This document shows positions 1 to 35,075 of a DNA stretch of 35,075 nucleotides, in pieces (position 1 is the stretch's first letter; each line of letters begins with the position of its first letter). The DNA comes from a virus: the IMG/VR virus record IMGVR_UViG_3300049893_000962, positions 1-35,075 of that record; one strand, given 5' to 3'. The position numbers were made by a program, and so were the translations under genes. The notes below the pieces were generated by a model that did not search any database, had not been told where the DNA came from, and saw nothing but the letters and a program-made list of their open reading frames with translations.

Positions 1-1
1 T

Positions 2-379
2 CTCACGGCTGCGGACTGGGGTCGAATCGGTCAACGATTACGTTCGGAATACGCTTACCTACAGGGTTTTGCTTCTGATCTTTTGGCTGCTCGCGTTTCT
101 ACTCCCATGGCTCTTGCTCGTATCCAGCTATACGCTGAAAGTGTACGAGGATCTTACTGGGAAGGAAATACGATTCGGAGAGAACGAGAAGGATACTCCT
201 TGATGCGACGCATCCTTGATCCACAGGCTCAGCATTGTGCAGACTGCGTTCGCTATAAGCAAGCTGGAATTGTTCCCATTGGAAGCCTTCCGATGCCAGG
301 GCAACGTTGTGAATGCAGGGCTCGCTGTAAGTGTTCTGTTGAATACTTGAGATCGCAGGCTCCTGCTATTCCCGTGTGA
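2..379 (+). CDS. Phage minor head protein, C-terminal part (5' truncated by window)
   Basis: An open frame enters from the window edge and stops at the TGA at 377-379, leaving 125 residues. The end carries a dense Cys pattern (HCADC, then GSLPMPGQRCECRARCKC). Phage minor head proteins of the SPP1 gp7 / Mu gpF type often finish this way, with a CxxC, a GxLPxPG turn and a CxC-rich tail that may bind metal. In phages such proteins sit near the portal and help head assembly or accompany ejected DNA. The frame is open upstream of the TTG at 83, so that codon need not be the start. The position just upstream of the capsid module fits. The family call rests on the C-terminal motif alone because the main domain is outside the window. 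Confidence 0.7.
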   Translation, partial: LTAADWGRIGQRLRSEYAYLQGFASDLLAARVSTPMALARIQLYAESVRGSYWEGNTIRREREGYSLMRRILDPQAQHCADCVRYKQAGIVPIGSLPMPGQRCECRARCKCSVEYLRSQAPAIPV

Positions 380-418
380 ATTTGGCCTTTATCATCTGGG
401 AGAGATATTCTTCCATTT

Positions 419-1642
419 GTGGCCAAAATCCTTTATTGCGGTGACGCATTTGTTGAGACAGGGTTTGGCAGGGTGGCTCAAAACATCCTGCCAGCGCTGA
501 ATGAAGCCCATGAGCTCCATATCATGGGCTGTAATTATTGGGGCGATTATGACGAAAAAGCCGAAGGCTATCGCGTGTACCCAGCAGGCGTTTACGGCAG
601 TGATCCGTTTGGTAGCCATCGAGTGGTTGACCTTGTAACACGGATCAAGCCGGATCTGGTGTGGGTAACGAATGATTTCTGGATTGCCCTGGAATACTGG
701 CGTCGTTTAAAGGAAGTACAAGAAAAGATTGGCTTCAAATTCTTTTGTTATTCGCCTATTGACAGCTATGGTATATTCCCAGAGCTGATGCCAAGCGTGG
801 AGGAGTGGGATGGATTTGCCACTTACACCGAATTTGGCGCAGAAGAAATGAAGAAAGCTGGTTACAGCAAGAAGATTGATATTATTCCACACGGCATCGA
901 TCCCAATACATTCTTCCCCATGAGCATGAAAGAATGCCGCAAGGAACTTGGGCTGCCAGATGATGACGCTTTTATTGTCTTTAACGGCAATCGCAATCAG
1001 CCTCGCAAGCGGATTGATATTACCATTCGTGGCTTCATTGATTTCGCTAAAGACAAGCCTGATGCTCGCCTTTGGCTGAACATGGGCACAAAGGATCTTG
1101 GCTGGGATATTGTGCCGCTGTTTAAGCGCATTGCATCTGATTACGGTTATAACTCTAAGGAGAAGCTGATTATTACTAGTCCCAACTTCTCCACTGACAA
1201 TTGCTTACCCGTTGAGCAGTTGAACATGGTTTACAACGCCGTTAATGTTGGCGTGAACACTTGTATTGGTGAGGGTTGGGGTCTTGTCAACTTTGAACAC
1301 GCCGCCACCTGCACTCCTCAGATTGTCCCAGACCATACCAGTCTTAAGGAAATCTTTAACGGAGTGGAGCGCATCGAGATCGAGAGCTGGGAAGTGGATC
1401 GCAACTATGGCCTCGACCGTGGCATCCCCTCTGCTTCTCACATGGCCGACTTGCTTGAGCCTTATTACCAAAAGCCAGACTTGTGCGAGCGGGACGGGAA
1501 ATGGTGCTTTGATAGGGTGCTGGAAAAGCAGTTCCAGTGGCCAGTAATCCAAAAGCAGATGCTGCGGATTATTGATCGTGTTCTCAACGACACCAAGGAC
1601 TCGTCCTTTAAAGGATTTGGTTCTCCCGTTCGCATTGATTGA
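419..1642 (+). CDS. Glycosyltransferase, GT-B fold, family 4 type
   Basis: The 407-residue protein has a Rossmann-like N-terminus (KILYCGDAF, then the GFGRVAQN loop at residues 15-22). A linker HGIDPNTFFP (158-167) is followed by a second nucleotide-binding domain with NGNRNQPRKR (189-198) and the acceptor/donor motif E285-x7-E293 in EGWGLVNFEHAA. These are hallmarks of retaining GT4 enzymes, which move a sugar from a nucleotide-sugar to an acceptor; the sugar and acceptor cannot be read here. The start is GTG at 419, 13 bases after a GGGAGAGA Shine-Dalgarno stretch at 398-405. No ATG is available between the upstream stop and this codon. It is the first gene of a four-gene sugar cassette inside the head module. 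It could modify virion proteins or the host surface. Confidence 0.85.
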   Translation: MAKILYCGDAFVETGFGRVAQNILPALNEAHELHIMGCNYWGDYDEKAEGYRVYPAGVYGSDPFGSHRVVDLVTRIKPDLVWVTNDFWIALEYWRRLKEVQEKIGFKFFCYSPIDSYGIFPELMPSVEEWDGFATYTEFGAEEMKKAGYSKKIDIIPHGIDPNTFFPMSMKECRKELGLPDDDAFIVFNGNRNQPRKRIDITIRGFIDFAKDKPDARLWLNMGTKDLGWDIVPLFKRIASDYGYNSKEKLIITSPNFSTDNCLPVEQLNMVYNAVNVGVNTCIGEGWGLVNFEHAATCTPQIVPDHTSLKEIFNGVERIEIESWEVDRNYGLDRGIPSASHMADLLEPYYQKPDLCERDGKWCFDRVLEKQFQWPVIQKQMLRIIDRVLNDTKDSSFKGFGSPVRID

Positions 1643-1644
1643 TC

Positions 1645-2358
1645 ATGCAAGTTTCTCAAATCTTTCTTTCAGACAATGAAGATCAATCATTGTCTCCGTT
1701 TCTTCAGCACGCTACGGAAACTGTTCAATCGTCATTCGCGAATAGCGATTATGTTCTTTACAACAAAGAAACGCTTCGTCAATTCATTGCTGATCATTTC
1801 GACAGTGATGTTCTTTGGGCTTACGACACACTTCGTCCGTATTCATACAAAGCTGACCTTGGAAGGTTTTGTCTGCTGACTGTATTAGGCGGATGGTATT
1901 TAGATATTGGAGTGAGGATGCAGAATCCCATTGAAGTGGGCGAGCGCATTGAATTGTTAGCATTTCGTGACATTCAACGCTTTAGTTACACGACTTGGGC
2001 CTGTGCAACTACTGTTTTGTATTCAAAACCTAACAATCATGCTTTTATTACTGCAATTGAAATGATTGTTAATAATTGCCATGAGAAATATTATGGCATC
2101 ACTCCATTGTGTCCCACTGGCCCAACTTTACTTGGAGCAGCACTAGCAGCAAATGGCGGCAATGCCAACTTCGTTTATGGCGATTATCTTGAATTGACGC
2201 CCACTCATCAACAGAAAAATAGGGCGTTTATTCTTCCTGATGGCACAATTCTCGCCTGGAGCAAGCCTTCTGATGGCGGCGACTTGACTGGGCTTGGCGC
2301 CAAAGGCGTGAATAATTACAACGAGCTGTGGCATTCTCGCCGCGCATACGGAGACTGA
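1645..2358 (+). CDS. GT32-like glycosyltransferase with altered DxD motif
   Basis: This 237-residue protein has the layout of the DXD sugar-transferase family (GT32, Gly_transf_sug): a short N-terminal beta-alpha part, then YSYKADLGRFCLLTVLGGWYLDIGV (about residues 66-90). In typical members this region reads SDxxRxxxLxxxGGxYLDxDV and the two Asp bind the metal and nucleotide-sugar. Here the second Asp is replaced by Gly (D87-I-G89), so metal binding may be altered or the enzyme may have diverged. I chose ATG at 1645, 2 bases after the preceding stop; a TTG at 1639 would overlap that gene by 4 bases. It sits between a GT4-type transferase and an FkbM methyltransferase, probably in one transcript. 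Confidence 0.75.
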   Translation: MQVSQIFLSDNEDQSLSPFLQHATETVQSSFANSDYVLYNKETLRQFIADHFDSDVLWAYDTLRPYSYKADLGRFCLLTVLGGWYLDIGVRMQNPIEVGERIELLAFRDIQRFSYTTWACATTVLYSKPNNHAFITAIEMIVNNCHEKYYGITPLCPTGPTLLGAALAANGGNANFVYGDYLELTPTHQQKNRAFILPDGTILAWSKPSDGGDLTGLGAKGVNNYNELWHSRRAYGD

Positions 2359-2361
2359 TGA

Positions 2362-2982
2362 ATGAAATTCTTTAGCCAGATCGGCCAAGATGAGTACTAC
2401 ATCGAAAAAATCATCCAACGTCGCAAGGGTGGCCGCTTTCTTGACGTTGGGGCTCATGACGGCATTCGCACTTCCAATACTTATGCCCTAGAGCATTATC
2501 TGGGATGGACCGGCGTTTGCATTGAGGCCAACAAAGACTTGGCTGAACAATGCAAAGAGAATCGTCCAGGCTCTCATACAATACATGCTGCTGTATGGAG
2601 CGAAGAGAAAGAAGTTGTATTTCAGCTTCCTCATTCTGGGAATGATTTCTTGTCTCGTATTGGTGGGCTTGCTGTAAATGAAAACTATTTCGTGCAAGAC
2701 TTCACGCAAACTATTGACGTGACAATGACCGCTCGTCCATTGCGAGACTTGCTTGGACCAGGGAGGCATTATTTTGACTACTTTAGTCTTGATATTGAAG
2801 GTGCTGAACTGGAAGCATTAAAAGGAATTGATTGGCAAAACACTTCCTTTGGATACATTGCAATTGAGTTTGGCCATCGCGAAGAATTTCGTCGCTGCAT
2901 CGAACTCTTTATGGCTGCACATGGCTATTCATGCCATCGCATTAATGACTTTGACGTTGACTTTACGCCTACCTGGAAATGA
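2362..2982 (+). CDS. FkbM family SAM-dependent methyltransferase
   Basis: The 206-residue protein begins KFFSQIGQDEYY, usual for FkbM (Methyltransf_21) proteins. The SAM-binding loop is FLDVGAHDG (residues 26-34), followed by an acidic residue at the end of strand 2 (CIEAN, E55). A later SLDIEGAELEALKGIDW segment is the family signature. FkbM enzymes O-methylate small molecules and sugars and are frequent in glycan clusters, so methylation of a sugar added by the two preceding glycosyltransferases is a reasonable inference. Its stop overlaps the start of the next gene (ATGA, 2979-2982), implying coupled translation. The family call is firm and the substrate is unknown. Confidence 0.88.
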   Translation: MKFFSQIGQDEYYIEKIIQRRKGGRFLDVGAHDGIRTSNTYALEHYLGWTGVCIEANKDLAEQCKENRPGSHTIHAAVWSEEKEVVFQLPHSGNDFLSRIGGLAVNENYFVQDFTQTIDVTMTARPLRDLLGPGRHYFDYFSLDIEGAELEALKGIDWQNTSFGYIAIEFGHREEFRRCIELFMAAHGYSCHRINDFDVDFTPTWK

Positions 2983-4277
2983 CTACTAGCTGGGATTGTT
3001 TTGATACTTTAGTTGCGCGGCGACATTATCTTCCGCGCACGGTATTTGATAGTATCGAGCGCGAAACTGGGCTATTTGATTTTACACGTCGTCGCATGAT
3101 GGCGGAATCAAGAGCGCCTCATACGCTGGATACTATTTACACAGAATTAGCGAAAGACTATGGATGGGATGATGAAACTTGCAAGTTGATAAAGCAAATT
3201 GAAATCAACGAAGAAGTGAATCATTGTTTTCCCGTTGTAGAAAACATCCAGAAAGTAAAAGATGGCGATTTAATTGTCAGCGATATGTACTTGCCGGCTG
3301 AGGCTATTATGCAGATTCTACGGAACTGTGGGCTAAAAGCTGACGTAACGATTCATGTTACGACTGGCGGGAAAAGCGGCGGATGGATTTGGAACACTCT
3401 TCCGCCTATTGACTTGCATGTTGGAGACAATTACCACTCTGACGTTCAAAGCCCGATTTCCCATGGCATTCAAGGGCAGCACTATACAAAGACAGCTTTT
3501 ACTAGACACGAAGAACTATTTGGCGGAGAAGTTGCCTTACTAATGAGGATGGTGCGTCTTGCTAATCCTCATGAAGAAGGCACGGTCTACCATCGTCTTT
3601 GGTGGGAGCAGTCGCAACTAAACATCCCTGCATTGGTCTTGGCGGCCCTTGAACTGCCTAGTACTGGCCTGGCCTTCATCCATCGTGACTGTGTTCACTT
3701 ACAGCGCATTCACGAGGTCATTCATGGCGTCACCAATACTTCTTTCCATTGCTCGCGCATTGCCCTCGCGAAGCGCGGGCGAGGCTGGGATGAATACGTG
3801 AAGGAATGCGCCTATGGGAAGACACTTGTTGATCTCCAAGGCTCTGGTCGCAGCATCGTGAGATATTGGCGGGAAGTGTTCAATGAAATGCCTTCCATGA
3901 TTTACGTCACTGGAATGCTCAATCATGGCTATGCCATTATCCGCACTCCTCATGATATTATTGAGCGCTATAACTCTTCTCGCATTGGCTCCTTGTTGAA
4001 ATGGCCTGAGCGGGAATCTTGCGAGTTTAGAGAAGACTATCTTGATGTGCAATACGAGGCAATTGGTAAAGCTTTGCAATATGTCGAGCTGTTCCATAAT
4101 CTGCAGCCAAATAAAGACTTACTAGCCAAGATTATTGAGTTAATGGTTCACGCTGAAACCCCTGCCATTGTTGATCATTATTCTGATCATGGTCCTAATC
4201 GATATACAGTGCCGTGGCCAGAATCACATAGAATGTCATATGAGTTAGCCTTAGAAAAGGTATTTGGAAACCAATGA
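2979..4277 (+). CDS. HAD-superfamily hydrolase-like protein of the sugar cassette
   Basis: HAD motifs are present in order over the first 160 residues: motif I WDCFDTLV (nucleophile D6, T10), motif II IVSDMYLP (S101), motif III Lys in GGKSGG (K132), and motif IV HVGDNYHSD (D150, D155). Proteins with an FDxFDTL motif I plus a long C-terminal half are common in polysaccharide and glycosylation clusters, often beside or fused to glycosyltransferases. The C-terminal 250 residues contain HRDCVHLQRIH and LVDLQGSGRS, the latter resembling a phosphoribosyl-like loop; I do not assign a function to it. Likely activity is a phosphatase on a sugar or nucleotide intermediate. It overlaps the FkbM gene by 4 bases. 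Its stop overlaps the ATG of the vestigial reading frame at 4274. Confidence 0.75.
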   Translation: MTTSWDCFDTLVARRHYLPRTVFDSIERETGLFDFTRRRMMAESRAPHTLDTIYTELAKDYGWDDETCKLIKQIEINEEVNHCFPVVENIQKVKDGDLIVSDMYLPAEAIMQILRNCGLKADVTIHVTTGGKSGGWIWNTLPPIDLHVGDNYHSDVQSPISHGIQGQHYTKTAFTRHEELFGGEVALLMRMVRLANPHEEGTVYHRLWWEQSQLNIPALVLAALELPSTGLAFIHRDCVHLQRIHEVIHGVTNTSFHCSRIALAKRGRGWDEYVKECAYGKTLVDLQGSGRSIVRYWREVFNEMPSMIYVTGMLNHGYAIIRTPHDIIERYNSSRIGSLLKWPERESCEFREDYLDVQYEAIGKALQYVELFHNLQPNKDLLAKIIELMVHAETPAIVDHYSDHGPNRYTVPWPESHRMSYELALEKVFGNQ

Positions 4278-4318
4278 CTTCTAAGCAGCGCCAAAGTAAG
4301 GTTCGCAAAGTAATTTAG
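4274..4318 (+). pseudogene. 14-codon remnant of a gene start, cut by the HNH endonuclease insertion
   Basis: An ATG overlapping the HAD gene stop (ATGA) opens a 14-residue frame, MTSKQRQSKVRKVI, ending at TAG 4316-4318. It aligns without gaps to the first 14 residues of the gene at 4871 (MSLKEKRRKIARVL): four identities (M, K, K, V) and several conservative pairs (T/S, Q/E, R/K, V/I, K/R, I/L). The stop coincides with the end of the oppositely oriented HNH gene. I read this as the original translationally coupled start of the 4871 gene, separated from it by insertion of the endonuclease. The short length leaves room for coincidence. Confidence 0.5.
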
Positions 4319-4830
4319 CATGCGTCAACATGAAGCCATTGGCGGCCCTTTTCAATGTGGCCAATCGCGGTTCTACTTACACCAAGGGCCTTTGCTAGCA
4401 TGTTTCGCGAAAGACTTGGATTGGAAGCAAGAATATTTTTAATTGCAGCAACTTGATCTTCTGTTAATTTGCTCATTCCATTATTGACTCCTTTATGGAT
4501 GCCATGGCGAATTGAGTCTTGATAATTTTCTTCGGGAGTGCCCCAGGCTAAATTTTCGGCACGGTTGTCATATCTGTTTCCATTCAAGTGTCTAACAATC
4601 TCGAAGTCCTTGGGTTTCCCATGAAATGCTTCGCAGACAAGTCGATGGACTTGTCTTGTTAATCCAGTTACCCCAGCAGGATACAACCCAACTTTTCCAT
4701 AGGGACCAGAAAAATTTATCTTAAGAAGCATTCTTCGGTCTTTTTTCTTCTTGCAAACTCTTCCTTTACTGCTGACTTCGTACAGGCCGCCTGTTTCAAG
4801 AACGGGAAGCCAAACTTCTTTCTCTGCCAT
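4315..4830 (-). CDS. HNH homing-type endonuclease with NUMOD4 and C-terminal helix-turn-helix
   Basis: The 171-residue protein starts at the ATG complementary to 4828-4830 (MAEKEVW); a longer in-frame extension to 4962 would overlap the coding start of the divergent gene and adds no recognisable domain. NUMOD4 occupies about residues 5-47 (EVWLPVLETGGLYEVSSKGRV). The HNH core follows: RQVHRLVCEAF (H62), then VRHLNGNRYDNRAENLAWGT (H81, N83, N89, N93). Residues 124-165 are a DNA-binding helix-turn-helix (LTEDQVAAIKNIL, LAKALGVSRTAIGHIEKGR). This order is typical of free-standing homing endonucleases of phages, which nick or cut cognate DNA and spread by repair. It is opposite in direction to the surrounding late genes. 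A TATACT hexamer lies 24-30 bases upstream of the start on its own strand. Confidence 0.88.
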   Translation of the reverse strand: MAEKEVWLPVLETGGLYEVSSKGRVCKKKKDRRMLLKINFSGPYGKVGLYPAGVTGLTRQVHRLVCEAFHGKPKDFEIVRHLNGNRYDNRAENLAWGTPEENYQDSIRHGIHKGVNNGMSKLTEDQVAAIKNILASNPSLSRNMLAKALGVSRTAIGHIEKGRQWLHVDAC

Positions 4831-4854
4831 TTTTAAATTGCTAGAATCAGCAAA

Positions 4855-4862
4855 AGTATAAC
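4855..4862. promoter_or_regulatory. Overlapping divergent -10-like elements between HNH gene and the 4871 gene
   Basis: AGTATAAC reads TATAAC on the + strand (4857-4862) and TATACT on the - strand (4860-4855). On the - strand it could place a transcript start about 18 bases before the HNH ATG. On the + strand it would start transcription almost at the ATG at 4871, giving a leaderless or nearly leaderless message, consistent with the absence of a Shine-Dalgarno there. I see no convincing -35 hexamer for either direction, so this is tentative. Confidence 0.3.
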
Positions 4863-4870
4863 ATGGTATC

Positions 4871-5176
4871 ATGAGTTTAAAGGAAAAGCGACGCAAGATT
4901 GCGCGTGTTTTACGTGAATTCAAGGCCGGCACCTTGAAGAGCAGCAGTGGCGAACCAGTCAAGAATCGTCAGCAAGCAATTGCTATTGCCATGAGCGAAG
5001 CGGGCATGTCTCGCGGCTCCAAGAGCGATGCTTATTGGGACGCTTATGTGCTGCAAGTGGAGAAGGAAGAGCCTGAAGAAGAAGAGTGTGATGCCAACTG
5101 TGAGATGGACGAAAATCCTGCAGAGGCTCGTTGCAAGGGCTATTTAGCCAGTTTGCGGAAGAAGGCGAAAAAATAG
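4871..5176 (+). CDS. Small conserved phage protein, DUF6496-like, displaced by HNH insertion
   Basis: The 101-residue product has a basic N-terminus, then EFKAGTLKSSSGEPVKNRQQAIAIAMSEAGMS (about residues 16-47). This resembles small phage proteins with a K-S-G...RKQAIAIALSEAG motif (DUF6496-like, recalled from memory). The second half is acidic with EPEEEECDANCEMDENPAEARC (three Cys) and ends in a lysine tail. Function is unknown. The start at 4871 lacks a Shine-Dalgarno, while a matching 14-codon start sits across the HNH gene at 4274. A short C-terminal reading frame continues in the -1 frame after the AAAAAA at the stop. Confidence 0.65.
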   Translation: MSLKEKRRKIARVLREFKAGTLKSSSGEPVKNRQQAIAIAMSEAGMSRGSKSDAYWDAYVLQVEKEEPEEEECDANCEMDENPAEARCKGYLASLRKKAKK

Positions 5177-5250
5177 ACAGAAGGAACAATGCCGGCAAGG
5201 CGCGGACAAATCGCGTTATTAGGATGATTGAAAATCGCAACAAAGAGTAA
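5131..5250 (+). CDS. Possible 39-residue basic protein or -1 frame extension of the preceding gene
   Basis: In the -1 frame of the 4871 gene there is an open stretch ending at TAA 5248-5250, which overlaps the next ATG as TAATG. It can begin at TTG 5131 (preceded by GAGG), giving a product ending IDRRNNAGKARTNRV and IRMIENRNKE. It could also be reached by -1 slippage on the AAAAAA run just before the stop at 5174. The TAATG junction is the only reason to suspect translation, since such junctions usually mark coupled genes. There is no homology evidence, so this may be noise. Confidence 0.22.
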   Translation: MQGLFSQFAEEGEKIDRRNNAGKARTNRVIRMIENRNKE

Positions 5251-5570
5251 TGGGCGACGCTCTAAATCGTTTGCTTGAGGAAGAAGATGAAGGCATTGGC
5301 ATAATGAAGTCCATTGCCATCCTCTCTGCTAACGAGCATCGCAACACTTCCGAGTGGCGATTAATTGAAAAGCAATGTTTTAAAAATGGGCGACTGGATG
5401 AAACTCACATCTATGTAGAAAGCTACTATGAAAAGCCTGATCCTCATTTTGAGCCAACTAAGTTCCTTGTTTTTGAAATTGAGGCAATGGCAAAGGCTTA
5501 CATCATGGACAACATCGAGGAGCAGATCAGGGGTATTCAGGAGGATGAGGAGGAAGAAGAGGAGGATTGA
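5250..5570 (+). CDS. Acidic hypothetical protein with poly-Glu tail
   Basis: This 106-residue protein is not recognised. It is acidic throughout, starts with LLEEEDEG, has a central mixed segment (HIYVESYYEKPDPHFEPTKFLVFEIEAMAKAYIMD), and ends with EDEEEEEED. The start at 5250 overlaps an upstream TAA (TAATG). The tail-coding repeat (GAG/GAA/GAT) is read on the other strand as the poly-Ser end of the XRE regulator, so the two genes converge and overlap by 34 bases. It sits between the endonuclease scar and the regulator, in an accessory stretch. Confidence 0.6.
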   Translation: MGDALNRLLEEEDEGIGIMKSIAILSANEHRNTSEWRLIEKQCFKNGRLDETHIYVESYYEKPDPHFEPTKFLVFEIEAMAKAYIMDNIEEQIRGIQEDEEEEEED

Positions 5571-5875
5571 GCGGCGTTGGCGATGAACGAGGGATAGCCT
5601 CCTAGCCATAGAATGCTGACGCCAAATAAGCCGCTCATCACACGGACTTGCAGAAAGTCTGGGGAGATGTCGCCTGATTCAAAACGAGAGACTGTGCTCT
5701 GACTGCAATGCAAGGACTGAGCAACGTCAAATTGTGAAAGCCCGCAATTCAAGCGGGCATTTTTTATGCGTTCAGCAATGAGCACTTTGGCTTCCACGTA
5801 AGAGAGGTGCATTGCATCGACGTTACTAGATAGCATGTGTTTTTTCATTCTATTTAGCATAATTTCATAGATCAT
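5537..5875 (-). CDS. XRE-family helix-turn-helix transcriptional regulator
   Basis: The protein (up to 112 residues) has a Cro/CI-type helix-turn-helix: IKNARLNCGLSQFDVAQSLHCSQSTVSRFESGDISPDFLQVRVMSGLFGVS. Proteins with this fold bind inverted-repeat operators as dimers. The stop is the TGA complementary to 5537-5539. Just before it are nine Ser encoded by the complement of the neighbour's poly-Glu repeat. Start candidates are ATGs at 5875, 5860 and 5848; none has a clear Shine-Dalgarno, so the true N-terminus is open. Facing the head-protease gene with only 28 bases between starts, it could repress that promoter and its own. A repressor in the middle of a late module is unusual. Confidence 0.8.
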   Translation of the reverse strand: MIYEIMLNRMKKHMLSSNVDAMHLSYVEAKVLIAERIKNARLNCGLSQFDVAQSLHCSQSTVSRFESGDISPDFLQVRVMSGLFGVSILWLGGYPSFIANAAQSSSSSSSSS

Positions 5876-5903
5876 AGATGATTTTAATCGTTAATGTATA
5901 AAT
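5866..5903. promoter_or_regulatory. Divergent regulatory region, candidate operator for the XRE regulator
   Basis: The short AT-rich gap between the divergent XRE and DUF2213 genes and the XRE start codons contain a perfect inverted repeat ATCAT-AG-ATGAT (5871-5882), a tandem CATAGAT (5866-5872, 5873-5879) and TTAA-TCG-TTAA (5884-5894). TATAAAT (5897-5903) directly abuts the ATG at 5904. Small inverted repeats beside a Cro/CI-type gene are the expected operator form. I see no good -35 for either direction, so promoter positions are not assigned. Confidence 0.4.
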
Positions 5904-7106
5904 ATGAGCAACCAATCTTTTCGTTACGACGTTGCCCCTATTGATAAGTATGAAATGACCCCTGAGGGTTATCTTCGTGCTTGGGCAACGATTGCGCGTA
6001 CAGGCGTTCAGCATTATTCCAACGCTGACGGCTCCATTCGCCGCGAATACCGTCCCGAAACAGAAGTGGCAGCTCCCGAAAGCCTAGCCTCATTCGCGGG
6101 CAAGGCAATCACTCTTGAACATCCTCCTGTTCTCCTCGATAGCGAAAACACTAAAGACTATCAAATTGGCTTTAGTGGTACTGAAATTGTTTATGACGAT
6201 GGATTCGTCCGTGCTGTCATGACAGTTACAGATAAAGATGCTATTGAAAGTATCATGCGGGGTGATGCAAGAGAAGTGAGTGCTGGCTATAAGGTGTCTT
6301 TTGACCCTACGCCTGGTGTCACCGATAAAGGTGAGAACTATGATGGCATTCAAACTGGAATTATGGGCAACCATATTGCAGTTGTTCGTCGTGGGCGTGC
6401 CGGCCCGCAAGTGAAGCTTCATCTTGACCGTCAAGATGCCGCTGATCCATCTCTAATTACTCAAGGAGAAAATAGTCAAATGACTACCGCTAAGGTGGCG
6501 TTTGATGGCGCGGAAATGGAAGTGAGCGAGGGAGTTGCCCTTGCAATCAACAAAGAACGCGCCGACGCCAAAAAGTCCTATCAGCAAATGAAGGACGAGT
6601 ATGACGCTCTGAATGATCAAATGATGCAGCTCAAAAAAGACATGGAACTTCAGAAGAAGGACATGGAGCTGACGAAGGATTCTGCAGAAGGTCGTGCTGA
6701 TGCCCTCGCTGAAGAAGTGGAAGTTCTGAAGAAAGAACTTGCCGCTGCCCAAGAAATCAATGTTGACAGCCTCGTTGAAGAGCGTATTGCTCTGATTGAC
6801 AAAGCTCGTCCTTGTGTTGATTCCGCCTTTGATTTCTCTGGCAAATCTGCCCGTGAAATCATGGAGGCTGCCATTGTTGCAGTCCGTGGCGATTCCGTCG
6901 AACTCTCTGAGCGTTCTGACGATTATGTGGGTGCCATGTTTGACACCCTGGTTGAAGTGGCTGCTCGTAACGATTCGGTGAAAACTGATGAGCTGCGGAA
7001 AACTGTCGCTTCCATCGCTTCTTCCACCTCTGCTCCTTCCTCCTACATGGATCGCCTGCAGAACGCTTGGAAGACCCCTCTCTCCGTCACTAAGGAGGCT
7101 CGCTGA
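5904..7106 (+). CDS. Prohead protease (DUF2213-like) fused to capsid scaffold
   Basis: Residues 1-175 match the DUF2213 phage family (FRYDVAPIDKYEMTPEGYLRAWATIARTG, then FAGKAITLEHPP, REVSAGYKV and MGNHIAVVRRGRAG). H73 in EHPP and S126 in VSAGYKV lie where HK97/herpes-type prohead proteases keep catalytic His and Ser; this assignment is inference. Residues 215-285 form a charged coiled coil (QQMKDEYDALNDQMMQLKKDM and following), as in scaffolds, and the C-terminus continues to 400. Such a protein would guide capsid assembly and then be cleaved. An in-frame ATG at 6480 with AAGGAG before it may express the scaffold alone. The start at 5904 has no Shine-Dalgarno; ATG 5955 is an alternative. Confidence 0.75.
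   Translation: MSNQSFRYDVAPIDKYEMTPEGYLRAWATIARTGVQHYSNADGSIRREYRPETEVAAPESLASFAGKAITLEHPPVLLDSENTKDYQIGFSGTEIVYDDGFVRAVMTVTDKDAIESIMRGDAREVSAGYKVSFDPTPGVTDKGENYDGIQTGIMGNHIAVVRRGRAGPQVKLHLDRQDAADPSLITQGENSQMTTAKVAFDGAEMEVSEGVALAINKERADAKKSYQQMKDEYDALNDQMMQLKKDMELQKKDMELTKDSAEGRADALAEEVEVLKKELAAAQEINVDSLVEERIALIDKARPCVDSAFDFSGKSAREIMEAAIVAVRGDSVELSERSDDYVGAMFDTLVEVAARNDSVKTDELRKTVASIASSTSAPSSYMDRLQNAWKTPLSVTKEAR
6480..7106 (+). CDS. Nested internal start: scaffold protein alone (lambda Nu3-like arrangement)
   Basis: Within the protease-scaffold gene, AAGGAG (6463-6468) lies 11 bases before an in-frame ATG at 6480. Initiation there would give a 208-residue protein (MTTAKVAFDGAEMEV...) that lacks the protease domain and contains only the coiled coil and C-terminal part. 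Lambda makes its scaffold gpNu3 in just this way from the 3' part of gene C. The junction falls in the linker right after the DUF2213 domain, where a separate scaffold should begin. The evidence is positional and from the ribosome site; translation is not shown. Confidence 0.5.
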   Translation: MTTAKVAFDGAEMEVSEGVALAINKERADAKKSYQQMKDEYDALNDQMMQLKKDMELQKKDMELTKDSAEGRADALAEEVEVLKKELAAAQEINVDSLVEERIALIDKARPCVDSAFDFSGKSAREIMEAAIVAVRGDSVELSERSDDYVGAMFDTLVEVAARNDSVKTDELRKTVASIASSTSAPSSYMDRLQNAWKTPLSVTKEAR

Positions 7107-7109
7107 TCC

Positions 7110-7667
7110 ATGGCTGTAACTTTCACTGCTTCGGGCACTGCCTCGGCCGGTGGTGTGCAGCAGAGCTACTCGCTGGCTCATGCCGCCCTGCTGGAAGGCC
7201 AACTGTCCGACATTCGCGACAACACGATCATTTCTCGTACTAACGAGACCGGCGCCGTTCTGCCTTTTGGTAATGGCGTGGTTTACGACAGCAACGGTAC
7301 TGGCGGCCTCGGCGCTAAGACCATTGCCGGTTCTGGTGGCACCTTCCTTGGCGTGAACGTCCTCACCTATGTGGACGAAACCGCTCTGGATGCCAATAGC
7401 CGCCCTGGCGCTAAAGCCACTCAACTCTGCAATGTTGCCTCTGAAGGCGCTGTTGCCGTGTATGTGCATGGTGCCGTCAACCCCTCGACTGCAGTCCGCG
7501 TTATCCACACTGCTACTGGCACCAAGTATGCCGGTCGCTTCAATAACGCTTCCATTGCTGGCAAGACTGCTGTCCTGTCTAATGCCCGTTATCTCACTAC
7601 CACTACCGGTGACGGTATTGCGATTCTTGAGCTGAACGGTCCTTCCTTTACCCTCACTGGCGACTGA
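7110..7667 (+). CDS. Capsid decoration / structural cement protein
   Basis: The 185-residue protein is rich in Ala, Thr, Gly and Ser. It starts MAVTFTASGTASAGGVQQSYS and has a pattern typical of phage cement proteins (Gp24/DUF2190-like): an N-terminal arm, then SEGAVAVYVHGAVNPSTAVRV and a C-terminal beta segment (GDGIAILELNGP). Such proteins bind the outside of the capsid and stabilise it. It lies directly before the major capsid gene. AAGGAGG at 7092-7098 provides a strong ribosome site 11 bases before the ATG. Codons end in C far more often than in flanking genes, as expected for a high-copy virion protein. Confidence 0.7.
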   Translation: MAVTFTASGTASAGGVQQSYSLAHAALLEGQLSDIRDNTIISRTNETGAVLPFGNGVVYDSNGTGGLGAKTIAGSGGTFLGVNVLTYVDETALDANSRPGAKATQLCNVASEGAVAVYVHGAVNPSTAVRVIHTATGTKYAGRFNNASIAGKTAVLSNARYLTTTTGDGIAILELNGPSFTLTGD

Positions 7668-7682
7668 TAGGAGGCCCTACTA

Positions 7683-8591
7683 ATGTCTGAATTCCGTATG
7701 GATGACGCGGGTCTGTTTCTTGAGCGTCAGCTTGAGTACATCCGCCCCCAAGTGTTTGAAGTCACTTATGCTGACATCAAATACGCAACCGTGCTGCCTG
7801 TGACCAGCGAAGCTGGCCCTGGCGCTCAAACCTTCACCTATCGGATCATGGATTCGACTGGTGAGTTCCGCCTCATCGCTGATGCGGCCGATGATCTGCC
7901 CCGTGCTGACATCAGCCAAATCGAGAAGAGCATCAACATCCGCTCCTTCGGTGGTTCCTTCGGTTATACCGTCCAGGAACTCCGCGCCGCTCAAATGGCC
8001 AACATTGCTCTTGAGCAACGTCGTGCCTCTGCCGTGCGTCGTGCCTATGAGGAGAAAGTGGAGAGCGTTGCTTTCTTCGGTGAGAGCGCAGCTAGCCTGA
8101 CCGGTTTCTTCAATAACGCCACTGTGGACGTTGTTGCTGCCGACAAGTGGTTCACTGGTAGTGGCACCACTGCCCAGGAAATGCTTGAACTCCTGAACTA
8201 TGGCGTGACTGCAATCATCAACGCCTCCAAGATGAAGGAGCAGCCCGACACCATTCTGATGTCCTACACGGACTACAACAAGGTGTCCACCACTCGTAAC
8301 TCCGATTCTTCGGACGTGACGGTTCTGGAGTATTTCCTCCGCACCAATCCCTACATCCGCAACGTTGAGCCGATTAACCAGCTCGACGCTGCCAATGGTC
8401 CGCTCAACACCAATCGCATGATTGTGTACAAGCGTGATCCTGAGAAAGTGCAACTGCACATTCCTCAACCGCTCGAACTCTTCCCGCCTCAACAGCGTGG
8501 CCTTGAGTTCATTGTTCCTGCTCATGCTCGTGTGGGCGGCGTGGCTCTGTACTATCCCAAGAGCGTTATCTACGTTCAGGCTTCGTCTTGA
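7683..8591 (+). CDS. Major capsid protein, DUF2184 type
   Basis: The 302-residue protein begins FRMDDAGLFLERQLEYIRPQVFEVTYADIKYATVLPV and contains IRSFGGSFGYTVQELRAAQM, with EFIVPAHARVGGVALYYPKSVIYV at the end. This pattern matches the DUF2184 major capsid family (HK97 fold). It follows the protease-scaffold and cement genes, the standard position. AGGAGG at 7669-7674, 8 bases before the ATG, is one of the best Shine-Dalgarno sequences in the window. Codon use is strongly biased to C-ending and CGT codons. There is no obvious long N-terminal delta domain, consistent with a separate scaffold. Confidence 0.85.
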   Translation: MSEFRMDDAGLFLERQLEYIRPQVFEVTYADIKYATVLPVTSEAGPGAQTFTYRIMDSTGEFRLIADAADDLPRADISQIEKSINIRSFGGSFGYTVQELRAAQMANIALEQRRASAVRRAYEEKVESVAFFGESAASLTGFFNNATVDVVAADKWFTGSGTTAQEMLELLNYGVTAIINASKMKEQPDTILMSYTDYNKVSTTRNSDSSDVTVLEYFLRTNPYIRNVEPINQLDAANGPLNTNRMIVYKRDPEKVQLHIPQPLELFPPQQRGLEFIVPAHARVGGVALYYPKSVIYVQASS

Positions 8592-8641
8592 GCTATTTAA
8601 GCAACGGGCGTTAAGCTATTTTCTGGTTCTATTGAACAAAA

Positions 8642-9028
8642 ATGTTAATTGCTTATCGCCCCGAGCTCGAAAATCCGCCTCGCGAGGGTGGCTTTGGGAT
8701 TATTACGGAAGCTGGCATTATCCAGCTCACTCCTGGTCTTAATCAGGAAATTCCCGAATCTCAATGGCAGCAAGCACGTAAAAATGCTGTTGTCAAGCGC
8801 ATGATGGCTATTGGGGCCATTGAAGAGCTTAAGGAGCAAATCACCGTGGAAAATATTCCGCATGATGCTCAAACTCTTACGTCTCTTCCGCTTATTGAAG
8901 CCTTTCGGATTATTGAAATCATGCATGATGCTGATCAGTTAATTGCATGGAAAAAGATCGAAGGGCGCGTGAGGATTCGTAATTCCATTGCCAAGCGTTT
9001 AGAAGCACTCAAAATTGGAAGGGCCTGA
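8642..9028 (+). CDS. Hypothetical head-module protein
   Basis: This 128-residue protein is not recognised. It starts MLIAYRPELENPPREGGFGIITEAGIIQLTPGLNQEI and has a helical second half (QQARKNAVVKRMMAIGAIEELKEQ, then IEAFRIIEIMHDADQLIAWKKIEGRVRIRNSIAKRLEAL). It lies between the major capsid protein and the DUF4054-like connector, where many phages have a small head-completion or unknown virion protein. The 50 bases upstream contain no terminator, so it is probably co-transcribed with the capsid gene. Codon use is T/A-ending, unlike the capsid gene. Confidence 0.6.
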   Translation: MLIAYRPELENPPREGGFGIITEAGIIQLTPGLNQEIPESQWQQARKNAVVKRMMAIGAIEELKEQITVENIPHDAQTLTSLPLIEAFRIIEIMHDADQLIAWKKIEGRVRIRNSIAKRLEALKIGRA

Positions 9029-9030
9029 TT

Positions 9031-9342
9031 ATGGCTGTCACCTATGCGAGTTTTCTAGAGCGCTTTCCTGAATTCACTCCCCATCCATCGGGGATTGTGA
9101 ATGGAGCAATTACAGAGGCTACTGCTGATGCTTCAGTTGATGTGTTTGGAGATCAAACAGATCGAGCGGTTAAGCATTTAGCAGCTCATATCATCGCCAT
9201 TCAGCTTGCACAAATGGGCATCCAAATTGGAGCAACAGACGGCAAGGTTTATGGCAATGGACTCGACGCCACTCAATATGGCCAAGAGTTTAAAAGGATG
9301 CTCAACTCCCTTTCTTCCTCCACGATTGGGTTTGTCGTATGA
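9031..9342 (+). CDS. Head-tail connector protein, DUF4054-like
   Basis: The 103-residue protein has the small helical pattern of DUF4054 and related adaptors: YASFLERFPEFT, a first helix set (GIVNGAITEATADA), then VKHLAAHIIAIQLAQMGIQIG. Adaptors of this class bind beneath the portal and connect head and tail. The gene follows the preceding one by 2 bases and overlaps the next by 4 (ATGA), so translation is coupled. Confidence 0.7.
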   Translation: MAVTYASFLERFPEFTPHPSGIVNGAITEATADASVDVFGDQTDRAVKHLAAHIIAIQLAQMGIQIGATDGKVYGNGLDATQYGQEFKRMLNSLSSSTIGFVV

Positions 9343-9728
9343 TCAACGGACTAGTGCCATTGTCTAACGCCACACTTGTGTGGGCGACTGCCTCTGGCTA
9401 TGTCCTTGATAGCGAGACTGGTAACTACGTTGCCTTGTCCAGCGGCGTCACGTATTACGCGACGTTAAAGCAAAAAAACAATCCGAGGTACGACCATCTA
9501 CTGGGAGCCGATAACACTGCTGTCTACATGGAGGGGCGCCTGACTGGCCCATTAGCCTTATCCGGCGTCACTCCTGGCAGTACAGCTACTGCGGTAATCA
9601 ATGGAAGAGAGGGGCGTTTTGAGCTTTTGCCGAATGAACAAATTGCTGAACATTATTGGCAATTTCTCGGCGCACCAATCAGAGGAATTTTTAGACTGGT
9701 TGGTAAAGGAAGCGTCTTGAACGCTTGA
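9339..9728 (+). CDS. Putative head closure / neck protein
   Basis: This 129-residue protein is not firmly recognised. It has beta-rich character (SNATLVWATASGYVLDSETGNYVALSSGVTYYATLKQK, then GATSG-type loops) and includes GREGRFELLPNEQIAEHYWQFLGAPIRGIFRLVGKG. A small beta-barrel head stopper often follows the DUF4054-type adaptor, so head closure is the inference from size and place. It overlaps the upstream gene by 4 bases. A 33-base gap precedes the major tail protein. Confidence 0.5.
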   Translation: MINGLVPLSNATLVWATASGYVLDSETGNYVALSSGVTYYATLKQKNNPRYDHLLGADNTAVYMEGRLTGPLALSGVTPGSTATAVINGREGRFELLPNEQIAEHYWQFLGAPIRGIFRLVGKGSVLNA

Positions 9729-9761
9729 CCGTTTCTCTCTTCTATCCACTGAGAACCTCTC

Positions 9762-10343
9762 ATGGCAATTTTCTCTCCCCAAGAATTGGTTAAGAGCCAA
9801 GACGTTATTATTCGCGTCGGCTCTATCCCTTCCAATGGTGTTCGCCCGACTATCACCCAGAGTGGCGCCACCTTCACTGTGAGCGGCGCTCCCACTCTGT
9901 ACACCATGCAGGGCGTGACGACCGCTTCTCTGGCCTTCAACGATAACAACACCGAATTCTACCTGCTTGGCGGCGGTGGCTTCTCGGATAGCGTGATCAC
10001 GACCGCTGGCTGCCAGGCTTCGGTTACCACCTACTTCCAGAAGGACGTGGATGGCACCACCTTCCTGCCTGATAGCTTCGACGAAGCTTTCCAGGTGATT
10101 ACCACTTCTCGTTACGACAAGTACTATGAAGTGTACGTGGAAATCAACAAGCAACTGGGTTCCAGCGGCACCACTTTCTACTATGATCGTGTTGCTTTCG
10201 CTGCTTGCGTGATGAACTACAACGAGAGCTATCCGGCTGATAACCTGATCGAATGCACCTTCGATCTGATGAGCCGTGGTCGCATCGGCATTCACCAGAA
10301 CGCCACTAACACTGGTTCGCTGGTTCTCAACGCTCCTAACTGA
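9762..10343 (+). CDS. Major tail tube protein
   Basis: The 193-residue protein starts MAIFSPQELVKSQDVIIRVGSIPSNG and has alternating beta segments (TFTVSGAPTLYTMQGVTTASLAFNDNN, then CQASVTTYFQKDVDG, YYEVYVEINKQLGSSGTTFYYDRVAFAACV). The end (NLIECTFDLMSRGRIGIHQN) is typical of tube subunits. Evidence is its place ahead of the tail terminator and G/GT genes, its size, and the same C-ending codon bias seen in the capsid and cement genes, which marks abundant virion proteins. A Rho-independent terminator follows it. The family is not named from sequence. Confidence 0.65.
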   Translation: MAIFSPQELVKSQDVIIRVGSIPSNGVRPTITQSGATFTVSGAPTLYTMQGVTTASLAFNDNNTEFYLLGGGGFSDSVITTAGCQASVTTYFQKDVDGTTFLPDSFDEAFQVITTSRYDKYYEVYVEINKQLGSSGTTFYYDRVAFAACVMNYNESYPADNLIECTFDLMSRGRIGIHQNATNTGSLVLNAPN

Positions 10344-10367
10344 TCTCGATTACACAGAGATTGCGCT

Positions 10368-10395
10368 AGCCTCCCTATGGGAGGCTTTTTATTTC
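10368..10395 (+). terminator. Rho-independent terminator after the major tail gene, containing the next gene's SD
   Basis: AGCCTCCC (10368-10375) and GGGAGGCT (10379-10386) form a perfect 8-bp stem with a 3-base loop, followed by a T-rich run (TTTTTATTT). It lies 25 bases after the tail tube stop. The GGGAGG in the 3' arm is also the only Shine-Dalgarno-like sequence before the ATG at 10397, 12 bases away. The hairpin may therefore both attenuate readthrough and sequester the ribosome site of the next gene. Confidence 0.75.
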
Positions 10396-10396
10396 T

Positions 10397-10810
10397 ATGA
10401 ACATCACTCAATTACGCGAACATGTAACCGAAGTTTTGTCGGCGTCTCCCAATCTTGTGGGCGAATACACTCTTCCTGATGGAACAAGAATTCCTGCTAT
10501 TTACGTGGTAGGAAGGCAAAATGTTCCTCAAGAATGGAAGGCAACTGGACTGGAAGTAATTATTAGAGAGTTTCCAGAAAGATCACCTTCTGCCATGGTT
10601 GGAATGGTGAAGGTAGTGAAGATGTGGGAAGTGCAATTAGCGCAATATACGACTTCAGAGGGTAATCTTTCCGTTGCTATTGACCGTTTAATTTCACGGT
10701 TTCCCGATGCGGCAATTCGGTATATGCCTGGTGGCGATATTGTGTATGAGCGGTGTCGAATTATGATCAAAGATACTGAAGTGCGAACTCTTTATCCAAG
10801 GTATCAGTGA
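10397..10810 (+). CDS. Tail terminator / completion protein (gpU-like, inferred)
   Basis: The 137-residue protein starts MNITQLREHVTEVLSASPNLVGEYTLPDGTRIPAIYVVG and continues with a beta-rich second half (LEVIIREFPERS, VVKMWEVQLAQYT, LISRFPDAAIRYMPGGDIVYERCRIMIKD). An N-terminal helix, a central sheet and this size suit a gpU-type tail terminator, the ring that caps the tail tube. No diagnostic motif is present, so the call is positional. It lies downstream of a terminator, so its expression is probably lower than that of the tube gene. TGATG couples it to the next gene. Confidence 0.5.
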   Translation: MNITQLREHVTEVLSASPNLVGEYTLPDGTRIPAIYVVGRQNVPQEWKATGLEVIIREFPERSPSAMVGMVKVVKMWEVQLAQYTTSEGNLSVAIDRLISRFPDAAIRYMPGGDIVYERCRIMIKDTEVRTLYPRYQ

Positions 10811-11259
10811 TGGCCGTTTCTGCAAAGATTGTAGGCATTAAGTTGTTAGAAGAAAAGATACTAAAAGCTTTTCAGCAATGGGCAGAAGAGGACGTTGATG
10901 ATGCCTATATGTCGCAAAAATTTCTAGATCCAGGAGAGTGGAATTACGAATATCCAATTCCGCCTGGCTACACGGAAAGGAAGAGTGGAGAAATTGTGCG
11001 TTCTCCTCGTAACATTTATGACCTCGGCACTTTATACAGAAGCGGAAGGGAAAACTTTAAATTAGAAGGAGCGGAAGCTTCTTGGCTGTGGGATGCAACA
11101 AACGGGAAAGGCATTCCCTATGCTTGGTACGTTCATGAAGGCATTGGCACTAACATGACTGAACGACGCTGGACTGATGATATTACTATTAATTTTGACG
11201 ACAGCATAGAGAAACAGAAACTACGAGATAGGATCAAGAAAGAATTTGAGAAGCGTTGA
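10810..11259 (+). CDS. HK97 gp10-like neck / tail-completion protein
   Basis: The 149-residue protein carries the gp10-type pattern: SPRNIYDLGTLYRSGREN (compare RDIVDTGxLRxS) and YAWYVHEGIGTNM (compare YAxxVHxG), with a final helix rich in Lys/Glu. Proteins of the HK97 gp10 family sit at the head-tail junction. I chose ATG at 10810 (TGATG with the upstream gene); GTG at 10807 would add one residue. It is followed by an overlapping small gene. Confidence 0.65.
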   Translation: MAVSAKIVGIKLLEEKILKAFQQWAEEDVDDAYMSQKFLDPGEWNYEYPIPPGYTERKSGEIVRSPRNIYDLGTLYRSGRENFKLEGAEASWLWDATNGKGIPYAWYVHEGIGTNMTERRWTDDITINFDDSIEKQKLRDRIKKEFEKR

Positions 11260-11498
11260 TGCAAATTGACTACCTTCGGAATGAAGCATCCTCTGTCCAT
11301 GCGGTTAATTGTTTCTATGGTGAAGATGGATTAGAGATAGGGGTGCTATGCTTGTTTGCCTGTCAAGAAACGACTACTAGAATTACAGACGAACATCATT
11401 CCTTTGTCGTCGAAATACCAGATAGTTTTCGTTCTGGTAGCGAGAGGGTAAAGGCTTTTAACGTCACATTGAATGTTTTGAGTCATGAGCAAGTATAG
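11259..11498 (+). CDS. Hypothetical small protein before the tail chaperone
   Basis: This 79-residue protein is not recognised. It starts MQIDYLRNEASSVHAVNCFYGEDG and has a two-sheet look (LEIGVLCLFACQETTTRITDEHHSFVVEIPDSF). The ATG at 11259 overlaps the upstream stop; a TTG at 11256 is also possible. Its end overlaps the G gene by 14 bases, so both are probably translated from the same message. Confidence 0.55.
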   Translation: MQIDYLRNEASSVHAVNCFYGEDGLEIGVLCLFACQETTTRITDEHHSFVVEIPDSFRSGSERVKAFNVTLNVLSHEQV

Positions 11499-12021
11499 TT
11501 TTCTTCTCACTTCCAAGGAGCCCGAATATCATCAACTGAATGAACGCTTGCGTTTGAAGAAGATTGGCGGCTGGCTTGTTGCGGAAGCTATCGAACAAGA
11601 AGAAATCTCCAAGCTTCAAAGCCAGGCGACAATCAAGGCTGTTCAGCTTGCCAAGAAGATTGCTGAAGCCAAGAAGATCAAGTTAGACGAAGCATTTGAT
11701 CTTTTGCAGAGTGGCGGCAATCTTAGTGAGATGGAGCTTTTGACTGACTTCACTGAAGAAACAATGGAGATGATTGCTTCTGGTTCTTCCGTGCAAGGAA
11801 TCAATGCTCGCCTGGTCACTTCTTTCATGCGTTGTCGCGGCGAAGGCTTTATTGATAACGAGTGGGTGAAGCTTTCTGACTGGACTTCAGAGGACACTCA
11901 TAGCATGACGCAAGATGAACTTGCTGATGCCATTGAATTTATCACTGCTGAGCAAATGGCGGAGGTGGAGGCTAAAGCAAAAAAAGCGAAGTCCAAAGCG
12001 GGTCCAGAGCTGAACGACTAG
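11485..12021 (+). CDS. Tail assembly chaperone (gpG-like)
   Basis: The 178-residue zero-frame protein begins MSKYSFLLTSKEPEYHQLNERLRLKKIGGWLVAEAIEQEE and is mostly helical, ending in a Lys/Ala-rich segment (EAKAKKAKSKAGPELND). Tail chaperones of the lambda gpG/gpGT type coat the tape-measure protein during tail assembly. Support comes from position just upstream of the tape-measure gene and the in-frame slippery site at 11979-11985. The zero-frame product stops at TAG 12019-12021; a minor fraction should shift to the -1 frame and continue to 12446. The ATG overlaps the previous gene. Confidence 0.85.
   Translation: MSKYSFLLTSKEPEYHQLNERLRLKKIGGWLVAEAIEQEEISKLQSQATIKAVQLAKKIAEAKKIKLDEAFDLLQSGGNLSEMELLTDFTEETMEMIASGSSVQGINARLVTSFMRCRGEGFIDNEWVKLSDWTSEDTHSMTQDELADAIEFITAEQMAEVEAKAKKAKSKAGPELND
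11979..11985 (+). promoter_or_regulatory. -1 frameshift slippery site (A AAA AAA) of the G/GT gene
   Basis: In the chaperone frame the codons read GCA AAA AAA GCG, giving A AAA AAA, a classic X XXY YYZ heptamer. A -1 slip continues with AGC GAA GTC and stays open to 12446. Downstream, 12029-12035 (GGCCAGG) and 12041-12047 (CCTGGCC) form a perfect 7-bp hairpin with a 5-base loop, 43 bases after the heptamer. This is farther than usual for a stimulator and lies beyond the zero-frame stop, so its role is uncertain. Confidence 0.8.
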
Positions 12022-12446
12022 AAAAGGAGGCCAGGCAAACCCTGGCCAATCCGACTCCATGGAATGACCTCTATTTAAGGCTTAGCTCCTCGGCATACAG
12101 CGATCCTCGCTGGCATGCCGAGAATTTTGCTATGCAAAAACTAGATGATGTAAAGAAAGCTTTTACATTTTTAGAAAAGAGAGACATCAATGACTACAAC
12201 GTCAAGAGTGTTGCTATTGCGAAGCTAGGCACTGTTGTTGTTGGCGCGTTAGGAGGCAAGAAAGCAAAGGCCTCTGTTGATGATTTCCTGCCATTTGATA
12301 CCAGAAAGATTAAGAAGGATAATGGTATTAGCAACGAAAGTTTAGACGTGTTTAGGCGTTTAATGAAGACAAAGAGGCTCGATGGAAGATTAATTGCAGT
12401 GATGGCAGAGGATTTGAAGAATGCGTCACTACGCAACGAAGGATAA
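11979..12446 (+). CDS. Frameshift extension of the tail chaperone (gpT part of gpGT-like)
   Basis: This is the -1 frame reached from the slippery site, and is joined to 11485 to form a fusion of about 320 residues. After the shift it reads S-E-V-Q..., then NPTPWNDLYLRLSSSAYSDPRWHAENF, and then MQKLDDVKKAFTFLEKRDINDYNVKSVAIAKLG and the rest. A free-standing ATG at 12132 exists in the same frame but lies well inside a conserved-looking continuous frame, so I treat it as part of the extension. In lambda the T part binds tail tube subunits while the G part coats the tape measure. Confidence 0.8.
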   Translation, partial: KKSEVQSGSRAERLEKEARQTLANPTPWNDLYLRLSSSAYSDPRWHAENFAMQKLDDVKKAFTFLEKRDINDYNVKSVAIAKLGTVVVGALGGKKAKASVDDFLPFDTRKIKKDNGISNESLDVFRRLMKTKRLDGRLIAVMAEDLKNASLRNEG

Positions 12447-12483
12447 GGCAGTAACATAAAGATAACGAGATATTCTAAATACA

Positions 12484-15400
12484 ATGGCTGTTCAAGCGGC
12501 AGAACTTCGCCTTAATCTTGCTCTTGATCTTCAGTTCTTCCGCCAGCAGCTTCAAAAGGCGCAAGCTATTGCCGCGTCTGAATTTAATCCCAGTCTTAAT
12601 ATTCGCTTTAATCGTCAATCTATAACAAGAGAGCTTGATAATTTACAGCGCAGTTTAAAGCAAAAGTCTTACAGGATTGAGCTAAAAACTAATCTTAAGT
12701 CTGAGGCTGAATACGCGGAGCGCATTGCGGCAGCAGCTCCAGCACTGGAAAGGGCAGCGGCGGCCTTTAAGGTGATTGGCAAAGGGAACAAAGATGTAGC
12801 TTCTGTACTTAGTAAGCAAGAAAGAATTGCCCAGTCTATTTCAAAAGCATTAGCAAAAACCGAAGCAAAGGGAGGCGCTTCTGCAGCGCAAGTCGAAGCT
12901 TTGTATCGCAAGGCTTACGAAGCAAAACTTAGCGGCATCACTGGAAATGCTGGCACCAAAGCCGCAAGATCTCAGGAGCTTGGGAAAGCATTTGCCGCCA
13001 TGTCGGTTAATGCTGTTAGTAGCTTTTTAGACGAATTCCAAAAAGGAAAAAGCAAAGGAAAGCAGTCCGGCATTGCTTTAGGCGAAAGCGTTCTTAAAGG
13101 CATCAAAACATCGATGGAAATTGCTTCTCCATCGAAAAAGATGAAGGAGCTTGGCAGAAATGCCTCAGAAGGTTTTGTCCTGGGCCTCAACGAAGGACTT
13201 GATGATATAGAAAAATACGCGAGAAGGGTTAAGGCTATTCTCGATGGTGTAGCAAAGGAAATTGCTACGACTGGCAAGACAGTCGCAAATATCCAAGGCA
13301 AGAGACTGGGCCTGTCCAATCTTCCCTTAATGACACGCTCTTTAGAAGCAAAGGGAGAAAAGATTGCTGGCACAATTGGAGGAGCAGGAAACCTTGACGA
13401 TTTAAGAGCTCTCTATCCCGAAGTTCGCCGTTCCATTGCTTCTTTATCGGCGTTACGGACGCAAGTAGACAGAAACGCTTCAAAACTTTCTGGTTTTAGT
13501 TTGATTATTGGCATTGCAGCATTTGCTGGAGTGCCATTAGCCAAGAATATTGTCAAATTAACAGATAGTGCTGGAGCATTCTCTAAGCTGCTGGATAAGC
13601 TTGGAGACAAACTGGAAGATGCCGTCGTAAAAGCGGCCACTCAACTTCTGAGAGGCACCTCGGGCAGAAACATTGGAGGAAGAGGGCCATTCGGATTGCT
13701 ACCTCCGGCCTATAGAGGCATTGGACCTGCTCGCGATCCAGCAGGCTTACTTGGTCAAGGAGAAGGCCCAAGAGGACTTCTGCCTCCTGCTTATCGAGGC
13801 ATTGGAGCCTCAAGCATGGGGGGATTCCTTCCTCCGGCTTATAGAGGCCTTCCCTTTGGCTTTGATTTTGGAGCCATGCCTCCAAAGCAAGAAGGAGATG
13901 CGGCAGGTGCATTAGTCTCCATGGAATCTGGGTTTATTTCTCAGATGCGGAGTCGATATGCGCGTGCTGCTCGCAACTTCCTGTTTGGAATTGAAACTCA
14001 AGTAGTTGATTTATTTGACTCAACGCAGCAAGCAGTAAACAGTGCAGTTGATGAATACATCACAAGGGTTCAAAGCAAACTTCTGCAGGAAGCGAGAAGG
14101 CAGGTTTCTATTAGGGATCTTGGCACAGTTATGCAGAGGGCTTTGCCGCCTGGCGCTACTAACGAAAAGCCTCCTTTAATGCTGCCTCCCGCTGGTGGGA
14201 GTAGTTATCGTTCTCGCCCTGGAGGCGGCTATGTTCCTCCTGGCGGCTTTCCTGTAGATCAACCCCAGTGGCCCTCTAGGCCTATTTGGAAAGGCGCAGA
14301 TGGACCAGCGACAGAGCTAGGTAAAGGATATTACGGCATTACAAAGACTTTTAATGAAATTGAAAAGGCCGTTCAATCTCTGTCTAATCAAAAAAATCCA
14401 TTTACTGGTGTATTCAAGGAACTTGGCTCAGAGGCAATCTTTGCGACTAAACAGCTAATCCTGTTTGGCACTGCATACAAAGCTCTTGCTTTCTTGCAAA
14501 ACTTTCCGCGTCAAGTCGGGGAAGCAGTTGCTCAACTGCAAAGTTTCAGGAATGCCTTGAGCGCAGTTTCTCCTTCTGCACAAGAAGCTGCTAATTCGAC
14601 CGCCTTTATTCTGGATGTCGTCAACCGTTACAACGTACCTCTGAAAACGGCGCGAGATAGTTTTGTGAAACTGTACGCCTCGATGCAGCCGGCGGGTTTT
14701 CAAGGCGACCAAATCCGTGGCTTGTTTGAGGGTGTAAGCAAGGCTGCCGCCACATTTGGCATGAGTGCCGATCAGGTCAATAGAGTTAACTATGCTTTTG
14801 CCCAAATGGCATCCAAAGGACAGGTAATGTCTGAGGAGCTTAAAGGGCAACTGGGCGATGTATTACCTGGCGCTGTTGCCATTTTTGCACAGGCAGCGGG
14901 CTTCAAAGGTCCAGAGGCAATTAAGAATTTCTCAGCAGAACTTGAGAAAGGCTCGTACAAAGGCAAAGCAATGGTGGAACTGCTGAATAATGTCAGCGTT
15001 CTGATGAATACCAAGTTTGCCGCTGGCGCTGCGGGAGCTGCAAACACTTTCCAAGGCGCAATGAACAAGATGCAGAATTCTCTGCAGAAATTGTACGAAA
15101 GCTTTGAACCAGTTGCCGGAGCATTCCTTGGCGCATTTGTTAAGCCTATTTCCCAGGGCATTGAAGCATTATCTGATGGACTGAATGCATTCTTTACCGG
15201 AGCAGCAACAAAAACTGCTGGCGGATTCGCTATTGCAAAAGAACTGGAGGCTCTTCGTCCAGTGTTTGAAGGGATTAAGACCAATGCAAAAGGACTGATT
15301 GATGTATTTGCTGGTCTTGCGAAGATAGCTTTAGAGCTTGGCAAGGCCCTGATTATTATTGCAAGTAATCCAATTGTCGGATATTTAGCGAGGTTATTAG

Positions 15401-18210
15401 CGGCAAGTTTGCCTCTGATAGCCGCCTACGCAGGAATCAGGGCCGCCATACTGGCGCTTGTTCCGGCTCTGACGATGGCCAGAACTTTTCTTGTCCAATT
15501 CATCGTTCAATTAGCCGCTGGCCAAACTGCATTAAACGCTACTTCATTAGCCGCAAAGTCTGCCGGAATCTCTATTAGGGCCGCTTTTGCTAGCACGGGA
15601 ATCGGATTGATCATTGTTGGACTTTCCATGATCATTGAGAAGCTTTTCTCGATGAACATGGAACTAGAGCGCACCAGGGAGAGGGCTTTAAATGCAGCGC
15701 AATCAATTCGCTCTATGTCCCAAACAGAAGCACTTGCTTCTCAGCGCTCAACAGAATCGACGATTAGACAGCTAAAGCGATTACAAAGCACAAAAACCGA
15801 CCTCAAATTATGGGGAGAATCCGTCGTTCAGGTCTCTGATTCAGTTGCCAAGCAACTAGAGGCTGCTGGCGTAACTGTAAAAACCGATTTGCTACAACGC
15901 AAATTCGTAGAAAGAACAATGATCCCCTCCTTCTTGCAGCAGCAAGAGGGATTTCTCGCTGAAGCCGAATTTAGGCAGGAGCAAATCAAAGCCGAAGCGA
16001 ATCAACCGCCCCCGACATTCTCTGTTCCATCGGCAGGAGCAGCAGGCGGCGGCACATCGGGCAAGGCAGGTGCAGAAAAAATCCCCCCCACCGGCATTCT
16101 TGCCGCTCAACTCAAAGACAACGTACAAGCATTATCGGACTTACTTGAAGCCGAAACGCAAAGCGCTCTTGCTACGATTGAGCTCAAGTTTGGCAGAGGA
16201 GTTGGCGTTTTTGAGCCTTTCCTTGATGCCTATGAAAAGATCATTCAATTTAATGACAAAGTAGGAAAAGGAGCTTTAGAACAATTAAAGCTTCAGGCCG
16301 AAAATATCCCGCAAGAAATCAAAGCAGGACAAGCTGCTGTTAAATACGGCAAAGCATTGAATCCCAGGGTTGGTTCTAGTTTCGCTGGATTCCCTGTAAC
16401 GGATGTGCCAGGAAGTCCGCGTACTTATAGAAACGGCACACATGAAGGATTTGATATTGGCACTCCCATCGGAACCAAAATCTCCTACGCCGTTGGCGGA
16501 ATTGTAAAGAGCATCGACAAAGTTGGGAGAGGCAATGCAGGCAAATTACTTGAGGTGCAACTTGAGAATGGCATTGTTGGGCTGTCCATGCACCTTAGTG
16601 ACGTGCTTGTCGAAGCTGGACAAAAGTTCCAAGCAGGTCAAGTACTTGCATTAACTGGTGATACAGGCGCAGGCCCTGCTCACCTCCATCAGGAGAGCGC
16701 CGCTCGTGCCTACAAGCAAGGGCAAGCTGGAGCTTCGTTGTCATATCTTCAGCTCAATGGTCGATCTGCTACTGGCGCAGCAGGCGTTCTTCCTTCTCCG
16801 GCCGAAGTGGCAGCTACCAATGCTCAAGAGATGATGGCAAAGCAGAAAGTCATTGCTGCTTCTCTTAGTAAAGAAGCAGCAGCAGTCTTTAATGCTTTGA
16901 TGAACCTTAACGAAGTGGACATCACTTCCAAGGTTAACCAAGACATCTTTGACCTCACTCAAACGCTCAAAGATTTAAGGCGTGAATCGGAAGATGCGTG
17001 GGATGACTTTGTGCCGGAAAATGCTATAACTGAAGGTCGCAAAAGGATCAAGGCGCTTAATCGTCAAATTGAAGATATTCCAAATAAGTATCGAGACATT
17101 TCGATTAAAATCGAGCAGTCATTTAGAGGCAGGGAACTTGCCAAAGTCTTTGGCGACAAGAAATTCCTTGATAGCACAGCAGTTAAGAACTTAAAAACTG
17201 AGCTGGCTGGGCTTGGGATTAGCACTGAAACCATTGACAAAGCTTTTACCGATGCTGCTAAATCTGGTGGTACATTAGAAACAGCCCTTGAAAATCTAAA
17301 AACAGCAATACCTGCGCTTGCTCAAGCCGAGCTTGACAGGCTGAAACTTAGCCTCAAGATTGCAGTTGAATTTGAACCTAAAAAGGCGGCCCTGGCAACG
17401 CGTGCAAGCATTGAATCTGCCTGGGGACTACAAGATCCTGCTACTGCTAATGCACAAGAACGTCTTCGTCTTGATGAAGACATCGCTCGCGCAAAAGCAG
17501 CGCTAAACGAAGCTGAAAAAGGAACTGATCAAGATGCAATTAAAAGTTCTCAGGAAGTTGTTAATAACCTCAAGGCGCAGCGCCTGGCTTACACCGACTT
17601 AATTCCTGGTGTTATCACTTACGGTGAACTTCTTCAAACTGCTTTCCAGCCAGCCGTCAATGCTTTTACTGATTTTGTCACGGGAGCCAAATCAGCCGGT
17701 GAAGCTTTCCGCTCTTTTGCCTATGAAGTGGTATCAGGCTTGGCCAAGATGATGGCACAAGCTGCTACCATGATGGTCTTCAAGCAGATTATCGGTGGAC
17801 TTGGGGCTTTAACTGGTGTTAATTTGGGAGGCCTCTTTGGCTTTGCCAATGGTGGCGTAGCAGAAGGAGGATTCCAAGCTTTCGCCAATGGCGGCATTGC
17901 TCCTGGGGGCATCAAGTTCCGAGCCTTTGCTGGAGGCGGCACTGTAAAAGGCCCCACAATGGGCCTGGTAGGCGAAGGGCGCTACAACGAGGCTATCGTC
18001 CCGCTGCCTGATGGTAAGTCCATCCCAGTGATCATGAAAGGAGCTGGTGGCGAAGCTGGAGATAACTTTAATGTAAACGTCTCTGTTGATGCCTCTGGCA
18101 GTAAAGTAGAAGGAGACAGTGGTAAAGCAAAAGAGCTTGGCCAAGTATTAAGTACGGCTATTCAAGCTGAACTTATCAAGCAGAAGCGCCCTGGAGGACT
18201 GCTGGCATGA
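12484..18210 (+). CDS. Tape-measure protein with M23 peptidase domain
   Basis: The 1908-residue protein sets tail length and runs inside the tail tube. The N-terminus is helical. Residues about 400-465 hold three LPPAYRG repeats. A tape-measure core follows at about 700-810 (TFGMSADQVNRVNYAFAQMASKGQVMSEELKGQLGDVLPG). Hydrophobic stretches lie near 963-995 and 1037-1058. An M23 (LytM-type) metallopeptidase spans about 1300-1420, with metal ligands H1320 and D1324 (HEGFD) and H1400/H1402 (HLH). The C-terminus has the usual FANGGV...GPTMGLVGEGRYNEAIVPL. The peptidase would cleave peptidoglycan crosslinks during DNA entry. About 0.15 nm per residue predicts a long tail of about 280 nm, an inference from lambda. 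It overlaps the next gene by ATGA. Confidence 0.92.
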   Translation: MAVQAAELRLNLALDLQFFRQQLQKAQAIAASEFNPSLNIRFNRQSITRELDNLQRSLKQKSYRIELKTNLKSEAEYAERIAAAAPALERAAAAFKVIGKGNKDVASVLSKQERIAQSISKALAKTEAKGGASAAQVEALYRKAYEAKLSGITGNAGTKAARSQELGKAFAAMSVNAVSSFLDEFQKGKSKGKQSGIALGESVLKGIKTSMEIASPSKKMKELGRNASEGFVLGLNEGLDDIEKYARRVKAILDGVAKEIATTGKTVANIQGKRLGLSNLPLMTRSLEAKGEKIAGTIGGAGNLDDLRALYPEVRRSIASLSALRTQVDRNASKLSGFSLIIGIAAFAGVPLAKNIVKLTDSAGAFSKLLDKLGDKLEDAVVKAATQLLRGTSGRNIGGRGPFGLLPPAYRGIGPARDPAGLLGQGEGPRGLLPPAYRGIGASSMGGFLPPAYRGLPFGFDFGAMPPKQEGDAAGALVSMESGFISQMRSRYARAARNFLFGIETQVVDLFDSTQQAVNSAVDEYITRVQSKLLQEARRQVSIRDLGTVMQRALPPGATNEKPPLMLPPAGGSSYRSRPGGGYVPPGGFPVDQPQWPSRPIWKGADGPATELGKGYYGITKTFNEIEKAVQSLSNQKNPFTGVFKELGSEAIFATKQLILFGTAYKALAFLQNFPRQVGEAVAQLQSFRNALSAVSPSAQEAANSTAFILDVVNRYNVPLKTARDSFVKLYASMQPAGFQGDQIRGLFEGVSKAAATFGMSADQVNRVNYAFAQMASKGQVMSEELKGQLGDVLPGAVAIFAQAAGFKGPEAIKNFSAELEKGSYKGKAMVELLNNVSVLMNTKFAAGAAGAANTFQGAMNKMQNSLQKLYESFEPVAGAFLGAFVKPISQGIEALSDGLNAFFTGAATKTAGGFAIAKELEALRPVFEGIKTNAKGLIDVFAGLAKIALELGKALIIIASNPIVGYLARLLAASLPLIAAYAGIRAAILALVPALTMARTFLVQFIVQLAAGQTALNATSLAAKSAGISIRAAFASTGIGLIIVGLSMIIEKLFSMNMELERTRERALNAAQSIRSMSQTEALASQRSTESTIRQLKRLQSTKTDLKLWGESVVQVSDSVAKQLEAAGVTVKTDLLQRKFVERTMIPSFLQQQEGFLAEAEFRQEQIKAEANQPPPTFSVPSAGAAGGGTSGKAGAEKIPPTGILAAQLKDNVQALSDLLEAETQSALATIELKFGRGVGVFEPFLDAYEKIIQFNDKVGKGALEQLKLQAENIPQEIKAGQAAVKYGKALNPRVGSSFAGFPVTDVPGSPRTYRNGTHEGFDIGTPIGTKISYAVGGIVKSIDKVGRGNAGKLLEVQLENGIVGLSMHLSDVLVEAGQKFQAGQVLALTGDTGAGPAHLHQESAARAYKQGQAGASLSYLQLNGRSATGAAGVLPSPAEVAATNAQEMMAKQKVIAASLSKEAAAVFNALMNLNEVDITSKVNQDIFDLTQTLKDLRRESEDAWDDFVPENAITEGRKRIKALNRQIEDIPNKYRDISIKIEQSFRGRELAKVFGDKKFLDSTAVKNLKTELAGLGISTETIDKAFTDAAKSGGTLETALENLKTAIPALAQAELDRLKLSLKIAVEFEPKKAALATRASIESAWGLQDPATANAQERLRLDEDIARAKAALNEAEKGTDQDAIKSSQEVVNNLKAQRLAYTDLIPGVITYGELLQTAFQPAVNAFTDFVTGAKSAGEAFRSFAYEVVSGLAKMMAQAATMMVFKQIIGGLGALTGVNLGGLFGFANGGVAEGGFQAFANGGIAPGGIKFRAFAGGGTVKGPTMGLVGEGRYNEAIVPLPDGKSIPVIMKGAGGEAGDNFNVNVSVDASGSKVEGDSGKAKELGQVLSTAIQAELIKQKRPGGLLA
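13696..13854 (+). repeat. Three LPPAYRG repeats in the tape-measure gene
   Basis: Near-identical 10-codon units start at 13696 (LLPPAYRGIG), 13777 (LLPPAYRGIG) and 13825 (FLPPAYRGLP), separated by Gly-rich linkers of unequal length. Codons differ between copies, so they are not a recent DNA duplication. A Pro/Gly-rich stretch like this would break the helical rod and may be a hinge or a binding site for the chaperone or tail tube. Confidence 0.75.
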
Positions 18211-18950
18211 TTTTTGTACCTGGCTATGAAATTGTTGACTTTGAATTCCCGAGTCAATATGAGCCTCTTTTTCCATTGCGTATAGACAATAAGCCTGTCT
18301 TTAGTACGGCGCAGTTTAATGATGAGATTGAACAAGTAAGAAGCTGGGGAGAAAATCAATTAGCAAGAGAATTTGTTGTTGAGTATTTTCTTCCCATTGC
18401 AGACGCTAATGCTGTAGACGAGTTTCTTCAGACTGTTACTGTTTACAATAAAACTTTCTTTTGGACGGCTGGAAACATTGTCGTAGAGCCTCTTCGGGTT
18501 AGGTGCGATAGCTGGACCAAGGAATTTTCCTCTCATAATAGAGGAAGAATTAGGGCCACTTTTATTGAAACATTTAGCTTTGCTCAAAGAAACTATGGCT
18601 TAACGGTAACAGGTGGCGCATCTTACACTATTAACATTCAAGATAGTATTCTTTCTAAAGGAAGAGGGCTTGACGCAAATACTGCTGCCTACGTAATTAA
18701 TGGACAGCCCGCTGATTTGATGTTTGCTCGTAACCTAACAGCAGAAACAGCATCCTTCTCCATTGATATTCTTCCTGCTGGACCAGAACTCTATTATCTC
18801 GACGCAGATAATGCTGTTGAATACCTCATTGAAGGCATAGATTCTAATTATGTCATTGGACTTGGCGGAGTTAGTGATTACTTTGCTAGCATGTCTGCAC
18901 AAGTCTATGGTTGGGATAGAGATTTCCAAGTAGACTGGTGGGGAGATTAA
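18207..18950 (+). CDS. Minor tail protein, gpM-like (copy 1)
   Basis: The first ~125 residues of this 247-residue protein follow a gpM-like plan: an N-terminal sheet, FVVEYFLPIADANAVDEFLQTV, KTFFWTAG, then VRCDSW and RIRATFIETFSF. The last two match WRCDEW and RINASFRQVFEL in the genes at 20698 and 21812, so the three are related. The C-terminal half (GGASYTINIQDSILSKGRGLDAN and onward) is beta-rich and differs from theirs. In lambda gpM sits in the tail tip between the tape measure and gpL. The start overlaps the tape-measure stop (ATGA). Confidence 0.65.
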   Translation: MIFVPGYEIVDFEFPSQYEPLFPLRIDNKPVFSTAQFNDEIEQVRSWGENQLAREFVVEYFLPIADANAVDEFLQTVTVYNKTFFWTAGNIVVEPLRVRCDSWTKEFSSHNRGRIRATFIETFSFAQRNYGLTVTGGASYTINIQDSILSKGRGLDANTAAYVINGQPADLMFARNLTAETASFSIDILPAGPELYYLDADNAVEYLIEGIDSNYVIGLGGVSDYFASMSAQVYGWDRDFQVDWWGD

Positions 18951-18956
18951 TTTTCC

Positions 18957-19313
18957 ATGGCAGCTCCTAATTTAAAACAGCCGCTAACCATTACAGGTAA
19001 AACAGCTCCATACGAAGCAACCACTTCGCTGGCGTCTGCTTTGTCCAATGGCGTGTCGAGCGGGAAAGTGTTAAAGGTGAACACAATTCGCGCCGCCAAT
19101 CTTTTGACCACTGGAGTAAAAGTGGATGTCACATTTTATCGTGACTCCACTCATTACTACTTAATCGAAAATGCTGATGTGCCGCCCGCTTCAGCATTGG
19201 TGGTCAGTGATAAGAACGAGTATATTTACTTGGAAGAGGGTGATAGTCTTTACGCAAAAGCAACGACTGCTTCTGGTATTCATTTTACAATTAACTACGA
19301 AGACATTTCCTGA
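18957..19313 (+). CDS. Small virion-type hypothetical protein
   Basis: This 118-residue protein is beta-rich (LTITGKTAPYEATTSLASALSNG, VKVDVTFYRDSTHYYLIENADVPPASALVVSDKNEYIYLEEGDSLYAKA). The pattern V-D-V-x-F...Y-L-x-E-G-D-x-L resembles small beta-sandwich proteins found beside phage tail genes, but I cannot name a family. It is 6 bases after the preceding stop and 2 before the next gene, so it is part of the tail-tip operon. Confidence 0.6.
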   Translation: MAAPNLKQPLTITGKTAPYEATTSLASALSNGVSSGKVLKVNTIRAANLLTTGVKVDVTFYRDSTHYYLIENADVPPASALVVSDKNEYIYLEEGDSLYAKATTASGIHFTINYEDIS

Positions 19314-19315
19314 TC

Positions 19316-20302
19316 ATGGCTGTCACCAAGCAAACTTATACTGCAACTGCAACTTGGACAGCTTCGCAGCTTGCTGATATTTTTAAGACAGCATTTATTG
19401 ATGCTGGCTACATGACAGACTGGTTTGATTCATTCCTTTCTGGAAGCGTTGAAAACCGTGTTCTTAGGGTTATTTACGATGGGAGCAAAACATATGGAAC
19501 GGTTTATTATTGGTTTATGTTTACGACTACTACGGTAGCGTTGCATACTACTTTATCTTGGAATGCGGCGGGCGACGCTCCAAGTGGTACATTGTATCTA
19601 CAATATGCTCACACAACTACTAATGCGACTACAAGTCACACATCTCTTACGACTGCATTAGTAACAACAACTGATGTCTCCGTTGTTCGTTATACAAGCG
19701 CTGTCAATTCAGATTGCAGTTGGTTTGTTCTCAGAAACGGGGCCTCTACTATCGTTAGCTTCCATGTACCTTCTGCAGGGTTTGGTCCGGCAGCAGGAGC
19801 CAATCTGGATCAATTTGCTTTCAATGGTATTGTAAGAACCAACACCTTTTCCTGGGCGAGTCTTAGCGCCGCCCTCTCCTTTGTTCATTGCGCTGGCAAT
19901 ACGCGGCTAACTTACATGGGAGCAGCAGGATTTAGGGGAGCCACTGGAAACTATAACGCCGAATTCACGGTAAATTGTTACGCTGTTTTTGGAAATGTAA
20001 ATAATAACGGCAACAACTGGGGTAACGGAAGCCAGCTTGGCATGGTACTACCTGTTGCTATGGCAAACACCACTGGTTTAGCATCAAACTACACTCCCGT
20101 TTACACAGGATTTACAGCAGGAGCGGTTCACCAAGCTTTTCCGAATGATTTTGGCTTGGTTGCTTACTATCCAAGTAATCTTCCTGTTTCTGGAGACAAG
20201 TTTATTGTTACCGCTGGCGTAGAAGAATGGGACATTTTACGCATGAGTTCGAATGCCACTGCAGACGCTGGTCGTATTATGCTTTTAGCTAGGGTTGTCT
20301 AA
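19316..20302 (+). CDS. Putative virion structural protein in tail-tip cluster
   Basis: This 328-residue protein is not recognised by function. It starts MAVTKQTYTATATWTASQLADIFKTAFIDAGYM, is rich in Thr, Ala, Asn and aromatic residues, and looks beta-rich like a fibre or a tail-associated jelly roll (VYYWFMFTTTTVALHTTLSWNAAG, FGNVNNNGNNWGNGSQLG). Its place between gpM-like genes suggests a virion component or adhesin. It overlaps the next gene by one base (TAATGG). Confidence 0.6.
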   Translation: MAVTKQTYTATATWTASQLADIFKTAFIDAGYMTDWFDSFLSGSVENRVLRVIYDGSKTYGTVYYWFMFTTTTVALHTTLSWNAAGDAPSGTLYLQYAHTTTNATTSHTSLTTALVTTTDVSVVRYTSAVNSDCSWFVLRNGASTIVSFHVPSAGFGPAAGANLDQFAFNGIVRTNTFSWASLSAALSFVHCAGNTRLTYMGAAGFRGATGNYNAEFTVNCYAVFGNVNNNGNNWGNGSQLGMVLPVAMANTTGLASNYTPVYTGFTAGAVHQAFPNDFGLVAYYPSNLPVSGDKFIVTAGVEEWDILRMSSNATADAGRIMLLARVV

Positions 20303-20520
20303 TGGCGGATTACAATCAGGTTCCAACTGGAGTTCCTTCTCAAGATATTTCTTACGCTGCACTTGCTAGCGGAAGCAATACGGCAAATGCCACTATTTTT
20401 CCCTTTTACGCATCGGCAACTGTTACAGATTTTTACAATAGCGGCGTTACATTCTTAGATAAAAATGCCTCACTAATTAATCCTTCGTGGCGCAGAAAAA
20501 TTAAAATTGTTCCGCGATAA
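20302..20520 (+). CDS. Small hypothetical protein in tail-tip cluster
   Basis: This 72-residue protein (MADYNQVPTGVPSQDISYAALASG...NPSWRRKIKIVPR) is not recognised. It is Ser/Thr/Asn-rich with a basic end. It starts on the last base of the preceding stop and is followed 9 bases later by the small cysteine-rich gene, so translation is likely coupled. It may be an accessory to the 328-residue protein upstream. Confidence 0.5.
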   Translation: MADYNQVPTGVPSQDISYAALASGSNTANATIFPFYASATVTDFYNSGVTFLDKNASLINPSWRRKIKIVPR

Positions 20521-20529
20521 GACAAGGCC

Positions 20530-20694
20530 ATGACCGAAAAGGAGCGAGTTAGAGAGCAATCAAAGCAAAGGCTATTAACCTGCAAAGAATGCGAGCATTT
20601 TTGGAAATTAACTCAGCAATGCAGCGTATGCGGATGTTTCATGCCAGCAAAGGTTAGACTAGGCAGAGCGCAATGCCCGAAAGGGAAATGGTAA
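20530..20694 (+). CDS. Six-Cys zinc-ribbon-like small protein
   Basis: A 54-residue frame begins at ATG 20530. It has a basic/helical start, then TCKECEHFWKLTQQCSVCGCFMPAKVRLGRAQCPKGKW. Cys at 18, 21, 31, 34, 36 and 49 form CxxC-x9-CxxCxC-x12-C, a zinc-ribbon-like pattern. Cyanophages carry very similar small proteins ending in CPxGKW; that match is from memory. The stop at 20692-20694 is 3 bases before the next ATG. Confidence 0.72.
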   Translation: MTEKERVREQSKQRLLTCKECEHFWKLTQQCSVCGCFMPAKVRLGRAQCPKGKW

Positions 20695-20697
20695 ATA

Positions 20698-21807
20698 ATG
20701 GACACTTTCCCTTCCATTGAACCTGTCTATGCTATTTCTAAAGAGACCAACCCTCTTAGCAAAAAGGCCGGCCTTGGAGATGGTTATTTAAAGCGCACGA
20801 TATTTACTCTTAATTCTATTAAGCCTCAATGGAGCATACAATGGCTCGTTTCGGCTTCTGATGCCAGTACAATTGATCTATTTTTGAAGCAGCATAGTGA
20901 AGACGGAGAATGGTTTTACTGGACACCACCAGATGGTTTATCTGCTGATAAATGGAGATGTGACGAATGGACTGTTGAGCACCTAGCCGATAGTCTTGTT
21001 CGTATTAATGCTAGTTTTAGGCAAGTATTTGAGTTAATATTGAATGAACTAATAGCCGAGGAGTATTTATGCCCTGGAACGCCTGGTCTCCCTGGGGATA
21101 CTGTCTACGGATCTCCTTTAACTTTGACTGGATGCGCTGCTAACGATCTCACCCAATGGTATTCCATCGCTCCAGATGGTATAACGACTGAAGCGATTAG
21201 TGGCGCGACAGGCTGTACTTACACTCCTCCTGCTAGTTTAATTGGCTATAAAGTGTATGCTGTTTCTGATGGCACACAAACCAATTCAACAACAGTTCGC
21301 GGTATTACACCGTATTTCTCGCAAGGCTGCAACCCTGGTCTATATGTGAGTCTCGTAGTTGAAACATTTGGGTGGGTAAAAGTAACATATTGCCCCACCG
21401 GAGACGTTACATATAGTCCCGATAGTCCAAATTATACCTTCTATCCGAGTTATAGTGGCATTAAGGAAGTATACACATTTACGGGTGATTCAGACGGAAC
21501 AAAAAAGCCTCCTGTATGGTATCAAACTAGGGAGTGCACGGGCGTTCGGCCACCCATTAGAAGGAATGGAGTCATTGCATGGAGTTTTTGTGGCCTCACT
21601 GGCGAGAGTACCGGTAGTCTGTGGGGTGGAAATCTTGGCATTCTTTTTAGCAATAGGTCTTATGAGTCGTATCACGGTAGCGTAATAACATCCATAGTCT
21701 TAACTCAAAATCACCCATACTATGGGCAAGCTGGAACTGACATCTTGGCAATTGGCCTACAAGAGGCGGTAGAAAATGGCGATCCGTATTGGGATATCTA
21801 CGGATAA
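20698..21807 (+). CDS. Minor tail protein, gpM-like with Ig-like C-terminus (copy 2)
   Basis: The first 113 residues are about 73% identical by my count to the gene at 21812 and share WFYWTPPD, WRCDEW and VRI-A-FRQVFEL with gpM-type proteins. The remaining 256 residues are unrelated in sequence: a Cys- and Pro-rich beta region (CPGTPGLPGDTVYGSPLTLTGC, then NPGLYVSLVVETFGWVKVTYC) resembling an Ig-like fold, and an Arg/Cys segment near the end. The shared N-terminus probably docks on the tail tip while the C-terminus is exposed. The gene follows the zinc-ribbon gene after 3 bases. Confidence 0.72.
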   Translation: MDTFPSIEPVYAISKETNPLSKKAGLGDGYLKRTIFTLNSIKPQWSIQWLVSASDASTIDLFLKQHSEDGEWFYWTPPDGLSADKWRCDEWTVEHLADSLVRINASFRQVFELILNELIAEEYLCPGTPGLPGDTVYGSPLTLTGCAANDLTQWYSIAPDGITTEAISGATGCTYTPPASLIGYKVYAVSDGTQTNSTTVRGITPYFSQGCNPGLYVSLVVETFGWVKVTYCPTGDVTYSPDSPNYTFYPSYSGIKEVYTFTGDSDGTKKPPVWYQTRECTGVRPPIRRNGVIAWSFCGLTGESTGSLWGGNLGILFSNRSYESYHGSVITSIVLTQNHPYYGQAGTDILAIGLQEAVENGDPYWDIYG

Positions 21808-21811
21808 ATAA

Positions 21812-22927
21812 ATGGATACTTTCCCTGCTATTGAACCCGTTTATAGCGTTGCCGAGGAGACAAATCCTCTTGTTAAGAAAAACGCATTTGGAGATGGCTA
21901 TTTACAATCAATAAGATTTGGGCTTAATTTTATTAAGCCTGATTGGAATCTGCAATGGCTTGTATCAAAAGCTGAAGCCAGCACAATTGAATTATTTTTA
22001 AAACAGCAAAGCGAGGATGGGAAATGGTTTTACTGGACGCCGCCAGACAGTTCGTCTGCTGTTAAATGGAGGTGCGATGAATGGACTATTGAGGATCTAG
22101 CTGATAGCCTTGTTCGCATTGATGCCACTTTTAGGCAAGTGTTTGAGCTGTCTTCTATCGATATCGATGTTCTGCCAGGTTCATGCGGCGGTGGTGGCGA
22201 TGGTAGTATTACGCAAAATGGTACCGTATTAACATATACGCCACCAGGAGTATCCAGTCCTCAATTTATTACATGGTATTTGACAGACTGCGCCACAGGC
22301 ACGCAAAGAACGGCAGTCGCTTCAGGTATTGATGCAACTTACACCATTACAGCAGCCACGTTTGCGAGCGGAAGCGGAACGTGTGTTATTGCGACTGCTG
22401 TGCCTACTTCTGGACCTGCCATTAGGCGAATCTCGTCTGTATTTACTCTAAGTTTTATACCAGAACTGTTTGCTTATGCTAGGGCTATTCGGACAGGCTT
22501 TTATGTAACGGAAGCGGTTCCAGCCGGTCCTCCTGTTACCGGAAGCATGGCTGCAGGCCCAAGTCCTTGGTTTGCACTTGGAGATGGAATTAACTCTAAA
22601 TACTGGCTAGGCTTAGATGGCACTGTAGGCACATTTAGCATTATTACCGTAGTGGGCCCTGCGGAAGCAAAATGGAGAGGATACTTAAGTGTTGAATTTT
22701 TCGGTCCTGGATCTAATTTACTTGATTTCGGGAAAGTTGCATACAATAGAGAGCTTCCTTCTCCTACTAACGTAAGCGTGGCCTTGTTTGATCAAAGAAC
22801 TTTTCAATTGGGTTACCTTTTTGGTTCAAGACAAACTACAGGGATAGTTTACGAAATTTTTGTTACATATGAATTCAGTAATGACGCAAACACGGTACTC
22901 GCTACTTGGGACGGATACAGAAATTGA
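21812..22927 (+). CDS. Minor tail protein, gpM-like with different C-terminus (copy 3)
   Basis: The N-terminal 113 residues nearly repeat the preceding protein (82 of 113 identical, no gaps). After residue 113 the two diverge completely: this one has a linker (GSCGGGGDGSITQNG), a beta segment (LTYTPPGVSSPQFITWYLTDC, then TYTITAATFASGSGTC), and a beta-rich end of roughly 130 residues (GLDGTVGTFSIITVVGPAEAKWRGYLSVEFFGPGS and onward) that may be a sandwich domain. This is a tandem duplication with replaced tips. A 65-base gap without features precedes gpL. Confidence 0.72.
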   Translation: MDTFPAIEPVYSVAEETNPLVKKNAFGDGYLQSIRFGLNFIKPDWNLQWLVSKAEASTIELFLKQQSEDGKWFYWTPPDSSSAVKWRCDEWTIEDLADSLVRIDATFRQVFELSSIDIDVLPGSCGGGGDGSITQNGTVLTYTPPGVSSPQFITWYLTDCATGTQRTAVASGIDATYTITAATFASGSGTCVIATAVPTSGPAIRRISSVFTLSFIPELFAYARAIRTGFYVTEAVPAGPPVTGSMAAGPSPWFALGDGINSKYWLGLDGTVGTFSIITVVGPAEAKWRGYLSVEFFGPGSNLLDFGKVAYNRELPSPTNVSVALFDQRTFQLGYLFGSRQTTGIVYEIFVTYEFSNDANTVLATWDGYRN

Positions 22928-22992
22928 TTCTTGCTTCCGCCTATTTGGTCATCAGGATGTAGCATTAAGACAGTATTGTAAACCGACTACGA

Positions 22993-23742
22993 ATGACGGT
23001 AACTCCCGAAGTAAGAAAAGAACTAGCCTCCCTTTATCCATCGGCAATTATTGAGCTATTTGAAGTAAAAACAACAGATATTCTTCATGGAGCCTGCGAA
23101 ATTATTCGCTTTCATGCTGGTGTTAATGCAAAGGCGGTAAGCGATCATCTTGTCTGGGCAGGTGACACTTATTACGCCTGGCCCGTTGAGGCGGAAGGGT
23201 TTGAAGTCAATGGAGGAGGATCATTACCTCGCCCTAAAATTCGTATCGCAAATATTGAAGGGACGATTACCGCCCTACTACTAGAGTTACTTGTTATTGG
23301 TTCTTCTGGCGACTTAGCAGGAGCAGAAGTTAAGCGAATTAGAACGCTGGCGCGTTTTTTGGATGCAGAGAATTTTGAAGGAAACATTAATCCATTTGGC
23401 ACGCCAGACCCAGAGGCGTCATTGCCAGACGAAATTTATTACATTGATCGCAAGTCAAGTGAAACAAGAGAGTTTGTAGAGTTTGAACTTGTAGCAGCTT
23501 TTGATTTAGCTAATGTCAGACTTCCTCGTAGACAATGCTTAAATAATATTTGCCAATGGGCTTACAAAGGCGAAGAATGCGGTTACCTTGGACTTGACTA
23601 CTTTGACGAAAACGACAATCCTGTAGCGACATCAGAAGAAGACGTTTGTGGCAAAAGGCTTACTAGCTGCGAAGCTCGTTTTGGAGCCACTGCTGAACTG
23701 CCTTACGGGGGTTATCCTGGTGTTGGTCAATATGTGTTCTAA
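22993..23742 (+). CDS. L: Minor tail protein L (gpL-like), probable Fe-S protein
   Basis: The 249-residue protein has the gpL plan: KELASLYPSAIIELFEV, an I-R-F-H-A-G beta region, a long central sheet (GSLPRPKIRIANIEGTITALLLELL), and a C-terminal Cys domain (RRQCLNNICQWAYKGEECGY...EDVCGKRLTSCEARFG). Cys187, 196, 219 and 226 are spaced 9/23/7, the spacing I recall for the four cluster-binding Cys in lambda gpL (C173, C182, C205, C212), which holds a [4Fe-4S] cluster. It is followed by gpK with a 1-base overlap, the lambda M-L-K-I-J order. Confidence 0.88.
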   Translation: MTVTPEVRKELASLYPSAIIELFEVKTTDILHGACEIIRFHAGVNAKAVSDHLVWAGDTYYAWPVEAEGFEVNGGGSLPRPKIRIANIEGTITALLLELLVIGSSGDLAGAEVKRIRTLARFLDAENFEGNINPFGTPDPEASLPDEIYYIDRKSSETREFVEFELVAAFDLANVRLPRRQCLNNICQWAYKGEECGYLGLDYFDENDNPVATSEEDVCGKRLTSCEARFGATAELPYGGYPGVGQYVF

Positions 23743-24461
23743 TGAACAGAGACATTCTTGTAAGTTGGCTAGATCATGCAAACAAAGAACTACCCAGAGA
23801 GTCTTGTGGGTTGTTAGTAATCGTTAAAGGGAGGGAGCGTTATTTCCCGTGCAAAAACCTTTCCCCTGGTTGCGGGCAATTTACGTTAGATCCGCTTGAC
23901 TATGCCAAGGCAGAATCTATTGGAGATGTAGTAGCCATTTTCCATAGTCATCCAGTTACGGCTCCAGAACCAAGCGAAGCAGATAGGATTGGCTGCGAGA
24001 AAAGCGGACTGCCTTGGTACATTATTAATCCAGTCACCAAGAAATGGACCGTACACGAACCCCAAGGATATTATCCTCCGCTAATAGGAAGAGAATGGAT
24101 TTGGGCTGTGACTGATTGTTGGACGCTGACGAGAGACTGGTATAAGGATCACGGTATTGAGATTAGAGACTGGAATAGACCTCAGACATACGAAGAATTT
24201 GCGCTTAGTCCATATTTTGACGAAAGCTGGGAAGAAAGTGGTTTTTTTAAAGTGAAATTAAGCGAGATTCAACGAGGGGATGCTGTATTAATGGCCCTAG
24301 AATTAAACAAGATTAATCATTGCGGCGTTTATGTTGGAGACCAGCGTTTACTTCACCATGTTAGAGGGCGTTTAAGTGGTCACGACTTTTACGGCCCAAT
24401 GCTGCAAAAAAGCACTGCTCGCATTTTAAGACACCACGACTGGCAGCGACTCACTTTTTAA
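23742..24461 (+). CDS. K: Tail tip protein K: JAMM peptidase plus NlpC/P60
   Basis: The 239-residue protein fuses two hydrolases. Residues 1-105 are a JAMM/MPN domain with E20 (ESCG) and the H68-S-H70-x7-S78-xx-D81 metal signature. Residues about 115-239 are an NlpC/P60 domain with catalytic Cys in TDCWTL (C126) and His in NHCGVYVG (H193). In lambda gpK is a tail-tip protein, and NlpC/P60 enzymes cut peptidoglycan peptides. All key residues appear intact. Together with the M23 domain in the tape measure, the phage carries two candidate wall hydrolases in its tail. It sits one base over gpL and 1 base before gpI. Confidence 0.93.
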   Translation: MNRDILVSWLDHANKELPRESCGLLVIVKGRERYFPCKNLSPGCGQFTLDPLDYAKAESIGDVVAIFHSHPVTAPEPSEADRIGCEKSGLPWYIINPVTKKWTVHEPQGYYPPLIGREWIWAVTDCWTLTRDWYKDHGIEIRDWNRPQTYEEFALSPYFDESWEESGFFKVKLSEIQRGDAVLMALELNKINHCGVYVGDQRLLHHVRGRLSGHDFYGPMLQKSTARILRHHDWQRLTF

Positions 24462-24462
24462 A

Positions 24463-25128
24463 ATGAAAACGATTAGAGTTTTTGGTGATCTAGCCAAAAG
24501 GCTTGGCCAAAGGGTTTTTAAGGCAAAGGTTTCGTCTGCAGCAGAAGCTGTAAGGTTTCTTGTTGCCAATTTCCCCTGGCTGGAAGCTTACATGAGGGAA
24601 AGGTTGTACAAGGTATTCGTTAACACCTATAATTTGGCATTAGAAAATCTTCAAGAACCAGTTTCTTCCATTGAGGAAATTTTAATTTGCCCCGTCATTG
24701 AAGGGGCTGGTGCTGTCGGAAGAATTATTGTAGGAGCAGTTTTAATTGTTGCTGCATTTTTCACTTTTGGTGTCACTTTGTTTTTTGGAGTTACTTTAGG
24801 AGGCTTGTTGTTTACTGTTGGTGCCGCACTGCTTCTTGGCGGTATTTCGGAATTGTTAGCGCCAAAAGTTGCTGACATGGGAAAAGATTCAGAAGAGATT
24901 GAAAGCTATAACTTTAGCGGACTTGTTAATACAAGTCGTCAAGGAGTTCCTGTTCCAGTATGCTATGGAGAAGTTGTGACGGGTAGCGTTGTCATCAGTG
25001 CTGGCATTACGGTTGGGTCTCTCGGGTCTAGCGGTGGAACGCAAGTTCTAGAGGGAGTCACTGGCAAGTCCCAGTCAAAACCCGCGTTTACTGCCGCTAC
25101 CACTTCTCGAAGCAAATTTGCACAATAA
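24463..25128 (+). CDS. I: Tail assembly protein I (gpI-like)
   Basis: The 221-residue protein has a ubiquitin-like N-terminus (KTIRVFGDLAKRLGQRVFKAKVSSAAEAVRFLVANFP), then a glycine/alanine-rich hydrophobic stretch (about residues 84-130: GAVGRIIVGAVLIVAAFFTFGV and onward), and the segment NFSGLVNTSRQGVPVPVCYGEVVTGSVVISAG, which is diagnostic of the gpI family. gpI is needed for tail tip assembly and lies between K and J as in lambda. It ends 4 bases before the J-like gene. Confidence 0.88.
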   Translation: MKTIRVFGDLAKRLGQRVFKAKVSSAAEAVRFLVANFPWLEAYMRERLYKVFVNTYNLALENLQEPVSSIEEILICPVIEGAGAVGRIIVGAVLIVAAFFTFGVTLFFGVTLGGLLFTVGAALLLGGISELLAPKVADMGKDSEEIESYNFSGLVNTSRQGVPVPVCYGEVVTGSVVISAGITVGSLGSSGGTQVLEGVTGKSQSKPAFTAATTSRSKFAQ

Positions 25129-25132
25129 CAAA

Positions 25133-28100
25133 ATGGGCGTTCATTTTCCTATTCATGGCGCAGGCGGTGGTGGCGGCGGTTGTTTTACAGGATCGACCCT
25201 GATTAGCACTCCAGGCGGATCTCGACGGATTGACGAGCTAAAGGCTGGAGATATTGTCTATAGCTTTGATGATGCCGGCGCGATCAAAGAAAAAGAAATT
25301 ATTGCCGTCCATTGCCATGAAAACGAACAGGTATTTCGCTATAAAATTTGGGGAGGAAGTTTTTTAGATGCCACTCCTAATCATTGGGTACTGAATCAAT
25401 ACAATGCTTTTGTCTGTATTGGGGGCTTGAACAGCGATGACTGCCTGGTAGACGAAAGCGAACATTTGCGGCCCATTGTAGGGAAAGAGGATCTCGGCCT
25501 TCACACTGTTTACAATTTAACAGTAAAAGGATGCCATACTTTTATTGCGGATGGCATACGTGTTCATAATGCCGGTTTAGGAGCCGGCTCAATTCATGGT
25601 GCAGGCGGTGGTGGTTGCTTTACGGGAGAAACATTAGTTTGCACTCCAGAGGGTAGTGTTAGAATTGATTCCCTAAAAGCAGGCGATATTGTTTACAGTT
25701 TTGATGATCACGGTGAAATCAAAGAAGGAGAAGTTATTGCTGTTCATTATCACAAAAGTGAGCAGGTTTTTAAATATAAACTTTGGGGTGGTACTTATTT
25801 AGAAGCTACGCCTAATCACTGGGTGTTGAATCAATACAATGCATTTGTTTGCATTGGCGAATTAGGAGATGATGATTGTGTAGTTGACGAGAACGACCAC
25901 TTGCGGCCCATTACAGGGAGGGAGGATATTGGATTCCATCCTGTTTACAATTTAACGGTTAAAGGGTTTCATACGTTTTTTGCAGGCGGTGTTCGTGTTC
26001 ACAATGCTGGACTAGGTGGAGGGTTGATTCATGGCGCTATCCGTGGAGAAGGCGGCGGTGGTGGCGGCGGTAAGGGAAAAGGGGGCGGTAAGAAGCCAAG
26101 GACTGATCCAGATAGTTTAAATTCCGAAGCAAGAGCATCTATTATTGATGTTTTAGGAGAAGGGGAAATTGAAGGATTTCCTTCTGCTAAGCAATACAGC
26201 AAAACCGACCAGGCTTATTATGCAGCGGCGTTAAAAGATGTTTATTTTGATAAAACACAAGTATTAAAAAGCACTGCTAATCCAGAATCAGTTTCGCAGT
26301 CTGATTTTAATTTTAAGATTGCAGACGCTGCTGTACGTTTTGGCACCAATGATCAAACGTATGTTCCTGGATTTAGTAATATTGAAAACGAGCAAGCAGT
26401 AAATGTTGTTGTTAGCGAAGCTTACCCAGTTACTAGAACAATCACGGACACTGATGTTGATGCCATTAGATTGACGATCAACTTTCCTTCTTTGCAAAGG
26501 TTTACCGATAAAGGTGACATTCTTGCTACTTCAGTTAGATATCAAATTATTATTACCGGCCTTAATCAAAGCCCAGTAGTAGCGGAAGATGTCACTGTAG
26601 AAGGGAGAACTGGTGATTTGTATCAAAAAAGCCATACTATTAATCTTGCTGGCTATGCTTTTCCGATTGAAGTTGCGGTAAAGCGAATTACTTCAGACTC
26701 AAGTAATACAAAGGTTCAAAATGCTTTTGGTTGGGCTAGTTACACGGAAATCACCTATGGCAAACTTAGGTATCCAAACACCGCTTACATTGCATTGTCT
26801 TTAAATGCTAGAGATTTTTCTAGTATTCCAACTCGTACTTATCGAATTAGGGGACTGAAGGTTTCCATTCCTAACAATGCAACTGTAGACAGTGAGAATG
26901 GGCGATTACTTTATTCGGGTCTTTGGGATGGTGAGTTTGCCAATGCACAATGGACGACCGATCCAGCGTGGATTCTTTGGGACATGCTTACCAATACCAG
27001 ATACGGAGCGGGCAGTTTTATTCTTCAAGAGTATTTAGACAGGTTTTCTTTTTATCAAGCTAGTCAATACTGTTCCGAACTAGTGCCCGATGGCAAGGGA
27101 GGACAAGAGCCTCGTTTTTCTTGCAATGTTGTAATTAGAAATCAAGATGATGCTTATAAAGTAATTAATAGCTTGTGCTCTGTTTTTAGGGCAATGCCCT
27201 ATTGGAGCGCTGGCGCATTGATGATCAGCCAGGATCGACCGACTGACGCGAGTTATTTATTTAATGACACCAACATTCTTGAAGGAGGATTTCAGTATTC
27301 TGGTTCAAGCTTAAAAACAAGGCATTCTGTTGCCATTGTTAGCTGGTTTGACATGGAGCAGCAAGATATTGTTTACGAAGCCGTAGAAGATCAAGCTGCT
27401 ATACCAAAATATGGAGCTAACACTGTTCAGGTGGAAGGCTTTGCTTGTACAAGTCAAGGTCAAGCAAGAAGGCTTGGCGAATGGATTCTATACACAGAGC
27501 AATACGAAACGGAAGTTATTTCTTTTAAAACGGCATTGGACGCGGGTCCTTTACTGACTCCAGGATGCGTTATTGGCGTCATGGATAAACTGAGATCTGG
27601 CGTAAGAAGGGGAGGACGCATTGTTTCATCTAGTACGACTACGATTTTGGTCGATGAGACATTGGCTACCGATCTTCCATTGACCGGATCACCTAGTATC
27701 CTCGTGCAAATGGCTGATGGCACTACTGAAAGCAGGCCAGTCGCTTCTGTCTCCAATGGGAAGATCACTGTAACGACGCCATTTTCGGCGGCGCCATTAA
27801 TTGGTGGAGCGTTTATCTATAGCAATGATAGTCAAGGAGTTACCTATTGGAGAGTTATTTCGGTTAAAGAAGAAGACCGTAGTGCTTATACAGTAAATGC
27901 CGTTTCCTATAACGCATCAAAATACGATTATGTGGAGCGTGGTGCTAATTTAATCCGCAAAACATATCTTCCAATCGAGATAGAAGAGCTAGACCCTCCT
28001 GCTTCTATTACGACTAGCGCTATTTCCGTATTAGAAAATGGCGCAATTACTAATCGCGTTTTTGTTAGCTGGCCTGCAGTGCCAGATGCTGCTTATTATG

Positions 28101-29476
28101 TCGTAAATTATCGCCCAATCGACACAGCAGCTTGGATTGGAGAAGAAACAAGCGCCCCCGTTATAGAGTTTAACTCAGCTCGCACAGGAGGATACGAGCT
28201 GCAGATTGCGACGGTAAATGCTGTTGGTCGATCTTCGTCTCCATCATCTTTTGAGTTTAGTATTGATCCAAGTAGCCTGCCAATGCAGGACGTATCTAAT
28301 GTAACAGCAACAATTAATAGTCCAACTTTGGTAACACTAAGCTGGTCTCCTGCGACGAGAGCTTACATTCTTGTTGGAGGATCGGTAATTATTAAGCATC
28401 AAGCAGTAGCTTCCAATGCAACATGGGGGGATGCTACGACAATTATCAGCTTATCTGGTTCTTCTACAAGCGCACAAGTGCCTTTGATTACTGGCACTTA
28501 TTTACTACGATTTCAGTCGTCCTCAGGCTCTCTCAGTGAAAATACTACTACTATTTATGTCAGTGCTCCTGCAGTCAATACTTCGACCGCCTTTACGTTT
28601 AACGAGCATTTAACTGTTCCTCCTTTCAATGGAACAAAAGCGGGGATGCGTTACGACGAAGAGGATGCTGGACTGCTGTTAGAGGGAGGTGTTTTTATTG
28701 ATGATATTGGCGTTGGAGGAGACTGGGATACATTTAACACTGTTGATGGCCTAACAAGCTTGATTGATTTATGGCAGGCTAATATCGATGAATTGGGAGA
28801 CATTGACACTTATCCTGAGATTGATACTGTTGCTTCCAGTGGAGGATGGGATTCTATTGAGTCAGTTGATTTAGTTTATGGCGGCGCTAATAGCGGAGAA
28901 TACTATTTTGACCTTGGCGGTTCTCCCGTTGATTTGGGCGGTAATTTTAATGTATATGTAAACAGGACGCTAGAGGTTCAGGGGTATTTACTGATCTCGG
29001 ACATTGACGTAAGAAGCGACTTGATTGACACTTGGACTGATTTTGATGGTGTTATTTCCGAACTTGGCGATGCAAGTGTTCAAATGAGGATAAGTTCCGA
29101 TGGAATTGTGTTTACAGAATGGACTAATTTTATTAATTCTTCCATTAATGCTCGCTTCCTTGAATTCAGGCTGATTGCTAGCACGACTTCATCTGCTGAA
29201 AGCGTACTTGTCAAGCAGCTTGGGGCAAGCATTCAATTACCAGAACGCACTGAAACGAAGACTGTCAATGGGAATGGAGCAGTCCTGTTCCAAGATGCTT
29301 TCTATACAATTCCCTCCATTGTTATTTCTGGGAATAATGCACAGAGCGGTGATTACTACCAAGTGACCAGTCTTACAAGGACTGGCATGACTGTAACATG
29401 GTATAATAGCAGTAATAGCCCTGTCTCAAGAACTTTCAACTATCAAGCGACAGGGTACGGAACTGAGATCGTCTAA
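25133..29476 (+). CDS. J: Tail hub/central fibre protein J with two N-terminal Hint domains
   Basis: The 1447-residue protein uses ATG at 25133 (a TTG at 25118 overlaps gpI). Order: a 16-residue Gly-rich start; Hint1 (17-146); a 15-residue linker; Hint2 (162-291); a Gly/Lys-rich stretch (GGGKGKGGGKKPRTDPDS); then the lambda-J body from about 330 (ARASIIDVLGEGEIEGF, ISQDRPT, the SCSVFRAMPYW region), which forms the tail tip baseplate. FN3-like modules occupy about 952-1045 and 1047-1145, and a beta-rich receptor-binding part ends the chain. Lambda J also begins with a Gly/Lys-rich segment followed by the SVIDAISEGPIEG motif, so the Hint pair is an N-terminal addition. Cleavage after Hint2 would leave a nearly standard J. 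Confidence 0.93.
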   Translation: MGVHFPIHGAGGGGGGCFTGSTLISTPGGSRRIDELKAGDIVYSFDDAGAIKEKEIIAVHCHENEQVFRYKIWGGSFLDATPNHWVLNQYNAFVCIGGLNSDDCLVDESEHLRPIVGKEDLGLHTVYNLTVKGCHTFIADGIRVHNAGLGAGSIHGAGGGGCFTGETLVCTPEGSVRIDSLKAGDIVYSFDDHGEIKEGEVIAVHYHKSEQVFKYKLWGGTYLEATPNHWVLNQYNAFVCIGELGDDDCVVDENDHLRPITGREDIGFHPVYNLTVKGFHTFFAGGVRVHNAGLGGGLIHGAIRGEGGGGGGGKGKGGGKKPRTDPDSLNSEARASIIDVLGEGEIEGFPSAKQYSKTDQAYYAAALKDVYFDKTQVLKSTANPESVSQSDFNFKIADAAVRFGTNDQTYVPGFSNIENEQAVNVVVSEAYPVTRTITDTDVDAIRLTINFPSLQRFTDKGDILATSVRYQIIITGLNQSPVVAEDVTVEGRTGDLYQKSHTINLAGYAFPIEVAVKRITSDSSNTKVQNAFGWASYTEITYGKLRYPNTAYIALSLNARDFSSIPTRTYRIRGLKVSIPNNATVDSENGRLLYSGLWDGEFANAQWTTDPAWILWDMLTNTRYGAGSFILQEYLDRFSFYQASQYCSELVPDGKGGQEPRFSCNVVIRNQDDAYKVINSLCSVFRAMPYWSAGALMISQDRPTDASYLFNDTNILEGGFQYSGSSLKTRHSVAIVSWFDMEQQDIVYEAVEDQAAIPKYGANTVQVEGFACTSQGQARRLGEWILYTEQYETEVISFKTALDAGPLLTPGCVIGVMDKLRSGVRRGGRIVSSSTTTILVDETLATDLPLTGSPSILVQMADGTTESRPVASVSNGKITVTTPFSAAPLIGGAFIYSNDSQGVTYWRVISVKEEDRSAYTVNAVSYNASKYDYVERGANLIRKTYLPIEIEELDPPASITTSAISVLENGAITNRVFVSWPAVPDAAYYVVNYRPIDTAAWIGEETSAPVIEFNSARTGGYELQIATVNAVGRSSSPSSFEFSIDPSSLPMQDVSNVTATINSPTLVTLSWSPATRAYILVGGSVIIKHQAVASNATWGDATTIISLSGSSTSAQVPLITGTYLLRFQSSSGSLSENTTTIYVSAPAVNTSTAFTFNEHLTVPPFNGTKAGMRYDEEDAGLLLEGGVFIDDIGVGGDWDTFNTVDGLTSLIDLWQANIDELGDIDTYPEIDTVASSGGWDSIESVDLVYGGANSGEYYFDLGGSPVDLGGNFNVYVNRTLEVQGYLLISDIDVRSDLIDTWTDFDGVISELGDASVQMRISSDGIVFTEWTNFINSSINARFLEFRLIASTTSSAESVLVKQLGASIQLPERTETKTVNGNGAVLFQDAFYTIPSIVISGNNAQSGDYYQVTSLTRTGMTVTWYNSSNSPVSRTFNYQATGYGTEIV
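25181..25570 (+). other. Hint (intein-like) domain 1 in J
   Basis: The 130-residue domain starts with Cys (CFTGSTL) and has block A (RRIDELKAGDIVYSFDD), block B (ATPNHWV, TxxH-type with H68 of the domain), block F (VYNLTVKGCHTFIADGIRV), and ends HN. These are the motifs of intein, BIL and hedgehog autoprocessing domains. There is no room for a homing endonuclease. The residue after HN is Ala, so the +1 nucleophile of standard inteins is missing, as in BIL-type domains, which favour cleavage over ligation. Function inferred, activity unproven. Confidence 0.88.
25616..26005 (+). other. Hint (intein-like) domain 2 in J
   Basis: The second 130-residue domain aligns without gaps to the first with 97 of 130 identical residues by my count. 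It starts CFTGETL and keeps TPNHWV, GFHTF and terminal HN, again followed by Ala (AGLGG). The linkers are also repeated: IHGAGGGG before each Cys and AGLGxGxIHGA after each HN, giving a 435-base repeat unit (25181 to 25616). Both copies keep all catalytic residues, suggesting both are under selection. Confidence 0.88.
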
Positions 29477-30258
29477 TGTCACAAGCTGATTTAAACATTG
29501 AGAATCAGAGTGGTGCGAGTTTTAGGGCTGATTTAAATAATCAGCTTTTAGCTCTTGCCAGTCTGCAAAGCGGCGCAACGGCGCCTAGTACGACTGTTGC
29601 ATTCATGCTTTGGGCGGACAGCGCGAACGATCTGCTAAAGATTAGGAATGCAGCCAATAATAACTGGGTAACTCTTGGCACATTAAGCGCCACCAACCTC
29701 AACCATCTTTCCCAAGCGGGCGGAACGATGGCGGAAGCTGCCAATATTGCTGTTGGCACTACAACTGGCACGAAGATTGGCACTGCCACAAGCCAAAAGC
29801 TTGGCTTTTTTAATGCCACTCCTGTAGTCCAGCAGACGATTACCACTGACCTACTTGATGCATTACAGGCGCTTGGGTTTATTGCGACTGGCGCTGGTAA
29901 CACGCCACTGAACCTGACCGATGGTGCTTTTGAATGCGGCACTATTACCAGTGCCACTCACACAATGGACGACGCTGCCAACATTGTTGTTGGCACTACG
30001 ACTGGTACAAAGATTGGTACGGCTACCAATCAAAAGATTGGCTTCTATAACGCCACCCCAGTTGTTCAGGGTACGGCCGTTGGTGATCTTACTGTAACTG
30101 CAACAAGTGGAACTCTTCCTACTGCTGATGGTTCAGTGACCATTGCCAATGCTGCCACACCTACAGTGACAGAATTGCTTGAGTATTGCGTGGAATTAGA
30201 AGCTAAGCTTGAAACCCTGCTGGCGCGAATTCGCTCCACTGGTCTTATCGCCACCTGA
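29476..30258 (+). CDS. Tail fibre-type protein with repeated TTTGTKIGTAT motif
   Basis: The 260-residue protein starts MSQADLNIENQSGASFRADLNNQLLALASLQSGATAPSTT, the standard opening of many phage tail fibre or virion proteins. It contains two 32-residue repeats (AANIAVGTTTGTKIGTATSQ and its continuation), which are widespread in marine and cyanophage fibres and probably form trimeric beta structure. The C-terminus is a heptad-like coil (ELLEYCVELEAKLETLLARI) ending STGLIAT. It follows J by a 1-base overlap, the place of a side tail fibre. A 47-residue gene follows. Confidence 0.7.
   Translation: MSQADLNIENQSGASFRADLNNQLLALASLQSGATAPSTTVAFMLWADSANDLLKIRNAANNNWVTLGTLSATNLNHLSQAGGTMAEAANIAVGTTTGTKIGTATSQKLGFFNATPVVQQTITTDLLDALQALGFIATGAGNTPLNLTDGAFECGTITSATHTMDDAANIVVGTTTGTKIGTATNQKIGFYNATPVVQGTAVGDLTVTATSGTLPTADGSVTIANAATPTVTELLEYCVELEAKLETLLARIRSTGLIAT
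29737..29832 (+). repeat. Protein-level repeat copy 1 in the fibre gene
   Basis: Thirty-two codons reading AANIAVGTTTGTKIGTATSQ and continuing KLGFFNATPVVQ. The second copy is at 29974-30069. The DNA differs at third positions, so the duplication is old or the motif is kept by selection. Confidence 0.75.
29974..30069 (+). repeat. Protein-level repeat copy 2 in the fibre gene
   Basis: Thirty-two codons reading AANIVVGTTTGTKIGTATNQ and continuing KIGFYNATPVVQ, 237 bases after copy 1, separated by a linker with ALQALGFIATGAGNTPLN. Confidence 0.75.
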
Positions 30259-30266
30259 TTCTTTCC

Positions 30267-30410
30267 ATGGCAGTCAAAAGTAAAATCGGCATTTCTGGCA
30301 GTCGTCGGCAGCACGAGCCGGCTCCTCCAAAGCTCACTAATCAGGGCCAAGGCAAACGGAGCCGCCCCAACCATGGCCGCAAGAAGCTGAGGGGCCAAGG
30401 GAAGGGCTGA
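30267..30410 (+). CDS. 47-residue highly basic protein
   Basis: A frame from ATG 30267 to TGA 30408-30410 encodes a protein of 47 residues with about 14 Lys/Arg and several Pro/Gly: MAVKSKIGISGSRRQHEPAPP, then KLTNQGQGKRSRPNHGRKKLRGQGKG. Small basic proteins ending in KK-RGQGK and beginning with a GxSGSR element are common in cyanophages near tail genes, in my recollection; their role is not known. It may bind nucleic acid or act as a virion component. The stop is 13 bases before the terminator hairpin at 30424. Confidence 0.65.
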   Translation: MAVKSKIGISGSRRQHEPAPPKLTNQGQGKRSRPNHGRKKLRGQGKG

Positions 30411-30423
30411 TTGACGATCCAGG

Positions 30424-30460
30424 AAGAGGGACTAGACTCCGGTCTGGTCCTTCTTTTTTT
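30424..30460 (+). terminator. Rho-independent terminator after the fibre and basic protein genes
   Basis: A 14-bp stem (30424-30437 pairs with 30442-30455, two G-T pairs, 4-base TCCG loop) is followed by a T run that ends at 30460. It lies 14 bases after the basic protein stop and should end the long tail transcript. The ATG at 30461 begins immediately after the T run, so no Shine-Dalgarno lies between. That next gene may rely on readthrough or on an unseen promoter. Confidence 0.8.
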
Positions 30461-30703
30461 ATGGCCTTCGTCGATTCGTATAGCTTCACTCATCGATTTA
30501 CTGATGACAATGTGATCCCAGATCTAGCTAGCTACCAGGAAATTATCCACCAATGCAACGGAGTGAATGGCGTAGCTCTCACTCGCCAGTTCTTTCAATT
30601 TGCTCTTGGGTGTGGGTTTTCTCCTAAGACGATCGTAAACGCAATGGATGAATTATCAAAAGAATATGGAGAAGTTTATTGCGGCTACAATGAGGAAAGT
30701 TGA
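30461..30703 (+). CDS. Hypothetical 80-residue protein after the terminator
   Basis: This protein (MAFVDSYSFTHRFTDDNVIPDLASYQEIIHQCNGVNGVALTRQFFQFALGCGFSPKTIVNAMDELSKEYGEVYCGYNEES) is not recognised. The helical content and a C/G-rich middle suggest a small globular protein. The ATG abuts the terminator T run and there is no Shine-Dalgarno; a leaderless message or later internal start is possible. It is 10 bases before the next, larger gene. Confidence 0.5.
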   Translation: MAFVDSYSFTHRFTDDNVIPDLASYQEIIHQCNGVNGVALTRQFFQFALGCGFSPKTIVNAMDELSKEYGEVYCGYNEES

Positions 30704-30713
30704 TTATTAAAAA

Positions 30714-31940
30714 ATGGGACAGGTTAAAGTCGGCGGTGAGCAATTTGAAACTCACATTGAGGCCGATCATCGCGGACAAATTCTTCAAAGCGGTCCCGAC
30801 AGCGGAAGCATAGACGCCTTCGGGCGTCAAAGATTTAGCGAGCCGTTCACTCTTTTTGATAGCATGTTGTGCTTATCAAAGCGCACTGAGCTATGGAATG
30901 AAACAACAGTAGCAAGCGGCTCGACCAACTACTTAGTCAACGAAAGCTCTTTGGAGCTGAAAACAACTACTGCATCTGGTGATACGGTATTGCGGCGTAC
31001 TAAGAAGAGATTTCCGTATCAGCCAGGCAAAAGCTTGATGGTCATGCAAAGCTTTGTTGGCAATGCGCCAACTGCTGGTCTAGTTCAGGAAGTGGGATAT
31101 TTTGATAACAATAATGGTATTATGCTTCGCGTTGATGGAGCTGATGTTCAATTTGTTATTCGCAGCAGTACAACAGGAAGCGTTCAGGAGGAGGTGGTGA
31201 ACAAAGCTCAATGGAATATTGACGGGTTTCCAGAGCTAGACATTAGTAAAGCGCAAATTTTTGTCGCTGACATGGAGTGGCTTGGCGTTGGCAGAGTGAG
31301 ATGTGGTTTTGTTATTGACGGGGAAATCAAGTATTGCCATGAATTCAACCATGCGAATAATATCAGCAAGGTTTACATGAAAACGGCCGTATTGCCGTTG
31401 TCTTATCGCATTCACAATTCTTCCTCCATCGCTTCTCCCGCTACGTTAAAGCAAGTTTGTAGCAGTATTATCAGCGAAGGCGGATACAATCCTGCTGGCC
31501 CTATTTATACAGCGGGGCCGGCTTTAGGAAGCGTGGGTAATGTTTCGTCTGAAACGCTAGTTGTTGCTATTCGTATGGCTAGTGGCGCAACAGATAATCT
31601 TATTTTGCCTTCTCAAGTTGATGGTGGCATTGAAGGCAATACAATCGGTAAATGGCGAATTCGTCGCGGTGTTACTATTTCTGGGGCTTCATGGCAAGCA
31701 GCAGACAATGGAAGAGGGAATGTTGAGTACACAACTGCTGGAACAATTACTGTCAGTGGTGTAACTGAATTTAGCAGTTTAATTGGAGGCAGATCTTCTT
31801 CTAGCTTTGCGGCAGAAGAAGCCATCCAGCTTTCTCTTGGAACAGATGCAAATGGGGCCAGTGAAGTGCTGGCATTAACTATTGAAGCAACAACCGCAAC
31901 AAAAGGAACTGCTTTACTGGGCTGGCGAGAGCTTGTTTAA
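30714..31940 (+). CDS. Virion structural protein, cyanophage-common type
   Basis: The 408-residue protein starts MGQVKVGGEQFETHIEADHRGQILQSGPDSGSIDAFGRQRFSEPFTLFDSMLCLS. The AFGRxRxSEPFTLFDS segment is shared by a group of structural proteins of marine phages, in my recollection. The rest is beta-rich (QPGKSLMVMQSFVGNAP, then GVGRVRCGFVIDGEIKYCHEFNHANNISKVYMKTAVLPLSYRI), with a Ser/Thr/Ala-rich C-terminus. Role in the virion is not established; a tail or capsid-associated adhesin is plausible. A promoter-like sequence overlaps its end. Confidence 0.6.
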   Translation: MGQVKVGGEQFETHIEADHRGQILQSGPDSGSIDAFGRQRFSEPFTLFDSMLCLSKRTELWNETTVASGSTNYLVNESSLELKTTTASGDTVLRRTKKRFPYQPGKSLMVMQSFVGNAPTAGLVQEVGYFDNNNGIMLRVDGADVQFVIRSSTTGSVQEEVVNKAQWNIDGFPELDISKAQIFVADMEWLGVGRVRCGFVIDGEIKYCHEFNHANNISKVYMKTAVLPLSYRIHNSSSIASPATLKQVCSSIISEGGYNPAGPIYTAGPALGSVGNVSSETLVVAIRMASGATDNLILPSQVDGGIEGNTIGKWRIRRGVTISGASWQAADNGRGNVEYTTAGTITVSGVTEFSSLIGGRSSSSFAAEEAIQLSLGTDANGASEVLALTIEATTATKGTALLGWRELV

Positions 31941-31962
31941 TTGATTAACATAGAGATATAAT
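31933..31962 (+). promoter_or_regulatory. Promoter-like sequence before the 31980 gene
   Basis: TATAAT (31957-31962) is a perfect -10 consensus, and TTGTTT (31933-31938) lies 18 bases upstream as a weak -35. Transcription would start near 31970, about 10 bases before the ATG at 31980. It may start a separate transcript for the last fibre genes. Confidence 0.4.
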
Positions 31963-31979
31963 TACAATCTGCCACTAAA

Positions 31980-32405
31980 ATGGCCACAGCTAATAAATTC
32001 TGGGCTTTCAGCGAAGCTGTAGCCGAGGCGAAACATAATCTGCAGACTGATGTATTGAAAGTTTATCTTTCAAACACCACTCCAAGTGCTAGTGGGCATG
32101 CATTTAAAGCTGATCTCACTGAAATTTCTGCTGGTTTTGGCTATAGCACAGGAGGAAATATTGCGAGTGGTGTAACTTCTGCCCAGGCGAGCGGAGTGTA
32201 CAAGCTTGTATTGAGCAATCCTACTACGTGGTTCGCGTCAGGCGGTCAAATTGGACCATTTCGGCATGCGGTTTTGTACAATTCAACGGCCTCTGGTAGC
32301 CCTTTAATTGCTTGGTGGTCATATCCAAGTGGTATCACTCTTAATGATGGGGAAAGCTTTACTGTTGTATTTAGTGCCGCAAGCGGTGTTGTGACAATCA
32401 CTTGA
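31980..32405 (+). CDS. Putative virion-associated protein
   Basis: This 141-residue protein starts MATANKFWAFSEAVAEAKHNLQTDVLKVYLSNTTPSASGHAFKADLTEISAGFGYSTGG. The pattern K-V-Y-L-S-N-T-x-P and A-D-L-T-E-I-S-A-G-x-G-Y resembles small phage structural proteins with one beta-sandwich fold, but I cannot name the function. It is probably a fibre-attached or virion surface protein. No Shine-Dalgarno is seen. Confidence 0.55.
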   Translation: MATANKFWAFSEAVAEAKHNLQTDVLKVYLSNTTPSASGHAFKADLTEISAGFGYSTGGNIASGVTSAQASGVYKLVLSNPTTWFASGGQIGPFRHAVLYNSTASGSPLIAWWSYPSGITLNDGESFTVVFSAASGVVTIT

Positions 32406-32448
32406 TTCCTTCCATCGTTTAGTTAGGATGTAATTTACAGAATGCGCC

Positions 32449-32783
32449 ATGATCAACCCTGCTCGCTACGATATTACCATTCATCAAGGCGCCACATTTG
32501 AGCTGCCTTTGCGATATAAGGATGCGTCTGGCGTTCCCGTAAACATGAGTGGTTATACAGTAACTGCTCAACTATGGGACAAATACGGCACTGTTAAGCT
32601 TGCAGATTTTCTCACTCCATGGAAAGTGCAAGGGAGTGGATATTTCGCTATTCGACTAGAAGCTAGCACAACAAGTGGCATCACGCAGCAAGGGCAATAT
32701 GACGTAATGATTACAGAACCTGGGAATGATAAATATTACCTTTTACAAGGCACTGCTTTTATTGACCTTGGCTTAACCGGACG

Positions 32784-32787
<4 letters not shown>
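32449..32787 (+). CDS. Putative tail-associated beta-sandwich protein
   Basis: The 112-residue protein ([47 protein letters not shown]...) has the I-x-Q-G-A-T-F-x-L-x-L-x-Y-K-D-x-x-G-x-P-V-x-x-S-G-Y pattern. This resembles small beta-sandwich (BppU-N-like) modules used at the base of phage receptor-binding proteins. Here it is a free-standing gene directly upstream of the collagen-like fibre, overlapping it by ATGA (32784-32787), so it may be the fibre's adaptor. Confidence 0.6.

Positions 32788-35075
<2,288 letters not shown>

Follow-up and report, generated by a model that had tools for sequence, protein, structure and literature searches.

Fixed glycosyltransferase core and exchangeable sugar genes, including a predicted ribofuranosyltransferase, in the head operon of S-CBS4-like phages

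Why does a phage carry four sugar genes among the genes for its head, and on what would their products act? The question was raised by a window of 35,075 nt, the whole stretch of DNA analysed here, from IMG/VR record IMGVR_UViG_3300049893_000962, an uncultivated phage akin to the cyanobacterial virus S-CBS4. The original prediction described a tightly packed cassette of GT4, GT32-like, FkbM and HAD-family genes placed between a minor head protein and a head scaffold, with which the phage would decorate its own virion or alter the host surface. All four open reading frames are present on one strand, in the following layout.

2-379, plus strand: MuF-like minor head protein gene, 3' part, upstream flank (PHROG 24776, E 3e-52)
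419-1642, plus strand: GT4 glycosyltransferase, first conserved core gene (PHROG 2170)
1639-2358, plus strand: GT32-like (Gly_transf_sug, GT-A) glycosyltransferase, second conserved core gene (PF04488); possible start ATG 1645
2362-2982, plus strand: FkbM-type methyltransferase, accessory (exchangeable) gene (PF05050, TIGR01444)
2979-4277, plus strand: predicted dual-domain ribofuranosyltransferase, accessory (exchangeable) gene (Bcs3 profile match, AF2 fold)
4315-4962, minus strand: NUMOD4/HNH homing-type endonuclease (PF13392 and PF07463)
4871-5176, plus strand: DUF6496 gene, conserved downstream border of the cassette (PF20106)
5904-7106, plus strand: DUF2213 head maturation protease (PF09979, E 8e-43; PHROG 530, E 7e-103)
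7683-8591, plus strand: major capsid protein, MCP (PF09950, E 1e-58; 85% identical to S-CBS4)

The junctions are as tight as had been described. The GT4 and GT32-like genes overlap by 4 bases if the latter starts at TTG 1639, or are 2 bases apart if it starts at ATG 1645, whose equivalent is the start in several relatives; a 3-base gap then precedes the FkbM gene, which overlaps the HAD gene by 4 bases. All four genes are intact and under strong purifying selection (dN/dS of 0.035-0.065 against the nearest relative, rough values since synonymous sites are near saturation). Upstream, the minor head protein was confirmed as the C-terminal part of a MuF-like product that runs off the window, is 74% identical to S-CBS4 gp013 and adjoins the portal in relatives. 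Downstream, the cassette does not touch a scaffold gene directly: an antisense HNH gene, the DUF6496 gene, a 106-aa ORF and an antisense HTH gene separate it from the DUF2213 protease. The DUF6496 gene marks this border in nearly all relatives. The HNH gene, 74% identical to one at the equivalent place in S-CBS4 and absent from most relatives, is probably a passenger.

A fixed site with exchangeable gene sets

Relatives were collected by their major capsid gene, blind to the cassette, which gave 80 contigs, 21 of them spanning the region from MuF to the protease. The GT4 and GT32-like genes occupy the site in all 21, and this constancy, together with the low dN/dS, rules out a chance grouping. 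The same arrangement in phage S-CBS4 and in many IMG/VR contigs also excludes a host locus lying beside a broken prophage. The cassette is thus a fixed locus and not a chance insertion; the earlier wording of a set "placed between" head genes has to be given up, as only the accessory genes are exchanged.

Around the core we found at least five different gene sets among the relatives. When these were placed on a head-gene tree of 31 phages, at least 12 changes of set were counted, where the minimum possible is 4 (contigs starting inside the cassette were left out of this count). Two phages, L084 and L086, are 99-100% identical in portal, protease and MCP, yet their sets differ; sets also differ within the pairs L009/L019 and L051/L048, and L128 stacks two sets at the site. 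Another set found among relatives contains a UDP-galactopyranose mutase (GLF), again a furanose theme. S-CBS4 has GT4, GT2 and methyltransferase genes at this site. It shares with the window the order portal, MuF, GT4 (59% identical), two sugar genes, HNH, DUF6496, protease and MCP, but differs in having a GT2 gene instead of the GT32-like one and another methyltransferase, and in carrying no ribosyltransferase gene. With its core fixed and its caps exchangeable, the locus acts like a "serotype" locus for the phage.

Enzymes of the cassette

The GT4, GT32-like and FkbM assignments were all borne out by family profiles. The GT4 product matched PHROG 2170 (glycosyltransferase, E 2e-53) and scored just below the cut-off of Pfam Glyco_transf_4. 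Its EX7E motif corresponds to E285/E293, of which E293 is invariant and E285 conserved in at least 90% of the 13 sequences compared, and a GNRNQPRKRID loop is invariant in the relatives compared. The best solved relative is chlorovirus B736L (full-length profile match, E 5e-33), itself without known biochemical function (PMC5408694). In S-EIVl a 43% identical GT4 gene adjoins the primase gene, so this family is not necessarily tied to head genes.

The GT32-like product matched PF04488 with 28.1 bits (cut-off 23). Its D89 is invariant, but the motif reads D89-x-G/A/S, and we call the protein GT32-like, not canonical GT32, because the second Asp of DXD is absent in all 12 sequences compared. Its AF2 model, of medium confidence (pLDDT 70) and used here at the level of fold only, matched GT-A enzymes, Och1 (9n3s, E 2e-6) ranking near the top; a PDB sequence search with the alignment gave no match. 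Homologues with 60-64% identity occur as single genes in contigs of Nitrotoga/Nitrosomonadales-type MAGs, which points to an exchange of this gene with bacteria at some time. No ribosyltransferase match was found in those three MAG genomes, nor, at E 1e-15, in 200 genomes of the same phylum (a search run without a positive control).

The FkbM product passed both PF05050 (61 bits, cut-off 22.7) and TIGR01444 (46.2, cut-off 37.7). An unrelated methyltransferase takes its place in other relatives with the ribosyltransferase gene, and one or the other type lies directly upstream of that gene in every lineage relative whose contig includes this neighbour. In four unrelated phage contigs an FkbM gene is found directly downstream.

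The fourth product had been read as a HAD-family protein. It is 432 residues long and matched nothing in Pfam, PHROG or NCBIfam, but a profile match linked it to Haemophilus Bcs3 (E 4e-23). A homologue (81%) is encoded by L020. Its AF2 model (pLDDT 91.5) consists of a HAD phosphatase domain (residues ~1-180) and a PRPP-transferase-like domain (~200-430), so that the first reading was right for the N-terminal part and missed a second domain like that of PRPP-dependent ribofuranosyltransferases. Residues 1-422 could be aligned with Bcs3 CrpP-CriT (381-1032; Z 20.7, 420 residues, rmsd 7.0) and residues 1-398 with the Thermobacillus composti ribofuranosyltransferase 7shg (Z 17.8, 366 residues, rmsd 12.8), the high rmsd values probably reflecting domain shifts and inserts in the targets. 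Foldseek gave E values of 2e-15 and 2e-9 for Bcs3 and 7shg, respectively.

The HAD motif residues D6, S101-D102, K132, D150 and D155 are invariant in 15 relatives, as are R236, R260, D285 and S292 among the relatives compared. H235-R236-D237 aligns with Bcs3 S678-R679-D680, with His in place of Ser678, and D237 is lost in two distant relatives; R260, D285 and S292 are, by motif only, plausible equivalents of Bcs3 R708, E818 and T825. PRPP donor chemistry has been proven for Bcs3 and Cj1432 (PMC10299916, PMC12096443). From its fold and motifs, the phage protein would most likely add ribofuranose from PRPP to a glycan. It might instead act solely as a HAD phosphatase on a sugar phosphate, its second domain having another role: PRPP use is a prediction, the Ser of the SRD motif is replaced by H235, and the C-terminal domain alone found no PDB sequence match even at E 10. 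However, the two-domain alignment to CrpP-CriT scored well above the HAD structures, which match residues 1-176 with Z values of about 13, and we consider a phosphatase-only role improbable.

Capsules and O antigens of bacteria are the known setting of dual-domain ribofuranosyltransferases. The order of a HAD phosphatase followed by a PRPP-transferase domain is also that of Bcs3 CrpP-CriT (Haemophilus type b), Cj1432 (Campylobacter), the Klebsiella O4/O7 enzymes and 7shg, and the phage protein shares with this group the place in a sugar gene set and has candidate counterparts of its R-D and D...S pocket motifs; of the DXD motif it retains, like Bcs3 CrpP, the first Asp alone. Unlike Bcs3, it stands alone, without ribitol-phosphate transferase and SH3b domains, and is encoded in a phage head operon; its activity is predicted. 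Among 50,697 phage records only two have matches to it, neither named ribofuranosyltransferase. We thus propose as new a putative phage dual-domain ribofuranosyltransferase in a swappable glycan locus.

Proposed pathway and its acceptor

We infer the donor, product, acceptor, order of steps and benefit as follows. The conserved core would probably build a stem glycan, presumably on a virion protein, to be capped by the exchangeable modules. The GT4 and GT32-like enzymes, present in nearly all lineage members examined, would make the inner part of this short glycan, for which a virion protein is the most likely acceptor. To judge from fold and motifs, the C-terminal domain of the fourth protein would then transfer ribose-5-phosphate from PRPP, and the HAD domain would remove the 5-phosphate to leave ribofuranose. 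Given the constant pairing of the two genes, FkbM would probably O-methylate this sugar or a neighbouring one, and relatives would complete the glycan with their own gene sets. PRPP is a common metabolite made by every cell, and with an enzyme using it the phage could attach a sugar without having its own nucleotide-sugar pathway. It is conceivable, though we hold it tentatively, that S-CBS4-lineage virions are coated with methylated ribofuranose or with some other exchangeable sugar, the coat being switched by module exchange at the one fixed site, as in O-antigen serotype switching. The constant core, changing caps and near-identical heads make phage glycan diversification directly testable, and a cultured member is at hand, S-CBS4 on Synechococcus CB0101.

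Parallels exist in several systems. In PBCV-1 and related chloroviruses, whose capsid glycans share a core and differ by strain in their decoration, the glycosyltransferases are also virus-encoded: two are universal, predicted core builders and the others provide strain-specific decoration, and a methyltransferase is involved as in the phage cassette. In contrast, the chlorovirus genes are scattered and the host is eukaryotic, whereas the phage genes share one locus. Mycobacteriophages are likewise tailed phages with their own glycosyltransferases, and Freeman et al. 2023, as cited in PMC12619734, gives the C-termini of capsid and tail tube proteins as proven acceptors; in the present lineage relatives differ by exchange of their enzyme sets, and virion glycosylation is a prediction from genes. 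Bacterial O-antigen and capsule loci also combine a constant site, exchangeable sugar gene sets and the same enzyme families, but the phage cassette lies inside a head operon and genes for export or polymerisation were not recognised in it.

The original prediction of a glycan pathway run by the phage from its late head operon is well supported; the insertion and HAD-only parts of that reading are not. We favour the virion as the likeliest target because of the late head operon, the chlorovirus enzyme nearest to GT4 among solved relatives and the chlorovirus capsid glycans. Against this reading, no conserved glycosylation tract was identified in a structural protein. It is less probable that the enzymes alter the cyanobacterial LPS or capsule late in infection, so that progeny escape debris or competitors are blocked. 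GT4, DUF4422, GLF, FkbM and ribofuranosyltransferase genes are of the kinds usually met in gene clusters for capsules and O antigens (PMC11231755), set exchange would suit the tracking of host serotypes, and a late-operon position is compatible with such a role. However, none of the cassette products matched a family of flippases, polymerases, lipid-carrier transferases or exporters, and a Pfam scan of the cassette proteins of the window and of the relatives scanned found no GtrA flippase or lipid-carrier glucosyltransferase (gtr module). In every relative, moreover, the genes are surrounded by head genes, a position that suits action during assembly.

Glycosylation of phage DNA bases against restriction appears very unlikely, even though phage glycosyltransferases commonly hypermodify DNA. 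DNA glucosylation usually starts with a thymidylate-synthase-type hydroxymethylase, and this family (PF00303) is absent from 16 lineage records, possibly incomplete, while control genomes were positive; the S-CBS4 annotation has ThyX and dCTP deaminase but no hydroxymethylase, and the freely swapped sugar-modifying and methyltransferase sets are not needed for DNA glucosylation. A base handle might arise by some other route, and in phage Thanatos cytosine is known to carry a pentose (PMC12838424).

A virion acceptor remains our preferred reading, but to the collagen-like fibre encoded at 32784-35075 as that acceptor we give as small a chance as to DNA. Its 96 Gly-X-Thr-type triplets, with Thr in 62 of the 96 Y positions, would offer many O-glycosylation sites, and glycosylation of collagen repeats rich in Thr is known from other bacteria. 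A similar fibre is found in one relative, G011, whereas the other tail regions examined, including those of S-CBS4 and several near-complete core-carrying records, are without such repeats. Only the window and G011 gave matches when 22 records were scanned for a G-X-T pattern and about 30 loci for G-X-Y runs. The fibre is therefore not a general acceptor of the lineage but may be one in this phage.

A constant core between head genes

The window, a 35,075-base IMG/VR virus record, carries siphovirus-like head and tail genes and is closest, among the cultured phages of the collection, to Synechococcus phage S-CBS4 (major capsid protein 85% identical). In agreement with the original prediction, the four cassette genes are all open, closely spaced and on the plus strand:

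419-1642, plus strand: GT4 transferase, intact ORF
1639 (or ATG at 1645)-2358, plus strand: GT32-like transferase, intact ORF
2362-2982, plus strand: FkbM methyltransferase, intact ORF
2979-4277, plus strand: HAD gene, intact ORF

Relatives were collected by two routes, with GT4 and with the major capsid protein, the latter being blind to the cassette. In the capsid-based sample (the best 80 of 331 matches), the GT4 and GT32-like genes lie between the MuF-like minor head gene and the protease gene in 21 of the 21 contigs spanning both. The predicted location between head genes is therefore correct, but the cassette is not a recent insertion into this phage: the lineage carries the core permanently, and it is the finishing genes that are swapped. 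At the same site S-CBS4 has GT4, then a GT2-like protein, then a methyltransferase. No GT32-like gene was recognisable in L133 and L135, two contigs retrieved via the HAD gene, and thus this gene is not strictly universal.

GT4 possesses the EX7E pair, and its nearest solved relative, chlorovirus B736L, matches over the full length. A medium-confidence model gives the GT32-like protein a GT-A fold; since the protein is missing the second Asp of the DXD motif, we did not class it among canonical GT32 enzymes. A 43% identical GT4 is found away from head genes in cyanophage S-EIVl (L003, 8986-10254), where its neighbours encode primase and S-adenosylmethionine decarboxylase. Three bacterial MAG contigs (L120, L121 and L122; Nitrotoga, Nitrosomonadales and a proteobacterium) each have, around 8000-8700, one GT32-like gene with 60-64% identity to that of the phage, a sign of exchange with non-cyanobacterial bacteria.

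Exchange of the accessory genes

Apart from the core, all genes at the site vary among relatives, and the following sets were found:

FkbM or an unrelated methyltransferase (MTb), with the HAD gene
DUF4422, C-methyltransferase, GTx (a further protein, no Pfam match) and Methyltransf_24
SDR-like protein (named by eye, no Pfam match), sugar isomerase-like TIM barrel, FAD oxidoreductase and one more protein, all upstream of GT4, with DUF4422 downstream
DUF4422 and a small methyltransferase
DUF4422 and UDP-galactopyranose mutase

On the tree of protease and capsid proteins (31 phages) at least 12 set changes are needed, the possible minimum being 4, and the count on the GT4 tree is identical. The portal, protease and capsid proteins of L084 and L086 are 99-100% identical, yet their sets are different; the close pairs L009/L019 and L051/L048 likewise differ. 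In contig L128 (2337-9581) two sets stand in tandem, MTb-ribosyltransferase then DUF4422-C-methyltransferase-GTx-Methyltransf_24, and GT4 is split across two ORFs, an arrangement resembling a recombination intermediate or else a misassembly.

The cassette proteins are 81-87% identical to those of L020, the nearest contig, and the dN/dS of the four genes against it (0.035-0.065, a rough value with synonymous sites near saturation) indicates that all are maintained. The raw synonymous difference is higher in the cassette (0.59-0.74) than in the protease, decoration and capsid genes (0.35-0.47). This fits exchange between lineages, but the contrast could also arise if highly expressed head genes are under stronger codon constraint.

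A NUMOD4/HNH endonuclease gene (4315-4962, minus strand) borders the cassette, with a 74% identical counterpart at the same position in S-CBS4 and one about 78% identical in L124; it is missing in most other relatives, and its cutting nearby might promote the exchange of modules. Between a 106-aa ORF and the head protease, a position kept in nearly all relatives, lies an antisense HTH gene (PF01381; 5537-5875, minus strand), which is odd for a late operon.

The HAD gene as a predicted ribofuranosyltransferase

The HAD gene had no match in Pfam, PHROG or NCBIfam. Its profiles matched Haemophilus Bcs3 (E 4e-23 to 1e-16 depending on the alignment); a single run also matched 7shg, the ribofuranosyltransferase of Thermobacillus (E 1e-8). 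The AlphaFold2 model, built with 15 relatives, was confident throughout (mean pLDDT 91.5); only Bcs3 (Z 20.7, 420 residues) and 7shg (Z 17.8, 366 residues) matched it across both domains, HAD-only structures ranking next (Z about 13, residues 1-176). The matched part of Bcs3 consists of the HAD phosphatase CrpP with CriT behind it, where CriT transfers ribofuranose-5-phosphate from PRPP before CrpP removes the phosphate (PMC10299916); both steps have also been demonstrated for Campylobacter Cj1432 (PMC12096443). CrpP keeps the first Asp alone of its DXD motif (PMC10299916), as does the phage protein (D6 in SWDCFDTL). The CriT PRPP-pocket residues S678-R679-D680 align with phage H235-R236-D237, and the stretch VDLQGSGRS, in which D285 and S292 are invariant, is similar to that pocket's second half. 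On these grounds we consider the protein very probably a dual-domain ribofuranosyltransferase. The HAD family originally assigned thus holds for its N-terminal part and does not describe the whole protein.

In every lineage relative showing both genes, the ribosyltransferase gene lies directly 3' of a methyltransferase gene (FkbM or MTb), and in four unrelated phage contigs (L139, L140, L141 and L146) an FkbM gene is directly downstream of it. That two different methyltransferases share the slot, and that the pairing recurs elsewhere, suggests methylation of the added ribose or of a neighbouring sugar.

Proposed glycan and its acceptor

In the likeliest scheme, the inner part of a glycan would be built by GT4 and the GT32-like enzyme and completed by the variable genes, which in the window would add a PRPP-derived ribofuranose and a methyl group. 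The chlorovirus capsid glycan has a common core, the predicted product of universal enzymes, to which strain-specific decorations are added; a fused methyltransferase is also involved (PMC5408694). The proposed phage scheme parallels it in its constant core and variable decoration.

A virion protein is the likeliest target, because all relatives have these genes inside the head operon, Pfam scans of cassette genes from the window and a set of relatives gave no match to an export or flippase family, and TS-type hydroxymethylase was absent from the 16 records searched. Work on mycobacteriophages cited in PMC12619734 indicates that tailed phages can bear glycans on capsid and tail tube. A change of the host surface, the other outcome originally proposed, we regard as unlikely. 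Within the virion, a collagen-like fibre is a tempting acceptor; however, among the records examined it is restricted to the window and one other (G011).

The enzyme families and phage virion glycosylation are already known. A search of mainly open-access literature returned no account of a phage ribofuranosyltransferase, and among 50,697 phage records the enzyme has only two relatives, neither so named. We regard the constant-core, exchangeable-cap locus at a single head-operon site, seen here in dozens of contigs, as a new form of a known theme.

The fibre gene (32784-35075, running beyond the window end; similar in G011) encodes long runs of G-X-Y repeats, 96 triplets in all, of which 62 have Thr at the Y position. 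Two Hint/intein-like domains in tandem (PF07591, PF01079, PF14890) open the tail-tip J-like protein (25118-29476); each starts at CFTGxTL and finishes at HNA.

Follow-up and report, generated by a model that had tools for sequence, protein, structure and literature searches.

In phage lambda, six copies of gpM, which adopt two conformers, make up a ring located between the tail tube and the three-fold gpL/gpJ ring (available text of PMC10721106). Distal tail rings are described as homohexamers in the accessible parts of PMC13252515 and PMC10276861. In siphophages of Gram-positive hosts, evolved Dit proteins combine a tail-end ring protein with a probable host-binding module, and these carbohydrate-binding modules are inserted into galectin-domain loops of a single Dit (PMC7291167, as far as its text is available). 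Alishewanella phage LSH1 encodes a gpM homologue, gp24, that bears an N-terminal decoration domain; the accessible text of PMC13243795 describes one such protein. Phage T5 offers two duplications of the tube fold. The duplicated tube protein p140, undecorated in the available account, forms a ring that holds the side-fibre collar (PMC10038345), and pb6 is duplicated and fused into a pseudo-hexamer (available parts of PMC5717097).

The locus described here lies in a window of 35,075 nucleotides, which is a single metagenome contig (IMG/VR record IMGVR_UViG_3300049893_000962, positions 1-35,075). The gene order is tape measure (TMP), A, X, Y, Z, z, B, C and gpL, with the tape measure gene upstream and gpL, K, I and J downstream as identified by Pfam and PHROGs. 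Domains of the gpM type occur at three places in the whole record, namely in A, B and C; they are called docks below, and the chains that follow them in B and C are called tips. The three genes share with lambda gpM the dock sequence and the gene position between tape measure and gpL, and the modelled dock of C also shares the predicted fold. However, lambda gpM has 109 residues and no tip, whereas the window's three copies carry additions of about 122, 256 and 258 residues. In contrast to evolved Dit, the additions in B and C are C-terminal extensions past the end of the gpM domain, are found in several paralogues and come without a galectin domain. They also differ from LSH1 gp24 in lying C-terminally and in more than one protein, and from the T5 pair, which derives from the tube protein and not from gpM. 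The locus is set apart from known systems by paired old gpM classes (M1 and M2), by M2 copies that recur with different tips at the C-terminus and by relocation of the set. No report of paired gpM paralogues was found in the open-access literature, among the matches listed. The features are as follows.

18207..18950, + strand: A, an M1-class gpM paralogue of 247 aa (PF05939, 41.1 bits; clusters with the M1 proteins of relatives)
18207-18581, + strand: dock of A, residues 1-125
18876..18947, + strand: conserved M1 tail of A, the last 24 residues (..YGWDRDFQVDWWGD), a possible docking peptide for X
18957..19313, + strand: X, 118 aa, a possible fibre adaptor that accompanies Y (homologues in relatives)
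19316..20302, + strand: Y, 328 aa, the variable partner of X, likely a side-fibre or lectin-type protein (likeness to the Y of L264; LamG at this place elsewhere)
20302..20520, + strand: Z, 72 aa, without match
20530..20694, + strand: z, 54 aa, Cys-rich and DUF6171-like, upstream of M2 (PF19668, below cut-off)
20698-21807, + strand: B, open reading frame of 369 aa
20698..21036, + strand: dock of B, gpM domain of the M2 class, residues 1-113 (PF05939, 59.6 bits; sister of the C dock)
21037..21804, + strand: tip of B, 256 aa, with an Ig-like stretch at about residues 152-195 (21151-21282) and an orphan remainder
21812-22927, + strand: C, open reading frame of 371 aa
21812..22150, + strand: dock of C, gpM domain of the M2 class, residues 1-113 (PF05939, 73.4 bits; model resembles lambda gpM)
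22151..22924, + strand: tip of C, 258 aa, with a strand-rich segment at residues 139-199 followed by a terminal domain (AF2 model)
22993..23742, + strand: gpL, hub protein adjoining the M2 genes (PF05100, 196.8 bits)

The initial annotation had described two adjacent genes at 20698-22927 with a shared N-terminus and C-terminal domains of about 255 residues. The two frames lie on the same strand, 4 bases apart, are open without inner stops, and are identical at exactly 82 of 113 N-terminal residues without gaps, where 20,000 shuffles reached at most 20. The C-terminal domains measure 256 residues in B and 258 in C. In both proteins the identity ends at residue 113, which is the end of the gpM (PF05939) domain. 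All three docks pass the curated PF05939 cut-off of 39 bits, and none of the proteins has the size of a single-domain gpM (about 110 residues against 247 in A, 369 in B and 371 in C). The assignment of the N-terminus to the tail tip is borne out by Pfam, PHROGs and predicted fold, all of which place it with the tail-tip ring protein gpM. The dock of C, the one of the three that was modelled, gave an AF2 model of good confidence; among known structures it matches lambda gpM best (8iyk_E; Z 12.9, rmsd 5.8, 109 aligned residues). Between the docks of B and C the NG86 estimates are dN 0.165 and dS 1.50, the latter near saturation, and both docks look to be under purifying selection. A search of 50,697 phage records found no DNA relative of B-C. 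Among isolated phages, searches with B and C match one place per record (29/29 and 11/11) at the sensitivity of tblastn.

The same annotation held that the two proteins diverge completely after the dock. The identity does stop at residue 113, but a weak likeness of the tips remains (local alignment z 3.6, with 2 of 300 shuffles as high), which is probably due to an Ig-like stretch after the dock. In B this stretch matches PF16709 at E 3.7e-4, below the cut-off of that family. No homologue of the B tip was found in phages at E 1, in viral contigs or in the fetched loci that were searched. The scan of viral contigs with full-length C likewise gave no relative, and the C tip has weak matches only (E 0.3), to three Tetraselmis virus records. 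Its terminal part does match the tip of the second M2 protein (M2b) of locus L098, with 29% identity over 127 aa (E 9e-5, z 7.1). AF2 left residues 202-371 of C unfolded (pLDDT about 30), so that a fold search is uninformative on this tip. Neither tip matched a carbohydrate-binding family in Pfam.

Relatives were collected by gpL and gpM scans, and gpM domains upstream of gpL were counted with a custom profile. A wide gpL alignment proved too diverse and a closer one worked; the gpK scan of viral contigs gave no relative. The census comprises 197 loci, annotated phage loci included, that have both gpM and gpL and at least 2.5 kb upstream. It was sampled by similarity to the proteins of the window and their relatives, so its proportions are biased. 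Seven loci were left out beforehand, namely the window pieces L001-L003 and the second contig copies L107, L138, L155 and L168; the near-identical pairs L018/L103 and L032/L033 are still among the 197, the gpM proteins of L032 and L033 being identical. In the common state (147/197), gpL has a single bare gpM no more than 300 bases away. More than one gpM domain upstream of gpL was found in 11 loci, which are L018, L019, L029, L030, L032, L033, L043, L098, L103, L109 and the window. Here the three gpM matches of L019 represent two proteins, one of them split, and L053, with two matches, was set aside because its single gpM is split by an insertion. A Pfam search of ten whole records returned the same gpM copy numbers, the second piece of L053 falling below the cut-off. 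The suggestion that the junction between M and L is prone to insertion agrees with the census. More than 300 bases separate the last gpM frame from that of gpL in 36 of the 197 loci, and in CUB19 and Bcep176 the insertions include genes annotated as tailspike and tail fibre. In L053 (7120-8001) and L048 (3-650) the gpM domain itself is interrupted by some 187 inserted residues, which are 80% identical between the two contigs, an arrangement that resembles the insertions of evolved Dit. The PHROG 14 profile, with 366 positions, hints that further gpM proteins with extensions exist.

Gene A, at 18207, had been described as a third, more distant relative of B and C. It does carry a gpM domain, but it belongs to a separate paralogue class and is not just a distant copy. 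A tree of 102 docks separates M1 (A, L018, L019, L029, L032 and L098; support 100/98) from M2 (B, C and the like; 100/99). With three more lineages added, support is 95/88 for M2 and has dropped to 85/90 for M1, in which A is a long branch; both trees rest on 113-114 columns, and L030 was omitted since its M1 is 94% identical to that of L029. M1 is present in ten contig groups (window, L018, L019, L029, L030, L032, L098, L259, L262 and L264). Nine of them have M2 alongside; the contig of the tenth, L259, ends 124 bases after M1. The two classes differ at a GDG turn, which is found in 11/11 M2 docks, in 0/9 M1 docks and in 76 of 84 non-redundant single gpM proteins. In the model of C it caps the hairpin that connects strands 21-25 and 31-35. 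Judged by strand order, this hairpin may correspond to the E-loop of lambda gpM; if so, M1 and M2 differ at the loop that has two conformations in lambda.

Two further loci combine gpM domains outside this scheme or vary the turn. L109 has one domain with GDG and one with an altered GSG. L043 (3759-4454) encodes two gpM domains in one chain, with an altered turn (-PS) in one and a near-canonical turn (GEG) in the other, an arrangement that recalls the fusion of tube domains in T5 pb6; the pair may have arisen by duplication or by capture. The initial annotation had named a single chain with both domains in relatives as evidence against its reading. The chain of L043 is such a case in part, but it has no tip and falls outside the M1 and M2 groups.

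Three lineages, those of the window (B/C), L098 and L262, have tandem M2 pairs whose tips are unrelated. Dock identity within the pairs is 82/113, 73/113 and 66/113, respectively, with dN/dS of about 0.11-0.17 at a dS near saturation, and each pair clusters with itself (99/99, 98/75 and 99/95). The docks of B and C are sisters with support of 100/96 in the 102-dock tree and 99/99 in the enlarged one. Common ancestry of the second M2 copies as one clade was rejected (p 2e-5), the group having been defined after the first tree was seen. Within the pairs the tips do not align at E 0.01 beyond a 28-residue linker in L098. Relations of tips instead run between lineages. The C tip is related to the L098 M2b tip and not clearly to that of its own partner B, whereas the dock of C is 73% identical to the dock of B and 50% to that of L098 M2b. 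The L262 M2b tip is 24% identical to the L018 tip over 550 aa (E 3e-27) and has no detectable relation to the tip of its pair partner. Since tip relations cross the boundaries of the pairs while the docks pair, either tips were replaced or docks were homogenised. The simplest reading of these alignments is that in a pair one copy would have kept the older tip while the tip of the other was replaced; alternatively, gene conversion may have homogenised the docks following a single duplication. The relations also fit straightforward descent of a single old tip, the other copy alone having had its tip replaced. L019 (6332-7849) has a bare M2 followed by a separate gene of 370 aa whose start resembles, by eye, the two-Cys linker of other M2 tips. 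This gene is possibly a tip split off as a protein of its own.

Homologues of X that are 43-61% identical occur in L018, L019, L020, L262 and L264, each followed by a Y-type gene; in L259 the first 38 residues of X precede the contig end. X comes next after each of the five M1 proteins that bear the conserved tail (A, L018, L259, L262 and L264), in L259 with its start only. Mean pairwise identity among the five is highest in the last 24 residues (75%), against 45% for the dock and 22% for the middle part. Y has no Pfam match and is 40% identical to the Y of L264. In L018, L019, L020 and L262 the place after X is occupied by LamG proteins. The M1 of L098 has LamG domains after gpM in one chain, where they take the place of the conserved tail, and the X-Y pair was not found on the 13.4-kb contig of this phage. 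The M2 of L109 has one LamG further along the same chain as gpM. These arrangements suggest that the conserved M1 tail may anchor X-Y, and that the LamG fusion of L098 would be a covalent version of the link from M1 tail to X and Y. L019 breaks the pattern, as its M1 lacks the conserved tail though X comes next and its M2 is bare beside the separate gene. In L020 (15009-16207), a phage with a single gpM, X and a LamG partner lie downstream of J, which indicates that the pair also occurs alone.

Z belongs to no Pfam or PHROGs family and has no relative in the loci searched. The neighbouring z scores 25.6 bits against PF19668, just under the cut-off of 27, and has relatives in L018, L019, L098, L262 and L264. 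It is not always part of the tail locus, since in S-CBS1 it adjoins a RusA gene; in S-LBS1 it does lie in the tail locus. In L262, L263 and L265 the tape measure gene is followed directly by gpL, K, I and J, and M1-X lies downstream of J. The whole set M1-X-Y-z-M2 is downstream of J in L262 and L265, showing that the set can be relocated as a unit; L263 and L264 contain parts of it.

These comparisons are best explained if B and C are copies of the gpM ring protein of a lambda-type marine siphophage that have kept their docks and acquired different outward adhesin tips, and that form one relocatable adhesion module with A, X, Y and z. The probability of this reading is put at about 0.62. The docks of B and C would join the distal tail (gpM) ring and the C-terminal domains would point outward as host-surface adhesins, both on one virion. 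The tips may bind sugar and, as the initial annotation proposed, may differ in target, although those of the window match no carbohydrate-binding family. A would hold the Y fibre by way of X and its own conserved tail, while B and C bear their own tips. All of A, B, C, X, Y and z would be inherited and relocated as a set, and copying of M2 followed by tip replacement would provide several binding domains at the tail end of one phage. The idea of one dock with different decorations, which the initial annotation had put forward, finds strong comparative support. Among relatives the dock is retained while the tip varies, two of them having LamG-bearing chains, and the loci of related phages, to which that annotation had pointed, carry other tips on gpM docks. 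The C-termini appear to behave as exchangeable decorations, and "same dock, swapped tips" is well supported. A broader proposal, put forward tentatively, is that the gpM ring may be a hetero-oligomer of ancient paralogues in which M1 and M2 split the two jobs of lambda gpM, the split being marked by loss of the hairpin turn in M1. Extra M2 copies would then give several different adhesins per ring; these would be acquired through replacement of tips and would pass from one genome site to another as a module.

How M1 and M2 share the tail end can be pictured in two ways. M1, here A, could form an extra, T5 p140-like ring above the true distal tail ring and anchor the X-Y fibre there, leaving B and C to share the lower ring on gpL/gpJ. 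This is a real prospect, if short of probable. T5 p140, a duplicated tube protein whose ring holds the side-fibre collar in the available text of PMC10038345, is a precedent, and loss of the GDG turn in M1 with retention in M2 is expected if only M2 faces gpL/gpJ. The conserved tail of A, its place beside X-Y and the presence of X after all five tailed M1 genes are suggestive only. The two-domain chain of L043, however, suits neighbours in one ring better, and with one turn nearly kept and the other lost it favours a ring in which M1 and M2 alternate as six members, each specialised for one of the gpM conformers above the three-fold gpL/gpJ. Such a ring, possible but on the whole unlikely, is in line with the two conformers by which the six copies of lambda gpM adapt to three-fold gpL/gpJ (PMC10721106), with the pseudo-hexamer that duplication and fusion produced in T5 pb6 (PMC5717097), each as told in the part of the source available, and with PDB entry 9vne (by its title), a heterohexamer of the paralogues Hcp2 and Hcp3 with a gpM-like fold. 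Three-copy phages (window, L098 and L262) misfit a simple 3+3 ring, though, and equating the GDG turn with the lambda E-loop depends on strand order. In the AF2 model of L043 the first half is poor and the arrangement of the domains unreliable (pTM 0.44), so that the model does not separate alternating from stacked rings.

Other readings concern the tips and the two copies themselves. The tips could be structural and hold the collar or further fibres without binding the host, which is improbable. It is true that the Ig-fold protein p132 anchors the side fibres of T5 (PMC10038345, accessible parts), that an Ig-like stretch follows the dock of B and that the tips of B and C are mostly orphan, but tips differ between near relatives, unlike conserved structural contacts, and relatives put lectin-type LamG domains at the tip position. 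Docks that are 73% identical would compete for the same sites, so that B and C might be alternatives, with one assembled per particle or one a relic of a recent duplication. The apparent purifying selection on both docks, the recurrence of tandem M2 pairs in three lineages and the two open frames make this decidedly improbable. Artefactual joining of two phages in the contig assembly has next to nothing in its favour beyond the fact that the window is one metagenome contig. L098 has the same three-copy architecture, a 99% copy (L099) holds both M2 genes, and L262 has three copies again in another gene order. Under the preferred reading of B and C as gpM copies with adhesin tips, a phage can gain several adhesins at one tail end by copying a ring protein and changing its end, without altering the central fibre gene. 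If the tips bind host glycans, the locus bears on the host breadth of marine phages. Two ancient gpM classes, one of them lacking a widespread turn, make the junction between six-fold tube and three-fold hub a testable question.

The likely hosts are picocyanobacteria. Synechococcus phage S-H1 is the top-ranked isolate for both gpL and C, and of the 69 phage records in which a z-type protein occurs, 42 carry Synechococcus or Cyanophage in their name and 16 carry Stenotrophomonas. Elsewhere in the window, upstream of the capsid genes (419-2982), there are matches to an FkbM methyltransferase and to a glycosyltransferase-like protein, the latter below cut-off. The tape measure protein (12484-18210) has an internal M23 peptidase domain at residues 1319-1405. 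The gpL of L007 (3763-5184) has 473 aa, about twice the usual length, and that of L043 has 463 aa. The gpJ of the window (25118-29476) has a tandem of two Hint domains at its start (CFTGSTLI...VHNAGLG, then a similar one); L018 has none at this place and L019 and L020 have one each. As the residue after the last Asn is Ala, the Hint domain looks bacterial-intein-like rather than like a classic splicing intein.
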